Notes under the pieces: generated by a model
The model's database searches: none
Told to the model about the DNA's origin: nothing
What the model saw: the letters and a program-made list of their open reading frames with translations, nothing else
DNA from: Alcaligenaceae bacterium
GTDB lineage: Bacteria; Pseudomonadota; Gammaproteobacteria; Burkholderiales; Burkholderiaceae_B
NCBI GenBank assembly: GCA_029268595.1
Contig: JAJUGB010000005.1
Coordinates: 1-43,087, forward strand
Reading direction: 5' to 3'
DNA length: 43,087 nucleotides
Made by a program: the position numbers and the translations under genes
In this document: positions 1 to 43,087 of the stretch, one piece after another
Layout of the letters: each line of letters opens with the position of its first letter
Numbering within the stretch: position 1 is the first letter of the stretch

Positions 1-103
1 CGATGATCCAGAAGCCGTTGATGACGAGGCTCGCCTCGCCCTCCTCGGCGGTCAGCGCGGCCGCGCCCTGGGCGAGCCCGCCGGCGACGGCAAAGAAATC
101 CAC
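1..103 (-). CDS. atpF: ATP synthase F0 subunit b, N-terminal fragment cut by the window edge
   Basis: Reading the minus strand from a GTG at 101-103 gives about 34 residues: an N-terminus starting MDFFAVAGGL, an acidic EEGEA stretch, then a hydrophobic stretch starting VINGFWII. This matches the start of subunit b, the peripheral-stalk membrane anchor of F-type ATP synthase. A GGAG ribosome-binding site lies a few bases upstream. It directly follows atpE in the usual atpB-atpE-atpF order, which supports the call despite the short length. The rest of the gene lies outside the window. Its GC-rich codon use matches the neighbouring atpE and not the rest of the window, so I infer that both come from a different genome. 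Confidence 0.65.
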   Translation of the reverse strand, partial: MDFFAVAGGLAQGAAALTAEEGEASLVINGFWII

Positions 104-136
104 GGGCTGGTCTCCGGTCGAGTGCGGCGCTGCCGG

Positions 137-352
137 CTAGACGAAGAGCGACAGGATGCCGACGACGATCGCGAGGACGCCGAGGCCCTCGGCGAACGCC
201 GCCAGGATGATCGCCAGGCCTCGGATCTGGCCGGCGGCGTCGGGGTTGCGCCCGATCGCGCTGCTCGACATCCCGGCCAGGATGCCGATGCCGATGCCGG
301 GGCCGAGGACGCCGAGGGCCGCGAGGCCTGCGCCGAGGTAGGACAGATCCAT
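137..352 (-). CDS. atpE: ATP synthase F0 subunit c (proton-binding rotor ring)
   Basis: The product is 71 residues, the normal size for subunit c. It has a glycine-rich first membrane helix (about residues 5-27), a polar loop with RNPD (35-38) and a second helix carrying the ion-binding carboxylate Glu55 in the context AAFAEGLG. Glu55 is followed by Gly and no sodium-type ligand set is visible, so proton coupling is likely. The ATG at 350-352 is chosen over a longer reading because an AGGAGG site precedes it and the protein begins with a typical MDLSYLGAG. In Alcaligenaceae this gene is in the atp operon and its product is clearly different in sequence; here it stands beside gltA in GC-rich DNA, pointing to a chimeric contig end. 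Confidence 0.85.
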   Translation of the reverse strand: MDLSYLGAGLAALGVLGPGIGIGILAGMSSSAIGRNPDAAGQIRGLAIILAAFAEGLGVLAIVVGILSLFV

Positions 353-454
353 GGGGTGCGCTTCCTCCTTCATCCCGGCCTCAGCCGGGCGCATGACGTG
401 AGGGCGCTAATCCTCCCCGCCCAGCGCTCAGCGTCTTAAGAACCAAACCAGCAT

Positions 455-526
455 CTGCAAGAAACATCAAATTCGCAAGAGACACCAAATCTGCAACCAA
501 CATCAAATCCTCAAGAAACACCAAAT
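455..526. repeat. Four degenerate 18-bp tandem units
   Basis: Units at 455-472, 473-490, 491-508 and 509-526 share the pattern CNGCAAGAAACAYCAAAT with a few changes each (one starts TCGCAAGAG, one CCTCAAG). The period is exactly 18 bp. The array lies between the foreign-looking atp segment and the gltA terminator, and I see no gene in 440-670. It has no spacer structure, so it is not a CRISPR. Its function is unknown. Confidence 0.75.
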
Positions 527-537
527 CCGCCGGCCAA

Positions 538-582
538 TAAAAAACACCCTACAAGGCTGACTAACTCAACCTCATAGGGTGT
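538..582 (-). terminator. Rho-independent terminator of the sdh-gltA operon
   Basis: On the minus strand, ACACCCTA (575-582) pairs with TAGGGTGT (544-551) around a loop of about 23 nt, followed by a T-run (538-543). It lies about 90 bp beyond the gltA stop codon, the position expected for the end of the operon. Confidence 0.8.
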
Positions 583-670
583 CCATACACCAGCAAGACT
601 CTAGCTTACGAGCCTCGAGCGCCACACATAACGCTCAGAAGCAAGAAAAGCAGCGGCCTTTACTTATGGA

Positions 671-1969
671 TCACTTCGCGATGTTGCGCTCTGCTGCACC
701 AACGTACAACTGACGGGGACGACCGATCTTGTAATCGGGGTCGGACAACATTTCGTCCCACTGGGCAATCCAGCCCACCGTACGAGCCAGGGCGAAAATT
801 GCCGTGAACATCGACGTCGGAATCCCGATAGCGCGCTGGACAATGCCCGAGTAAAAGTCCACGTTCGGGTACAGCTTGCGCTCGACAAAGTAAGGATCTT
901 CCAGCGCGATGCGCTCGAGCTCCATGGCCAGCTTGAACAGCGGATCGTTCTCGAGACCCAGTGCGGAAAGAACCTCTTTGCAGGTTTCCTGCATCAACTT
1001 CGCGCGTGGATCGTAGTTCTTGTATACGCGATGGCCGAAGCCCATGAGGCGTACACCCGAGGTCTTGTCCTTGACCTGTTCCATAAAGGAACCGACCTTC
1101 TCGATACCACCGTTGGCTTGCAGGTACTCGAGCATTTGCAAGCATGCTTCGTTGGCGCCGCCGTGTGCCGGACCCCACAAGCAGGCAACACCTGCAGCGA
1201 TAGCGGCGAAGGGGTTGGTGCCCGAAGAGCCGCACAGGCGCACGGTAGAGGTAGAGGCGTTCTGCTCGTGATCAGCATGCAGAATGAAGATCCGGTCAAG
1301 CGCGCGCTCGACCACTTCGTTGACTTTGTATTCCTGGGTAGGCGTGCCGAACATCATGCGCAGGAAGTTGCCCGTGTAGGACAGATCGTTCTGCGGGTAG
1401 ATGTAGGGCTGACCCAAAGAATATTTGTACGCCATGGCCACCAGCGTCGGCATTTTCGCGATGAGGCGGATGGCGGAAATCTCGCGATGCTCAGCGTTGG
1501 TGATGTCGGTGGAGTCGTGATAGAACGCCGACAAAGCACCGACCAAACCCGTCAACACGGCCATGGGATGTGCGTCACGGCGGAAGCCCTTCAAGAAGGT
1601 GTGCATCTGCTCGTGAACCATGGTGTGATTGGTCACGTTGGAGTCGAACGTGCGCTTTTGATCGGCGTTAGGCAGCTCGCCGTTCAGGATCAAATAGCAG
1701 ACGTCCAGAAAGTCGCAGTTTTCTGCGAGCTGTTCGATGGGATAGCCGCGGTATAGCAACTGACCCTTGTCGCCGTCAATATAGGTGATGGCGGATTCGC
1801 AGGACGCCGTGGCCATAAAGCCGGGATCGAACGTAAACATGCCCGTCTTGCCATACAGCTTACGGATATCGATGACGTCGGGACCAACGGTGCCTTCGTA
1901 GATGGGGAACTCGACTGCCTCGGTGCCGTCGGAAAACGACAATGTGGCTTTTTTATCTGACAGTTGCAT
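671..1969 (-). CDS. gltA: Citrate synthase (type II, hexameric class)
   Basis: This enzyme condenses oxaloacetate and acetyl-CoA to citrate at the entry of the TCA cycle. The 432-residue length fits the Gram-negative type II enzyme (E. coli 427). The catalytic triad is visible: His269 in [10 protein letters not shown], His313 in GFGHRVYKN and Asp371 in YPNVDFYSG. The oxaloacetate-binding segment [11 protein letters not shown] (230-240) is also intact. The N-terminal domain of about 50 residues is the part linked to NADH control in the E. coli enzyme (family knowledge). It is the last gene of a minus-strand operon, 18 bp after sdhE and before a clear terminator, so it is probably co-transcribed with succinate dehydrogenase. 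Confidence 0.97.
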
Positions 1970-1987
1970 CTGGATTTCCTCAAAAAT

Positions 1988-2248
1988 TTACAGCTGTCGC
2001 ATTTGCGAGACCATCCGGCGCAGCTCGGGAATATCGTATTTCCCGGCAAGCTCGGTGCGGCCCAGCAACACGTCAAGCAGATCGTTGTCGCCCATATCCA
2101 GCAGAAGGGACAATGCGGCAACATCCTTGTCGGTGAGCTGTTCTTCGTACTGATCCAGAAACTTGGTAATGATCAGGTCGTTTTCCAGCAAACCGCGGCG
2201 CGCCCGCCACCGCAGGCGGGCGCGCTCGAGTTCGGACAATTTTTTCAT
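1988..2248 (-). CDS. sdhE: FAD assembly factor SdhE (succinate dehydrogenase flavinylation)
   Basis: The 86-residue product belongs to the SdhE/YgfY (former DUF339) family, small cytoplasmic proteins that promote covalent FAD attachment to SdhA. The family hallmark RGLLEND (about residues 18-24) is present; the RGxxE motif contacts the flavoprotein. I take the ATG at 2246-2248 as the start because AAGG precedes it. A TTG lies directly upstream in frame, giving an MMKK reading that is less likely. It begins 10 bp after the sdhB stop, within the sdhCDAB-sdhE-gltA operon, which fits its role. Confidence 0.93.
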   Translation of the reverse strand: MKKLSELERARLRWRARRGLLENDLIITKFLDQYEEQLTDKDVAALSLLLDMGDNDLLDVLLGRTELAGKYDIPELRRMVSQMRQL

Positions 2249-2258
2249 CAAAATTGCC

Positions 2259-2975
2259 TTAAATACTTCGGCGGACCAACAACTCCTTGATCTGTCCGAT
2301 AGCCTTGGCCGGGTTCAGCCCCTTGGGACAGACGTCGGTGCAGTTCATGATGGTGTGGCAACGGAACAGACGGTAAGGATCCTCGAGGTTATCGAGGCGC
2401 TCGGCTGTGGCTTCATCGCGCGTATCGACAATGAACCGATAAGCCTGAAGCAAGCCTGCAGGACCCACGTATTTATCGGGGTTCCACCAGAAAGACGGGC
2501 AAGACGTCGAGCAGCATGCGCACAGAATGCACTCGTATAGACCGTCGAGCTGTTCGCGCGCCTCGGGCGTTTGCAGACGCTCGCGCTCGGGTGGCGGCTG
2601 GTCGTTGATAAGAAACGGCTTGACCGAATGATACTGGTTGAAGAAGTGCGTCATGTCGACGATAAGGTCGCGCACGACGGGCAGACCCGGCAAGGGACGC
2701 AGAACGATGGGCTGCTTCAACTCGCGCAGGTTGGTGGTGCATGCCAGGCCATTTTTTCCGTTGATATTCATGGCATCTGAACCGCACACGCCTTCGCGGC
2801 AGGAACGGCGCAAGGCCAGGCTGTCGTCGACCTCGTGCTTGATGCGCACCAGAGCATCGAGCAGCATTTTGTCCGTAGGCTGCAGCTCGACCTCGAGCTT
2901 TTGCATATAGGGGCGCTCGTCCTTGTCGGGATCGTAGCGATAGATTTCAAACTTGACGATGCGTTTTTCGCTCAT
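2259..2975 (-). CDS. sdhB: Succinate dehydrogenase iron-sulfur subunit
   Basis: SdhB carries electrons from the flavin to ubiquinone in respiratory complex II. The 238-residue protein has all three cluster motifs. Cys59, Cys64, Asp67 and Cys79 form the [2Fe-2S] site, with Asp in the position also used by E. coli. Cys149, Cys152, Cys155 with Cys216 fit the [4Fe-4S] site, and Cys159, Cys206 and Cys212 the [3Fe-4S] site. The start ATG at 2973-2975 gives [16 protein letters not shown], typical of proteobacterial SdhB. It lies 18 bp after sdhA in the same operon. Confidence 0.97.
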
Positions 2976-2993
2976 TTCGATATCCTGTCGTGC

Positions 2994-4769
2994 TTAGAAC
3001 GTCCGCGCCTTGGGCGGGAAGCTTTCTACTGTCATCGGCTTCATCTGCACGGGTTTGTATTCCAGACGGCTGCCCTCGGAGAACCACATGGTGTGACGCA
3101 GCCAGTTCTCGTCATCACGCTCGGGGTGGTCATCCAGAGCGTGAGCGCCCCGGCTCTCGGTACGGTTGGCAGCAGACTTGGTGGTAGCACGAGCCACCTC
3201 AATCATGTTGCTCAGTTCAAGCGCTTCGATTCGCGCCGTATTCCAGACCTTGGACTTGTCTTTGAAGTAGACGTGTTCAACGCGCTGTGCGATTTGCTCC
3301 ATGTCGGCCACGCCTTCGTTAAGCAGCTTGAGCGTGCGGAAGACGCCGCAGTGATGCTGCATGCTGAGCTGCATGGCCTTGTGCACTTCGTACACGTTTT
3401 CGCCCGAAGTACGCGATTCAAGGCGGTTGACCCGGTCGAGCGAATAGTCGACGGCCTCTTGCGGCACCGGCTGATGGCTGTGTTGGCGCTCGGGGTGCGA
3501 CTCGACAATGTGATTGCCGGCCGCGCGACCGAACACGATGAGGTCGAGCAAGGAGTTGGTGCCCAGACGGTTGGCCCCGTGCACGGAAGTGGCGGCGCAT
3601 TCACCAATAGCGTAAAGGCCTGGTACCGGCTTGTTCTCGCCATTGACCCAGTTCATGACCTGGCCATACACATTGGTGGGAATACCGCCCATTTGGTAGT
3701 GGATGGTGGGAACGACGGGAATCGGATCCTTGATGGGATCCACGTTGGCGAACTTGATGGCAATTTCACGAATGGAAGGCAGACGCTTCATGATGGTTTC
3801 AGCGCCCAGATGGTCGAGCTTGAGCACCACATAGCTGCCATCGCCGCATCCGCGGCCTTCTTTAATTTCCTGGTCCATCGAGCGGGACACGAAGTCGCGC
3901 GGAGCCAGATCCTTGAGGGTGGGGGCATAGCGCTCCATGAAGCGCTCGCCATCTTTATTGAGCAAGATGCCGCCCTCGCCCCGCACGCCTTCTGTAATGA
4001 GCACGCCGGCTCCGGCTACGCCGGTGGGATGGAACTGCCAGAACTCCATATCCTCGAGCGCGATGCCGGCACGCGCTGCCATGCCCAAACCATCGCCTGT
4101 GTTGATGAAGGCATTGGTGGAGGCGGCCCAGATGCGGCCCGCGCCGCCTGTGGCGAGCACTGTCTGCTTGGCTTCGAGAATATAGATTTCGCCGGTTTCC
4201 ATTTCGAGAGCCGTGACGCCGACGACTTCACCCTGCTCGTTACGCAGGAGATCGAGCGCCATCCACTCTACAAAGAACTGAGTACGGGCCGATACGTTGC
4301 GCTGGTACAGCGTGTGCAGCATGGCGTGTCCGGTGCGGTCGGCTGCGGCACAGGCGCGCTGGACGGGCTTCTCGCCGAAATTGGCGGTATGGCCACCAAA
4401 AGGACGTTGATAGATCGTGCCGTCGGCGTTGCGGTCGAACGGCATGCCGAAGTGCTCGAGCTCGTACACCGCGTTGGGCGCTTCCCGGCACATGAACTCG
4501 ATAGCGTCCTGGTCTCCGAGCCAGTCGGAACCTTTGACGGTATCGTACATATGCCAATACCAGTTGTCTTCGCTCATGTTGCCCAACGAGGCGCTGACGC
4601 CGCCTTGCGCTGCAACGGTATGCGAACGGGTGGGAAACACCTTACTTAAAACGGCCACTGACAAGCCGGCTTGCGCCAGTTGCAAAGAGCAACGCATGCC
4701 GGCTCCGCCGGCGCCTACGACCACCACATCGAACTGGCGGCGAGGTAATGATGTTTTGACAGCAGCCAC
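2994..4769 (-). CDS. sdhA: Succinate dehydrogenase flavoprotein subunit
   Basis: SdhA oxidises succinate to fumarate with a covalently bound FAD. The 591-residue product has the N-terminal dinucleotide fold VVVGAGGAGM (about 16-25). His50 in RSHTVAAQGG is the FAD attachment residue. The substrate-site region with GERFMERYAP and the capping-domain region with HPTG are intact, and the C-terminus shows the usual helical domain ending in RTF. The start is a GTG at 4767-4769, 3 bp after the sdhD stop. No later ATG would keep the nucleotide-binding strand, so the GTG is well supported although its ribosome-binding site is weak. Confidence 0.97.
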   Translation of the reverse strand: MAAVKTSLPRRQFDVVVVGAGGAGMRCSLQLAQAGLSVAVLSKVFPTRSHTVAAQGGVSASLGNMSEDNWYWHMYDTVKGSDWLGDQDAIEFMCREAPNAVYELEHFGMPFDRNADGTIYQRPFGGHTANFGEKPVQRACAAADRTGHAMLHTLYQRNVSARTQFFVEWMALDLLRNEQGEVVGVTALEMETGEIYILEAKQTVLATGGAGRIWAASTNAFINTGDGLGMAARAGIALEDMEFWQFHPTGVAGAGVLITEGVRGEGGILLNKDGERFMERYAPTLKDLAPRDFVSRSMDQEIKEGRGCGDGSYVVLKLDHLGAETIMKRLPSIREIAIKFANVDPIKDPIPVVPTIHYQMGGIPTNVYGQVMNWVNGENKPVPGLYAIGECAATSVHGANRLGTNSLLDLIVFGRAAGNHIVESHPERQHSHQPVPQEAVDYSLDRVNRLESRTSGENVYEVHKAMQLSMQHHCGVFRTLKLLNEGVADMEQIAQRVEHVYFKDKSKVWNTARIEALELSNMIEVARATTKSAANRTESRGAHALDDHPERDDENWLRHTMWFSEGSRLEYKPVQMKPMTVESFPPKARTF

Positions 4770-4772
4770 GGC

Positions 4773-5156
4773 TTAGATACTCCAGAGAACTTTAGCGAAA
4801 TAGATAACGGATCCCAGCAACCACAGCACCGTGAGCACTTGGAAGAAAAGGCGCAGACCAGCCGAAGTGATGTAGTCCATCCAGATGTCGCGTACGCCTA
4901 TCCAGGCATGCCATGCGAGGGACAGAAACGCCAGCGTGGCCAACAACTGGCCCACGGGCAACACGCCCACTTGGAAGGCGAACAAGTTGCGCCAGCTTTC
5001 GAAGCTCATGTCCGACGAGAACAGAAAGCCGAAGAACAAAACTAGCGTGTACACGGCCATGATGACGGCTGTGCAGCGCTGGGCAAGGAAATCGAGCGTA
5101 CCGTAATGCGCGCCGACGACCAGGCGCTTGGTGCCGAGTTTTTCTTGAGAGGCCAT
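4773..5156 (-). CDS. sdhD: Succinate dehydrogenase membrane anchor subunit D
   Basis: The 127-residue product has three membrane helices (about 27-48, 65-88 and 100-124). His83 in AWHAWIGVRD corresponds to the SdhD haem b ligand region, and the following DY pair (95-96) to the residue near ubiquinone in E. coli SdhD. With SdhC it anchors SdhAB in the inner membrane and forms the quinone site. Its ATG shares one base with the sdhC stop (TAATG), indicating translational coupling. Confidence 0.93.
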   Translation of the reverse strand: MASQEKLGTKRLVVGAHYGTLDFLAQRCTAVIMAVYTLVLFFGFLFSSDMSFESWRNLFAFQVGVLPVGQLLATLAFLSLAWHAWIGVRDIWMDYITSAGLRLFFQVLTVLWLLGSVIYFAKVLWSI

Positions 5157-5572
5157 TACCAGGCTCCGAACAGTTTGAGACCAAAGACGAGTGTCAACGC
5201 CAGGCTGACTCCGAAAACGACGCCTGCGCTTTTCTGCGCACTGACCTTGTCCATGCCGATATGCAGGTCCAGCATCAGATAACGAATGCCAGCACAGAAA
5301 TGGTGCAGATAACCCCAGATGAGCGCCAACAGAATGAGCTTGACCAGCGGATTGTCGACCCAGCCTTGCATAGCGGCGAAGCTTTCGGGCGAAGTGACAC
5401 TGGCCGCGAAGAAAGGCACAATGACCAAGGGCAGGGCCAAAAACAGCAGGGCGCCGCTGACGCGATGCAGAATGGACGATTTCCCCGCCAGGGGAAGGCG
5501 ATAACTAAATAGAATCTGCGGTACGCTTAAATTGCGAAACTGCGGACGCGGCTTGGAAGCAGAATCGGACAT
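5156..5572 (-). CDS. sdhC: Succinate dehydrogenase cytochrome b556 subunit
   Basis: The 138-residue product has three membrane helices. Ser33 and Arg37 in SILHRVSG match the ubiquinone-site residues of SdhC, and His91 in LHHFCAGIRY matches the haem b ligand. The frame is open for 26 more codons upstream, but the start at 5570-5572 is preferred because it gives the family N-terminus (MSDSASKPRPQFRNL) and a TTGAGG site lies upstream. It is the first gene of the sdhCDAB-sdhE-gltA operon. The ~120 bp between it and the GntR gene should hold the operon promoter. I did not see there the ATAAGA operator found at mdh and acnB. Confidence 0.92.
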   Translation of the reverse strand: MSDSASKPRPQFRNLSVPQILFSYRLPLAGKSSILHRVSGALLFLALPLVIVPFFAASVTSPESFAAMQGWVDNPLVKLILLALIWGYLHHFCAGIRYLMLDLHIGMDKVSAQKSAGVVFGVSLALTLVFGLKLFGAW

Positions 5573-5695
5573 GATGGCCTCAAGGTTATTACGAATTTTG
5601 TATTGCAAAGCGCAACCGGTATTTTCGCCTATTTGCCAAACCCATATCAAATAGCTTGGCCTGTTGGCGCAAAAAGAACCGGCGGCGGTTTCCTG

Positions 5696-6466
5696 CTAAT
5701 TAAGGTTGTTCCGGTAATGAAAGCGCTCGGTCACGTACAGACCTCTGCGTAGTTCCATGGGCCGGTCACCATAGGTATACGACACCCTTTCCACCTGTAG
5801 TAGCGGCGAATTTGGCTCTACTTGAAGCAGTTGTGCCGCTTCGGGGCCAGCCGCCTTGGCGCGAATTTTCTCTTCCGCCCGAACCATACTGACGCCGAAT
5901 TCCGACTCGAACAAGGCATATAAGGGTCCGCGATACCGGGCGAGCGATTCAGCTGTAAGGCCTTTGAACGCTGCGCCCGGCAACCAGATGTCGTCCAAAA
6001 TGGTCGGCACCTGATCAAAAGACAAAAGACGCCTGAGGTTCACTACGACATCTGAAGCCCGCATATCAAGCGCCCGGGCCACATCCACCGGCGCCTTGAC
6101 ACGTCGCACATCTAGAATCTGGCTGCCGGAAACGGGCTGCTTGCCGTCGTCGGGTGTTAACCGCAAAAAGCGAAAGCGCACTTTGGCTTCGTGGTGAGTG
6201 GCCACGAAGGTGCCCTTTCCCTGACGCCGCAGCAGCAGATTTTCAGCAGCCAGTTCGTCGATGGCCTTACGGACCGTGCCTTGACTGACCTGAAAGCGGG
6301 CAGCCAGCTCGACCTCGCTGGGTATGGACTCACCGGGTTTCCATTCGCCACGATCGAGGCTTTGCAGCAGCAGACTTTTGATCTGCTGATACAACGGGCT
6401 ATAGGCCGCACTGCTGCCAGCACGATCTGGGCCCGAAGCCGGATCATTTGAAGAGTTGTCAGACAT
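5696..6466 (-). CDS. GntR-family transcription regulator (HutC/UTRA type), candidate TCA-cycle regulator
   Basis: The 256-residue protein has a winged helix-turn-helix at about residues 25-90 (starting PLYQQIKSLLL, with SEVELAARFQVSQGTVRKAI and the wing LLRRQGKGTFVA), then a UTRA ligand-binding domain to about 245 containing the family pattern PLLQVERVSYT. The effector is unknown; UTRA domains usually bind small metabolites such as sugars, amino acids or organic acids. It lies immediately upstream of sdhC on the same strand and is divergent from mdh. Because identical operator-like sequences occur only at mdh and acnB in this window, I infer that it controls these TCA genes and possibly itself from the shared intergenic region. 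Confidence 0.9.
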   Translation of the reverse strand: MSDNSSNDPASGPDRAGSSAAYSPLYQQIKSLLLQSLDRGEWKPGESIPSEVELAARFQVSQGTVRKAIDELAAENLLLRRQGKGTFVATHHEAKVRFRFLRLTPDDGKQPVSGSQILDVRRVKAPVDVARALDMRASDVVVNLRRLLSFDQVPTILDDIWLPGAAFKGLTAESLARYRGPLYALFESEFGVSMVRAEEKIRAKAAGPEAAQLLQVEPNSPLLQVERVSYTYGDRPMELRRGLYVTERFHYRNNLN

Positions 6467-6553
6467 GGCAAAAGGGGTCGGAAACTGACCGGAATAGCAG
6501 GTAAAACGCCCGCCATTTTCGCACGGTTCACTTTTTCTGTCTAACGGTCTTCT

Positions 6554-6605
6554 GTCTTATATAAGATATAAGATCGTTGACGCTTAAACCGATTTCCTCT
6601 AATCT
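6554..6605 (+). promoter_or_regulatory. mdh promoter with operator-like repeat
   Basis: The 20-mer GTCTTATATAAGATATAAGA (6554-6573) holds one inverted TCTTAT and two direct ATAAGA units spaced 7 bp. It is followed after 3 bp by TTGACG (-35, 6577-6582), a 17-bp spacer and TAATCT (-10, 6600-6605). The identical 20-mer recurs upstream of acnB at 8158. The operator also lies upstream of the divergent GntR gene. Confidence 0.7.
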
Positions 6606-6667
6606 TCAAAGGTTTTACACTGTCGGGTAAACCCTCGCCAAACCCACACTTTCCTGGAGATTTCTTC

Positions 6668-7657
6668 ATGTCCAAACCAGCCATGCGCGTCGCCGTCACA
6701 GGCGCAGCCGGCCAAATTGGTTACGCCCTCCTGTTTCGCATCGCTTCGGGCGAAATGCTTGGTAAAGACCAGCCCGTCATTTTGCAGTTGCTTGAGATTC
6801 CCGACGAAAAAGCACAAAAGGCCCTCAAGGGCGTCATGATGGAGCTTGAAGACTGCGCGTTCCCGCTACTGGCTGGCATGTCTGCCCACAGCGACGCACG
6901 CGAAGCCTTCAAGGATGCCGACGTCGCCCTTCTGGTAGGCGCCCGCCCCCGCGGTCCCGGCATGGAGCGCGCCGACTTGCTGCAAGTCAACGCCCAGATC
7001 TTCACCGCCCAAGGTAAGGCGCTTAACGATGTTGCCAGCCGCAACGTAAAAGTGCTGGTGGTCGGCAACCCGGCCAACACGAACGCCTACATTGCCATGA
7101 AGTCGGCTCCGGATCTGCCGGCCAAGAACTTCACGGCCATGCTGCGCCTCGATCACAATCGCGCCCTCTCGCAGTTGGCTAATAAAGCCAACGTCAAAGT
7201 GGCCGACATCGAGAAGCTCATTGTATGGGGCAACCACTCGCCCACTATGTATCCGGACATCCGCTTTGCTCAAGTCAACGGTCAGCCCCTGGCTCAGATG
7301 ATCAATGACGATGCCTGGAACCGCGACACCTTCATTCCTACTGTCGGCAAGCGTGGCGCCGCCATCATCGAAGCACGCGGCCTATCGTCGGCCGCTTCGG
7401 CAGCTAATGCAGCCATCGACCATGTCCGTGACTGGGTGTTGGGCAGCAACGGCAAATGGGTCACCATGGGTATCCCGTCGGACGGCTCCTACGGCATTCC
7501 AGAAGGCATTATCTATGGCTTCCCAGTCACCACTCAAAACGGGGAATACACCATGGTTCGCGATCTGGAAATCGACCAATTCTCGCGCGAGCGCATGGAC
7601 CGCACCTTGCAGGAACTCCTGGAAGAGCGTGACGGTGTCAAAGATCTGCTGAAGTAA
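6668..7657 (+). CDS. mdh: Malate dehydrogenase (NAD-dependent)
   Basis: This enzyme interconverts malate and oxaloacetate in the TCA cycle. The 329-residue protein matches the cytosolic-type bacterial malate dehydrogenases of betaproteobacteria. It has the NAD-binding loop [13 protein letters not shown] (about 9-21), the substrate-site arginines in [14 protein letters not shown], the [11 protein letters not shown] segment, and the catalytic-histidine motif [11 protein letters not shown]. The GGAG site 9 bases upstream fixes the start. It is transcribed away from the GntR regulator under a promoter with the ATAAGA operator. Confidence 0.97.
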
Positions 7658-7663
7658 GTACCT

Positions 7664-7745
7664 GGGCCCACCCCGTTCGACTGCACACCGAAAGTGAAGC
7701 GCGCATTTCGCTTCCAGGAGTCAGTAAAGCGAGGTGGGCCTTTTC
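7664..7745 (+). terminator. Probable mdh terminator with long branched loop
   Basis: GGGCCCACC (7664-7672) pairs with GGTGGGCC (7733-7740), followed by TTTT. The ~60-nt loop holds an inner hairpin, GAAGCG/CGCTTC (7696-7701 with 7709-7714). The outer stem plus T-run looks like a terminator, but the loop is unusually long, so it may be leaky or be a processed RNA end. Confidence 0.5.
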
Positions 7746-7767
7746 TCGTTGAACTGGAGCACACGCC

Positions 7768-8043
7768 ATGAGCCGCGATATAAAGCACGACTCGGCCCAG
7801 AAACGATTTGAATGGACCGAAGAGGGCTTGCTCTCTTTCCAGACGTACGACTGGCAGGACGGCATCATGACCATCTTGCACACAGAAGTCCCCGAGGCCG
7901 CCGCCGGTCGCGGCATCGCCGGCGATCTCACCCGCAGCGCCTTGGACACAGCACGCGCTAATGGCTGGAAGGTGAAAGCGCAATGTGCCTATGCTGACGC
8001 TTTCATCCGGCGCCATCCCGAATATATGGACCTAACAGCCTGA
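7768..8043 (+). CDS. Small GNAT-like N-acetyltransferase (YjdJ/COG2388 type)
   Basis: The 91-residue product resembles the compact YjdJ-like acyltransferases. It has an N-terminal beta-sheet segment, the acetyl-CoA loop VPEAAAGRGIAGDLTRSALD (about 44-63) and a C-terminal C..YADAFIRRHPEY motif typical of this family. These proteins keep only the core of the GNAT fold; their substrates are unknown. TGGAG upstream supports the start. It lies between mdh and acnB, possibly reached by read-through from mdh, and has no obvious functional link to the TCA cycle. Confidence 0.85.
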   Translation: MSRDIKHDSAQKRFEWTEEGLLSFQTYDWQDGIMTILHTEVPEAAAGRGIAGDLTRSALDTARANGWKVKAQCAYADAFIRRHPEYMDLTA

Positions 8044-8157
8044 GTCGTCCGCAACATAGCAACGTAGCAACATGGCCATTCGTCGGCTCGGTCCATGGGA
8101 TGATGCGAGGACCAACAGAGGCCGGGGAACGTGGCAGGACGCCAGTTTTTGGGTCCA

Positions 8158-8217
8158 GTCTTATATAAGATATAAGACATAAGACATTTGCCTCAAACCA
8201 CCTCTAGACCGTACAAT
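8158..8217 (+). promoter_or_regulatory. acnB promoter with operator-like repeat
   Basis: The 20-mer found at mdh recurs here exactly (8158-8177) and continues into a third ATAAGA unit (8179-8184), keeping the 7-bp period. Three bases later comes TTGCCT (-35, 8188-8193), then an 18-bp spacer and TACAAT (-10, 8212-8217). The distance from the last ATAAGA to the -35 box is 3 bp, the same as at mdh. Confidence 0.7.
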
Positions 8218-8260
8218 TCAGGCATCACTTTTCCCCAACCCTCCTCCAAGGGCACGTCAA

Positions 8261-10852
8261 ATGCTGGATACTTATCGCCAACATGTCGCCGAGCGCGCAG
8301 CGTTAGGCATTCCCCCTCTTCCTCTGTCGGCTAAACAAACCGCCGATCTCATCGAGCTGCTAAAGAATCCGCCGGCTGGCGAAGAAGCCTTTCTCGTTGA
8401 CCTCATCACGCATCGCGTGCCCGCTGGCGTGGACGATGCCGCCAAGGTCAAGGCCTCGTATCTGGCCGCTGTCGCTTTCGGCAAAGAAACCTGTCCACTC
8501 ATCGATCAGCGTAAAGCCACCGAATTGCTGGGCACCATGCTGGGCGGCTACAACATCGGCCCCCTCATCGAACTTCTGGACGATGCGCAGCTGGGCGAAA
8601 TCGCCGCAGCTGGTCTGAAAAAAACACTGCTCATGTTTGACGCGTTTCACGACGTCAAAGAGAAAGCCGAAAAAGGCAACGCCAACGCAAAGGCCGTCAT
8701 GCAAAGCTGGGCCGATGCCGAGTGGTTCACTAGCCGGCCCGAAGTCCCCCAAAGCCTTACCGTCACCGTGTTCAAGGTACCGGGCGAAACCAACACCGAC
8801 GATCTTTCGCCGGCTCCCGACGCCACCACACGGCCCGATATTCCGCTGCATGCCTTGGCCATGCTCAAGAACAAGCGTGAAGGCGCAGCGTTCGAACCCG
8901 AAGAGGACGGCAAGCGCGGTCCGGTGCAGTTTATCGAGTCGCTGAAGGAAAAAGGCCATCTGGTTGCCTACGTGGGCGACGTGGTCGGCACGGGCTCGTC
9001 ACGCAAGTCGGCCACCAACTCGGTACTCTGGTTCACGGGTGAAGACATCCCCTTCGTGCCTAACAAGCGCTTCGGCGGCGTCTGCCTGGGCGGCAAGATC
9101 GCTCCCATCTTCTACAACACAATGGAAGACGCTGGCGCCCTGCCCATCGAACTGGATGTCACCCAAATGGAAATGGGCGACGTTATTGAACTGCGCCCCT
9201 ACGAAGGCAAGGCCTTGAAAAACGGCGAAGTCATCGCCGAGTTTCAAGTGAAATCCGACGTGCTGTTCGACGAAGTTCGCGCAGGCGGTCGCATTCCGCT
9301 AATCATTGGCCGTGGCCTCACTGCCAAGGCGCGTGAGGCGCTGGGCCTGCCCCCCTCCACGCTGTTCCGCCTTCCGGTCAGCCCCCAGGACACCGGCAAA
9401 GGCTACACCTTGGCTCAGAAAATGGTTGGCCGCGCTTGTGGTCTGCCGGAAGGCAAAGGCGTGCGTCCCGGCACCTACTGCGAACCTCGGATGACATCGG
9501 TGGGCAGCCAGGACACCACCGGCCCCATGACTCGCGACGAACTCAAAGACCTGGCGTGCCTGGGCTTCTCGGCAGACCTCGTCATGCAGTCGTTCTGCCA
9601 TACGGCGGCTTACCCCAAGCCTGTCGATGTGAAAACGCATCACACCCTGCCCGAGTTCATCAGCACGCGCGGAGGCATCTCGCTGCGTCCCGGTGATGGC
9701 GTCATCCACAGCTGGCTCAACCGCATGTTGCTGCCGGATACCGTGGGCACCGGCGGCGACTCGCACACGCGCTTCCCCATAGGAATTTCCTTCCCGGCCG
9801 GATCCGGCTTGGTGGCTTTTGCCGCAGCCACAGGTGTCATGCCGCTCGACATGCCCGAATCGGTATTGGTGCGCTTTAAAGGCAAGATGCAGCCTGGCGT
9901 CACCCTGCGCGATCTGGTCAATGCCATTCCGTTGTACGCCATCAAGCAGGGCCTGCTTACGGTCGAAAAGCAAGGCAAGAAGAACGTGTTCTCGGGCCGC
10001 ATCCTCGAAATCGAAGGCCTTCCGGACTTGAAGGTCGAGCAAGCTTTCGAACTTAGCGATGCCTCGGCCGAACGCTCGGCCGCGGGCTGCACCGTACGTC
10101 TCAATAAAGAGCCCATCATCGAATACATCAACAGCAACATCGTGATGTTGAAGTGGATGATCGCAAACGGCTACGAAGACGAACGGTCCATCCGCCGCCG
10201 TATTAAAGCCATGGAAGACTGGCTGGCCGATCCTAAGCTGCTCGAGCCCGACTCCGACGCCGAATATGCCGCCGTCATCGAAATCGACTTGGCCGACATT
10301 CACGAACCCATCGTTGCGTGCCCCAACGATCCGGACGATGTAAAAACGCTTTCTGACGTCGCCGGCGCGGTTATCGACGAAGTCTTCATTGGCAGCTGCA
10401 TGACCAACATCGGGCACTTCCGGGCAGCTTCCAAGCTGCTGGAAGGCAAGCGCGACATCCCCGTCAAACTGTGGGTGGCGCCGCCCACCAAGATGGATGC
10501 GCAACAGCTCACCGAAGAAGGCCACTACGGTGTGTTCGGCACGGCCGGTGCGCGCACCGAGATGCCGGGTTGCTCGTTGTGCATGGGTAACCAGGCACAG
10601 GTTCGTGAAGGTGCAACGGTAATGTCCACGAGTACACGCAACTTCCCCAACCGTTTGGGCAAGAACACCAATGTGTACCTCGGTTCGGCCGAACTGGCTG
10701 CCATCTGCTCGCGGTTGGGACGCATCCCTACCAAGGAAGAGTACTTGGCCGACATGGGAGTCATCAACGAAAGCGGCGATCAGATCTATCAATACCTCAA
10801 CTTCGACCAAATCGAAGAGTACAAAGAGATCGCTGATTCTGTCGGCGCGTAA
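8261..10852 (+). CDS. acnB: Aconitate hydratase B / 2-methylisocitrate dehydratase
   Basis: AcnB isomerises citrate to isocitrate through a [4Fe-4S] cluster. The 863-residue length and the N-terminus [17 protein letters not shown] match E. coli AcnB (865 residues), not AcnA. The N-terminal HEAT-like domain (about 1-160) is followed by the swivel domain and the catalytic domains. The three cluster cysteines are visible in [13 protein letters not shown] and CSLCMGNQA. The start is supported by AAGGG upstream. AcnB is a known post-transcriptional regulator in E. coli when its cluster is lost; nothing here bears on that. It is expressed from its own operator-bearing promoter. Confidence 0.97.
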
Positions 10853-10881
10853 AACGTCGATTTGATCAGATCGGGCAAGAG

Positions 10882-10995
10882 ACGGCGCCACCTATTCTTT
10901 AATAGATCGCCGTTTCAAGCAGGGCGACCATCCGAACCGCAGCGGGAAGCAGCACCACACTGACTCCCAGAATCGGGCTCGAGGTCGCCCTTTTT
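10882..10995 (+). terminator. acnB terminator region with two stem structures
   Basis: The first structure pairs ACGGCG (10882-10887) with CGCCGT (10908-10913), with an inner CTATT/AATAG stem, and is followed by only TTT. The second pairs AGGGCGACC (10921-10929) with GGTCGCCCT (10983-10991) around a 53-nt loop and ends in a T-run. The second stem has the same long-loop design as the mdh terminator. The remainder of the 10853-11181 gap shows no gene that I can support. Confidence 0.55.
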
Positions 10996-11181
10996 ATATT
11001 TGCTTCAAAGTTCCGACTTCGCGCACTAATCCTCTCGTCCGGCCTGTTTGTGGCCCCACATCCCTCCCCTTTTCCGCGCATTATTTTTGCCTCAGCTACT
11101 CTGTAAGCTGTCGGGAATTCCCTCCCTGCAACTTATAGACACGACGAGTAAACTAGAGGGGTCGTCACCCCTAAGCATCAC

Positions 11182-12387
11182 ATGCCCAATACCTCACCCC
11201 CCCGTTCCAACCGCCTTCCACGCGATGTGCAAAGGCTAGTTTCCCTTGCCGAATCACTTGCCCAGTCTGGCAGCCGGCTAGAAGATGTTTACTGGGAGGG
11301 CCTTCTCGCCAATCAGCTCGATAAGCTGCTGATCGGCAAAAAGAATAAATCCATCGAGGCCGCCCTCGAACACCTCATTGCCGGTAACGTGGAAGCCTAC
11401 GAAATACTTGTAGAGCAAGCCGAGACCCAATCCGAGTCTACGCAATTGCAGGTCGCGGACAAGCCGTACGATGTGCTGCTGATTTGCGCACCAGTGGTTG
11501 CCTGGACTCGCTATCAGCTGCCGCAGTCTTTTGCATTGGGCGATCAGCTGCAAGCGGCCCAGCGGCTCTTGCAGCAACACATCCTTGCAGAAGGCGCTCA
11601 AGTGGCGCTTGTGCCAGAGCTGGTCTGCTTCGACCAGATGCCGCAGTCGTTTCAGGAAACACTCGAATGGACCCAACGGCTTGGTAAGCAAGCGCTCGGA
11701 CAGCGGGTCGACCCCCTTGTCATCAAGCCTATCAATAATATGGAAGGCATGTTGGCCGATGCTCGATTCCTGATCGCCGCCGTGGCTGTCCCGCGAGGCG
11801 GCTGCCTGTTCCGTTGGCAAAACGACGGCGCCGAAGCCCCTACGCGCGCCCAATGTTTCGAAGATTGGGTACGCGACGCCTCCAACCTCATATCTCCCAT
11901 GTTCACAGGATGCACTGTCGAATACCTGCATCCTGATGCCTACTACGTAAATAGTCGCGAAGCCGACCGGCGCATTCGGCCTCTTGCTCTCAAAGCGGCC
12001 GTCACCTGGCTGCAAACGGCGGCGGGCTTGCCGGGCGACTCGCTTCGGGCCACTATTGCCGGCGCAGGCGAGTCCATCATCGAAGAGTACCGTATCGGTT
12101 TCAGCACGCGCCAAAGCACTGAAGTCATCTACGGCTGCATCTGGCCCATACTCAGTAAAGACGAAGCGGTGTCCGACAGCATCGACAATGACGAAACTGC
12201 TGTGCCCGAAGAAATCCTCAGCCTGCTACGCGAGTTGGGCGTAAGCGACGTCCGACGCCTCCCGGGGTTGCATACGGCCGAATTCTGCGATGACTGCGGC
12301 GCACCGTATTTCCCGAACCCTTTGGGCGAAATGCTTCACCCCGAGCTTCCCGAGGAAATTGACATTAACCCGCTCAATTTCCATTAG
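11182..12387 (+). CDS. DUF2863 family protein of unknown function
   Basis: The 401-residue protein matches my recollection of the betaproteobacterial DUF2863 family, which has no established function. It has no signal peptide or membrane helix, so it is probably cytoplasmic. The C-terminus contains a CDDCG motif (HTAEFCDDCGAPYFPNP, about 371-387) that could bind a metal. The chosen ATG at 11182 lacks a free ribosome-binding site: the GAGGGG upstream is inside a perfect 6-bp hairpin (11157-11172). It lies 70 bp upstream of earP on the same strand and may be co-expressed with it, but no functional link is known to me. Confidence 0.75.
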   Translation: MPNTSPPRSNRLPRDVQRLVSLAESLAQSGSRLEDVYWEGLLANQLDKLLIGKKNKSIEAALEHLIAGNVEAYEILVEQAETQSESTQLQVADKPYDVLLICAPVVAWTRYQLPQSFALGDQLQAAQRLLQQHILAEGAQVALVPELVCFDQMPQSFQETLEWTQRLGKQALGQRVDPLVIKPINNMEGMLADARFLIAAVAVPRGGCLFRWQNDGAEAPTRAQCFEDWVRDASNLISPMFTGCTVEYLHPDAYYVNSREADRRIRPLALKAAVTWLQTAAGLPGDSLRATIAGAGESIIEEYRIGFSTRQSTEVIYGCIWPILSKDEAVSDSIDNDETAVPEEILSLLRELGVSDVRRLPGLHTAEFCDDCGAPYFPNPLGEMLHPELPEEIDINPLNFH

Positions 12388-12457
12388 AAGCTCTTTACTT
12401 CTTTCAACTTAAGCAAGCTGCGTCAGTCCAGCTCGCCTGTCGACTAAATTCGACCCT

Positions 12458-13570
12458 ATGTTCTTGCCGTCATTCGATATTTTCTGCCGGGTGATAGACA
12501 ACTTTGGGGACATCGGCGTCAGCTGGCGACTCGCTCGCCAGCTGGCGCGCGGCACAGCGCCGGGAGCCGTCCGCCTCTGGGTAGACGATCTGCACAGCTT
12601 TGCCAAAATTGAACCTCGGATTAAATGGCAGGCCCGTCAACGCGTGGGAGAGGTGGAGATCGTACGGTGGACTGACCCCGCCCCGAGCCTGGCTCCGCAT
12701 GACGTCGTCATAGAGGCATTTGGCTGCGAATTGCCCTCCTCGTTCAAGAACCGCATGGCTGATAAACAAAGCCTCTGGTTGAACCTGGAATACCTCAGCG
12801 CCGAAGACTGGGTGGAGTCGTGCCACGGTCTGCCTTCTTTGCAGGCGAACGGGTTGCAGAAGCAGTTCTTCTTTCCCGGTTTTACGGGTGGAACGGGCGG
12901 TTTACTGCGCGAAGCCGGGCTGATAGATGCGCGCGACGCATGGCTGTCTCGACCGGCCAACCGCAGCCAATTGTTGCGAGAGCTGGGCGTACCCTCCGGC
13001 GCCGTTGAACGGCTGCTTCAGGGTTGGAAGCAGATTTTTCTGTTTTGCTACATTAGCGCGCCAGTCGAGGGGCTGATGAAGGCTCTTGCCCAGGCGCCCA
13101 ACCCTTCGATACTGATGGTGCCCGAGGGAGTGAGCCCAGGACTTTCACTCCTTCAGACCGAGAGATCCCTTGTAGTTGAAATTCCCTTTGTGGAACAGGA
13201 CACATTCGATCGCTTGCTTTGGAGTAGCGATCTAAACTTCGTGCGGGGGGAGGACTCCCTGGTTCGCGCTATATGGGCAGGTAAGCCGTTTGTATGGCAA
13301 ATTTACGCGCAGGAGGACAATGCTCATATCGCCAAACTGGACGCCTACCTATCAAAAACGGGGGCAAATCGGTATCTGACCGACCTTACCCGTTTCTGGA
13401 ACACGTCCAACGCAGAGCGATTCAGTCTGTGTCTGTCCCAATCACTCCAGGTGGATGCCTGGGCCGACTGGAAGCAGAGCGCGGCCAGTCTCAGCGCACG
13501 ACTTGCGGCCGAGCCGTCCTTGGTCACGCGCCTGATGGAAAGCTGCGCAGAAATGCAGCGAAAGAGTTAA
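12458..13570 (+). CDS. earP: EF-P arginine rhamnosyltransferase EarP
   Basis: EarP transfers rhamnose from dTDP-L-rhamnose to an arginine of elongation factor P, activating it to rescue ribosomes stalled at polyproline. The 370-residue product (former DUF2331) begins with the family signature FDIFCRVIDNFGDIGVSWRL, which carries the catalytic aspartate region. It ends with the nucleotide-sugar site FVRGEDSLVRAIWAGKPFVW. It sits 86 bp upstream of efp on the same strand, the standard arrangement in bacteria that use arginine modification. The start ATG gives the typical short N-terminus; its ribosome-binding site is weak. Confidence 0.95.
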   Translation: MFLPSFDIFCRVIDNFGDIGVSWRLARQLARGTAPGAVRLWVDDLHSFAKIEPRIKWQARQRVGEVEIVRWTDPAPSLAPHDVVIEAFGCELPSSFKNRMADKQSLWLNLEYLSAEDWVESCHGLPSLQANGLQKQFFFPGFTGGTGGLLREAGLIDARDAWLSRPANRSQLLRELGVPSGAVERLLQGWKQIFLFCYISAPVEGLMKALAQAPNPSILMVPEGVSPGLSLLQTERSLVVEIPFVEQDTFDRLLWSSDLNFVRGEDSLVRAIWAGKPFVWQIYAQEDNAHIAKLDAYLSKTGANRYLTDLTRFWNTSNAERFSLCLSQSLQVDAWADWKQSAASLSARLAAEPSLVTRLMESCAEMQRKS

Positions 13571-13656
13571 AATCGATGGTTTTGTAGGTTTTGCTCCGGC
13601 TTTCTGATCTAAAGGCCCTTTTAGGAGCAATCGAATTTCCCCGGAGTCTTTCTAAA

Positions 13657-14211
13657 ATGAAAACCGCACAGGAACTGCGCGTAGGCAATGTCATCATGGT
13701 GGGCAACGACCCGCTCGTCGTCCAAAAGGCCGAATACAACAAATCGGGGCGTAACGCTGCTGTCGTAAAGCTTAAGTTTAAAAACCTGCTTACTGGATCG
13801 GGTAGCGAGTCCGTCTACAAGGCAGACGAAAAATTCGATATCGTCGTCCTCGAGACCAAAGAGTGCACCTACTCGTACTTCGCCGACCCCATGTACGTTT
13901 TCATGGACGAAGAATACAACCAGTACGAAGTCGAAGCTGAAAGCATGGGCGATGCACTGAACTACCTCGAAGAGGGCATGAGTGTCGAGGTCGTGTTCTA
14001 CGAAGGCCGCGCCATCTCCGTCGAGTTGCCCACGATCATCGTTCGGGAAATCGTTTACACCGAACCGGCCGTCAAAGGCGACACGTCGGGCAAAGTGCTC
14101 AAGCCTGCAACCATCAATACAGGCAAAGAAATCAGCGTGCCTTTGTTCTGCAATATTGGCGACAAAATCGAAATCGACACCCGCACCAACGAATACCGCA
14201 GCCGCGTCTAA
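13657..14211 (+). CDS. efp: Elongation factor P (arginine-32 type)
   Basis: EF-P stimulates peptide bond formation at consecutive prolines. The 184-residue protein has the KOW-like domain I, with the modification loop [12 protein letters not shown] carrying Arg32. Two OB-fold domains follow, ending in the family terminus [12 protein letters not shown]. Arg32, in place of lysine, is the target of EarP, encoded just upstream. I place the start at 13657 because CCGGAG precedes it and the protein begins [11 protein letters not shown] as in homologues; the reading frame is open 22 codons further upstream. A strong terminator follows. Confidence 0.97.
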
Positions 14212-14232
14212 TTACGCGTTGCGATAAATAAA

Positions 14233-14265
14233 AGAGCCGCGTCATGCACTGACGCGGCTCTTTTT
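14233..14265 (+). terminator. Rho-independent terminator of efp
   Basis: AGAGCCGCGTC (14233-14243) pairs perfectly with GACGCGGCTCT (14251-14261) around a 7-nt loop and runs into TTTTT. This is a textbook terminator 20 bp after the efp stop. Confidence 0.93.
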
Positions 14266-14339
14266 ATCTCTGGGCGGTCAAGAGGTTGGAAGCTGTCGGG
14301 CGCCACCTATTAATTAAACAGGCGCCTTTGTTCAGCGTG

Positions 14340-14816
14340 TCATTGCAAACGGTCGTCGTCCAGAAAGTCCGGAATGGCAAACACCTCAATGCCGTCGCGG
14401 GCGAGCTCCATGCGCTCTTCTTCGGTGGCTGTGCCTCGGATGGGCCGCTCGTCGACTTCGCCCTCGTGTATGCGACGCGCCTCTTCAGCGAATCGGGGAC
14501 CCACATTTTCAGTCTTGCGAACCATTTCGCGAATATGCTGCATGACACGGGCCTGCAACTGGGCCAGTTGCGGCGATTCTGCCCCCTGGCCGGAAACGCC
14601 CGACACACCCCGGACAGGGGAGGCGGCATCGTCTGCTTTACCGTGCCCCATATTGATGCGGGGCGCCGATAGTTTCTTACTTATTTGTCGGCTGTCGCAC
14701 GCAGGGCAGCTAAGCAGCCCCTTGTCGCGCTGCGATTCGTAGCTATCGGACGACGCAAACCACCCTTCGAACACGTGCCCTGCGTCGCATTGAAGATCGA
14801 AAACTTTGAGAGACAT
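14340..14816 (-). CDS. DUF1178 family protein, putative zinc-binding
   Basis: The 158-residue product starts MSLKVFDLQCDAGHVFEGWF and has a CPAC pair at about residues 36-39, a rubrerythrin/zinc-ribbon-like arrangement typical of DUF1178. The C-terminal half has charged helices and ends in IPDFLDDDRLQ. The function of the family is unknown. I chose the ATG at 14814-14816 because it gives the family N-terminus; an upstream in-frame ATG adds 15 unlikely residues. It is convergent with efp and transcribed alongside, but separately from, the ABC operon. Confidence 0.85.
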   Translation of the reverse strand: MSLKVFDLQCDAGHVFEGWFASSDSYESQRDKGLLSCPACDSRQISKKLSAPRINMGHGKADDAASPVRGVSGVSGQGAESPQLAQLQARVMQHIREMVRKTENVGPRFAEEARRIHEGEVDERPIRGTATEEERMELARDGIEVFAIPDFLDDDRLQ

Positions 14817-14870
14817 GAAATCCAGATGAGGGCGCTTTACGCCAACACAAGCCCAATTCAATTATAAGTC

Positions 14871-16559
14871 TTAGAAGCGAGGCACCGCGGCCAGGAGTCG
14901 TCGAGTTTCCTCGTGCTGCGGTTGTTTAAGCACTTTGGCGGTATCGCCGATCTCGACGATGCGGCCTTTATGCATCACCGCGATCCTGTCGGACAGATAC
15001 TCCACCACGCCAAAGTTGTGGGTGATAAACAAATACGCCAAGCCGGTGTCAGCCTGCAAGGACTGCAGCAACTCGAGAATTTGCGCCTGCACCGATACAT
15101 CGAGAGCGGAGGTCGGCTCGTCGCAAACCAGCACCTGCGGTTCCACCGCCAGCGCCCGCGCTATGGCGATACGCTGGCGCTGCCCTCCGGAAAACTCATG
15201 CGGGTAGCGATTCAGGGCAGTTGAAGGTAATCCCACCCTGTCGAGTAACTGCTTCACATGGGCCCGACGGTCGGGTGCGCCCACCTCCGGTCTAAGCGCC
15301 GCAACGCCCTCTTCTAAAATTTCACCAATGGGACTGCGGGGATCTAAAGATGCGTAAGGGTCCTGAAAGACAATCTGTATAGCGCGCCGCCGGTCCATCA
15401 GTTCTTTACCGCGAACAGTCAGCAAGGGCTGACCCAGTAGCGAGGCATCGCCCCGTACACGGGCCTGCTTATCGAGCAAGCGCAATAACGCCTTGGCGAT
15501 AGTGGTCTTGCCGCAACCCGATTCGCCCAGCAAGGCCAAGGTCTCGCCTTTGCGCACCTCGAAAGATACCGATTCAACCACGGGGATGGGGGTGGTACGG
15601 CGCAGGAGCCCTGCACGTCGGATGTAGTTAACAGACAGATTGCTTACCGCAAGCACCACTTCGCCAGGCGGTGGTCGATTTACGTGGGGGGATGGCCGTG
15701 ACCCTTCCGGCCCGACGGTCAGCGCCTGTCCACGACGTTCAAAAGTGGGTATGGCCGCGAGCAACTCGCGTGCGTAGGGATGAGTCGGCGCTGCGAAGAA
15801 TTGGGCCGCCGCTACGGACTCTACTATTTGGCCATGACGCATCAGCGCTACATGGTCTGCCACGTTCTTGACGACGGCCAGGTCGTGGGTGATGAGCAGA
15901 ATAGCCAGACCCATTTCTTGCTGTATATCGGCCAAGAGGTCAAGAATCTGAGCTTGTACTGTGACGTCGAGGGCGGTAGTAGGCTCATCGGCGATCAGCA
16001 CGCGTGGCTCGGCCGCCAATGCAATCGCAATCATGATGCGCTGCTTCTGCCCGCCCGAGAACTGGAAGGGATAGTCGTTGAATCGACGCTCTGCATCCGG
16101 TATGCCTACCCGAGTCAGCCAGTGAATCGCCCGACGTCGCGCCTCCGCGCCGCGATATTCCGTGTGCTGCCGCAGGGTTTCGACAATTTGCCGGCCAATG
16201 GTCAGTACCGGGTTGAGGCTGGTCGAGGGCTCCTGAAAGATGATGCCGATCTGCCCGCCCCTGACCTTACGCATGCCAGCCTCGGGAAGCCGGGTTAAAT
16301 CTTCGCCTTCCAAAACCACCTGACCGGACACGACGCGGGCGGCCTCGGGTAGCAAGCGCAACATCGCAAGGGCAGTCATGCTTTTGCCACAACCGGATTC
16401 GCCCACCAAAGCAAAGGTTTGGCCATGCTCGATGCACAAAGCCAGCGACTGCACCGCTTGAGTGAGGCCGGATTCAGAGTCTATGTCGACAGACAACTGA
16501 CTGACGACCAGGGCCGCGTCCTTGCGGCTTGGCGAGTTATAGGACTGGACGTGCGTCAT
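14871..16559 (-). CDS. ABC importer dual ATPase (YejF-like, oligopeptide type)
   Basis: The 562-residue protein fuses two ATP-binding domains of the oligopeptide-importer class. Walker A motifs GESGCGKS lie at 53-60 and GESGCGKT at 344-351. Signature motifs FSGGQKQR (167-174) and FSGGQRQR, and Walker B segments VLIADEPT and VLVCDEPT, are all intact. Each half ends with the peptide-transporter extension around HPYARELLAAIP. The ATG overlaps the stop of the upstream permease by four bases (ATGA). It powers the importer encoded by the three genes upstream; the fused two-domain design is that of E. coli YejF. Confidence 0.93.
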   Translation of the reverse strand: MTHVQSYNSPSRKDAALVVSQLSVDIDSESGLTQAVQSLALCIEHGQTFALVGESGCGKSMTALAMLRLLPEAARVVSGQVVLEGEDLTRLPEAGMRKVRGGQIGIIFQEPSTSLNPVLTIGRQIVETLRQHTEYRGAEARRRAIHWLTRVGIPDAERRFNDYPFQFSGGQKQRIMIAIALAAEPRVLIADEPTTALDVTVQAQILDLLADIQQEMGLAILLITHDLAVVKNVADHVALMRHGQIVESVAAAQFFAAPTHPYARELLAAIPTFERRGQALTVGPEGSRPSPHVNRPPPGEVVLAVSNLSVNYIRRAGLLRRTTPIPVVESVSFEVRKGETLALLGESGCGKTTIAKALLRLLDKQARVRGDASLLGQPLLTVRGKELMDRRRAIQIVFQDPYASLDPRSPIGEILEEGVAALRPEVGAPDRRAHVKQLLDRVGLPSTALNRYPHEFSGGQRQRIAIARALAVEPQVLVCDEPTSALDVSVQAQILELLQSLQADTGLAYLFITHNFGVVEYLSDRIAVMHKGRIVEIGDTAKVLKQPQHEETRRLLAAVPRF

Positions 16560-18037
16560 TCGGGCCGCTCCGCATGCAAGGCAGCCGCAGCCGTTGTGTG
16601 GACCGCACGCCGGGGAGCACGATGGGGACGGAAACGACGCGTCCGAGGGTCAAAGGCGTTTTGCACCGCGTCCGCAAAAATATTGGCCGACAAAACGAGG
16701 GCCAACAGAAAGACAAACGCCGAGAGCAGATTCCACCACACCATCGGATCGCGCGACATCTCGAGCCGAGAAGAGTCGATCATCGTGCCGAAAGAAGGCG
16801 TCGTTGGATCAACCCCGATGCCTAAATAGGACAACACGGCCTCATACAACACAAGACCGGAAAACTCGAGCACCAAGGTAATAAGAATGATGTGCATGAC
16901 GTTGGGCAGGATATGCCGCCACATTATGCGCAAGTGGCTCACACCAAAGGCTCGAGCTGCCTGAACATACTCCAGCTCGCGCAACTTCAGCGTTTCAGCA
17001 CGCAACAGGCGGCATAAGCCGGCCCATCCCGTCAGGCCTAAAATCAGGCACAGCAAAAACAAGCGCAAATCTGCACGGGCGGCCACCGTTGGAAAGAGCT
17101 CTGGATGGGTATCGATGTATACCTGCATCATCAGAACGCATGCAGCGATCAACAAGACACCCGGTATGGATGTCAACGTCGTGTAGATGTATTGGATGAC
17201 GTCATCAACGCGGCCCTTGAAATAGCCCGCCGAGATGCCAAAGATAATGGCGGGCGGCAACATAGCCAGTGTGGTGAGCGTTCCGATCACTAGCGCGGTC
17301 CGTATACTTTTCAGGCTTTGACGCAGCACATCGTTGCCAGTGCGATCGGTGCCCAGAACATGGTAATCCATGGCTACTGAAGCAGCCACACACACCACCA
17401 AGCCAAGCAAGGCAGCGGTAATCCACATGGCACGCCAGGGCACGCCGCTGCGCCCATGCCACCAGGCCCTCAATGCCTCCCTCCAGCCGTTTGCTCTGCG
17501 CCGATGCATTAGGGTCAGCATCAGGGCCGCTGCGACAGAAAACACAATAGCAGCTGCAATACCCAATGCCGTTCGACGGCGGATATCCGGCCACCGGTCA
17601 TCTTCATTAGCAAGCTTGGCCCCGGCATGACGCAGCCGGGGGTAGTCGCGCACGGCTTCTCCGTCTACGAGCTGCGTCTCTTTGGTGAACTGCCGCACCG
17701 CAAGCGGGGCGGAATAGGTGGCCTCCGGGTTAGCCATTCGGGTGGGTGCCAGAATGTCGTCCAGGGCAGAACGCAGAACCGGTGCGTAGACGGGTTGCCC
17801 GCTTTCTTGTCCCGGCGCGGGAGGCAATTGCGGCCTGTAGTGGATGGAATCGAGCACTCCCACCAAGACAAAAAACACTAGCAACACGGCGGCGCACATC
17901 GCCGAGGGCGTGCGGGCGACGCTTCCCCAGGCGGCCTTCAGAGCGGGACTGCGCGTCACCCGAAAGGCGTACAGCATTAACAGGACGAGCAAGAAGAAAA
18001 TAAAGGCGTCGGTCCAGAGCACGGTGAATTGCGGCAT
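16556..18037 (-). CDS. ABC importer permease (YejE/OppC-like, enlarged)
   Basis: The 493-residue permease has an N-terminal helix, a second helix around residues 45-63, a large periplasmic insert (about 64-155) and then six more membrane helices with the permease coupling loop around AARAFGVSHLRIMWRHILPNV. It is much longer than E. coli YejE (about 340 residues); the extra length is the N-terminal part and the insert. It pairs with the preceding permease to form the membrane channel. It starts 5 bp after that gene's stop and overlaps the ATPase gene, so all four genes form one operon. Confidence 0.88.
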   Translation of the reverse strand: MPQFTVLWTDAFIFFLLVLLMLYAFRVTRSPALKAAWGSVARTPSAMCAAVLLVFFVLVGVLDSIHYRPQLPPAPGQESGQPVYAPVLRSALDDILAPTRMANPEATYSAPLAVRQFTKETQLVDGEAVRDYPRLRHAGAKLANEDDRWPDIRRRTALGIAAAIVFSVAAALMLTLMHRRRANGWREALRAWWHGRSGVPWRAMWITAALLGLVVCVAASVAMDYHVLGTDRTGNDVLRQSLKSIRTALVIGTLTTLAMLPPAIIFGISAGYFKGRVDDVIQYIYTTLTSIPGVLLIAACVLMMQVYIDTHPELFPTVAARADLRLFLLCLILGLTGWAGLCRLLRAETLKLRELEYVQAARAFGVSHLRIMWRHILPNVMHIILITLVLEFSGLVLYEAVLSYLGIGVDPTTPSFGTMIDSSRLEMSRDPMVWWNLLSAFVFLLALVLSANIFADAVQNAFDPRTRRFRPHRAPRRAVHTTAAAALHAERPE

Positions 18038-18042
18038 GGCGT

Positions 18043-19020
18043 CTACTCGAATCTCACTCGTGGATCGGCGAAGGTATACGACACATCCGCCAAAATCAGG
18101 CCGACTATATAGAGGGCCGAACCCAAAAACACCATGGCGCGTACGATGGAAAAGTCCTGGGCGTTAATTGCGTCGATGGTATAGCTGCCCAAGCCGGGAA
18201 TGCCAAAGAACGATTCAGAAATCAAGCTACCCATGAACAACAGAGGTAGCGCGGACACCGTTCCGGTAAGAATGGGCAACATGGCATTTCGCAGGACATG
18301 GCCAAAAAGCACCATACGCTCGGACAAGCCCTTGGCCCGGGCAGTGCGCACGTAGTCCTTGTTGATTTCCTCCAGAAATAAAGTGCGATAGAACCGCGAC
18401 TCGGCGCCCAGGCGTGACAAGATGCCGACCAATACCGGCAACGCCAGGAAGCGAGCGCTGCCCCAACCCTCTATATAGCCCGAGTACGGCACCCAATGGA
18501 GCACCTTTGCGAACAGCCACTGCCCCGCGATGATGTAAAACAGGCCGGAAATAGATAAAAGCACCACGCATAGGACAACCCCCGCAAAGTCCAGAGGAGT
18601 GGCCCTGAAGAACACCAGGAGCAACGCGAACGCCACACAGACAAACAGACCGAGCGTAAAGGTAGGAATAGCGAGAGCCAGGCTAGGACCCATGCGTTGG
18701 CGGATTTCGTGGCCGATGTCTCGACCCGCATCTGAAAACCCGAAATCGAATACCAGCAATGGCACTGATCGATCGAAAAAAATCGTCTCCGTCAACGCGG
18801 ACACACCTTCTTGCTCGCTGTTATAGAACAGCGGCTTGTCATAGCCTCTATCGGCCTTCCATTTTTCGATCGCGTCCTGGCTGACGCGCTGTCCCCCTAT
18901 TGCCAGTCGCGCCATATCGTCCGGCGTGTTTACCGCAAAAAACAATACAAAAGTCAAAAGATTAACGCCCAGGAGTATGGCCACGCCATACATCAGCCGA
19001 CGCGCGATGTAGACGGTCAT
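18043..19020 (-). CDS. ABC importer permease (YejB/OppB-like)
   Basis: The 325-residue protein starts MTVYIARRLMYGVAILLGVN, typical of the first permease of peptide ABC importers. It has six membrane helices and a coupling loop including YVRTARAKGLSERMVLFGHVLRNAMLP. The frame is open 46 codons further upstream. The ATG at 19018-19020 is preferred because it overlaps the TGA of the binding-protein gene (ATGA), the usual coupling geometry, and gives the family N-terminus. Confidence 0.92.
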   Translation of the reverse strand: MTVYIARRLMYGVAILLGVNLLTFVLFFAVNTPDDMARLAIGGQRVSQDAIEKWKADRGYDKPLFYNSEQEGVSALTETIFFDRSVPLLVFDFGFSDAGRDIGHEIRQRMGPSLALAIPTFTLGLFVCVAFALLLVFFRATPLDFAGVVLCVVLLSISGLFYIIAGQWLFAKVLHWVPYSGYIEGWGSARFLALPVLVGILSRLGAESRFYRTLFLEEINKDYVRTARAKGLSERMVLFGHVLRNAMLPILTGTVSALPLLFMGSLISESFFGIPGLGSYTIDAINAQDFSIVRAMVFLGSALYIVGLILADVSYTFADPRVRFE

Positions 19021-21272
19021 GGGCGCTCCCTGATTGTGGTGACTGTGTCCAATGCTGTGGCTCTTTCGCGCTGCTTTGCAAAGCGCCAGGCGGGATAGAC
19101 GCCCGCGAGAACCAAACCCAGCAACAGCCATACGGGCCACCACACCGGACGATTCCATTGTTCGATGCTTTGCGCCCTAAGCTGCGGATCGATCTTCAGA
19201 TACTGCAAAGTGTCCCGGACCATCTGGGTGGGCTTCGCGTTGCTGACCCAAGCCTGGTAGGCGCCCCCGGACTTGGGAAAATAGCCGAACATCCATGGCA
19301 TGTCGGCTTGAACGATCTTTACCATTTCGCGTACGACTGCCTCTTTTTCGGGACCGTCGTCAAGAAAGCGCATCTTCTCGAACAACCGGTCGAAGGCAGG
19401 GTTTTGATAGTTGGACGCGTTTTCACCGCCGTGGACGGCCTTGGCGTTGGGACCATACAGAAGAAAAAGGAAGTTCTCAGGATCTGGATAATCGGCCACC
19501 CAACCCCACATGAACATCTGAGCGCTGCCCTGGCGCATCTTATCCTGGAAACGGTTGTAATCCGTCGCGCGCACTTCAAGCTCTACATTGAGCTTCTTCA
19601 GTTGGCGTCGCATCCAGTCCACCGTTGCATTCGAGCCCATCCCGCCCGCGGAATCAAAATGCAGAATCAGCGGTTCGCCCGTATTGGCGTCACGCCCTTC
19701 CGGGAAGCCCGCCTCTGCCAGTAAGCGGCGTGCCTCCTCTATTGGTCGCCGCAACACGCGCCCGTCCTCGATCTTGTAGACCTGTTGATTAGCACCTTCC
19801 GGCGCTGGCAAATAGCCAGGAATATTGGGGGGCAAGGGCCCGTGTGCCACCTGCCCTTGTCCATTCAAGAAGATGGCAACGTATTGCTCCCAGTCGAAGG
19901 CAATGCTGATCGCCTGGCGCAACTTCCGGTTTTTTTCTTGCTGCTCTGGCGTATCGCCCTGACCTACGAGTGGATCCAGCCAATTGAAGCCAAAGTAATA
20001 AATTTGTGCTTCGGTGGAAGTCAACAGCTGCAGCCCTCGATCCTGGTATAGCGCGGCCTTTTCAGCCGAGTCGCTGGCGGCGACACGCATGGCCACCCCG
20101 TAGCTGCCGTCGTCCGCCTCCGGGACGTCGTAATAGCCCTGAAGGAACTTGCCCATAAGCGGGACGCTTTCCTTTTCGAGGGAGAATACGATCTGGTCGA
20201 TGAACGGCGTGGCTTTGCCGCAATCGGTCAGTAACCCCGCCTGCTCATCGCCTGGCTCGCCTCGGCAGGGATAAGGTTCTCCACGAAAATTAGGGTTTCG
20301 TGTGAGCACATGCCGACGGTTTTGAATGGATCCGGTCAACATATAGGGCCCTGTGCCTACAGGCCAGGTATTTAGTGACAGGTCATGCTCGGCCATGCCC
20401 GGCTGATGGTAAAAGCGGTCGGCTTCCCAAGGGATGGGCGCTGTGAAAGTCATGGCCAGCCAATACTTGAACTGCGGATATTTTCCTATGACCTTGATGC
20501 GCAAGGTGTGGTCATCCAGCGCCTGAACCCCCTCGAACCCATGCTGCCGTAAGTCCAGCCACGCTTGCTCTTTGCCTTCACTGGCCAAGTCAGCGTGGAT
20601 CTTGCGTAGATGCTCGCCATACTCCCGCATACCCACCACATGCTCGGCCAGCACACCAAAAATGGGCGATACGACGCGGGGGCTGGCCAGGCGCCGGAAC
20701 GCATAAACGTAATCGTGTGCGGTAAGTTCTCGTGTGCCGGTGTGAGGGAAATCGGTAATGCTGTAGGCGTCTTCCAAGGCCTCGGAAGCGATGGGCCAAT
20801 ACGAATACTCGCCGTTAGCGTCGCGCGCGAAAGCCGGATGAGGCTGGAAAAGTATATTGGGCCGTAAGGGAATGTCGTAGACGCTGACCGCAATCGATTC
20901 ACCTGGCGCATCGCGCGGCAAGGTATTGCCTGCTTCGTCCAGATACACGGGCTCTACCACCGCGCTTGCCGCTCGTGGGCGAAGCACGTAGGGTCGTGCA
21001 AGGTACTCATAGCCGTATAGAGGTTCGTAAATGGAATAGGTGAATGGTGTCTCGTCAGCTGAATATGAACTCGCCGGATCCAGATATTTTGGTGAGCGCT
21101 GGGCAAAGGCAGTAAAAAGCACATTTTTTGCTTCGGCGCCGCGTTCGTACGGACTATTGACCGGCTCATCAGAACACGCTGCGGCTAGAAGCAGCAGCGG
21201 CAGCACACACAACAAAGATAGAAATCGCCACAGGTTCAGCACTGAGATTGCTTCCAACATTCGTATCGCCAT
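19017..21272 (-). CDS. ABC importer substrate-binding lipoprotein (SBP family 5) with C-terminal membrane helix
   Basis: The 751-residue protein has a lipoprotein signal (helix to residue 32, lipobox LAAAC at about 29-33) and a peptide/nickel-type binding domain (SBP_bac_5). It is longer than E. coli YejA (about 600). A feature I did not expect is a C-terminal hydrophobic segment, VWLLLGLVLAGVYPAW (about 719-734), followed by a basic tail, so the protein may be anchored at both ends. Motifs such as NFLFLLYGPNAKAVHGGENASNY fit the family. The ligand is probably an oligopeptide (inference). An in-frame ATG at 21260 is an alternative start. The gene begins inside the end of the nuclease gene. 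Confidence 0.88.
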   Translation of the reverse strand: MAIRMLEAISVLNLWRFLSLLCVLPLLLLAAACSDEPVNSPYERGAEAKNVLFTAFAQRSPKYLDPASSYSADETPFTYSIYEPLYGYEYLARPYVLRPRAASAVVEPVYLDEAGNTLPRDAPGESIAVSVYDIPLRPNILFQPHPAFARDANGEYSYWPIASEALEDAYSITDFPHTGTRELTAHDYVYAFRRLASPRVVSPIFGVLAEHVVGMREYGEHLRKIHADLASEGKEQAWLDLRQHGFEGVQALDDHTLRIKVIGKYPQFKYWLAMTFTAPIPWEADRFYHQPGMAEHDLSLNTWPVGTGPYMLTGSIQNRRHVLTRNPNFRGEPYPCRGEPGDEQAGLLTDCGKATPFIDQIVFSLEKESVPLMGKFLQGYYDVPEADDGSYGVAMRVAASDSAEKAALYQDRGLQLLTSTEAQIYYFGFNWLDPLVGQGDTPEQQEKNRKLRQAISIAFDWEQYVAIFLNGQGQVAHGPLPPNIPGYLPAPEGANQQVYKIEDGRVLRRPIEEARRLLAEAGFPEGRDANTGEPLILHFDSAGGMGSNATVDWMRRQLKKLNVELEVRATDYNRFQDKMRQGSAQMFMWGWVADYPDPENFLFLLYGPNAKAVHGGENASNYQNPAFDRLFEKMRFLDDGPEKEAVVREMVKIVQADMPWMFGYFPKSGGAYQAWVSNAKPTQMVRDTLQYLKIDPQLRAQSIEQWNRPVWWPVWLLLGLVLAGVYPAWRFAKQRERATALDTVTTIRERP

Positions 21273-21853
21273 ACCCAGGGCTTGACCGCTTGTTCGCTGC
21301 TACTCCAGATGCCCCGCCGAGCGTTTCTGGCCTCACGCTCGAGCGCTGGCAGGGTGTCGTCTCGCATGAATTGGCCCCGACGCTCTGTATTGACCCAAGC
21401 CCATCCTTGACGGACCAGTTCACGATTGGCAGATTGACCGCCGGGCAGCGGCACATCACAAATGCTGCGCCCGTGGTGATCCTGCTCGAAACACCGTAGA
21501 GTAAGCCTTTTATTGTGGATTAGGACCGCCAAGGCCTTGCGAGCTTCCCGCGCAAATGGTTGGCCGGGACGATCGGGGCCGCCCAACTCGGGCGCATCGA
21601 TACTGGCCAGGCGGATTTTTTTGCGCTGTCCGTCAACACTCAAGGTGAAGCTGTCTCCATCGGACACATGCACCACACTTCCCCTTAAAAAAAAGGGCTC
21701 GTCATGAGTCGAGGCGACCGACATCTGCCCATTGCCCATCAAGCCCAGGACGGCTAGCAATCCTGCTGATACGCATTGCGCGAGAAAGCCGCGTGGCTCA
21801 GATGGACCCGTTGAAGTCTTTGGCATGGAGAGGAAACTTATTATTGTGTTCAT
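21236..21853 (-). CDS. Secreted thermonuclease-family (SNase) nuclease
   Basis: The protein has a staphylococcal-nuclease fold with the expected active-site residues: Asp in VSDGDSFTL, Arg in KIRLASIDAPE with the following Asp and Glu, and the later Arg in HHGRSICDVPL. A hydrophobic segment (AQCVSAGLLAVLGLM) before the domain is a likely signal peptide, so it probably acts outside the cytoplasm on nucleic acids. The start is uncertain: ATGs at 21853, 21826 and 21928 are in frame and none has a clear ribosome-binding site. The last would overlap aidB by 13 bp. Its 3' end overlaps the binding-protein gene by up to 37 bp. Confidence 0.85.
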   Translation of the reverse strand: MNTIISFLSMPKTSTGPSEPRGFLAQCVSAGLLAVLGLMGNGQMSVASTHDEPFFLRGSVVHVSDGDSFTLSVDGQRKKIRLASIDAPELGGPDRPGQPFAREARKALAVLIHNKRLTLRCFEQDHHGRSICDVPLPGGQSANRELVRQGWAWVNTERRGQFMRDDTLPALEREARNARRGIWSSSEQAVKPWVWRYECWKQSQC

Positions 21854-21915
21854 GCGGCGCGGGCAACCGCCATGGCAGATGCAGCAGGAATAATATACAA
21901 AAACCCAACCGAGGC

Positions 21916-23559
21916 CTACTCGTGCCATGCGCGCCGAAAAATCGCTGCTGTGGGCATTTTGCTGGACAGCGCGCCAAACACCCGGCCCTCGCCGCCTTCG
22001 AGCCTCGTGTAGATGAACGCATCGGCCACGTGCTCCGGAGCGCAGCGCCGTAGCAAATTGGCTTGCACCAACAGAACAAGCTGCTGCACGAGATACCGTG
22101 CGCCAGCCTGCAACGCTTGAGCATCAGAACCAAGCATGTCTTGCACTAGTTGGGCGGCTCGCTTGGCCAAGCGCGGGTCGTCCTGACTGTCCTCGATAAG
22201 CGAATCAGCCAACGCTTGCGCCAGGTGCGGCTTGCGTCTCAGGGCTCGCAGCACATCGAGGCACATGACATTCGCTGACCCTTCCCAAATAGAGTTGACA
22301 GGCGCTTCACGGTACAGGCGGCCCATCGGCCCGTCTTCTACGTAACCATTGCCACCCCATACTTCCATGCACTCGGCAAGCGCTTCTATGGTGCGTTTAC
22401 ATATCCAAAACTTGGCCGCGGGCACCAGAATACGCCGGTACGCTTGCTCGAGAGGATGATCGCCGCCATCAAATGCGCGCGCCAGTCGCAAGGCCAATAC
22501 TGTGGCGGCCTCGCTCTCTAATGCAAGATCCACAAGAACGCTACGCATCAGGGGCTGGTCCACCAGGGCTTTGCCAAAAGCTTGCCGATGACATGCGTGA
22601 TGAACGGCCTGAACGACACCTTGGCGCAAGAGCGCCGTACTACCCAACACACAGTCCAGCCTGGTACAGGCCGCCATCTGCACCAAGGTGGCAATGCCGC
22701 GGCCGGGCTCGCCCACGAGCACGCCGAACGCGTCCTGAAACTCCACCTCGGCGCTGGCGTTGGAGCGGTTCCCGACTTTGTCCTTGAGCCGCTGGATGAC
22801 GACACCATTCTTGCTGCCGTCTGGCCTGAAACGAGGCACATAAAAACACGAAAACTGCTCTTCGTGGGTGGCCAGCACCAAATGGGCATCTGAAGTGGGC
22901 ACCGAGAAGAACCACTTGTGCCCGATGAGGGAATACTCGCCTCCCCTACCTCCGACGGAGCGGGCCTGAGCACGGGTCGTGTTACTGCGAAGGTCGGAGC
23001 CCCCTTGCTTTTCGGTCATGCCCATACCTACCAACATGCCTGACTTCGAGTCCAACGGTACGTCGGAGGGGTCGTATTGCCTTGAGTAGAGTAAGGGTTT
23101 TATCCGCTCGAAGAGTGGCTCGCGCTGCAGTAAAGGAATAGCGGCAGCCGTCATGGTGAGCGGACACAAGGTACCCGCTTCAACCTGCCCGTGAAGGATA
23201 AAGGCCGCAGCCCTTCCTACATGTGCTCCCTGACCGCCTTCAGCCCAAGCAAGGCAATGCAGGCCCCGTTCGACAGCTGCACTCATCAAGGCGTGCCAGG
23301 CCGGATGAAAAACCACCCGATCCACCCGATGTCCATTGGCGTCGAAGGCATGCAATTGTGGGGGGTGCTTGTTCGCGTCCTCGCCCAGTTGCAATGTCTC
23401 GGCCCGACCGAGCCATTGTCCGTATTCAGTCAGCAAGCTTTCGTGCAATGCACCGCCTTCTCTGCGCACTGCCTCTTGCAAGACCCTGTCTCGCAGGTAC
23501 AAGTTATAGTCAGCCAGCGCGGGGACCTGGTTACTTACCACATGCGTCGTCCATTTCAT
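21916..23559 (-). CDS. aidB: AidB-type acyl-CoA dehydrogenase (alkylation-response protein)
   Basis: The 547-residue protein aligns by eye along its length with E. coli AidB (541). It shares the N-terminus (WTTHVVSNQVPAL), GMGMTEKQGGSD, VGHKWFFSVPxSDAHLVLA-like segments, LKDKVGNRSNASAEVEFQDA and the C-terminal VNSIWEGSANVMCLDVLRAL. AidB is an FAD-binding acyl-CoA dehydrogenase homologue that binds DNA and is induced by alkylation in E. coli; its enzymatic substrate is unsettled. GGAGG upstream fixes the start. It lies about 100 bp from the divergent DUF423 gene and within 2 kb of a 3-methyladenine glycosylase gene. I saw no Ada-box. Confidence 0.93.
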   Translation of the reverse strand: MKWTTHVVSNQVPALADYNLYLRDRVLQEAVRREGGALHESLLTEYGQWLGRAETLQLGEDANKHPPQLHAFDANGHRVDRVVFHPAWHALMSAAVERGLHCLAWAEGGQGAHVGRAAAFILHGQVEAGTLCPLTMTAAAIPLLQREPLFERIKPLLYSRQYDPSDVPLDSKSGMLVGMGMTEKQGGSDLRSNTTRAQARSVGGRGGEYSLIGHKWFFSVPTSDAHLVLATHEEQFSCFYVPRFRPDGSKNGVVIQRLKDKVGNRSNASAEVEFQDAFGVLVGEPGRGIATLVQMAACTRLDCVLGSTALLRQGVVQAVHHACHRQAFGKALVDQPLMRSVLVDLALESEAATVLALRLARAFDGGDHPLEQAYRRILVPAAKFWICKRTIEALAECMEVWGGNGYVEDGPMGRLYREAPVNSIWEGSANVMCLDVLRALRRKPHLAQALADSLIEDSQDDPRLAKRAAQLVQDMLGSDAQALQAGARYLVQQLVLLVQANLLRRCAPEHVADAFIYTRLEGGEGRVFGALSSKMPTAAIFRRAWHE

Positions 23560-23668
23560 GCACGGCCTCCGTGTTAAAACTCAGTCTGCGAGGGGGACGG
23601 GAACGGTGAATCGATGATATCACCGGCCACGTCCGGCCTCCGTCGGCAACAACCCGGAAGGAATATCA

Positions 23669-24043
23669 ATGACGGACCGTCACATGCTTATGGCTGGCGC
23701 CTTGGCTCTTTTGGTCGGTGTGGCCGCTGGCGCCTTCGGCGCACACGGGCTTAAACGCATTATCAGCCCGGATCTCCTGGAAGTCTGGAACACCGCTGTG
23801 CTCTATCACCTGATTCATGCCCTCGGACTGGTCGTGCTTGCGGCCTTGGATGCTCGATTTGGTTCGGCCTTGCTTAGCTGGGCCGGCGCTGTTATGTTGG
23901 CCGGCATCATCATATTCAGCGGCAGCCTCTATGTACTGGCACTCACCGGCACAAAGTGGCTGGGCGCCATCACGCCACTGGGTGGCCTCGCGTTCATTGT
24001 CAGCTGGCTTATGGTTGCAATCGCCGCGTTTCGTACAAACTAA
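23669..24043 (+). CDS. DUF423 (YgdD-type) small membrane protein
   Basis: The 124-residue product has four predicted membrane helices (about 7-28, 42-61, 67-88 and 96-119) and the DUF423 pattern GAFGAHGLK early, with YHLIHALGL in the second helix and GGLAFIVSWL near the end. The family's function is unknown. AAGGA upstream supports the start. Only about 10 bp separate it from the adenine-deaminase-type gene, so the two are probably one transcript. Confidence 0.92.
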   Translation: MTDRHMLMAGALALLVGVAAGAFGAHGLKRIISPDLLEVWNTAVLYHLIHALGLVVLAALDARFGSALLSWAGAVMLAGIIIFSGSLYVLALTGTKWLGAITPLGGLAFIVSWLMVAIAAFRTN

Positions 24044-25105
<1,062 letters not shown>

Positions 25106-25321
25106 TCTGCGCCAGCCACCGAGTCTTTTAACGCGCATCCACGACGAAGTTCGCAATCGGCAGGTGCCGCTGGAGCCGGGCATTGCTCCCGCTTCCCTCC
25201 CTTGGGCGCGAGCCTTGCCGCGGCACGCCTCCCGTGAAGCCAGCAGCCCCGGGCAACACCATGCGTTGCAATGGCGACGTCCCGAAGGAACGTCCGGCGC
25301 GATGCGTTGTCACACTTCTCA

Positions 25322-25873
25322 ATGATTAAACTAGAACGCGATTTTTTTGATCGGGACACCTGCACGGTTGCGCGCGATCTTTTAGGTAAGTGGCTGGTTC
25401 ACCACGTGAACGATGAAGAACGCGTCGGCCGCATTGTCGAAGTCGAAGCTTATCTGGGACCAGGCGACTTGGCGGCCCACTCTGCGCGGGGTCCGACCCC
25501 CCGCACGCGCGCCATGTTCGGGCCTCCTGGCCACGCTTACATCTACCTGATATACGGGATGCACCATTGCATGAACATCGTCACTGAGGGCGTGGGGAGT
25601 GGCACCGGGGTTTTATTGCGAGCCATCGAGCCCATCAGGAATGTAGCCGGAAATACGCGGGGTCCAGGGCTGTTGACTAGAGCGATGGGCCTGAACCTGA
25701 CGCACTACGGTCATGACTTGTGCAGCGAAAACTTTTACGTGGCGCAGCCCGAAAAGCCCGAACCTGTCACTGTCGTCGAACGCCCCCGTGTAGGCGTGCA
25801 CTACGCAGGGGACTGGGCCGACAAGCCGCTTCGCTTTTACATCAAGGACAACCCGTACATTTCAAAAAAATGA
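25322..25873 (+). CDS. 3-methyladenine DNA glycosylase (AAG/MPG family)
   Basis: The 183-residue product removes alkylated purines from DNA in base excision repair. It has the family segments LARDLLGK-like ARDLLGKWLV, the catalytic-glutamate motif GRIVEVEAYLGPGDLAAHS, the wedge region MFGPPGHAYIYLIYGMHHCMNIVT, and RGPGLLTRAMGL. I place the start at 25322 (MIKLERDFF), as in homologues, although no ribosome-binding site is visible; the frame is open to an ATG at 25271. The ~215 bp upstream of this start shows no feature I can name. With aidB nearby it suggests an alkylation-repair neighbourhood. Confidence 0.93.
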   Translation: MIKLERDFFDRDTCTVARDLLGKWLVHHVNDEERVGRIVEVEAYLGPGDLAAHSARGPTPRTRAMFGPPGHAYIYLIYGMHHCMNIVTEGVGSGTGVLLRAIEPIRNVAGNTRGPGLLTRAMGLNLTHYGHDLCSENFYVAQPEKPEPVTVVERPRVGVHYAGDWADKPLRFYIKDNPYISKK

Positions 25874-25915
25874 GTCGCCTGGCCGTATAAACATGCGATT
25901 TTTGGGGGACAAGAC

Positions 25916-26359
25916 CTAAGCCTCTGAAGACAGGTCGGCCAACATCACAAGACGGGGCACAGCGTCCTGGCCTGCACACAGGATGGCATTTTGTTCATAG
26001 CGGCGACCCAACCGGCGAGCGGCGACCTCTTCCAGACCCAGCACCAGAAAGCTGGGCTCGCCGATCCAATCGCCAGAATCGGGCTCTCCGATCCCGGGAA
26101 AGAAACTTAAGCCCAGAGCATTCAGGTCCCCCGCTAATGCTCTCTGGGCCGCTTGGTTTTCTGCAGTCGACTTCGCCTTTCCACGGGGATTGCAGGCAGT
26201 GATGTAGACGCTGCAGCGGACTCCAAACTGGTCGTGCAGCGCACACAGTGCCGCACTGAACTGATCAACATGCAGGACAAATGGTGGATCGGCGTGCACG
26301 TGATAGTGCGTACGCCGATAGGCCAGCAAGGTAGCGTGATTCACATTGACGTTGCTCAT
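25916..26359 (-). CDS. DUF3293 domain protein
   Basis: The 147-residue product shows the DUF3293 pattern: YRRTHYHVHADPPFVLHVD near the N-terminus, ITACNPRGKAKSTAENQAAQ in the middle, and PGIGEPDSGDWIGEPSFLVL. The family has no known function and no catalytic motif is obvious. I use the ATG at 26357-26359, which has GGGAG upstream, not the in-frame ATG 10 codons earlier. It is divergent from the AsmA-family gene with about 66 bp between them. Confidence 0.87.
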   Translation of the reverse strand: MSNVNVNHATLLAYRRTHYHVHADPPFVLHVDQFSAALCALHDQFGVRCSVYITACNPRGKAKSTAENQAAQRALAGDLNALGLSFFPGIGEPDSGDWIGEPSFLVLGLEEVAARRLGRRYEQNAILCAGQDAVPRLVMLADLSSEA

Positions 26360-26425
26360 GGATGCTCCCAACGGCACAGTACTTGCCAAACGCGAACCAG
26401 GAGCACACCTATTGCGGAGCCACCC

Positions 26426-28480
26426 ATGCGTCGCGCGGCAAGAGTCCTCTTGATCATTTTATTGAGCTTGGTGCTGGTAGTGGCGCTTGCCTTGACGGTC
26501 ATATCGACGTTCAACTGGAATCACGCGCGTCCATGGGTGGGGCGTCAACTCACTGAAATGACTCATAGGCCGGTGACCCTGCAAGGCGACCTCTCGGTGC
26601 AATGGGAACGCCGTTCTGAAGAGTCGGGATGGAAGGGTTGGATCCCTTGGCCACAAGTCAGCGCCGAACAGGTAGTCGTCGGTCAACCAGAATGGATGAA
26701 CGTCGAAGGAGATATGGCGCGAGCTGGAAGAATCACTCTATTGCTTAACCCTCTGCCCCTTGCCGCTCGTGTGGTGCAGTTGGTCAATCTGCGATTGGAA
26801 AACGCTCAAGTTGCTCTTGCCAGACGAGAAGATGGCGTCAGCAACTGGACCCTCACAGAAACGCCACCCGAAAAAAAGAATGAACCGTCGCGTTGGAAGG
26901 TGGATCTGCAGCGCCTCGAGTTGGAGAAGGTCAACATAGGTATTAAAGATCCTTCACTGAAGCTGGATCTGAAGGCGGATCTTGATACTCTCGATACACC
27001 TACTGCAGAAGGATACGGACTGGCATGGCAGGCTTCGGGCACGTATAACGAGGCGTCCGTTACGGGCAAAGGCCGCTCTGGTGGAGTCCTCACGCTGCAC
27101 CCGGAAAATAGCCAGCCCTTCCCCATAGAGGGTGGAATCGAAGTGGGTAAAACGGTAATACAAGTTGCCGGCTCAGTGACGCGGCCCGCTTCCTTGGCCG
27201 CGCTCGACGTTCAGCTTCAGTTGAAGGGCGCGAGCATGTCGGACCTCAACCCTTTGTTTGGCATCGCTTTACCGAACACCCCTGACTATTCCACCGAAGG
27301 AAGACTCATCGCCAAACTCGAGGGTGAACAGGACGTCTGGCGTTACGAGCAATTTCAAGGGAGGGTGGGCAAAAGCGACCTGCGCGGGACTTTGCAATAC
27401 GAAAAGCGCGAGCCGCGCTCCTTCTTGAGTGGTGAGGTGGCGTCTGAACTGCTTAGGATCGAAGACCTAGGCCCGATTATCGGTCTGGACGATCGAGAGG
27501 ACGAGGGCAAGAAAGAAGGAACAAAGCAGCCCGCCAACAAGGCGTTACCCGTTGATGACATCAATACCGCCTCGTGGGGAGTAATGGATGCCAACGTCAA
27601 AGTCAAAGGTCACCGAATTGATCGCGACGAAGACTTACCCTTGGAAGACATTGAAGCCCATGTCATTCTCGACAATAAAGTCCTGACGCTGAAACCTCTT
27701 AATTTTGGTGTCGCCGGCGGCAACTTGACCTCGAACATCTATCTGGACGGCAGAGAGGACGACATCAAGGCAAAACTGAACGTATCTGCGCGCGGACTAC
27801 AGATACGTAAGCTGGTGCCCAAAGCCGAGTCGATGAAGGCCAGCTTGGGAATGATTCACGGGGACGCATCCGTCGCCGGTCACGGAAAATCCTTTGCACA
27901 AATGCTGGCGACGGCCGATGGAGAAGTGAAGGCAGTCGCCACCAAGGGCACGATCAGCCGGTTCTTGCTTGAAGCAGCCGGACTGAACATTGCCAATATG
28001 GTGCTAGTGCAGCTTTTTGGGGACGAACAAGTTCTCATGAACTGTCTGGCGGCGGATTTCGGTGTAAAGAATGGCGTCATGCATACCCGCGCCTTCCTGC
28101 TCGATACAGAGGATGCGGTCGTCGAAGTCACCGGCAACATCAGTCTCCGCAAAGAGGCACTGGATCTGGACGTCAAGCCGGAAAATAAATCGCTGCGTAT
28201 CTTTACCCTGCGCACACCCTTGTATGTGCGTGGCACCTTCAAGAATCCGGACGTAGGCGTACATAAGGGCCCGATTGCGGCCAGGGCCGGCGCGGCTGTC
28301 GCGCTGGGGGTCATAGCCACCCCCTTGGCTGCGGTCATCCCTTTGCTCAACCTTGGCACCGAGGACGAAAACGAATGCGGCCCACTATTGAAGGCCGCCA
28401 CAGAGAAGCCGGATGCTCCGCCTCCGGGAGGTGACGAAAAGGCCAAAGAATCAGCGAAGCAGAGTGCGGGAAAAAAATAA
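26426..28480 (+). CDS. AsmA family envelope protein
   Basis: The 684-residue protein has one N-terminal membrane helix (about 5-28) and then a long periplasmic region with AsmA patterns: HARPWVGRQLTEMTHRPV near the start, and a C-terminal AsmA_2-like region (LNVSARGLQIRKLVPKAE, then LLEAAGLNIANMVLVQLFG). Proteins of this family form elongated lipid-transport-like structures and affect outer-membrane homeostasis in Gram-negative bacteria; the role of this member is not known. The tail (about 635-684) is charged and low-complexity. The start at 26426 has GGAG upstream; the open frame runs far into the divergent DUF3293 gene, which is a shadow. Confidence 0.9.
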   Translation: MRRAARVLLIILLSLVLVVALALTVISTFNWNHARPWVGRQLTEMTHRPVTLQGDLSVQWERRSEESGWKGWIPWPQVSAEQVVVGQPEWMNVEGDMARAGRITLLLNPLPLAARVVQLVNLRLENAQVALARREDGVSNWTLTETPPEKKNEPSRWKVDLQRLELEKVNIGIKDPSLKLDLKADLDTLDTPTAEGYGLAWQASGTYNEASVTGKGRSGGVLTLHPENSQPFPIEGGIEVGKTVIQVAGSVTRPASLAALDVQLQLKGASMSDLNPLFGIALPNTPDYSTEGRLIAKLEGEQDVWRYEQFQGRVGKSDLRGTLQYEKREPRSFLSGEVASELLRIEDLGPIIGLDDREDEGKKEGTKQPANKALPVDDINTASWGVMDANVKVKGHRIDRDEDLPLEDIEAHVILDNKVLTLKPLNFGVAGGNLTSNIYLDGREDDIKAKLNVSARGLQIRKLVPKAESMKASLGMIHGDASVAGHGKSFAQMLATADGEVKAVATKGTISRFLLEAAGLNIANMVLVQLFGDEQVLMNCLAADFGVKNGVMHTRAFLLDTEDAVVEVTGNISLRKEALDLDVKPENKSLRIFTLRTPLYVRGTFKNPDVGVHKGPIAARAGAAVALGVIATPLAAVIPLLNLGTEDENECGPLLKAATEKPDAPPPGGDEKAKESAKQSAGKK

Positions 28481-28534
28481 TTAGCACTTTACGTGCAAAG
28501 CCAAAAAAGCTGTGTTATAGTTACGTTCTTTACA

Positions 28535-28611
28535 GCGGCTGTAGCTCAGTTGGATAGAGTACTTGGCTACGAACCAAGGGGTCGTGGGTTCGAATCCTGC
28601 CAGCCGCGCCA
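28535..28611 (+). tRNA. tRNA-Arg (anticodon ACG)
   Basis: The acceptor arms GCGGCTG and CAGCCGC pair perfectly. The D-arm GCTC/GAGT, anticodon stem CTTGG/CCAAG with loop CTACGAA (anticodon ACG), and T-loop TTCGAAT are all present. CCA is encoded (28609-28611). ACG is normally edited to ICG by TadA to read CGU, CGC and CGA. Confidence 0.97.
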
Positions 28612-28615
28612 TATT

Positions 28616-28657
28616 AAAGTTAAAGGGCTTCCGAAAGGAAGCCCTTTAACTTTTGCG
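28616..28657 (+). terminator. Rho-independent terminator of the tRNA gene
   Basis: A perfect 17-bp stem (28616-28632 with 28637-28653) closes a GAAA tetraloop and ends in TTTT. It lies 5 bp after the tRNA CCA end. As the stem is flanked by A and T runs it could also work from the minus strand, where it would face transcripts leaving the curlin-like gene. Confidence 0.95.
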
Positions 28658-28791
28658 CTAGTAAAGCGCGTTCATACTATGGCAAGTGGCAGGTGCGGAG
28701 CCCAAACCGCACCTTTTCCTGCAGTTGCCTTCAAGATTTATCTGATCGACCCGCCGTTAAGGTTGGGCCCAGCGTAGTCGAACATCAATCG

Positions 28792-29457
28792 CTATCGCTG
28801 CGTAATGGAGGCAACGTTGCGATCACCCCATTGCGTAATTGAAGCGGTGTAGCCGCTCGGACGCGATCCCGTTTGCCTGATCGTGGCCTCGTTATTCCAG
28901 CCCTGCTGAGAAATGTGTGCAGTCAGGTTCCTGCCAGACTGAATGATTTCAGCATCGCTGCCATACGAAAGGAACTGAGTGACGGTGGCCACCAGATTGC
29001 CACCATTCCGGCCGGTCGCATTCTGATTGATGGCGACGGTATTCCAGCTTCCGCTTTGGTTGACAGTGGCTGTGGCGTCCCGACCAAGCTGAGTAATTTC
29101 CGCCTCGTTGCCCCAGCCCCAATGCTGCGTTACGCTAGCAGTCAGATTACGATGTTGGGTATTGTTCCAAGAGCCGCCGGCTGCCCCACCCTGATTGATG
29201 ACAACATCGCCGCCACTGGCCGATTGCGACACCCAAGCTTGACTGTTCGAGACGTTAACCTGGTTGATGGTGGCATTGTTGCCCCAGCTTCCTTCTACAG
29301 TGATTCCCGCCCGGGTGTTCTGAACTGAGTCCTGCGTAATGTAGGAAGTATTGTCTTCACCCCTCTGTTCGATAGTCGCACTTACTTGAGCCATCGCGCC
29401 GGTGGCGCCAAATGCCAGGCCAAGGCCCAGCGCTAATGCATGTAACTTGATACTCAT
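28792..29457 (-). CDS. Secreted curlin-repeat (amyloid-like) protein
   Basis: The 221-residue product has a clean signal peptide (cleavage after about residue 23, GAMA-Q). The rest is eight imperfect repeats of about 22-30 residues in the curlin pattern T-A-x-[VI]-x-Q-x-G-x-x-N-x-A-x-I-x-Q, for example VTQHWGWGNEAEITQLG and ISQQGWNNEATIRQTG. The protein ends on a repeat (ASITQR), as CsgA and CsgB do. Gln and Asn ladders of this kind form stacked beta-amyloid in curli. AAGGAG precedes the ATG. No csgE, csgF, csgG or csgD gene is in the window, so secretion partners must lie elsewhere. Whether it is a CsgA- or CsgB-type subunit cannot be told from sequence alone. Confidence 0.85.
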   Translation of the reverse strand: MSIKLHALALGLGLAFGATGAMAQVSATIEQRGEDNTSYITQDSVQNTRAGITVEGSWGNNATINQVNVSNSQAWVSQSASGGDVVINQGGAAGGSWNNTQHRNLTASVTQHWGWGNEAEITQLGRDATATVNQSGSWNTVAINQNATGRNGGNLVATVTQFLSYGSDAEIIQSGRNLTAHISQQGWNNEATIRQTGSRPSGYTASITQWGDRNVASITQR

Positions 29458-29600
29458 CAGCTTCTCCTTACATCGAAGACCGGTATGAATCGCGAGCCCG
29501 GTGGTCTTCTTTCCCGGGTCACCTGCAGCCCCGCTGGCTATCCCCTCTAATTGACCGCATTTATCAAGAGACCGGTATCGGTCGGATTCACCACGACATC
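29458..29600 (-). promoter_or_regulatory. Structured leader of the curlin-like gene
   Basis: The leader holds two mutually exclusive hairpins on the minus strand. One pairs GAAGACC (29503-29509) with GGTCTTC (29475-29481). The other pairs CCCGG (29514-29518) with CCGGG (29497-29501). An AGACCGGTAT sequence appears twice (near 29475 and 29571). I could not match it to a known riboswitch. The rest of the 29458-29838 gap holds only a 14-bp palindrome GGCGGACGTCCGCC (29678-29691). Confidence 0.35.
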
Positions 29601-29838
29601 TTCCCGCAGCTGTTTTGAGTAAGCCGTTTCGGGGCGGGCATAGCTTTAGATCAGGGGTGGATGGAGGACGCTTGAGTGGCGGACGTCCGCCGAACAACCG
29701 GCTGAAGATGAATCAAGGAGCGCGAGGGTCGAATCTCGCGCATCGCGCAGCAGTTGTCTCGCGAGGCGTGCGGCACGGCCGAGTGCTGGAGGAAACGAGG
29801 AAATCGCCGCACAGGAGTGCGGAACCGGCAAAGCCGCT

Positions 29839-31281
29839 TCAGGACTTCAGGCTGCGTATCAGCGTCTTCATCTGCGATAAGTCGTATGCCTCGCGGGCCG
29901 GCATTATCTTCATCAAGATCAAGGACACGACTACGGGCATAAACGCCGCTAGTAAGAAGGACTCTAATAAATAGGCTGGCGTGGCGCCGGGCGCCGGGAA
30001 CAACGCGACGCCAGCAAGCAAGCCCGACAACGTACTGAGCATGGCGATACGGCCGCTATAGCGCCGACTGAACAGGCCGAAAAACACGGGGAATGCGGCC
30101 GCGGAGCAGAACAAGTCGGCCAGGAGAAATAAATAGAGCACGCTGTAGCCCTGCGAGGCCACTATCATTACCGGAACGGCTAAAAGAAAGATCAGCGTGC
30201 GTGACAGCACCATGAGCCTGCCGGTTGATGCGTTGGGGAACAGGCGTCGCCCATCAACCGCTATCAAGCTGGACACTGCGCTGATGGCAGTGTCGGCGCT
30301 GCTCATGACCAAGGCCAGGCCCAAGGGAATCAAGGCTACAGCAAACCAGACCGGCAAGCTGGGCATAATTACGCTAAATAAAGCCACCGAGCTGCCCTCT
30401 CCCCCGCCTTGAGCAACAAAGGCGAGCCCGAACAGGCCCATGATAAAAATCACTGGCGCAACAAACAGGCCGCCTAAAAAGAAGCCTCGTCGCATGGCGC
30501 GGCTAGATTGCGCAGCATAAACGCGCTGCCAGTTGCCCTGATGAAACAGTCCCGTCAGCAAGATGGCCACAAAGAACGTCAGCCCTGCCTTAAGACCCGT
30601 CAGGTTTTTGAGATCCAGCAAGTGCGGCGCATTCTCGTGCAGCCCTTCGACTACGGAGTGCACACCGCCGCTAGCCCTGTAGCCTAAAAAGACCAGTACC
30701 CCCAGCAAAGGCACGATCAAAAGCATCTGCACTTTGTCGGTAAATATCGAGGCCTTGAGTCCGCCGTATGACGTGTATAACAGCGTCGCACCCATTACAA
30801 CGGCAGCGGTCAGCCATAGCGGAATCGGGGCCAAAAGGGTCATGAGTTCGGCAATGGCGGTGATTTCCGCTGTCAGAGTGATGAACATGTAGAAGAGCAT
30901 GATGACCAGGGTCAAACCGTACATACCGCGGCCATAGCGTGAAATAACGTACTCTGTGAGCGTGTGACCTTCGGGAATCAGTTCTCGCATCCGGCGTCCC
31001 AGCGGGATCATTGTCAAACGCGGCGACATGGAGCCCAAGGCGTAGCCGATGACTGCTCCAAGCCCTCCCCAGGTAGCGGCCTGCGCCGGTGCAAACAGGA
31101 TCCAAGCACCAAGCGATGAGGCCAGCAACGTCAGCACCGTCGCCGTCGAGGTCTGGGTATTGCGAGCCACTATGAAGTCTTCAAGACTATCGCTACTGTT
31201 ACGGGCATAAAGCACGCCGGCCAGCGCAAAGCCTGCCGAAAAAAGTACGAGCCACAAAAAGGCTGATGTCGTGTCAAGCAT
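29839..31281 (-). CDS. Sodium:solute symporter (SSS family) under TPP riboswitch control
   Basis: The 480-residue protein has about 13 membrane helices and SSS-family features: an N-terminal DFIVARNTQ-like segment, the conserved AQAATWGGLGAVIGYALG region and FHQGNWQRVYAAQSSRAMRRG. The start ATG at 31279-31281 has GGAGG upstream; the frame is open further but would run into the riboswitch. Because a TPP riboswitch controls it, I infer that it imports thiamin, a thiamin precursor such as hydroxymethylpyrimidine, or a breakdown product. SSS-type ThiV transporters with THI elements have been predicted before by comparative genomics. Substrate not shown. Confidence 0.88.
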   Translation of the reverse strand: MLDTTSAFLWLVLFSAGFALAGVLYARNSSDSLEDFIVARNTQTSTATVLTLLASSLGAWILFAPAQAATWGGLGAVIGYALGSMSPRLTMIPLGRRMRELIPEGHTLTEYVISRYGRGMYGLTLVIMLFYMFITLTAEITAIAELMTLLAPIPLWLTAAVVMGATLLYTSYGGLKASIFTDKVQMLLIVPLLGVLVFLGYRASGGVHSVVEGLHENAPHLLDLKNLTGLKAGLTFFVAILLTGLFHQGNWQRVYAAQSSRAMRRGFFLGGLFVAPVIFIMGLFGLAFVAQGGGEGSSVALFSVIMPSLPVWFAVALIPLGLALVMSSADTAISAVSSLIAVDGRRLFPNASTGRLMVLSRTLIFLLAVPVMIVASQGYSVLYLFLLADLFCSAAAFPVFFGLFSRRYSGRIAMLSTLSGLLAGVALFPAPGATPAYLLESFLLAAFMPVVVSLILMKIMPAREAYDLSQMKTLIRSLKS

Positions 31282-31405
31282 AAATCCTCCGGCCCGGTTC
31301 GGGCAGCAACAATCCATGTCACCCTCGCGTTGCGATCGCGTTGCGAAAGTGCCATGCACAATAAGGAGGAAGGGGGATGGCTTTATGCAGAAGTGCAATA
31401 GGCGA

Positions 31406-31499
31406 TTCCTTCCCTTCGCCGGCATTATCCGGATCAGGTTCTAAGGGTTACCGCGGCTAACCGCAGAATCTCAGCCCATAAAGAGGGCTCCCCCAGGAA
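31406..31499 (-). ncRNA. TPP riboswitch upstream of the SSS transporter
   Basis: Reading the minus strand, the conserved parts are CTGAGA (31469-31474), AACCTGATC (31432-31440), and GGCGAAGGGAA (about 31410-31420). P1 closes with TTCCT (31495-31499) and AGGAA (31406-31410). It lies about 125 bases upstream of the transporter ATG. Between them a TCCTCC (31365-31370) is complementary to the GGAGGA ribosome-binding site (31285-31290), a possible output, though the loop is long. Confidence 0.95.
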
Positions 31500-31508
31500 C
31501 AGCGCCAA

Positions 31509-31558
31509 AGCGTAGCGGGCGTCTGGCTACTTGTCAAATTTTGGCTTCGTGGTATGGT
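31509..31558. promoter_or_regulatory. Divergent promoter pair with overlapping -35 boxes
   Basis: Plus strand: TTGTCA (31531-31536), 16-bp spacer, TATGGT (31553-31558). Minus strand: TTGACA (31532-31537 read in reverse), 17-bp spacer, TACGCT (31509-31514). The two -35 hexamers occupy the same bases on opposite strands. Each predicted transcript begins within a few bases of its TPP aptamer. Confidence 0.7.
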
Positions 31559-31566
31559 ATGCCACT

Positions 31567-31647
31567 GCGACACGGGGTGCCCCCAACTAGGGCTGAGATA
31601 ACACCCGTCGAACCTGATCCAGTTCGTACTGGCGAAGGGATGTCTGC
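31567..31647 (+). ncRNA. TPP riboswitch upstream of the SDR-monooxygenase operon
   Basis: The conserved parts are GGGGTGCC (31574-31581), CTGAGA (31593-31598), AACCTGATC (31611-31619) and GGCGAAGGGA (31631-31640). P1 closes with GACA (31569-31572) and TGTC (31641-31644). The predicted output is translational: ACATGCCTT (31684-31692) can pair either with the SDR ribosome-binding site AAGGCATGT (31704-31712, 9 of 9) or with AAGGGATGT in the 3' side of the aptamer (31635-31643, 8 of 9). Confidence 0.95.
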
Positions 31648-31713
31648 CTTGCCGCATAAGCCCAATCGGGTGGCGGCTCTCATACATGCCTTCGCACGAC
31701 CAAAAGGCATGTC

Positions 31714-32496
31714 ATGAACACTCCAAACACATCAGTCCCACTTAACCAGCAGCTTGTCCTCGTTACGGGCGGGGCGCGCGGGCTGGGCGCCCACCTGGTA
31801 CGCGCCTTCCTGCGGGAAGGCGCCAGAGTCGTAGTCAATTATCTGTCTAGCGAGCAAGCGGCCAAGGAGCTCGTCCGGACGGCGCCGGGCCAAGCCATTG
31901 CCCTTCAAGCGGATGTGTGCGATGCGCAGGCCGTCCAAGCCATGGTCGAACAAGCGCGCACCAAGTTCAACTCGCCCATTACCACCGTGGTCAACAACGC
32001 CTTGCCGCAGTTCTCTTTTAATGGCGACGAGCGACCGCACGCCGAGGAGCTTACCTGGGATCACATGCACCAACAGCTTGAAGGCATAGTCCGGGGCGCC
32101 CTAAATACGACACAAGCGGCGCTGCCGGGCATGAAAGAAGCCCGGTTCGGTCGCATAATCAACGTGGGCACGAACCTTTTCCAGAATCCCGTCGTGCCTT
32201 ACCACGATTACACTGCGGCCAAGGCTGCCCTGCTTTCCTTGACCCGCACACTTGCTCACGACCTGGGCCCCGTGGGGGTGACGGTCAACATGATTTCCGG
32301 TGGCTTGCTGCGCACAACCGATGCTTCGGCGGCGACCCCTGAAGCCGTCTTTGACCTGATCGCCTCCGGCACTCCTCTGCGTCGAGTGACCACACCGGCA
32401 GAGTTTGCCGATTCAGCCTTATTCTTCGCGTCGCCATGGTCGCGCGCGGTGACCGGTCAGAACCTCGTGGTCGACGGCGGCCTCGTCAAGAACTGA
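31714..32496 (+). CDS. SDR-family oxidoreductase, TPP-riboswitch controlled
   Basis: The 260-residue short-chain dehydrogenase has the nucleotide-binding motif VTGGARGLGAHL (about 17-28) and the catalytic YTAAK, and ends DGGLVKN. Two points differ from classical members. The serine 13 residues before the catalytic Tyr is a Thr (NVGTN), and the structural NNAG is NNAL. It will be labelled 3-oxoacyl-ACP reductase by similarity, but TPP control argues against fatty-acid synthesis. Its AAGG ribosome-binding site lies inside a 9-bp hairpin directly before the ATG. The monooxygenase gene follows after 11 bp, so the two probably act in one pathway. Substrate unknown. Confidence 0.92.
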   Translation: MNTPNTSVPLNQQLVLVTGGARGLGAHLVRAFLREGARVVVNYLSSEQAAKELVRTAPGQAIALQADVCDAQAVQAMVEQARTKFNSPITTVVNNALPQFSFNGDERPHAEELTWDHMHQQLEGIVRGALNTTQAALPGMKEARFGRIINVGTNLFQNPVVPYHDYTAAKAALLSLTRTLAHDLGPVGVTVNMISGGLLRTTDASAATPEAVFDLIASGTPLRRVTTPAEFADSALFFASPWSRAVTGQNLVVDGGLVKN

Positions 32497-32507
32497 GAAA
32501 ACAGAAC

Positions 32508-33806
32508 GTGGGCACGCGAACGCTTCATCTGAATTTGTTCATTCTTGGCTGCGGTCATCATCGCGCCGCATGGCGGCACGCCAACTCCCCAGTGGAGCGC
32601 GTCGGCGATATTCGCTACTACGAAGAACTGGCTCAAATCGCCGAGGCAGGTAAGCTGGACGCCATCTTCTTTGCAGACGGCAACTCGGTCGGCAATGTAG
32701 AAGACGGCCCCACGTGGTTCCTTGAACCATTAACTTGCCTGGCCGCCATCAGCCGTGCAACAGAACGCATAGGCCTCATCAGCACGGTTTCCAGTACGTT
32801 CTACACGCCTTTTCATGCCGCACGAATGATGGCGTCGCTGGATCACATCTCTCGGGGACGAATGGGATGGAACGTTGTCACCTCTATGTTTGACGCCGAG
32901 GCACGCAACCATAACTACGAAGCCATGCCCACACACGCACAGCGCTATGCCCGCGCAGAGGAGTTTATTGATGTGGTACTGCGCTTATGGGACTCGTGGG
33001 GCGACGGCGCATTAAGGCAGGATCGTCAGGGGCTTTACGCAGACTCTGGACAAGTATGCGCCATCGACCATCGCGGCGACCATTTCCTGGTGGCCGGCCC
33101 CCTTACTGTGCCTCGGCCGCCGCAAGGGCATCCGGTCCTATTTCAGGCCGGGGCGTCCGAATATGGCCGAGACCTTGCAGCGCGCCGTGCCGAAGCCATT
33201 TACGCGGTTGCGTACGACCTCCCCGCCGCCCAAGCTTACTATCGCGATATAAAGCGACGAGTGAAAGCGGCCGGACGACAAGACCCTGTTCCCATCATGC
33301 CCGGCCTGGTTACTTATGTAGCGTCCACTCAAGCCGAGGCCGAAGCCCGCCAGCAGGAACTTGACGGGCTCCTGCCGCCGGAGGCGTCCTTACGCCAACT
33401 GCAAACGTACATACTGCAGGATTGTTCGGACTGGGAGTTGGACCAGGCAGTGCCGCCCCTGCCCCCCTTGGAGGAGTTCAAGGGGCCAAAGGGCCGTTAT
33501 GCCACCGTTCTGCGAATAATTGAAACCGAAAAGCCCACTGTGCGGCAGCTGTTGGGACGACTTGCAGCCGGGGGCGGACATTGCACCGTTGTGGGCACGC
33601 CGGACCGCATCGCCGACCACATCGAGCACTGGTTTACACATGAAGCCGCGGACGGATTCAACCTTATGCCGCCTTGTTTACCCGAAGGCATCGAAGATTT
33701 TGTGGACCATGTGATTCCAATACTTCAGGCAAGGGGACTATTCCGCCGCGACTACGAGCACACAACGCTACGCGGACATCTAGGACTGAAGCGGCCAAAT
33801 AACTGA
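32508..33806 (+). CDS. NtaA/SnaA/DszA-type flavin-dependent monooxygenase (LLM class)
   Basis: The 432-residue product is a two-component, luciferase-like FMN monooxygenase of the nitrilotriacetate/dibenzothiophene-sulfone type. Visible family segments are LHLNLFILGCGHHRAAWRH at the N-terminus, DAIFFADG, the hallmark GRMGWNVVTS, and QAGASEYGRDLAA. These enzymes need a separate flavin reductase, and none is in the window. GTG 32508 is the likely start, as it gives the family N-terminus; an ATG at 32436 would overlap the SDR gene by 61 bp. Together with the SDR it should be repressed when TPP is abundant, so a thiamin-related N- or S-heterocycle is a reasonable but unproven substrate. Confidence 0.9.
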   Translation: MGTRTLHLNLFILGCGHHRAAWRHANSPVERVGDIRYYEELAQIAEAGKLDAIFFADGNSVGNVEDGPTWFLEPLTCLAAISRATERIGLISTVSSTFYTPFHAARMMASLDHISRGRMGWNVVTSMFDAEARNHNYEAMPTHAQRYARAEEFIDVVLRLWDSWGDGALRQDRQGLYADSGQVCAIDHRGDHFLVAGPLTVPRPPQGHPVLFQAGASEYGRDLAARRAEAIYAVAYDLPAAQAYYRDIKRRVKAAGRQDPVPIMPGLVTYVASTQAEAEARQQELDGLLPPEASLRQLQTYILQDCSDWELDQAVPPLPPLEEFKGPKGRYATVLRIIETEKPTVRQLLGRLAAGGGHCTVVGTPDRIADHIEHWFTHEAADGFNLMPPCLPEGIEDFVDHVIPILQARGLFRRDYEHTTLRGHLGLKRPNN

Positions 33807-33832
33807 GCCCATATAGCGGCGGCGCCGTTCAA

Positions 33833-34261
33833 TTACAGGCGCTCTCCCGGCAATCTGCTCGCCTGCTTCACCCATTCGGTGAACTGCTCGGTGTCCAGCT
33901 TGCCTTCGTAGACGTCCAGGTAGCGTACCTCTTCATGCTTCGATTTACCGGCAGGCATGGGGTCGAGCGACGTCCCTCTGAAAAATGTCACCTTGATATA
34001 TTTAGTGAAGCAATGGAAGCTTAAAAACCAGCTTCCTTCTTCCATTCCATAGAACGGCGAGTTCCACTTGACCGCCTTCTTGACTTCAGGAACGGCTCGT
34101 TCGATAAGGGTATCCAACTTGCGGCCGACCTCGCTTTTCCAGCCCGGCATGGCGGCAATATAGGCCTGCACGGGTTCGTTACCATACCCTTTGGGAATTT
34201 GAGGATTGCCGCCCGATAAAAGAACCGGCTCTGCGGACGGGTCCGACTTTTTACTTGCCAT
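33833..34261 (-). CDS. DUF1801 domain protein
   Basis: The 142-residue product has the DUF1801 (YdhG-like) core: YIAAMPGWKSEVGRKLDTLI, the KKAVKWNSPFYG motif and a segment with CFTKYIKVTFFRG. The fold is related to the iron-chaperone frataxin-like/YdhG group, but no function is established for this branch. The N-terminal 25 residues are charged and probably disordered. It is convergent with the monooxygenase gene, with 26 bp between the stops. Confidence 0.87.
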   Translation of the reverse strand: MASKKSDPSAEPVLLSGGNPQIPKGYGNEPVQAYIAAMPGWKSEVGRKLDTLIERAVPEVKKAVKWNSPFYGMEEGSWFLSFHCFTKYIKVTFFRGTSLDPMPAGKSKHEEVRYLDVYEGKLDTEQFTEWVKQASRLPGERL

Positions 34262-34297
34262 TGGATCGCTCCTGGGGGCGGGTCCTACGACATCGGT

Positions 34298-34549
34298 TTA
34301 CCACCGGCGAATTCTTGCCGCCTGGGCCCGGTTCAGACGCTTGGCCTCCTCTTCGGCGTAATCGCGTTCGCCGGGTTCATACGACCCTTCGTAAATGCAA
34401 GCCCTGCGGTTTCCCTTGCAAGTGTCGTCGTAGACGGTAAGAGCACGACTAGCGGACGAGCTCGCCGGGGCGCTGCTTGAAGAGCAGCCGACAGCCACCG
34501 TACCGACCAAAAGCACAACCGCGCATCGGCTAAGTAATTGAATGGACAT
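34298..34549 (-). CDS. Small putative lipoprotein
   Basis: The 83-residue product has a lipoprotein signal with lipobox VAVGC at about residues 18-22, followed by a Ser/Ala-rich linker and a short conserved-looking region with two cysteines (DDTCKGNRRACIYEG) that could form a disulfide. The C-terminus is basic (RLNRAQAARIRRW). It is likely attached to the outer or inner membrane. I do not recognise a family, and the function is unknown. Confidence 0.7.
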   Translation of the reverse strand: MSIQLLSRCAVVLLVGTVAVGCSSSSAPASSSASRALTVYDDTCKGNRRACIYEGSYEPGERDYAEEEAKRLNRAQAARIRRW

Positions 34550-34648
34550 GATCGCTCGTCCTCCAACAAGGTTGCAATAAACATTCTATAGCACTCAAGC
34601 CGGGGAACTAGCAGCACAAATAGCTCGAATCGTTTCGGGCGACGGTCA

Positions 34649-34671
34649 AATTGCCCGTTTTTTCGGCAATT
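34649..34671. repeat. Inverted repeat in the gap before the glycosyltransferase operon
   Basis: AATTGCC (34649-34655) and GGCAATT (34665-34671) are perfect inverse copies separated by 9 bp with a T-run. It could be an operator or a weak hairpin. The rest of 34550-34818 shows no gene I can support. Confidence 0.4.
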
Positions 34672-34818
34672 GGATTTGGCAGGCCGCAGCTACACTTCGC
34701 CGACGCCTCACCGTCCGAGTCAGTCGGAAGCGACGTCGCTTTTTACGACCGTTGGCCCCATCCTCCACACGGAGCCGCCCTGCGGATCCATCCGTGCTCA
34801 GCCACAAAATAAAACAAC

Positions 34819-36411
34819 ATGTCCTCCCTAGACACCACGGCTCCGGTGAACTCCGCATCTGATCGGAGCCTGGCCGGCGCTAGCCCGGTTACAGCAGTTG
34901 CGGTCCTGCTGCTATTGACTGCTCTCGTTGCCCTCTGGACCTTGGCGGTCGGCCTTAGCCATTCGGCCCCCGACCGCGACGGTATGGAAGAGCTCATTTG
35001 GGCTGCTAGCCTTGAGCTGGGCTACGTGAAACATCCCCCGTTCCCATCATGGGTGATGTTTCTCGTAACGCAAGTCGTGGGTAGACCCATCTGGTTAACC
35101 TTTCTGATGGGTCAAGTGTTTTCTGCGCTGGCGCTTTGGTTCATTTGGAAGTTGGGCTGTGAATTCACCTCGCCTGCCAGGTCCCTTGTGGCCGTGTTGC
35201 TGCTGTCCACCATCGCCTATTTCGGCATGCGCGGCACCATCTTCAACCACAATACCGCTCAGCTATGGTCCATTGCAGCGGCCACTTGGCTGCTGCACCG
35301 GGCTTTACGACATAAGGATTTGAAAATCTGGGCCGCCTTGGGGCTAGTTTGCGGTCTGGCGTTACTGACCAAATACAGCGCCGTGATTCAGTTCACCGCC
35401 TTCGCGCTCTTCTTCTTGCGCCAACAGCACTATAAGCAGCCCGAAGCGTGGAAGGGCGTGGCGCTGGCCGCCGCAGTTTGCCTGGCCACCTTTTCACCGC
35501 ATTTGTATTGGCTGGCCCAAAACAATTTTGCGCCTTTGCTGTACGCCGAAAGCTCGATGGAGGTTGTCAGTCGCTGGACAGCTTTCAAAGACCTGCTGAG
35601 CTTCGTGGCGGATCAATTTGTTCGCTTGGCCCCCATGGTCGTTGCGCTACTTTGGATCCGGCATGAATGCCGCAAAAAGGAGTCATCACGCGCGCCCACC
35701 TGGTGGTCGGAGCTTTCGCAATGGGATAGATCGTTCTTGCTATGGGTGGGCCTGGGGCCGCTGGTGTCGACCCTAGTCATTTCCCTGTTGTTGGGGTCCA
35801 GCCTTAAGGCTTCCTGGGCCACAACCTTTTTCGTGTTGTTCGGCTTCTACACGTTCAAAGTACTACGTGGCGATGATCGGCTTGTTTTGCGATCTTCCTT
35901 GCTCACGGTTGCAGTATTGCAATTGTCCATCGCGCTTGTCTATGGCGTCGCCCGTGGGCCTGTGGCGTGGTACTGGGGAAGTGATTCGCGCTCGACCTAT
36001 CCCGGCAAAAAAGTGTCGGCTCTCATGCAGGACATCTGGCAAGCCCACCAACCAGGCCGGCCATTGACCTTGGTAGCCTCCGATATGTGGCTGGGGGGCA
36101 ATATTTCCGTCCATGCGGGCGAAGACGTGGCCGTCTTTTTGGATGCTGACTTTGAACAGTCGCCCTGGCTGAATCCGGAAACGGCTCTAGACTGCGGGGC
36201 ACTTGTCGCCTGGAGCACCGAACCACGTGGCCATCTATCACCACAGCTGGAAGCCCTCTATGACCGAACAGAAGTTCGCGGGCAAGTAAGCCTGCCCTGG
36301 TCGTCCTCGCGCAGCCCGGACATTCAGATCCATTGGGGCATATTGGCTCCGACTGCTCGGTGCCTCGCCCCCCACGCAGCGCCAGGGACTCCCACTGGAA
36401 CGGAGCATTGA
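34819..36411 (+). CDS. GT39/ArnT-type lipid-linked glycosyltransferase
   Basis: The 530-residue integral membrane protein has about 10-12 helices and the PMT/ArnT pattern: a first helix (about 25-48), then a periplasmic loop with APDRDGMEEL and the ELGYVKHPPFPSW motif, which in this family carries the acidic catalytic site and the HPP signature. It would transfer a sugar from an undecaprenyl carrier to an envelope acceptor on the periplasmic side. With the GT2 and YdjC-type deacetylase genes that follow, it resembles LgmB of the Bordetella lipid A glucosamine modification (inference from gene set). No clear ribosome-binding site precedes the ATG. Confidence 0.85.
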   Translation: MSSLDTTAPVNSASDRSLAGASPVTAVAVLLLLTALVALWTLAVGLSHSAPDRDGMEELIWAASLELGYVKHPPFPSWVMFLVTQVVGRPIWLTFLMGQVFSALALWFIWKLGCEFTSPARSLVAVLLLSTIAYFGMRGTIFNHNTAQLWSIAAATWLLHRALRHKDLKIWAALGLVCGLALLTKYSAVIQFTAFALFFLRQQHYKQPEAWKGVALAAAVCLATFSPHLYWLAQNNFAPLLYAESSMEVVSRWTAFKDLLSFVADQFVRLAPMVVALLWIRHECRKKESSRAPTWWSELSQWDRSFLLWVGLGPLVSTLVISLLLGSSLKASWATTFFVLFGFYTFKVLRGDDRLVLRSSLLTVAVLQLSIALVYGVARGPVAWYWGSDSRSTYPGKKVSALMQDIWQAHQPGRPLTLVASDMWLGGNISVHAGEDVAVFLDADFEQSPWLNPETALDCGALVAWSTEPRGHLSPQLEALYDRTEVRGQVSLPWSSSRSPDIQIHWGILAPTARCLAPHAAPGTPTGTEH

Positions 36412-36413
36412 AT

Positions 36414-37463
36414 ATGGCCGTCAACCCTACCCATGTCGGCAACCAGCCTCTACCCTGGCAGAACCAGGAAGCCGAGCGACAACTGGCCTCTATATCGTGC
36501 GTTATTCCGTGTCTGAACGAAAACGACAACCTGAGCTCCTTGTTTCCAGTTCTTCTTAATGTATTGAAACCCTTGCAGTGCCCGTACGAAGTCATCGTCG
36601 TGGACGACGGAAGCACGGACAACACACCGAACTTGTTGGAGCACTGGACTCAATTACATCCGGAAATCGTCTATCTGCGGCTTAGCCGCAATTTTGGCAA
36701 AGAGAACGCGCTGACAGCGGGCCTGGAAGCGGCTACGGGTCAGGTGGTGGTCTGCCTGGACGCCGACATGCAGCATCCGCCGGCCTTAATACTCGAAATG
36801 ATCGATCGTTGGCGCAAAGGCGCCGACATGATTTACGGCGTTCGAGCAAACCGCAAGGACGAAACCACCACCAAGCGTCTCGGTTCCCGTCTCTTTTACG
36901 CCCTGATGCGGACCTCGGATGGCTTGAGGGTTCCCGCCGACGCCGGCGACTTTCGTCTTATGGACCGCGCTGTTGTCGCGGCTTTGCTGCAACTGCCCGA
37001 ACGCGACCGATTCATGAAAGGCCTTTTCGCCTGGGTGGGCTTCGACGCACAGGCGCTGCCTTACGACCCGCCACCGCGTTTACACGGCTCCAGCAGCTTC
37101 AGCCTGAGAAAGCTGACCCGCTTCGCCCTGGGCGGCTTAACTGCATTCACTATCTGGCCGCTAAGGCTTTTGAGCGCGATGGGTCTGGTGATGTCGTTGC
37201 TCGCATTTGCATATGGTCTGTTCATTGTCATTAAGTATTTGCTTTATGGCGATGCAGTGCAGGGCTGGGCAACCCTGGTGACCGTCGTCCTGTTCTTTGC
37301 CGGGGTGAACCTGATGTCCATGGGAATACTGGGGGAATATATCGGCCGCATCTTCACCGAGGTCAAGCAACGGCCAGTCTATTTACTGCGCAGCAAAAAA
37401 GGCGTCGGGCTGGGGAATCAGGATATGGACGCAATCAGAACCTTCTCGCGACTGCGCGGATGA
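36414..37463 (+). CDS. GT2/ArnC-type undecaprenyl-phosphate glycosyltransferase
   Basis: The 349-residue protein has a cytoplasmic GT2 domain with SCVIPCLNENDNL (about 28-40), VVDDGSTDN and LDADMQHPP (the metal-binding DxD-like site), then two C-terminal membrane helices (about 245-270 and 280-305). It would attach a sugar, probably GlcNAc, to undecaprenyl phosphate on the cytoplasmic face, feeding the GT39 enzyme. The start at 36414 has GGAG upstream and lies 2 bp after the GT39 stop; its end overlaps the deacetylase start by 4 bp. This coupling indicates one operon. Confidence 0.9.
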   Translation: MAVNPTHVGNQPLPWQNQEAERQLASISCVIPCLNENDNLSSLFPVLLNVLKPLQCPYEVIVVDDGSTDNTPNLLEHWTQLHPEIVYLRLSRNFGKENALTAGLEAATGQVVVCLDADMQHPPALILEMIDRWRKGADMIYGVRANRKDETTTKRLGSRLFYALMRTSDGLRVPADAGDFRLMDRAVVAALLQLPERDRFMKGLFAWVGFDAQALPYDPPPRLHGSSSFSLRKLTRFALGGLTAFTIWPLRLLSAMGLVMSLLAFAYGLFIVIKYLLYGDAVQGWATLVTVVLFFAGVNLMSMGILGEYIGRIFTEVKQRPVYLLRSKKGVGLGNQDMDAIRTFSRLRG

Positions 37464-38266
37464 GCTGCTCCATCCGCATTTGCGCTGACGATTTCGGCAT
37501 GAGCGCAGAAGTTAACGCTGGCATCATTGCGCTGGGCCAAAAAGGCGTTCTTAGCGCGGCCAGTTGCTTGGTGGATGGTCCCGCCTTCGTTGACGGGGTC
37601 CCCCTGCTCCAGTCCTCCGGAATAGAAATTGGTCTTCACCTTAATTTCACGGAGGATTTCGGCCAGGCCGGTCCAATCTGGCCGCTACGTGAGCTTATAG
37701 CAAAGAGTTATCTGGGGCGCCTGCCCGATAAACTGATCAGGGCTTCAATAGATCGGCAGGTCGATTCGTTCTGCGCGGTCACCGGGCACCTGCCGCATTA
37801 TGTCGACGGTCACCAGCATGTGCAGCAGCTCGCCCCCATTCGAACTCTTCTGCTTTCCGTCTTGCACGAGCGCTACAAGAATCGAAAGCTCCCATGGATA
37901 CGGCACGGCGCCACGCCTCGCGTGTCGCATCTGCCTCTGGCCTTGCAACTTAAAGCGCAGATTATCCGTTTCCTGGGTGGGACCGCTTTAAGGAAGGCGG
38001 CAAGTATGGCGGGGTTTCCCGTAAACCTTGGTTTTTGCGGCGTCTATGATTTTCAGGGCGGACAGGCAGGCTATTTACGCTTGCTGGACTTATGGCTACA
38101 GCAGTGTCAACACGGTGACGCCCTGATGTGCCATCCCGCCATGGGGGCAACCTTAAACGACGCTTTGGCGAAACAACGTCAAGCCGAATTTGCTACTTTG
38201 GCCAGTGCGGGCTTTCGTGATCTATTGCTTAAATATGGGGTGACGGTGGTACGGCCACGCGCCTGA
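37460..38266 (+). CDS. YdjC/ChbG/HpnK-family carbohydrate deacetylase
   Basis: The 268-residue protein has the metal-site motifs of the family: ICADDFGMS (Asp10, Asp11), GLHLNFTED and VDGHQHVQ, and a CHPAMG motif near the C-terminus. These enzymes remove N-acetyl groups from amino sugars. In this operon it would deacetylate undecaprenyl-linked GlcNAc to glucosamine before transfer, as proposed for LgmC in Bordetella (established for that system; inferred here). The ATG overlaps the GT2 stop (ATGA). Confidence 0.9.
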   Translation: MSCSIRICADDFGMSAEVNAGIIALGQKGVLSAASCLVDGPAFVDGVPLLQSSGIEIGLHLNFTEDFGQAGPIWPLRELIAKSYLGRLPDKLIRASIDRQVDSFCAVTGHLPHYVDGHQHVQQLAPIRTLLLSVLHERYKNRKLPWIRHGATPRVSHLPLALQLKAQIIRFLGGTALRKAASMAGFPVNLGFCGVYDFQGGQAGYLRLLDLWLQQCQHGDALMCHPAMGATLNDALAKQRQAEFATLASAGFRDLLLKYGVTVVRPRA

Positions 38267-38454
38267 AATCGGGGCGGCAACCTGCGCAAACGCAAAGGCC
38301 CAGGCACCGGCGCTTTCATGGCGCCCGGAGCCCGACGTGGGCATCGCGCCGCGCCAAAGTGATCGGTTTGCTCGCAACGGATCAAATAATGCAAACAGCC
38401 CAGCAAGAAGCCGCCCAACGCATATAGGACAAACGGCACCATTTCATGAGGCAT
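38179..38454 (-). CDS. Small membrane protein antisense to the deacetylase 3' end
   Basis: The 91-residue frame starts with one membrane helix, MVPFVLYALGGFLLGCLHYL (about 5-24), then a basic tail. AAGGAG lies 8 bases before the ATG, the best evidence that it is translated. Its last ~29 codons overlap the deacetylase gene on the other strand and look like shadow sequence, so the real protein may be a short anchor with an unconserved tail. I do not recognise a family. Confidence 0.45.
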   Translation of the reverse strand: MPHEMVPFVLYALGGFLLGCLHYLIRCEQTDHFGAARCPRRAPGAMKAPVPGPLRLRRLPPRFQARGRTTVTPYLSNRSRKPALAKVANSA

Positions 38455-38686
38455 GCGAGTTACTCCTTACAACGAATTGCCTAAGTTTGGTCACGCCTTG
38501 TAGCAACCAGCGTGCCCAAACGTTGCAAACGTATCGAAACGCCTTGGCAAACAGCCCCCACAACGGGGAAGTCAGCGGAAGCGGAGTAGCCTCCCTATAA
38601 GCTTGGCACCAACGCTTTCCGGTGAGCCTGCCCTATAATTCCCGGCGCACCAATCAGCCGTTCGGCCTATAGCACAGGAGCACATC
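38455..38686. other. Intergenic region before the lldD-like gene
   Basis: The region holds the divergent start signals of the small membrane gene and the dehydrogenase gene. A TATAAT lies at 38634-38639, but no -35 box sits at a normal distance (TTGGCA at 38603 is 25 bp away). No gene is visible in it. Confidence 0.4.
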
Positions 38687-39862
38687 TTGACATCTTTGGA
38701 AAAAATTACCTGCGTAGAGGACTTACGTCGATTGGCCAAGCGGCGAGTGCCACGGATGTTCTACGACTATGTTGACACCGGCTCTTGGACCGAGCACACC
38801 TACCGCTCCAACGAAAGCGATTTCCAAAAACTGAAATTTAGACAGCGCGTGGCGGTGGATATACATCAGCGATCCATTCGCACCACCATGGCAGGTACCC
38901 CTGTGGCGATGCCCATCGCCCTCGCCCCGACGGGTCTGACCGGAATGGTGCATCCGGACGGTGAAATACTTGCCGCACGCGCGGCCGAGCGGTTCGGTGT
39001 ACCGTTCACCTTATCCACGATGAGTATCTGTGCGCTTGAAGACGTCGCCCGCCACACGACAGCGCCTTTCTGGTTTCAGCTCTATGTCATGCGTGATCGC
39101 GGCTTCATGGAACGATTGATACATCGAGCGCGAGACGCCGGTTGTTCTGCTTTAGTGCTGACGCTCGATTTGCAAGTCATGGGACAGCGCCATAAAGATA
39201 TCAAGAACGGACTCAGCACTCCGCCCAAACCCACATTGATGAATTTGCTCGATCTGGCGACCAAGCCTCGCTGGTGCATGGCGATGAAACGGACCCCTCG
39301 GCGCAGCTTCGGAAATATTGTCGGCCATGTGACTGGGGTGGACGATATGTCCTCGCTGGCATCGTGGACGGCGGATCAGTTCGATCCCACTCTCAGCTGG
39401 AAAGACATCGAATGGATTAAAAACACATGGGGCGGCAAGCTGGTGTTGAAAGGAGTCATGGACGCCATGGATGCGCGGCACGCCGTGGACAGCGGCGCCG
39501 ATGCCCTTGTGGTCTCGAATCACGGCGGCCGCCAATTGGACGGGGCCCCGTCCTCGATTTCTGTGTTGCCTCATATCGTGGAGGAGGTCGGCCGCGAGAT
39601 CGAGGTATGGATGGACGGCGGCATACGTAGTGGTCAGGATGTGCTGCGCGCCATTGCCCTCGGTGCTCGGGGAACCCTTGTAGGCCGGCCATTCTTGTAT
39701 GGACTTGGCGCAGCCGGCGAAGCCGGCGTTACACGATGCCTGCAGATTCTGCACAAGGAACTGGATCTGAGCATGGCCTTCTGCGGCCGCACGGACATTG
39801 GCCAGGTCGACCGCTCCATACTGCTGAATCCTCAGATCTTCGACGACCTGTCGCGCATCTGA
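38687..39862 (+). CDS. lldD: FMN-dependent L-lactate dehydrogenase / alpha-hydroxy-acid dehydrogenase
   Basis: The 391-residue protein is a TIM-barrel flavoenzyme close to E. coli LldD. It shares FYDYVDTGSWTEHTYRSN, IALAPTGLTGM, PFWFQLYVMRDRGFM, SWKDIEWIKNTWGG, the catalytic VSNHGGRQLDG and DGGIRSGQDVLRAIALGA. It oxidises L-lactate or a similar 2-hydroxy acid at the membrane and passes electrons to quinone. The start is TTG at 38687, with AGGAG 7 bases upstream; no closer ATG keeps the family N-terminus. No lactate regulator or permease gene is adjacent, so the exact 2-hydroxy acid is uncertain. Confidence 0.88.
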   Translation: MTSLEKITCVEDLRRLAKRRVPRMFYDYVDTGSWTEHTYRSNESDFQKLKFRQRVAVDIHQRSIRTTMAGTPVAMPIALAPTGLTGMVHPDGEILAARAAERFGVPFTLSTMSICALEDVARHTTAPFWFQLYVMRDRGFMERLIHRARDAGCSALVLTLDLQVMGQRHKDIKNGLSTPPKPTLMNLLDLATKPRWCMAMKRTPRRSFGNIVGHVTGVDDMSSLASWTADQFDPTLSWKDIEWIKNTWGGKLVLKGVMDAMDARHAVDSGADALVVSNHGGRQLDGAPSSISVLPHIVEEVGREIEVWMDGGIRSGQDVLRAIALGARGTLVGRPFLYGLGAAGEAGVTRCLQILHKELDLSMAFCGRTDIGQVDRSILLNPQIFDDLSRI

Positions 39863-39878
39863 GGCGGCACGGTGCAAA

Positions 39879-40070
39879 TCAGACCAGCTTACGATCGGTA
39901 CCTAGGTAGATTCGTACGTCTGATACAGATTCTCCGACCGAGTTGACGGCCACTCTCAGCTCGTCGGGGCGGCAATTCAGCGTGTCACACCAATAGCGCA
40001 CGTCCTTTTCGTCGTTGAGATTGATGCGAGTACGATCGGCGGGCATGTGGCTGCTTTGGTCCTGCGGCAT
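39879..40070 (-). CDS. DUF3606 domain protein
   Basis: The 63-residue product matches DUF3606: RINLNDEKDVRYWCDTLNC followed by ELRVAVNSVGESVSDVRIYL. The family is small, usually one domain per protein, and has no known function. GGAGG precedes the ATG. A perfect palindrome, ATACTCTGAGTAT (40082-40094), lies just upstream and could be an operator. Confidence 0.9.
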   Translation of the reverse strand: MPQDQSSHMPADRTRINLNDEKDVRYWCDTLNCRPDELRVAVNSVGESVSDVRIYLGTDRKLV

Positions 40071-40138
40071 ATCTATCCTCCATACTCTGAGTATAGGAAG
40101 GCGAGCAAACTCTATTCCTGTTCAACGGCATCGTCCCC

Positions 40139-40450
40139 TTGCGCAGCGGCTCGCATTTTGCTGGTTCGGCCCCAAACGACTCGAGAGGACGCGACGTTCT
40201 CTTTGGACCGGCAGTACAGATCTATGCCGCTACACACCCACTTGACGCGGCGGCACGGCGCAGCGGTTTAGAGGCGGGCGCACCCATACACATAGGCGAC
40301 GACGTGTGGGTGGGCGGCGGAGCCATAATTTGCCCTGGCGTACGCATTGGCGATCGTTCTGTCGTTGGCGCCGGCAGTGTCGTGACCCGCGATGTGCCCA
40401 GTGACGTCTTCGCTGCCGGAAACCCGTGCCGGGTCTTGCGACGACTGTGA
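40139..40450 (+). pseudogene. 5'-truncated maltose/galactoside O-acetyltransferase remnant
   Basis: From about residue 20 the frame reads like the C-terminal half of Maa/NodL-type hexapeptide acetyltransferases: LFGPAVQIYAATHPLD, then IGDDVWVGGGAIICPGV, VVGAGSVVTRDVP and a normal end GNPCRVLRRL. The N-terminal half is missing (normal length about 185 residues), and the 70 bp upstream shows no trace of it in any frame. About 85 aligned residues remain, without the Maa-type N-terminal domain and half of the left-handed helix, so it is probably inactive. It is flanked by DUF3606 and a convergent diguanylate cyclase gene. Confidence 0.75.
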
Positions 40451-40464
40451 CATCAACGCTAAAG

Positions 40465-41328
40465 CTACCGCAAGTCGTGTCGCGCGAGCTCCTGACAATC
40501 GGTCACGCGGTTTTTTCCAGAGCACTTCGAGTAGTACATGGCGCGATCGGCACGCCTGACGGCCTGTGAATAGTGTTCGTCGCTTGCCTGAAATACGGTC
40601 ATTCCCACGGAAGCGGTCACAGCCAGCGGGGAAGCCGATTGTTGCGGCGTTGCAGCCACGGCCTGGACTATCAAACGTCCTAGCTCGTCAACGGGGACAA
40701 AATTCTCCATTGGACAGATAACAAGGAATTCTTCTCCTCCCCAGCGGTAGATTTTGCCCGCATCGCCCAAAACCGTTTCGACCTGCGCTACGACGCGTTG
40801 CAGGACAAGGTCTCCCACGTCGTGACCCCATAAGTCGTTGATAGCCTTGAAGTCGTCAATATCCAGAAAGAAGATAGCGGAGTTTGCCTGCGCTACTTTC
40901 CATTCATGAAAGCGGTAAGACAGGTCCCGCTCGCCTGCTCGCCGGTTCCATGCATCCGTAAGTGGATCGAGATAAAGCTCTTGAATACATGCACGATTCC
41001 ACATCCGCACATACCACCGTTCGAACTGCAAAAACGCAAACAATAGTACGACCAGCGGCACGGCGAGCAGGGCAAATACATACAAGCCGGGACGTTCGAG
41101 AACAAACTGCGCGTAGGCAGGGTTTACGTCTGTTTCCAACGCTTCGGGCGAGGGCCGGACGTGGTCTCGCAATGCGGAGTACTGCGAGCGTTGGAGATCG
41201 CCCACGGTCGAACTTTGCATTTTCTCGAGGGTTTGAAAAGCCCCCATGATGCCCATGTAAACAAGCCCAAAGAGCATGCAAAGCACTATGGTGATGAGCG
41301 CACGATACCTTAATTGCATAGCCTTCAT
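40465..41328 (-). CDS. Membrane-bound diguanylate cyclase (GGDEF)
   Basis: The 287-residue product has an N-terminal membrane helix (about 10-32), a short periplasmic region of about 45 residues and a second helix (about 80-102), then a GGDEF domain with LDPLTDAWNRR, FLDIDDFKAINDLWGHDVGD and the active-site RWGGEEFLVI. It should make cyclic di-GMP from GTP. The inhibitory RxxD I-site before GGEEF is absent, so product inhibition is not expected. The start at 41328 gives MKAMQLRYR; the frame is open 22 codons further upstream. The C-terminus is normal (SKCSGKNRV). Confidence 0.9.
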   Translation of the reverse strand: MKAMQLRYRALITIVLCMLFGLVYMGIMGAFQTLEKMQSSTVGDLQRSQYSALRDHVRPSPEALETDVNPAYAQFVLERPGLYVFALLAVPLVVLLFAFLQFERWYVRMWNRACIQELYLDPLTDAWNRRAGERDLSYRFHEWKVAQANSAIFFLDIDDFKAINDLWGHDVGDLVLQRVVAQVETVLGDAGKIYRWGGEEFLVICPMENFVPVDELGRLIVQAVAATPQQSASPLAVTASVGMTVFQASDEHYSQAVRRADRAMYYSKCSGKNRVTDCQELARHDLR

Positions 41329-41490
41329 TTCTCTCTGGGTCACGGCGATAAATGGCCAACGACAAACTAGTTCGAAGTATAGGGAGGGCAACAAGCCTGC
41401 GTGTTTGCTCCACGGACGATTTGTTTTGCTCGCAAGCCTCTTTACTATTCTTGTCTATTGATGTGCCCGTTACCAGGACGTCTTTCTCAA

Positions 41491-41514
41491 ATGATAATCA
41501 TCATCGATTATCAT
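41491..41514 (+). promoter_or_regulatory. Fur-like box
   Basis: ATGATAATC (41491-41499) and GATTATCAT (41506-41514) form a perfect 9-bp inverted repeat around 6 bp, matching the GATAAT-type Fur pattern. It lies between a possible promoter (TTGTTT 41421-41426, 16-bp spacer, TACTAT 41443-41448) and the regulator start, so iron-bound Fur would block transcription. Confidence 0.7.
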
Positions 41515-41535
41515 GAAGAACGTGTTTGCACCGAA

Positions 41536-42357
41536 ATGCCGCCCGAAAGCATGAATGAGCCTTCCTCCATGCCTGCCTCGTCGCCTGCTGCCGTCAGCGC
41601 CGAAGTGCCGGCACCCGCGCACTTGCTTGTCGTCGATGATCGGGTCGACGAGCTCCGATTATTAATCGCCCTCATACGCCAGGAGGGATTTCGCATCAGC
41701 ATCGCTTTTGACGGCGCGCAAGGCTATCATCGCGCCCAAGCGCTGCAGCCGGATCTTATCTTGATGGACGTTTCCATGCCCATTCTGGACGGCTTTGGAG
41801 CTTGTCGATTATTGCAAAACGATGCGTCCACTTCACACATTCCCATCATATTTCTAAGCTCAGCGAGCGAACTCGATTCACGACTTGAAGGACTGCAAAA
41901 CGGGGGCGTCGATTACATCCTCAAACCCTACGAGCCGGAAGAGGTATTGGCAAGAATCCGTGTTCACTTACGCAGACGTATTGCGGTGGCCCAACCTGGC
42001 GCCCTCCACGGCGAATCTGGTATTGCCGCATCCAGCAACAAAGACAGAACCCTGGTGAACGCGGCCTGCCAATATCTACGGACACGATTATCGCGCCCGC
42101 CCAGCCTGGCTCAGCTCGCCCGTGCATTGCACACCAACGAGAAGCGCCTGACCCGCGCCTTCCGTAACGAAATGGACCTTACGGTATTTGAATACCTGCG
42201 AGAAGAACGCTTGCGCCAAGCGACACGCCTGCTACTGGAAACGTCACTGTCGGTCACCCAAATCGCTGAAGAACTGGGTTACTCCAGCTCGGCCAACTTC
42301 GCGACCGCATTTCGCAGCCATACCGGTTACACCCCCACGGCCTTTCGGGCTAGATGA
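41536..42357 (+). CDS. Response regulator with REC and AraC-type DNA-binding domains
   Basis: The 273-residue protein has a receiver domain (about 28-150) with LLVVDDRVDE, the phosphorylatable Asp in LILMDVSMP, Ser in FLSSAS and Lys in YILKPYEP. An AraC/XylS helix-turn-helix (about 180-273) ends with LSVTQIAEELGYSSSANFATAFRSHTGYTP. I start at 41536, downstream of the Fur-like box; the longer open frame would code through the box. Combined iron control (Fur) and phosphorylation input would suit a regulator of siderophore or iron-uptake genes, but no sensor kinase or iron gene is in the window. Confidence 0.87.
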   Translation: MPPESMNEPSSMPASSPAAVSAEVPAPAHLLVVDDRVDELRLLIALIRQEGFRISIAFDGAQGYHRAQALQPDLILMDVSMPILDGFGACRLLQNDASTSHIPIIFLSSASELDSRLEGLQNGGVDYILKPYEPEEVLARIRVHLRRRIAVAQPGALHGESGIAASSNKDRTLVNAACQYLRTRLSRPPSLAQLARALHTNEKRLTRAFRNEMDLTVFEYLREERLRQATRLLLETSLSVTQIAEELGYSSSANFATAFRSHTGYTPTAFRAR

Positions 42358-42360
42358 ATA

Positions 42361-43087
42361 TCACGTCGCCCCAAGCTGAAACTGGCTGATTGCTTTGGTG
42401 AGGTTGTGGACCTCTTCCTCTAACCTGATGGCCGAGTCCTGGTCCTTGCACGCGGTCTGCGTATTTTCTCGCACCACTTCGGTGACACGCCACACAGCCT
42501 TTTGCAGGCGATTCAGATGCGACACTTGACGCTGATTATCGTCAAGTACTTGGGTAAACGCCTCAGATAGATGCCGCACTTGAACATCGAGTTCGTCAAG
42601 TGAGTTTCCAGCAGTCCTCACAAGCCGATTGCCCCGGTCGATGTTATCGGTAGAGGATTTCACCAGCCCCCGTATCTGACCTGCCGCCTCGGCGCAACGT
42701 TGCGCAAGAACGCGCACCTCGGACGCCACCACGCCGAAGCCCTTACCTTGCTCGCCAGCCCGCGCGGCCTCGACGGACGCGTTCAAGGCAAGTATATTGG
42801 TTTGGAAGGCGATCGCGTCTATCACTTCTGTGATCTGGTTGATCCTGCCCGCGGACCCGTGGACGGACTCCATGACTTTGACAGCGTCTTGCATGGCCTT
42901 ATCGCTCTGTGCGGTCAATGCCTCTACTTGCGCCAAATAATCGGCTGCGTTAGTGGTATGGGCCTGCGTCGTCGATGCAACCTCGGTTAATACTTGCATT
43001 GATGACGCCATGTCATCGACCTCCTTCGATTGCCTTGCCATCCCCTGCCGCAAATCAATCGCTCCAGACACCAGCTGGTTGGCAGCG
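42361..43087 (-). CDS. Methyl-accepting chemotaxis protein, C-terminal part (5' end outside window)
   Basis: About 240 residues of the cytoplasmic signalling domain are present, with the conserved hairpin tip around INQITEVIDAIAFQTNILALNASVEAARAGEQGKGFGVVASEVR. This contacts CheA and CheW. Long coiled-coil heptads flank the tip. The C-terminus (AISQFQLGAT) lacks the NWETF-type pentapeptide that tethers CheR/CheB. The sensory and membrane domains lie beyond the end of the window. The gene is convergent with the REC-AraC regulator gene, only 3 bp between stops. Confidence 0.92.
   Translation of the reverse strand, partial: AANQLVSGAIDLRQGMARQSKEVDDMASSMQVLTEVASTTQAHTTNAADYLAQVEALTAQSDKAMQDAVKVMESVHGSAGRINQITEVIDAIAFQTNILALNASVEAARAGEQGKGFGVVASEVRVLAQRCAEAAGQIRGLVKSSTDNIDRGNRLVRTAGNSLDELDVQVRHLSEAFTQVLDDNQRQVSHLNRLQKAVWRVTEVVRENTQTACKDQDSAIRLEEEVHNLTKAISQFQLGAT

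Follow-up and report, generated by a model that had tools for sequence, protein, structure and literature searches.

The locus lies in a window of 43,087 nucleotides from the genome of an Alcaligenaceae bacterium (G000; 3.14 Mb, 90.8% complete). Open reading frames and family matches reproduced the gene order given in an earlier note on this DNA, namely, a symporter gene on the minus strand and, on the plus strand, genes for an SDR oxidoreductase and an LLM-class monooxygenase. The individual features are the following.

29839..31281, minus strand: SSS (SSF) Na+/solute symporter gene (ORF, 480 aa), possible ThiV-like pyrimidine importer
31282..31393, minus strand: SSS leader expression platform, in which UCCUCC is predicted to pair with the Shine-Dalgarno sequence GGAGGA (RNA folding, pair probabilities 0.63-0.84)
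31394..31504, minus strand: TPP riboswitch aptamer of the SSS gene (RF00059 full length, 79.1 bits)
31509..31537, minus strand: promoter-like site of the SSS gene, TTGACA-17-TACGCT
31531..31558, plus strand: promoter-like site of the SDR-LLM operon, TTGTCA-16-TATGGT
31563..31657, plus strand: TPP riboswitch aptamer of the SDR-LLM operon (RF00059 full length, 70.4 bits)
31680..31717, plus strand: expression platform of the SDR-LLM leader, predicted hairpin UCAUACAUGCCUU / AAGGCAUGUCAUGA (RNA folding)
31714..32496, plus strand: SDR oxidoreductase gene (260 aa), proposed aldehyde-vitamer reductase
about 32508..33806, plus strand: LLM-class FMN-dependent monooxygenase gene (432 aa, NtaA/DmoA family)

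The LLM start is a GTG at about 32508, and a longer open frame begins at 32436. No flavin reductase gene was seen between 29839 and 34261.

The two complete, back-to-back TPP aptamers described earlier were recovered on opposite strands by the Rfam model RF00059 (gathering score, 54.3), and the conserved CUGAGA / ACCC / GAACCUGAUCC / GGCGAAGGGA core is visible in both alignments. Their E-values for the window (3.9e-14 and 5.5e-12), together with the recurrence of the arrangement in other genomes, argue against chance matches. They are the only TPP aptamers that the RF00059 scan found in the whole genome. The claim of promoters was also borne out, at different levels of evidence: the site of the SDR-LLM operon, with a TG before the -10 (extended -10 type), is the only one listed by the promoter scan (0.2 expected in shuffles), and that of the SSS gene (TTGACA, 31537-31532; weak TACGCT, 31514-31509) was read by eye and is absent from the scan list. 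The -35 elements of the two sites overlap, and both aptamers would begin within a few bases of the predicted transcription starts. In the SDR-LLM leader, the predicted hairpin would sequester the ribosome-binding site together with the start codon of the SDR gene, and a part of its 5' side, CAUGCCUUCGC, is predicted to pair alternatively with the aptamer core GCGAAGGGAUG at 10/11 positions. The 86-nt stretch 31645-31730 has a z value of -3.2, and 0/200 shuffles were equally stable. Both leaders are thus predicted to form pairings by which bound TPP would repress the genes downstream.

The symporter matches Pfam SSF with 68.3 bits (cut-off, 22.8). The SDR matches adh_short_C2 (Pfam, 169.8 bits) and NF006393 (PRK08642; 431.7 bits; cut-off, 292), which NCBI names '3-oxoacyl-ACP reductase'; SDR orthologues lie beside the LLM gene or in TPP-led thiM-thiE-thiD operons. 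The LLM protein matches TIGR03860 (NtaA/DmoA-family FMN monooxygenase; 517.3 bits; cut-off, 279.7), a family that performs C-N or C-S scission, and its predicted structure (pLDDT 91.9) has the LLM TIM-barrel fold. In a fold search with this model, its nearest solved relatives were CmoJ/YtnJ, BdsA (DszA type), and NtaA, with TM-scores by query length of 0.86 for CmoJ (6ask) and up to 0.90 for BdsA at 36-38% identity to each. The protein thus shares family and fold with CmoJ/YtnJ, NtaA, EmoA, DszA/BdsA, and DmoA but belongs to an orthologous clade with near-invariant positions of its own, and its gene context differs from that of nitrilotriacetate monooxygenase or DszA proper, to whose solved members it is 36-38% identical. 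Its sequence and structural relatives also include RutA (uracil) and RcaE (riboflavin), catabolic enzymes that likewise make a flavin-dependent attack on heterocycles. The more distant relative MsuD is described as cleaving C-S bonds.

The earlier note had proposed a search for SDR-LLM pairs behind TPP aptamers elsewhere, and this search was productive. Among at least 494 LLM relatives, we considered the best 80 kept loci in named genomes, picked by protein similarity alone. An aptamer was present at 78/80 of them, as called by a covariance model built here: directly before SDR(-LLM) at 66, before thiM-thiE-SDR-LLM at one (L086), and on the SSS side only at 11 Achromobacter loci; none was found at L082 and L090. 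In the Micrococcaceae, the family of Kocuria, all 36 loci retrieved (of 38 genomes bearing an orthologue) carried an aptamer. The counts over 80 and 36 loci come from this home-made model and not from a locus-by-locus Rfam re-scan; since it was trained on 9 aptamers of the SDR-LLM/SSS system, its scores for system members are flattered. It replaced a consensus regular expression that missed many aptamers. Rfam's own model called at least one aptamer somewhere in each of 54 LLM genomes. Of the 9 loci scanned first, 6 gave a total of 8 Rfam aptamers, 7 of which were used to build the home-made model, and another ten loci gave 6. Judged by this distribution, the link between TPP aptamer and LLM is no accident.

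The link has a boundary within the LLM family. None of 27 lower-identity LLM loci had a TPP aptamer (flanks of 1.5 kb, 6 kb for L036; 26/27 from one order), and on this ground a role common to the whole family was rejected. Two Bacillota plasmids carry TPP-SDR-LLM at 44-47% (SDR) and about 43-50% (LLM) identity; therefore, identity alone is not the boundary. In the LLM tree (without L108, which is too short), the orthologues of TPP-linked loci are set apart from the other sequences by a single branch. Their near-invariant positions include M127, D129, Y232, D237, F324, P327, G329, and Y331 (structure alignment without L104 and L080, signature list without L082 and L090), which most of the 27 lower-identity relatives do not share.

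The symporter shows the same association. Its orthologues have a TPP aptamer of their own in 41/42 copies among the best 80 named loci, a count that excludes one L082 match of 36 residues judged spurious; the actinobacterial loci showed no SSS gene in their flanks. Haloarchaeal relatives (36-42% identity) lie directly behind tenA in 3/3 loci read, of 9 records listed. ThiV of SAR11 is an SSS-family protein under a TPP riboswitch, named as the probable route by which an HMP auxotroph takes up HMP (PMC11452348). The symporter resembles it in family and TPP aptamer, has relatives linked to a thiamin gene, and is a possible ThiV-like pyrimidine importer; it differs in having oxidative enzymes as its partners. 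The symporter also occurs under TPP control without adjoining SDR-LLM and may therefore carry HMP or thiamin itself rather than the substrate of the enzymes.

Co-occurrence with thi genes, another check proposed earlier, was found in several arrangements. (i) In actinobacteria, thiM is a frequent neighbor of the pair. Pseudarthrobacter L086 has TPP-thiM-thiE-SDR-LLM, L124 and L132 have TPP-SDR-LLM followed by TPP-thiD-MFS-thiM-thiE, and L145 has TPP-SDR-thiM-thiE with the LLM gene under its own TPP aptamer. A thiD with its own TPP aptamer lies near L131, and TPP-led genes of a YkoE-type ECF transporter adjoin L128 and L130. (ii) In Marinobacter ELB17 (L066), thiG begins 96 nt behind the LLM gene, and L067 has thiG in the same position. 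(iii) Where no LLM gene is nearby, the SDR is the fourth gene of TPP-thiM-thiE-thiD-SDR in 4/5 such plasmid loci read (Neorhizobium, Gemmobacter, and two Rhizobium plasmids); a lone SDR orthologue in Caballeronia (L191) had neither aptamer nor thi genes. The locus of the window shares TPP aptamer and SDR with these thiMED salvage operons but differs in that its SDR adjoins the LLM gene and that thiM, thiE, and thiD were not detected nearby. In keeping with the earlier note, the sequence read on either side of the locus showed no thi gene, but elsewhere the pair shares operons or neighborhoods with thiM, thiE, thiD, or thiG. Some loci also have genes for an osmoprotectant transporter, dihydroorotase, spermidine synthase, or NhaA close by; these were inspected and discounted as local neighbors.

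Of the 54 LLM-containing genomes, 36 had thiC (35 of these with thiG too), 51 thiG, 53 a ThiD match (49 above cut-off), and 19 ThiM; the other 35 had no ThiM match at 1e-10. The 18 genomes without thiC kept thiG in 16 cases and a ThiD match in 17, although some of the 16 thiG matches are weak (with a stop in G342, in two pieces in G344, and partial in G340, a 1.4-Mb MAG). Nine of these 16 lacked ThiM, and 4 of the 9 also lacked a TenA-family match better than 1e-20; weaker matches were considered doubtful and not counted in the cross table. This pattern points to the pyrimidine half of thiamin. Under stricter filters, every TPP match found sits at the SDR-LLM/SSS locus in 6/18 thiC-lacking genomes (G000, G302, G313, G322, G327, and G340). 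The predicted co-occurrence with thiC loss was weak in both comparisons made: thiC was absent in 29/38 genomes with and 65/111 without LLM in the family of Kocuria (Fisher two-sided p 0.054) and in 4/18 versus 43/296 in the order of the window (one-sided p 0.28). The loss of thiC is thus only weakly enriched relative to controls. These 2x2 tables do not carry a reading as simple replacement of thiC, which was rejected, also because 36 genomes with the system possess thiC.

Three points are well supported by these genomic data: the locus carries TPP aptamers, SDR and LLM are partners, and the system is linked to thiamin salvage. It is very likely that symporter, SDR, and LLM serve the salvage of thiamin vitamers, in which the pair probably restores a degraded or modified piece of B1 to a precursor that the cell can use. 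The salvage branch proposed in the earlier note therefore recurs far outside the window; the gene contents refine it to the pyrimidine half, a quite probable target, with HMP as the product. We propose the following sequence, whose order would follow from the enzyme families. When TPP is scarce, both leaders would leave the ribosome-binding sites free, and the symporter would import a pyrimidine vitamer. The LLM enzyme, assumed to use O2 and FMNH2 from a separate general flavin reductase, would oxidize the exocyclic CH2 of a 5-(X-methyl)-4-amino-2-methylpyrimidine and split off X (thiazolium, sulfonate, formamide, or another amine) to yield the 5-formyl pyrimidine, an aldehyde that the SDR would reduce with NAD(P)H to HMP. 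ThiD and ThiE would then process HMP and join it with the thiazole, and TPP bound to the aptamers would stop translation of transporter and enzymes. The SDR, earlier taken to oxidize as well, is more likely the reductase of the LLM product; this division of labor, suggested by enzyme family, is tentative. As a whole, a TPP-repressed module salvaging the pyrimidine half via SSS, LLM, and SDR has, in our estimate, a slightly better than even chance of being correct.

Among the alternatives, the enzymes might cleave intact but altered (e.g., oxidized) thiamin, with both halves recovered by ThiM, ThiD, and ThiE. The thiM and thiE genes adjoining the pair in some actinobacteria, the thiM-thiE-thiD-SDR operons, and Pseudochrobactrum G331, which has TPP-thiM-thiE-thiD plus the SDR-LLM pair and no thiC or thiG matches, would fit this reading. 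It is nevertheless unlikely: in the 35/54 genomes without a ThiM match, the thiazole half would not be re-usable by the ThiM route, and thiG is kept in 51/54. The same two counts disfavor a role in the thiazole half, by which an altered thiazole (e.g., carboxy- or oxidized hydroxyethyl-thiazole) would be converted to HET; thiM neighbors and a possible reduction of thiazole acetaldehyde to HET by the SDR speak for it, but thiG lies behind the pair in two Marinobacter, of which the one genome-searched (ELB17, G317) has no thiC, and we regard it as improbable. A similarly slim chance is given to an O2-dependent, ThiC-independent HMP synthesis from a metabolite other than a thiamin fragment, by which aerobes with thiG but without thiC would be B1 prototrophs. 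The six thiC-lacking genomes with all TPP matches at the locus and the retention of thiG and ThiD agree with it; the system, however, comprises just two enzymes, has a linked importer in many proteobacteria, and coexists with thiC in two thirds of the genomes. Least probable is a TPP-controlled function outside thiamin salvage (such as the use of alkanesulfonates or organic nitrogen in general, or the detoxification of a thiamin antagonist), which would suit the fatty-acid name of the SDR and an LLM family whose members act mainly in the scavenging of sulfur and nitrogen or on xenobiotics but not the repeated operons with thiM, thiE, and thiD or the aptamers at loci in three phyla.

YlmB and TenA are hydrolases, and the proposed salvage of the pyrimidine half by SDR and LLM would employ an FMN monooxygenase and a reductase from unrelated families. 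TenA_C, TenA_E, and YlmB salvage pyrimidines by converting AmMP and FAMP to HMP (PMC10470507); SDR-LLM would likewise convert thiamin-derived pyrimidines to HMP, and tenA is under TPP control in several genomes examined here. In the texts retrieved from the open-licence PubMed Central literature, we found no description of an SDR-LLM salvage route. If correct, the proposal would add an oxidative branch of B1 salvage beside the TenA/YlmB branch, in which a flavin monooxygenase acts together with a reductase whose current name is that of a fatty-acid enzyme, and would assign a function to two hitherto unassigned groups of genes from Pseudomonadota, Actinomycetota, and part of the Bacillota. A possible pyrimidine supply would also be explained for bacteria such as Candidimonas nitroreducens and Marinomonas algarum, for which we found neither a thiC nor a TenA-family match, and the proposal would indicate an environmental pool of B1 fragments that is perhaps unmeasured. 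Finally, a few of the examples are weak, in that the LLM gene of the Oligella locus (L080, G327) contains an in-frame stop, and that of L197 is split over two frames.

The earlier note had described two complete TPP aptamers standing back to back, one preceding the SSS symporter gene and the other the genes of an SDR oxidoreductase and an NtaA/DszA-type flavin monooxygenase (LLM). The Rfam TPP model (RF00059) returned two full-length matches on opposite strands, and the gene order agrees with this assignment. The features of the locus are as follows:

31504-31394, minus strand: TPP aptamer (Rfam TPP model, 79.1 bits, full length)
31281-29839, minus strand: SSS symporter gene, 3' of the minus-strand aptamer
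Minus strand: promoter-like site with TTGACA, spotted by eye
31531-31558, plus strand: promoter-like site found by scan, its -35 box overlapping the TTGACA of the opposite strand
31563-31657, plus strand: TPP aptamer (Rfam TPP model, 70.4 bits, full length)
31714-32496, plus strand: SDR gene, 3' of the plus-strand aptamer
About 32508-33806, plus strand: LLM monooxygenase gene, 11 bases past the SDR gene

Of the promoters reported at this locus, the plus-strand site was thus recovered by the scan, and the minus-strand site was absent from it. Given the overlap of the -35 boxes, the predicted transcripts would begin at or adjoining their own aptamers. No third TPP aptamer turned up when the full assembly was scanned (3.14 Mb in 267 contigs, 90.8% complete). 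The genome also encodes a further LLM of this family (G000:C85:3055-4362, 42% identity), which lies away from any TPP aptamer found, since both are in the contig analyzed here, C5. Beyond the symporter gene, an open frame at 28792-29697 (minus strand) with repeated N..A.I.Q-type motifs resembles a curlin subunit by eye, and a tRNA gene (28535-28608) is located nearby.

Folding of the window sequence predicts a hairpin in the SDR leader, with arms ACAUGCCUU and AAGGCAUGU lengthened by UCAU/AUGA pairing, that masks both the start codon and its ribosome-binding site. The segment 31645-31730 (86 nt) was more stable than 200 of 200 shuffled sequences (z, -3.2), and the stability of the whole leader (31563-31712, 150 nt) was not unusual relative to shuffles (z, -1.3). 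Part of the 5' side of the hairpin, CAUGCCUUCGC, is predicted to pair alternatively with the aptamer core, GCGAAGGGAUG, at 10 of 11 positions; this alternative has a computed ligand-free energy of -54.3 versus -57.5 kcal/mol. Binding of TPP would hold the core, and the hairpin would then close. In the SSS leader, GGAGGA is predicted to pair with an upstream UCCUCC (pair probabilities, 0.63 to 0.84). Since the Shine-Dalgarno or start sites of both window leaders are predicted to be in such pairings, the leaders are most simply read as putative translational OFF switches.

The earlier note had proposed a search for SDR-LLM pairs under TPP aptamers in other genomes, and such pairs proved widespread. 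LLM relatives at an E value of 1e-60 or better were present in 39 of 300 genomes of the order, the window's own included. Three other proteins of the order were 73 to 76% identical to the window's LLM, followed by sequences of at most 50%; TPP aptamers were found at the loci of all three as well as on Pseudochrobactrum and Rhodococcus plasmids. One genome per species was then queried with a seven-LLM alignment, and the best 80 of 494 relatives (63 to 79% identical) were taken on LLM similarity, the riboswitch playing no part. Their hosts include Alcaligenaceae, Comamonas, Marinobacter, Halomonas, Oceanimonas, Oceanisphaera, Marinomonas, Pseudochrobactrum, and Rhizobium, along with Rhodococcus, Nocardiopsis, Kocuria, Arthrobacter, Nesterenkonia, Brevibacterium, Corynebacterium, and others. 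Aptamers were scored with a home-made covariance model, which flatters members of this system as it was built from nine of its aptamers, and were counted if located at most 700 nt before the SDR(-LLM) genes on the same strand. A number of observations can be derived from these data. (i) An aptamer preceded SDR(-LLM) at 66 of these best 80 of 494 loci; at 11 Achromobacter loci it was solely on the SSS side, and none was detected with this model at L082 (Azoarcus MAG) and L090 (Carnimonas). (ii) An SSS gene was within the flanks of 42 of the 80, with its own aptamer in 41. (iii) In the Kocuria family (here termed Micrococcaceae), an LLM orthologue (58 to 75% identity) is encoded by 38 of 149 genomes, and all 36 loci fetched carry an aptamer. 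(iv) At lower-identity LLM loci the aptamer was found in none of 27 (flanks of 1.5 kb; 6 kb for one). (v) In a tree of 126 LLMs, a single branch (support, 100) separates the 99 orthologues from the other sequences. (vi) Two Bacillota plasmids (Mesobacillus and Exiguobacterium; SDR identity, 44 to 47%) also carry the order TPP-SDR-LLM, so that the partnership reaches three phyla; the Exiguobacterium LLM is broken across two frames.

Several loci depart from this arrangement. At six Achromobacter loci and that of genome G138 (L041, L043, L050, L059, L084, L102, and L037), SSS and LLM are both present, the one aptamer detected is that on the SSS side, and LLM is not immediately preceded by an SDR; at L059, an SDR relative (69%) lies about 6 kb off. 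The LLM gene of Oligella ureolytica (L080:3810-5110, draft genome) has one in-frame stop, reflecting a pseudogene or a sequence error. In Pseudochrobactrum (L033:6001-6975 and L087:6001-6975), a gene for a 324-amino-acid protein diverges from the TPP-SDR-LLM operon; it is annotated as SRPBCC in L033. Pfam matched neither copy, and NCBIfam did not match that of L033.

Gene neighborhoods were read at 116 loci (the best 80 of 494 and the 36 fetched). L086 (Pseudarthrobacter) has the order TPP-thiM-thiE-SDR-LLM, with the aptamer ahead of thiM; L124 and L132 have TPP-SDR-LLM followed by TPP-thiD-MFS-thiM-thiE; L145 has TPP-SDR-thiM-thiE, with LLM nearby under a second TPP aptamer; and in L131, thiD is close to the pair, led by its own aptamer. 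TPP-led YkoE-type ECF transporter genes adjoin the pair in L128 and L130, and L133 has another ECF set under TPP. The loci named so far make up 8 of the 116. In Marinobacter ELB17 (L066), thiG begins 96 nt past the LLM stop, and it occupies the same place in M. gelidimuriae (L067). On plasmids from Neorhizobium and Gemmobacter, and on two from Rhizobium, SDR is the fourth gene of TPP-thiM-thiE-thiD-SDR and has no adjoining LLM, an arrangement that suits a stand-alone aldehyde-vitamer reductase as its possible role. An SDR orthologue on a Caballeronia plasmid (L191:6004-6765, 68%) had no LLM, thi genes, or TPP aptamer within about 6 kb.

To the family profile, LLM is a member of the NtaA/DmoA family, and its predicted model (pLDDT, 91.9) is nearest to CmoJ/YtnJ, BdsA, and NtaA in a fold search. 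Enzymes of this type hydroxylate a carbon beside N or S, or attack sulfones, leading to C-N or C-S scission that often leaves a carbonyl. LLM would convert a 4-amino-2-methylpyrimidine bearing 5-CH2-X to the 5-formyl pyrimidine, which SDR would reduce to HMP. X is likely the sulfonate of sulfite-cleaved thiamin, the formamide or amine of base-degraded thiamin, or a group from thiaminase exchange products. Residues M127, D129, Y232, D237, F324, P327, Y331, and others are near-fixed in the orthologues and mostly differ in lower-identity LLMs, and are candidates for substrate recognition.

We then compared thiamin gene contents in 54 LLM-containing genomes (the window's own, three related ones, and 50 selected for diversity from the 80 named loci). 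These contained thiC (36), thiG (51), the TenA family (42), ThiD (53, of which 49 were above the cutoff), and ThiM (19). Among the 18 genomes without thiC, 16 keep thiG (one match with a stop, one in two pieces, and one partial), and in 6 all TPP matches found sit at the SDR-LLM/SSS locus. ThiM is absent in 9 of these 16, which closes the kinase route from free thiazole alcohol there; in 4 of the 9, no TenA-family match better than 1e-20 was found either. This pattern fits a pair that would supply HMP. The window's genome, which may be incomplete, has ThiD, no match for thiC, thiG, or ThiM, and a weak TenA-family match (G000:C108:7570-8127, L173; TENA_THI-4, E value of 3e-11); similarly weak matches in G138, G305, and G322 may represent a separate subfamily. 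Of the co-occurrences suggested previously, those with thiM and thiD were seen as neighborhoods at some loci, and thiC loss was weakly enriched: thiC was missing in 29 of 38 LLM-containing versus 65 of 111 other genomes of the Kocuria family (two-sided P = 0.054) and in 4 of 18, assigned from record titles, versus 43 of 296 of the window's order (one-sided P = 0.28). With these weak contrasts, and two thirds of the LLM-containing genomes retaining thiC, the pair is no strict substitute for thiC and would rather be an additional source of pyrimidine.

In PMC10470507, pyrimidine salvage is attributed to TenA_C, TenA_E, and YlmB, whereas the window system would use SDR and LLM. The window symporter may be akin to SAR11 ThiV, which PMC11452348 presents as an SSS symporter with a putative TPP riboswitch and names as the likely HMP importer. 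Across 255 genomes, a TPP-regulon survey (PMC3766115) grouped the regulated genes under thiamin biosynthesis and transport, with a miscellaneous remainder; the words "monooxygenase" and "oxidoreductase" do not occur in its main text. Full-text searches of open-licence papers returned none that joins a riboswitch with this family of enzymes, and none of the papers listed in a broader search combined the two. TPP-controlled vitamer salvage is already known, and SDR and LLM appear new to it. The TPP-linked SDR-LLM module is real, widely conserved, and apparently undescribed. The core of the proposed salvage branch is supported; HMP as the product, SDR as a reductase, and the exact substrate are what we infer.

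The symporter also occurs outside the pair. At 1e-40, SSS was found in 8 of 399 genomes of the window's order, in 4 of which SDR-LLM does not adjoin it. At these four loci, the Rfam model detected TPP aptamers at two, the home-made model gave a weak third, and one had none; of the three genomes searched for thiC, G009 and G142 had no match and G299 had one. Among 9 records of the closest plasmid-borne SSS relatives (32 to 42%), 8 come from haloarchaea; in all three records read, tenA is directly ahead of the SSS gene, with thiD alongside once.
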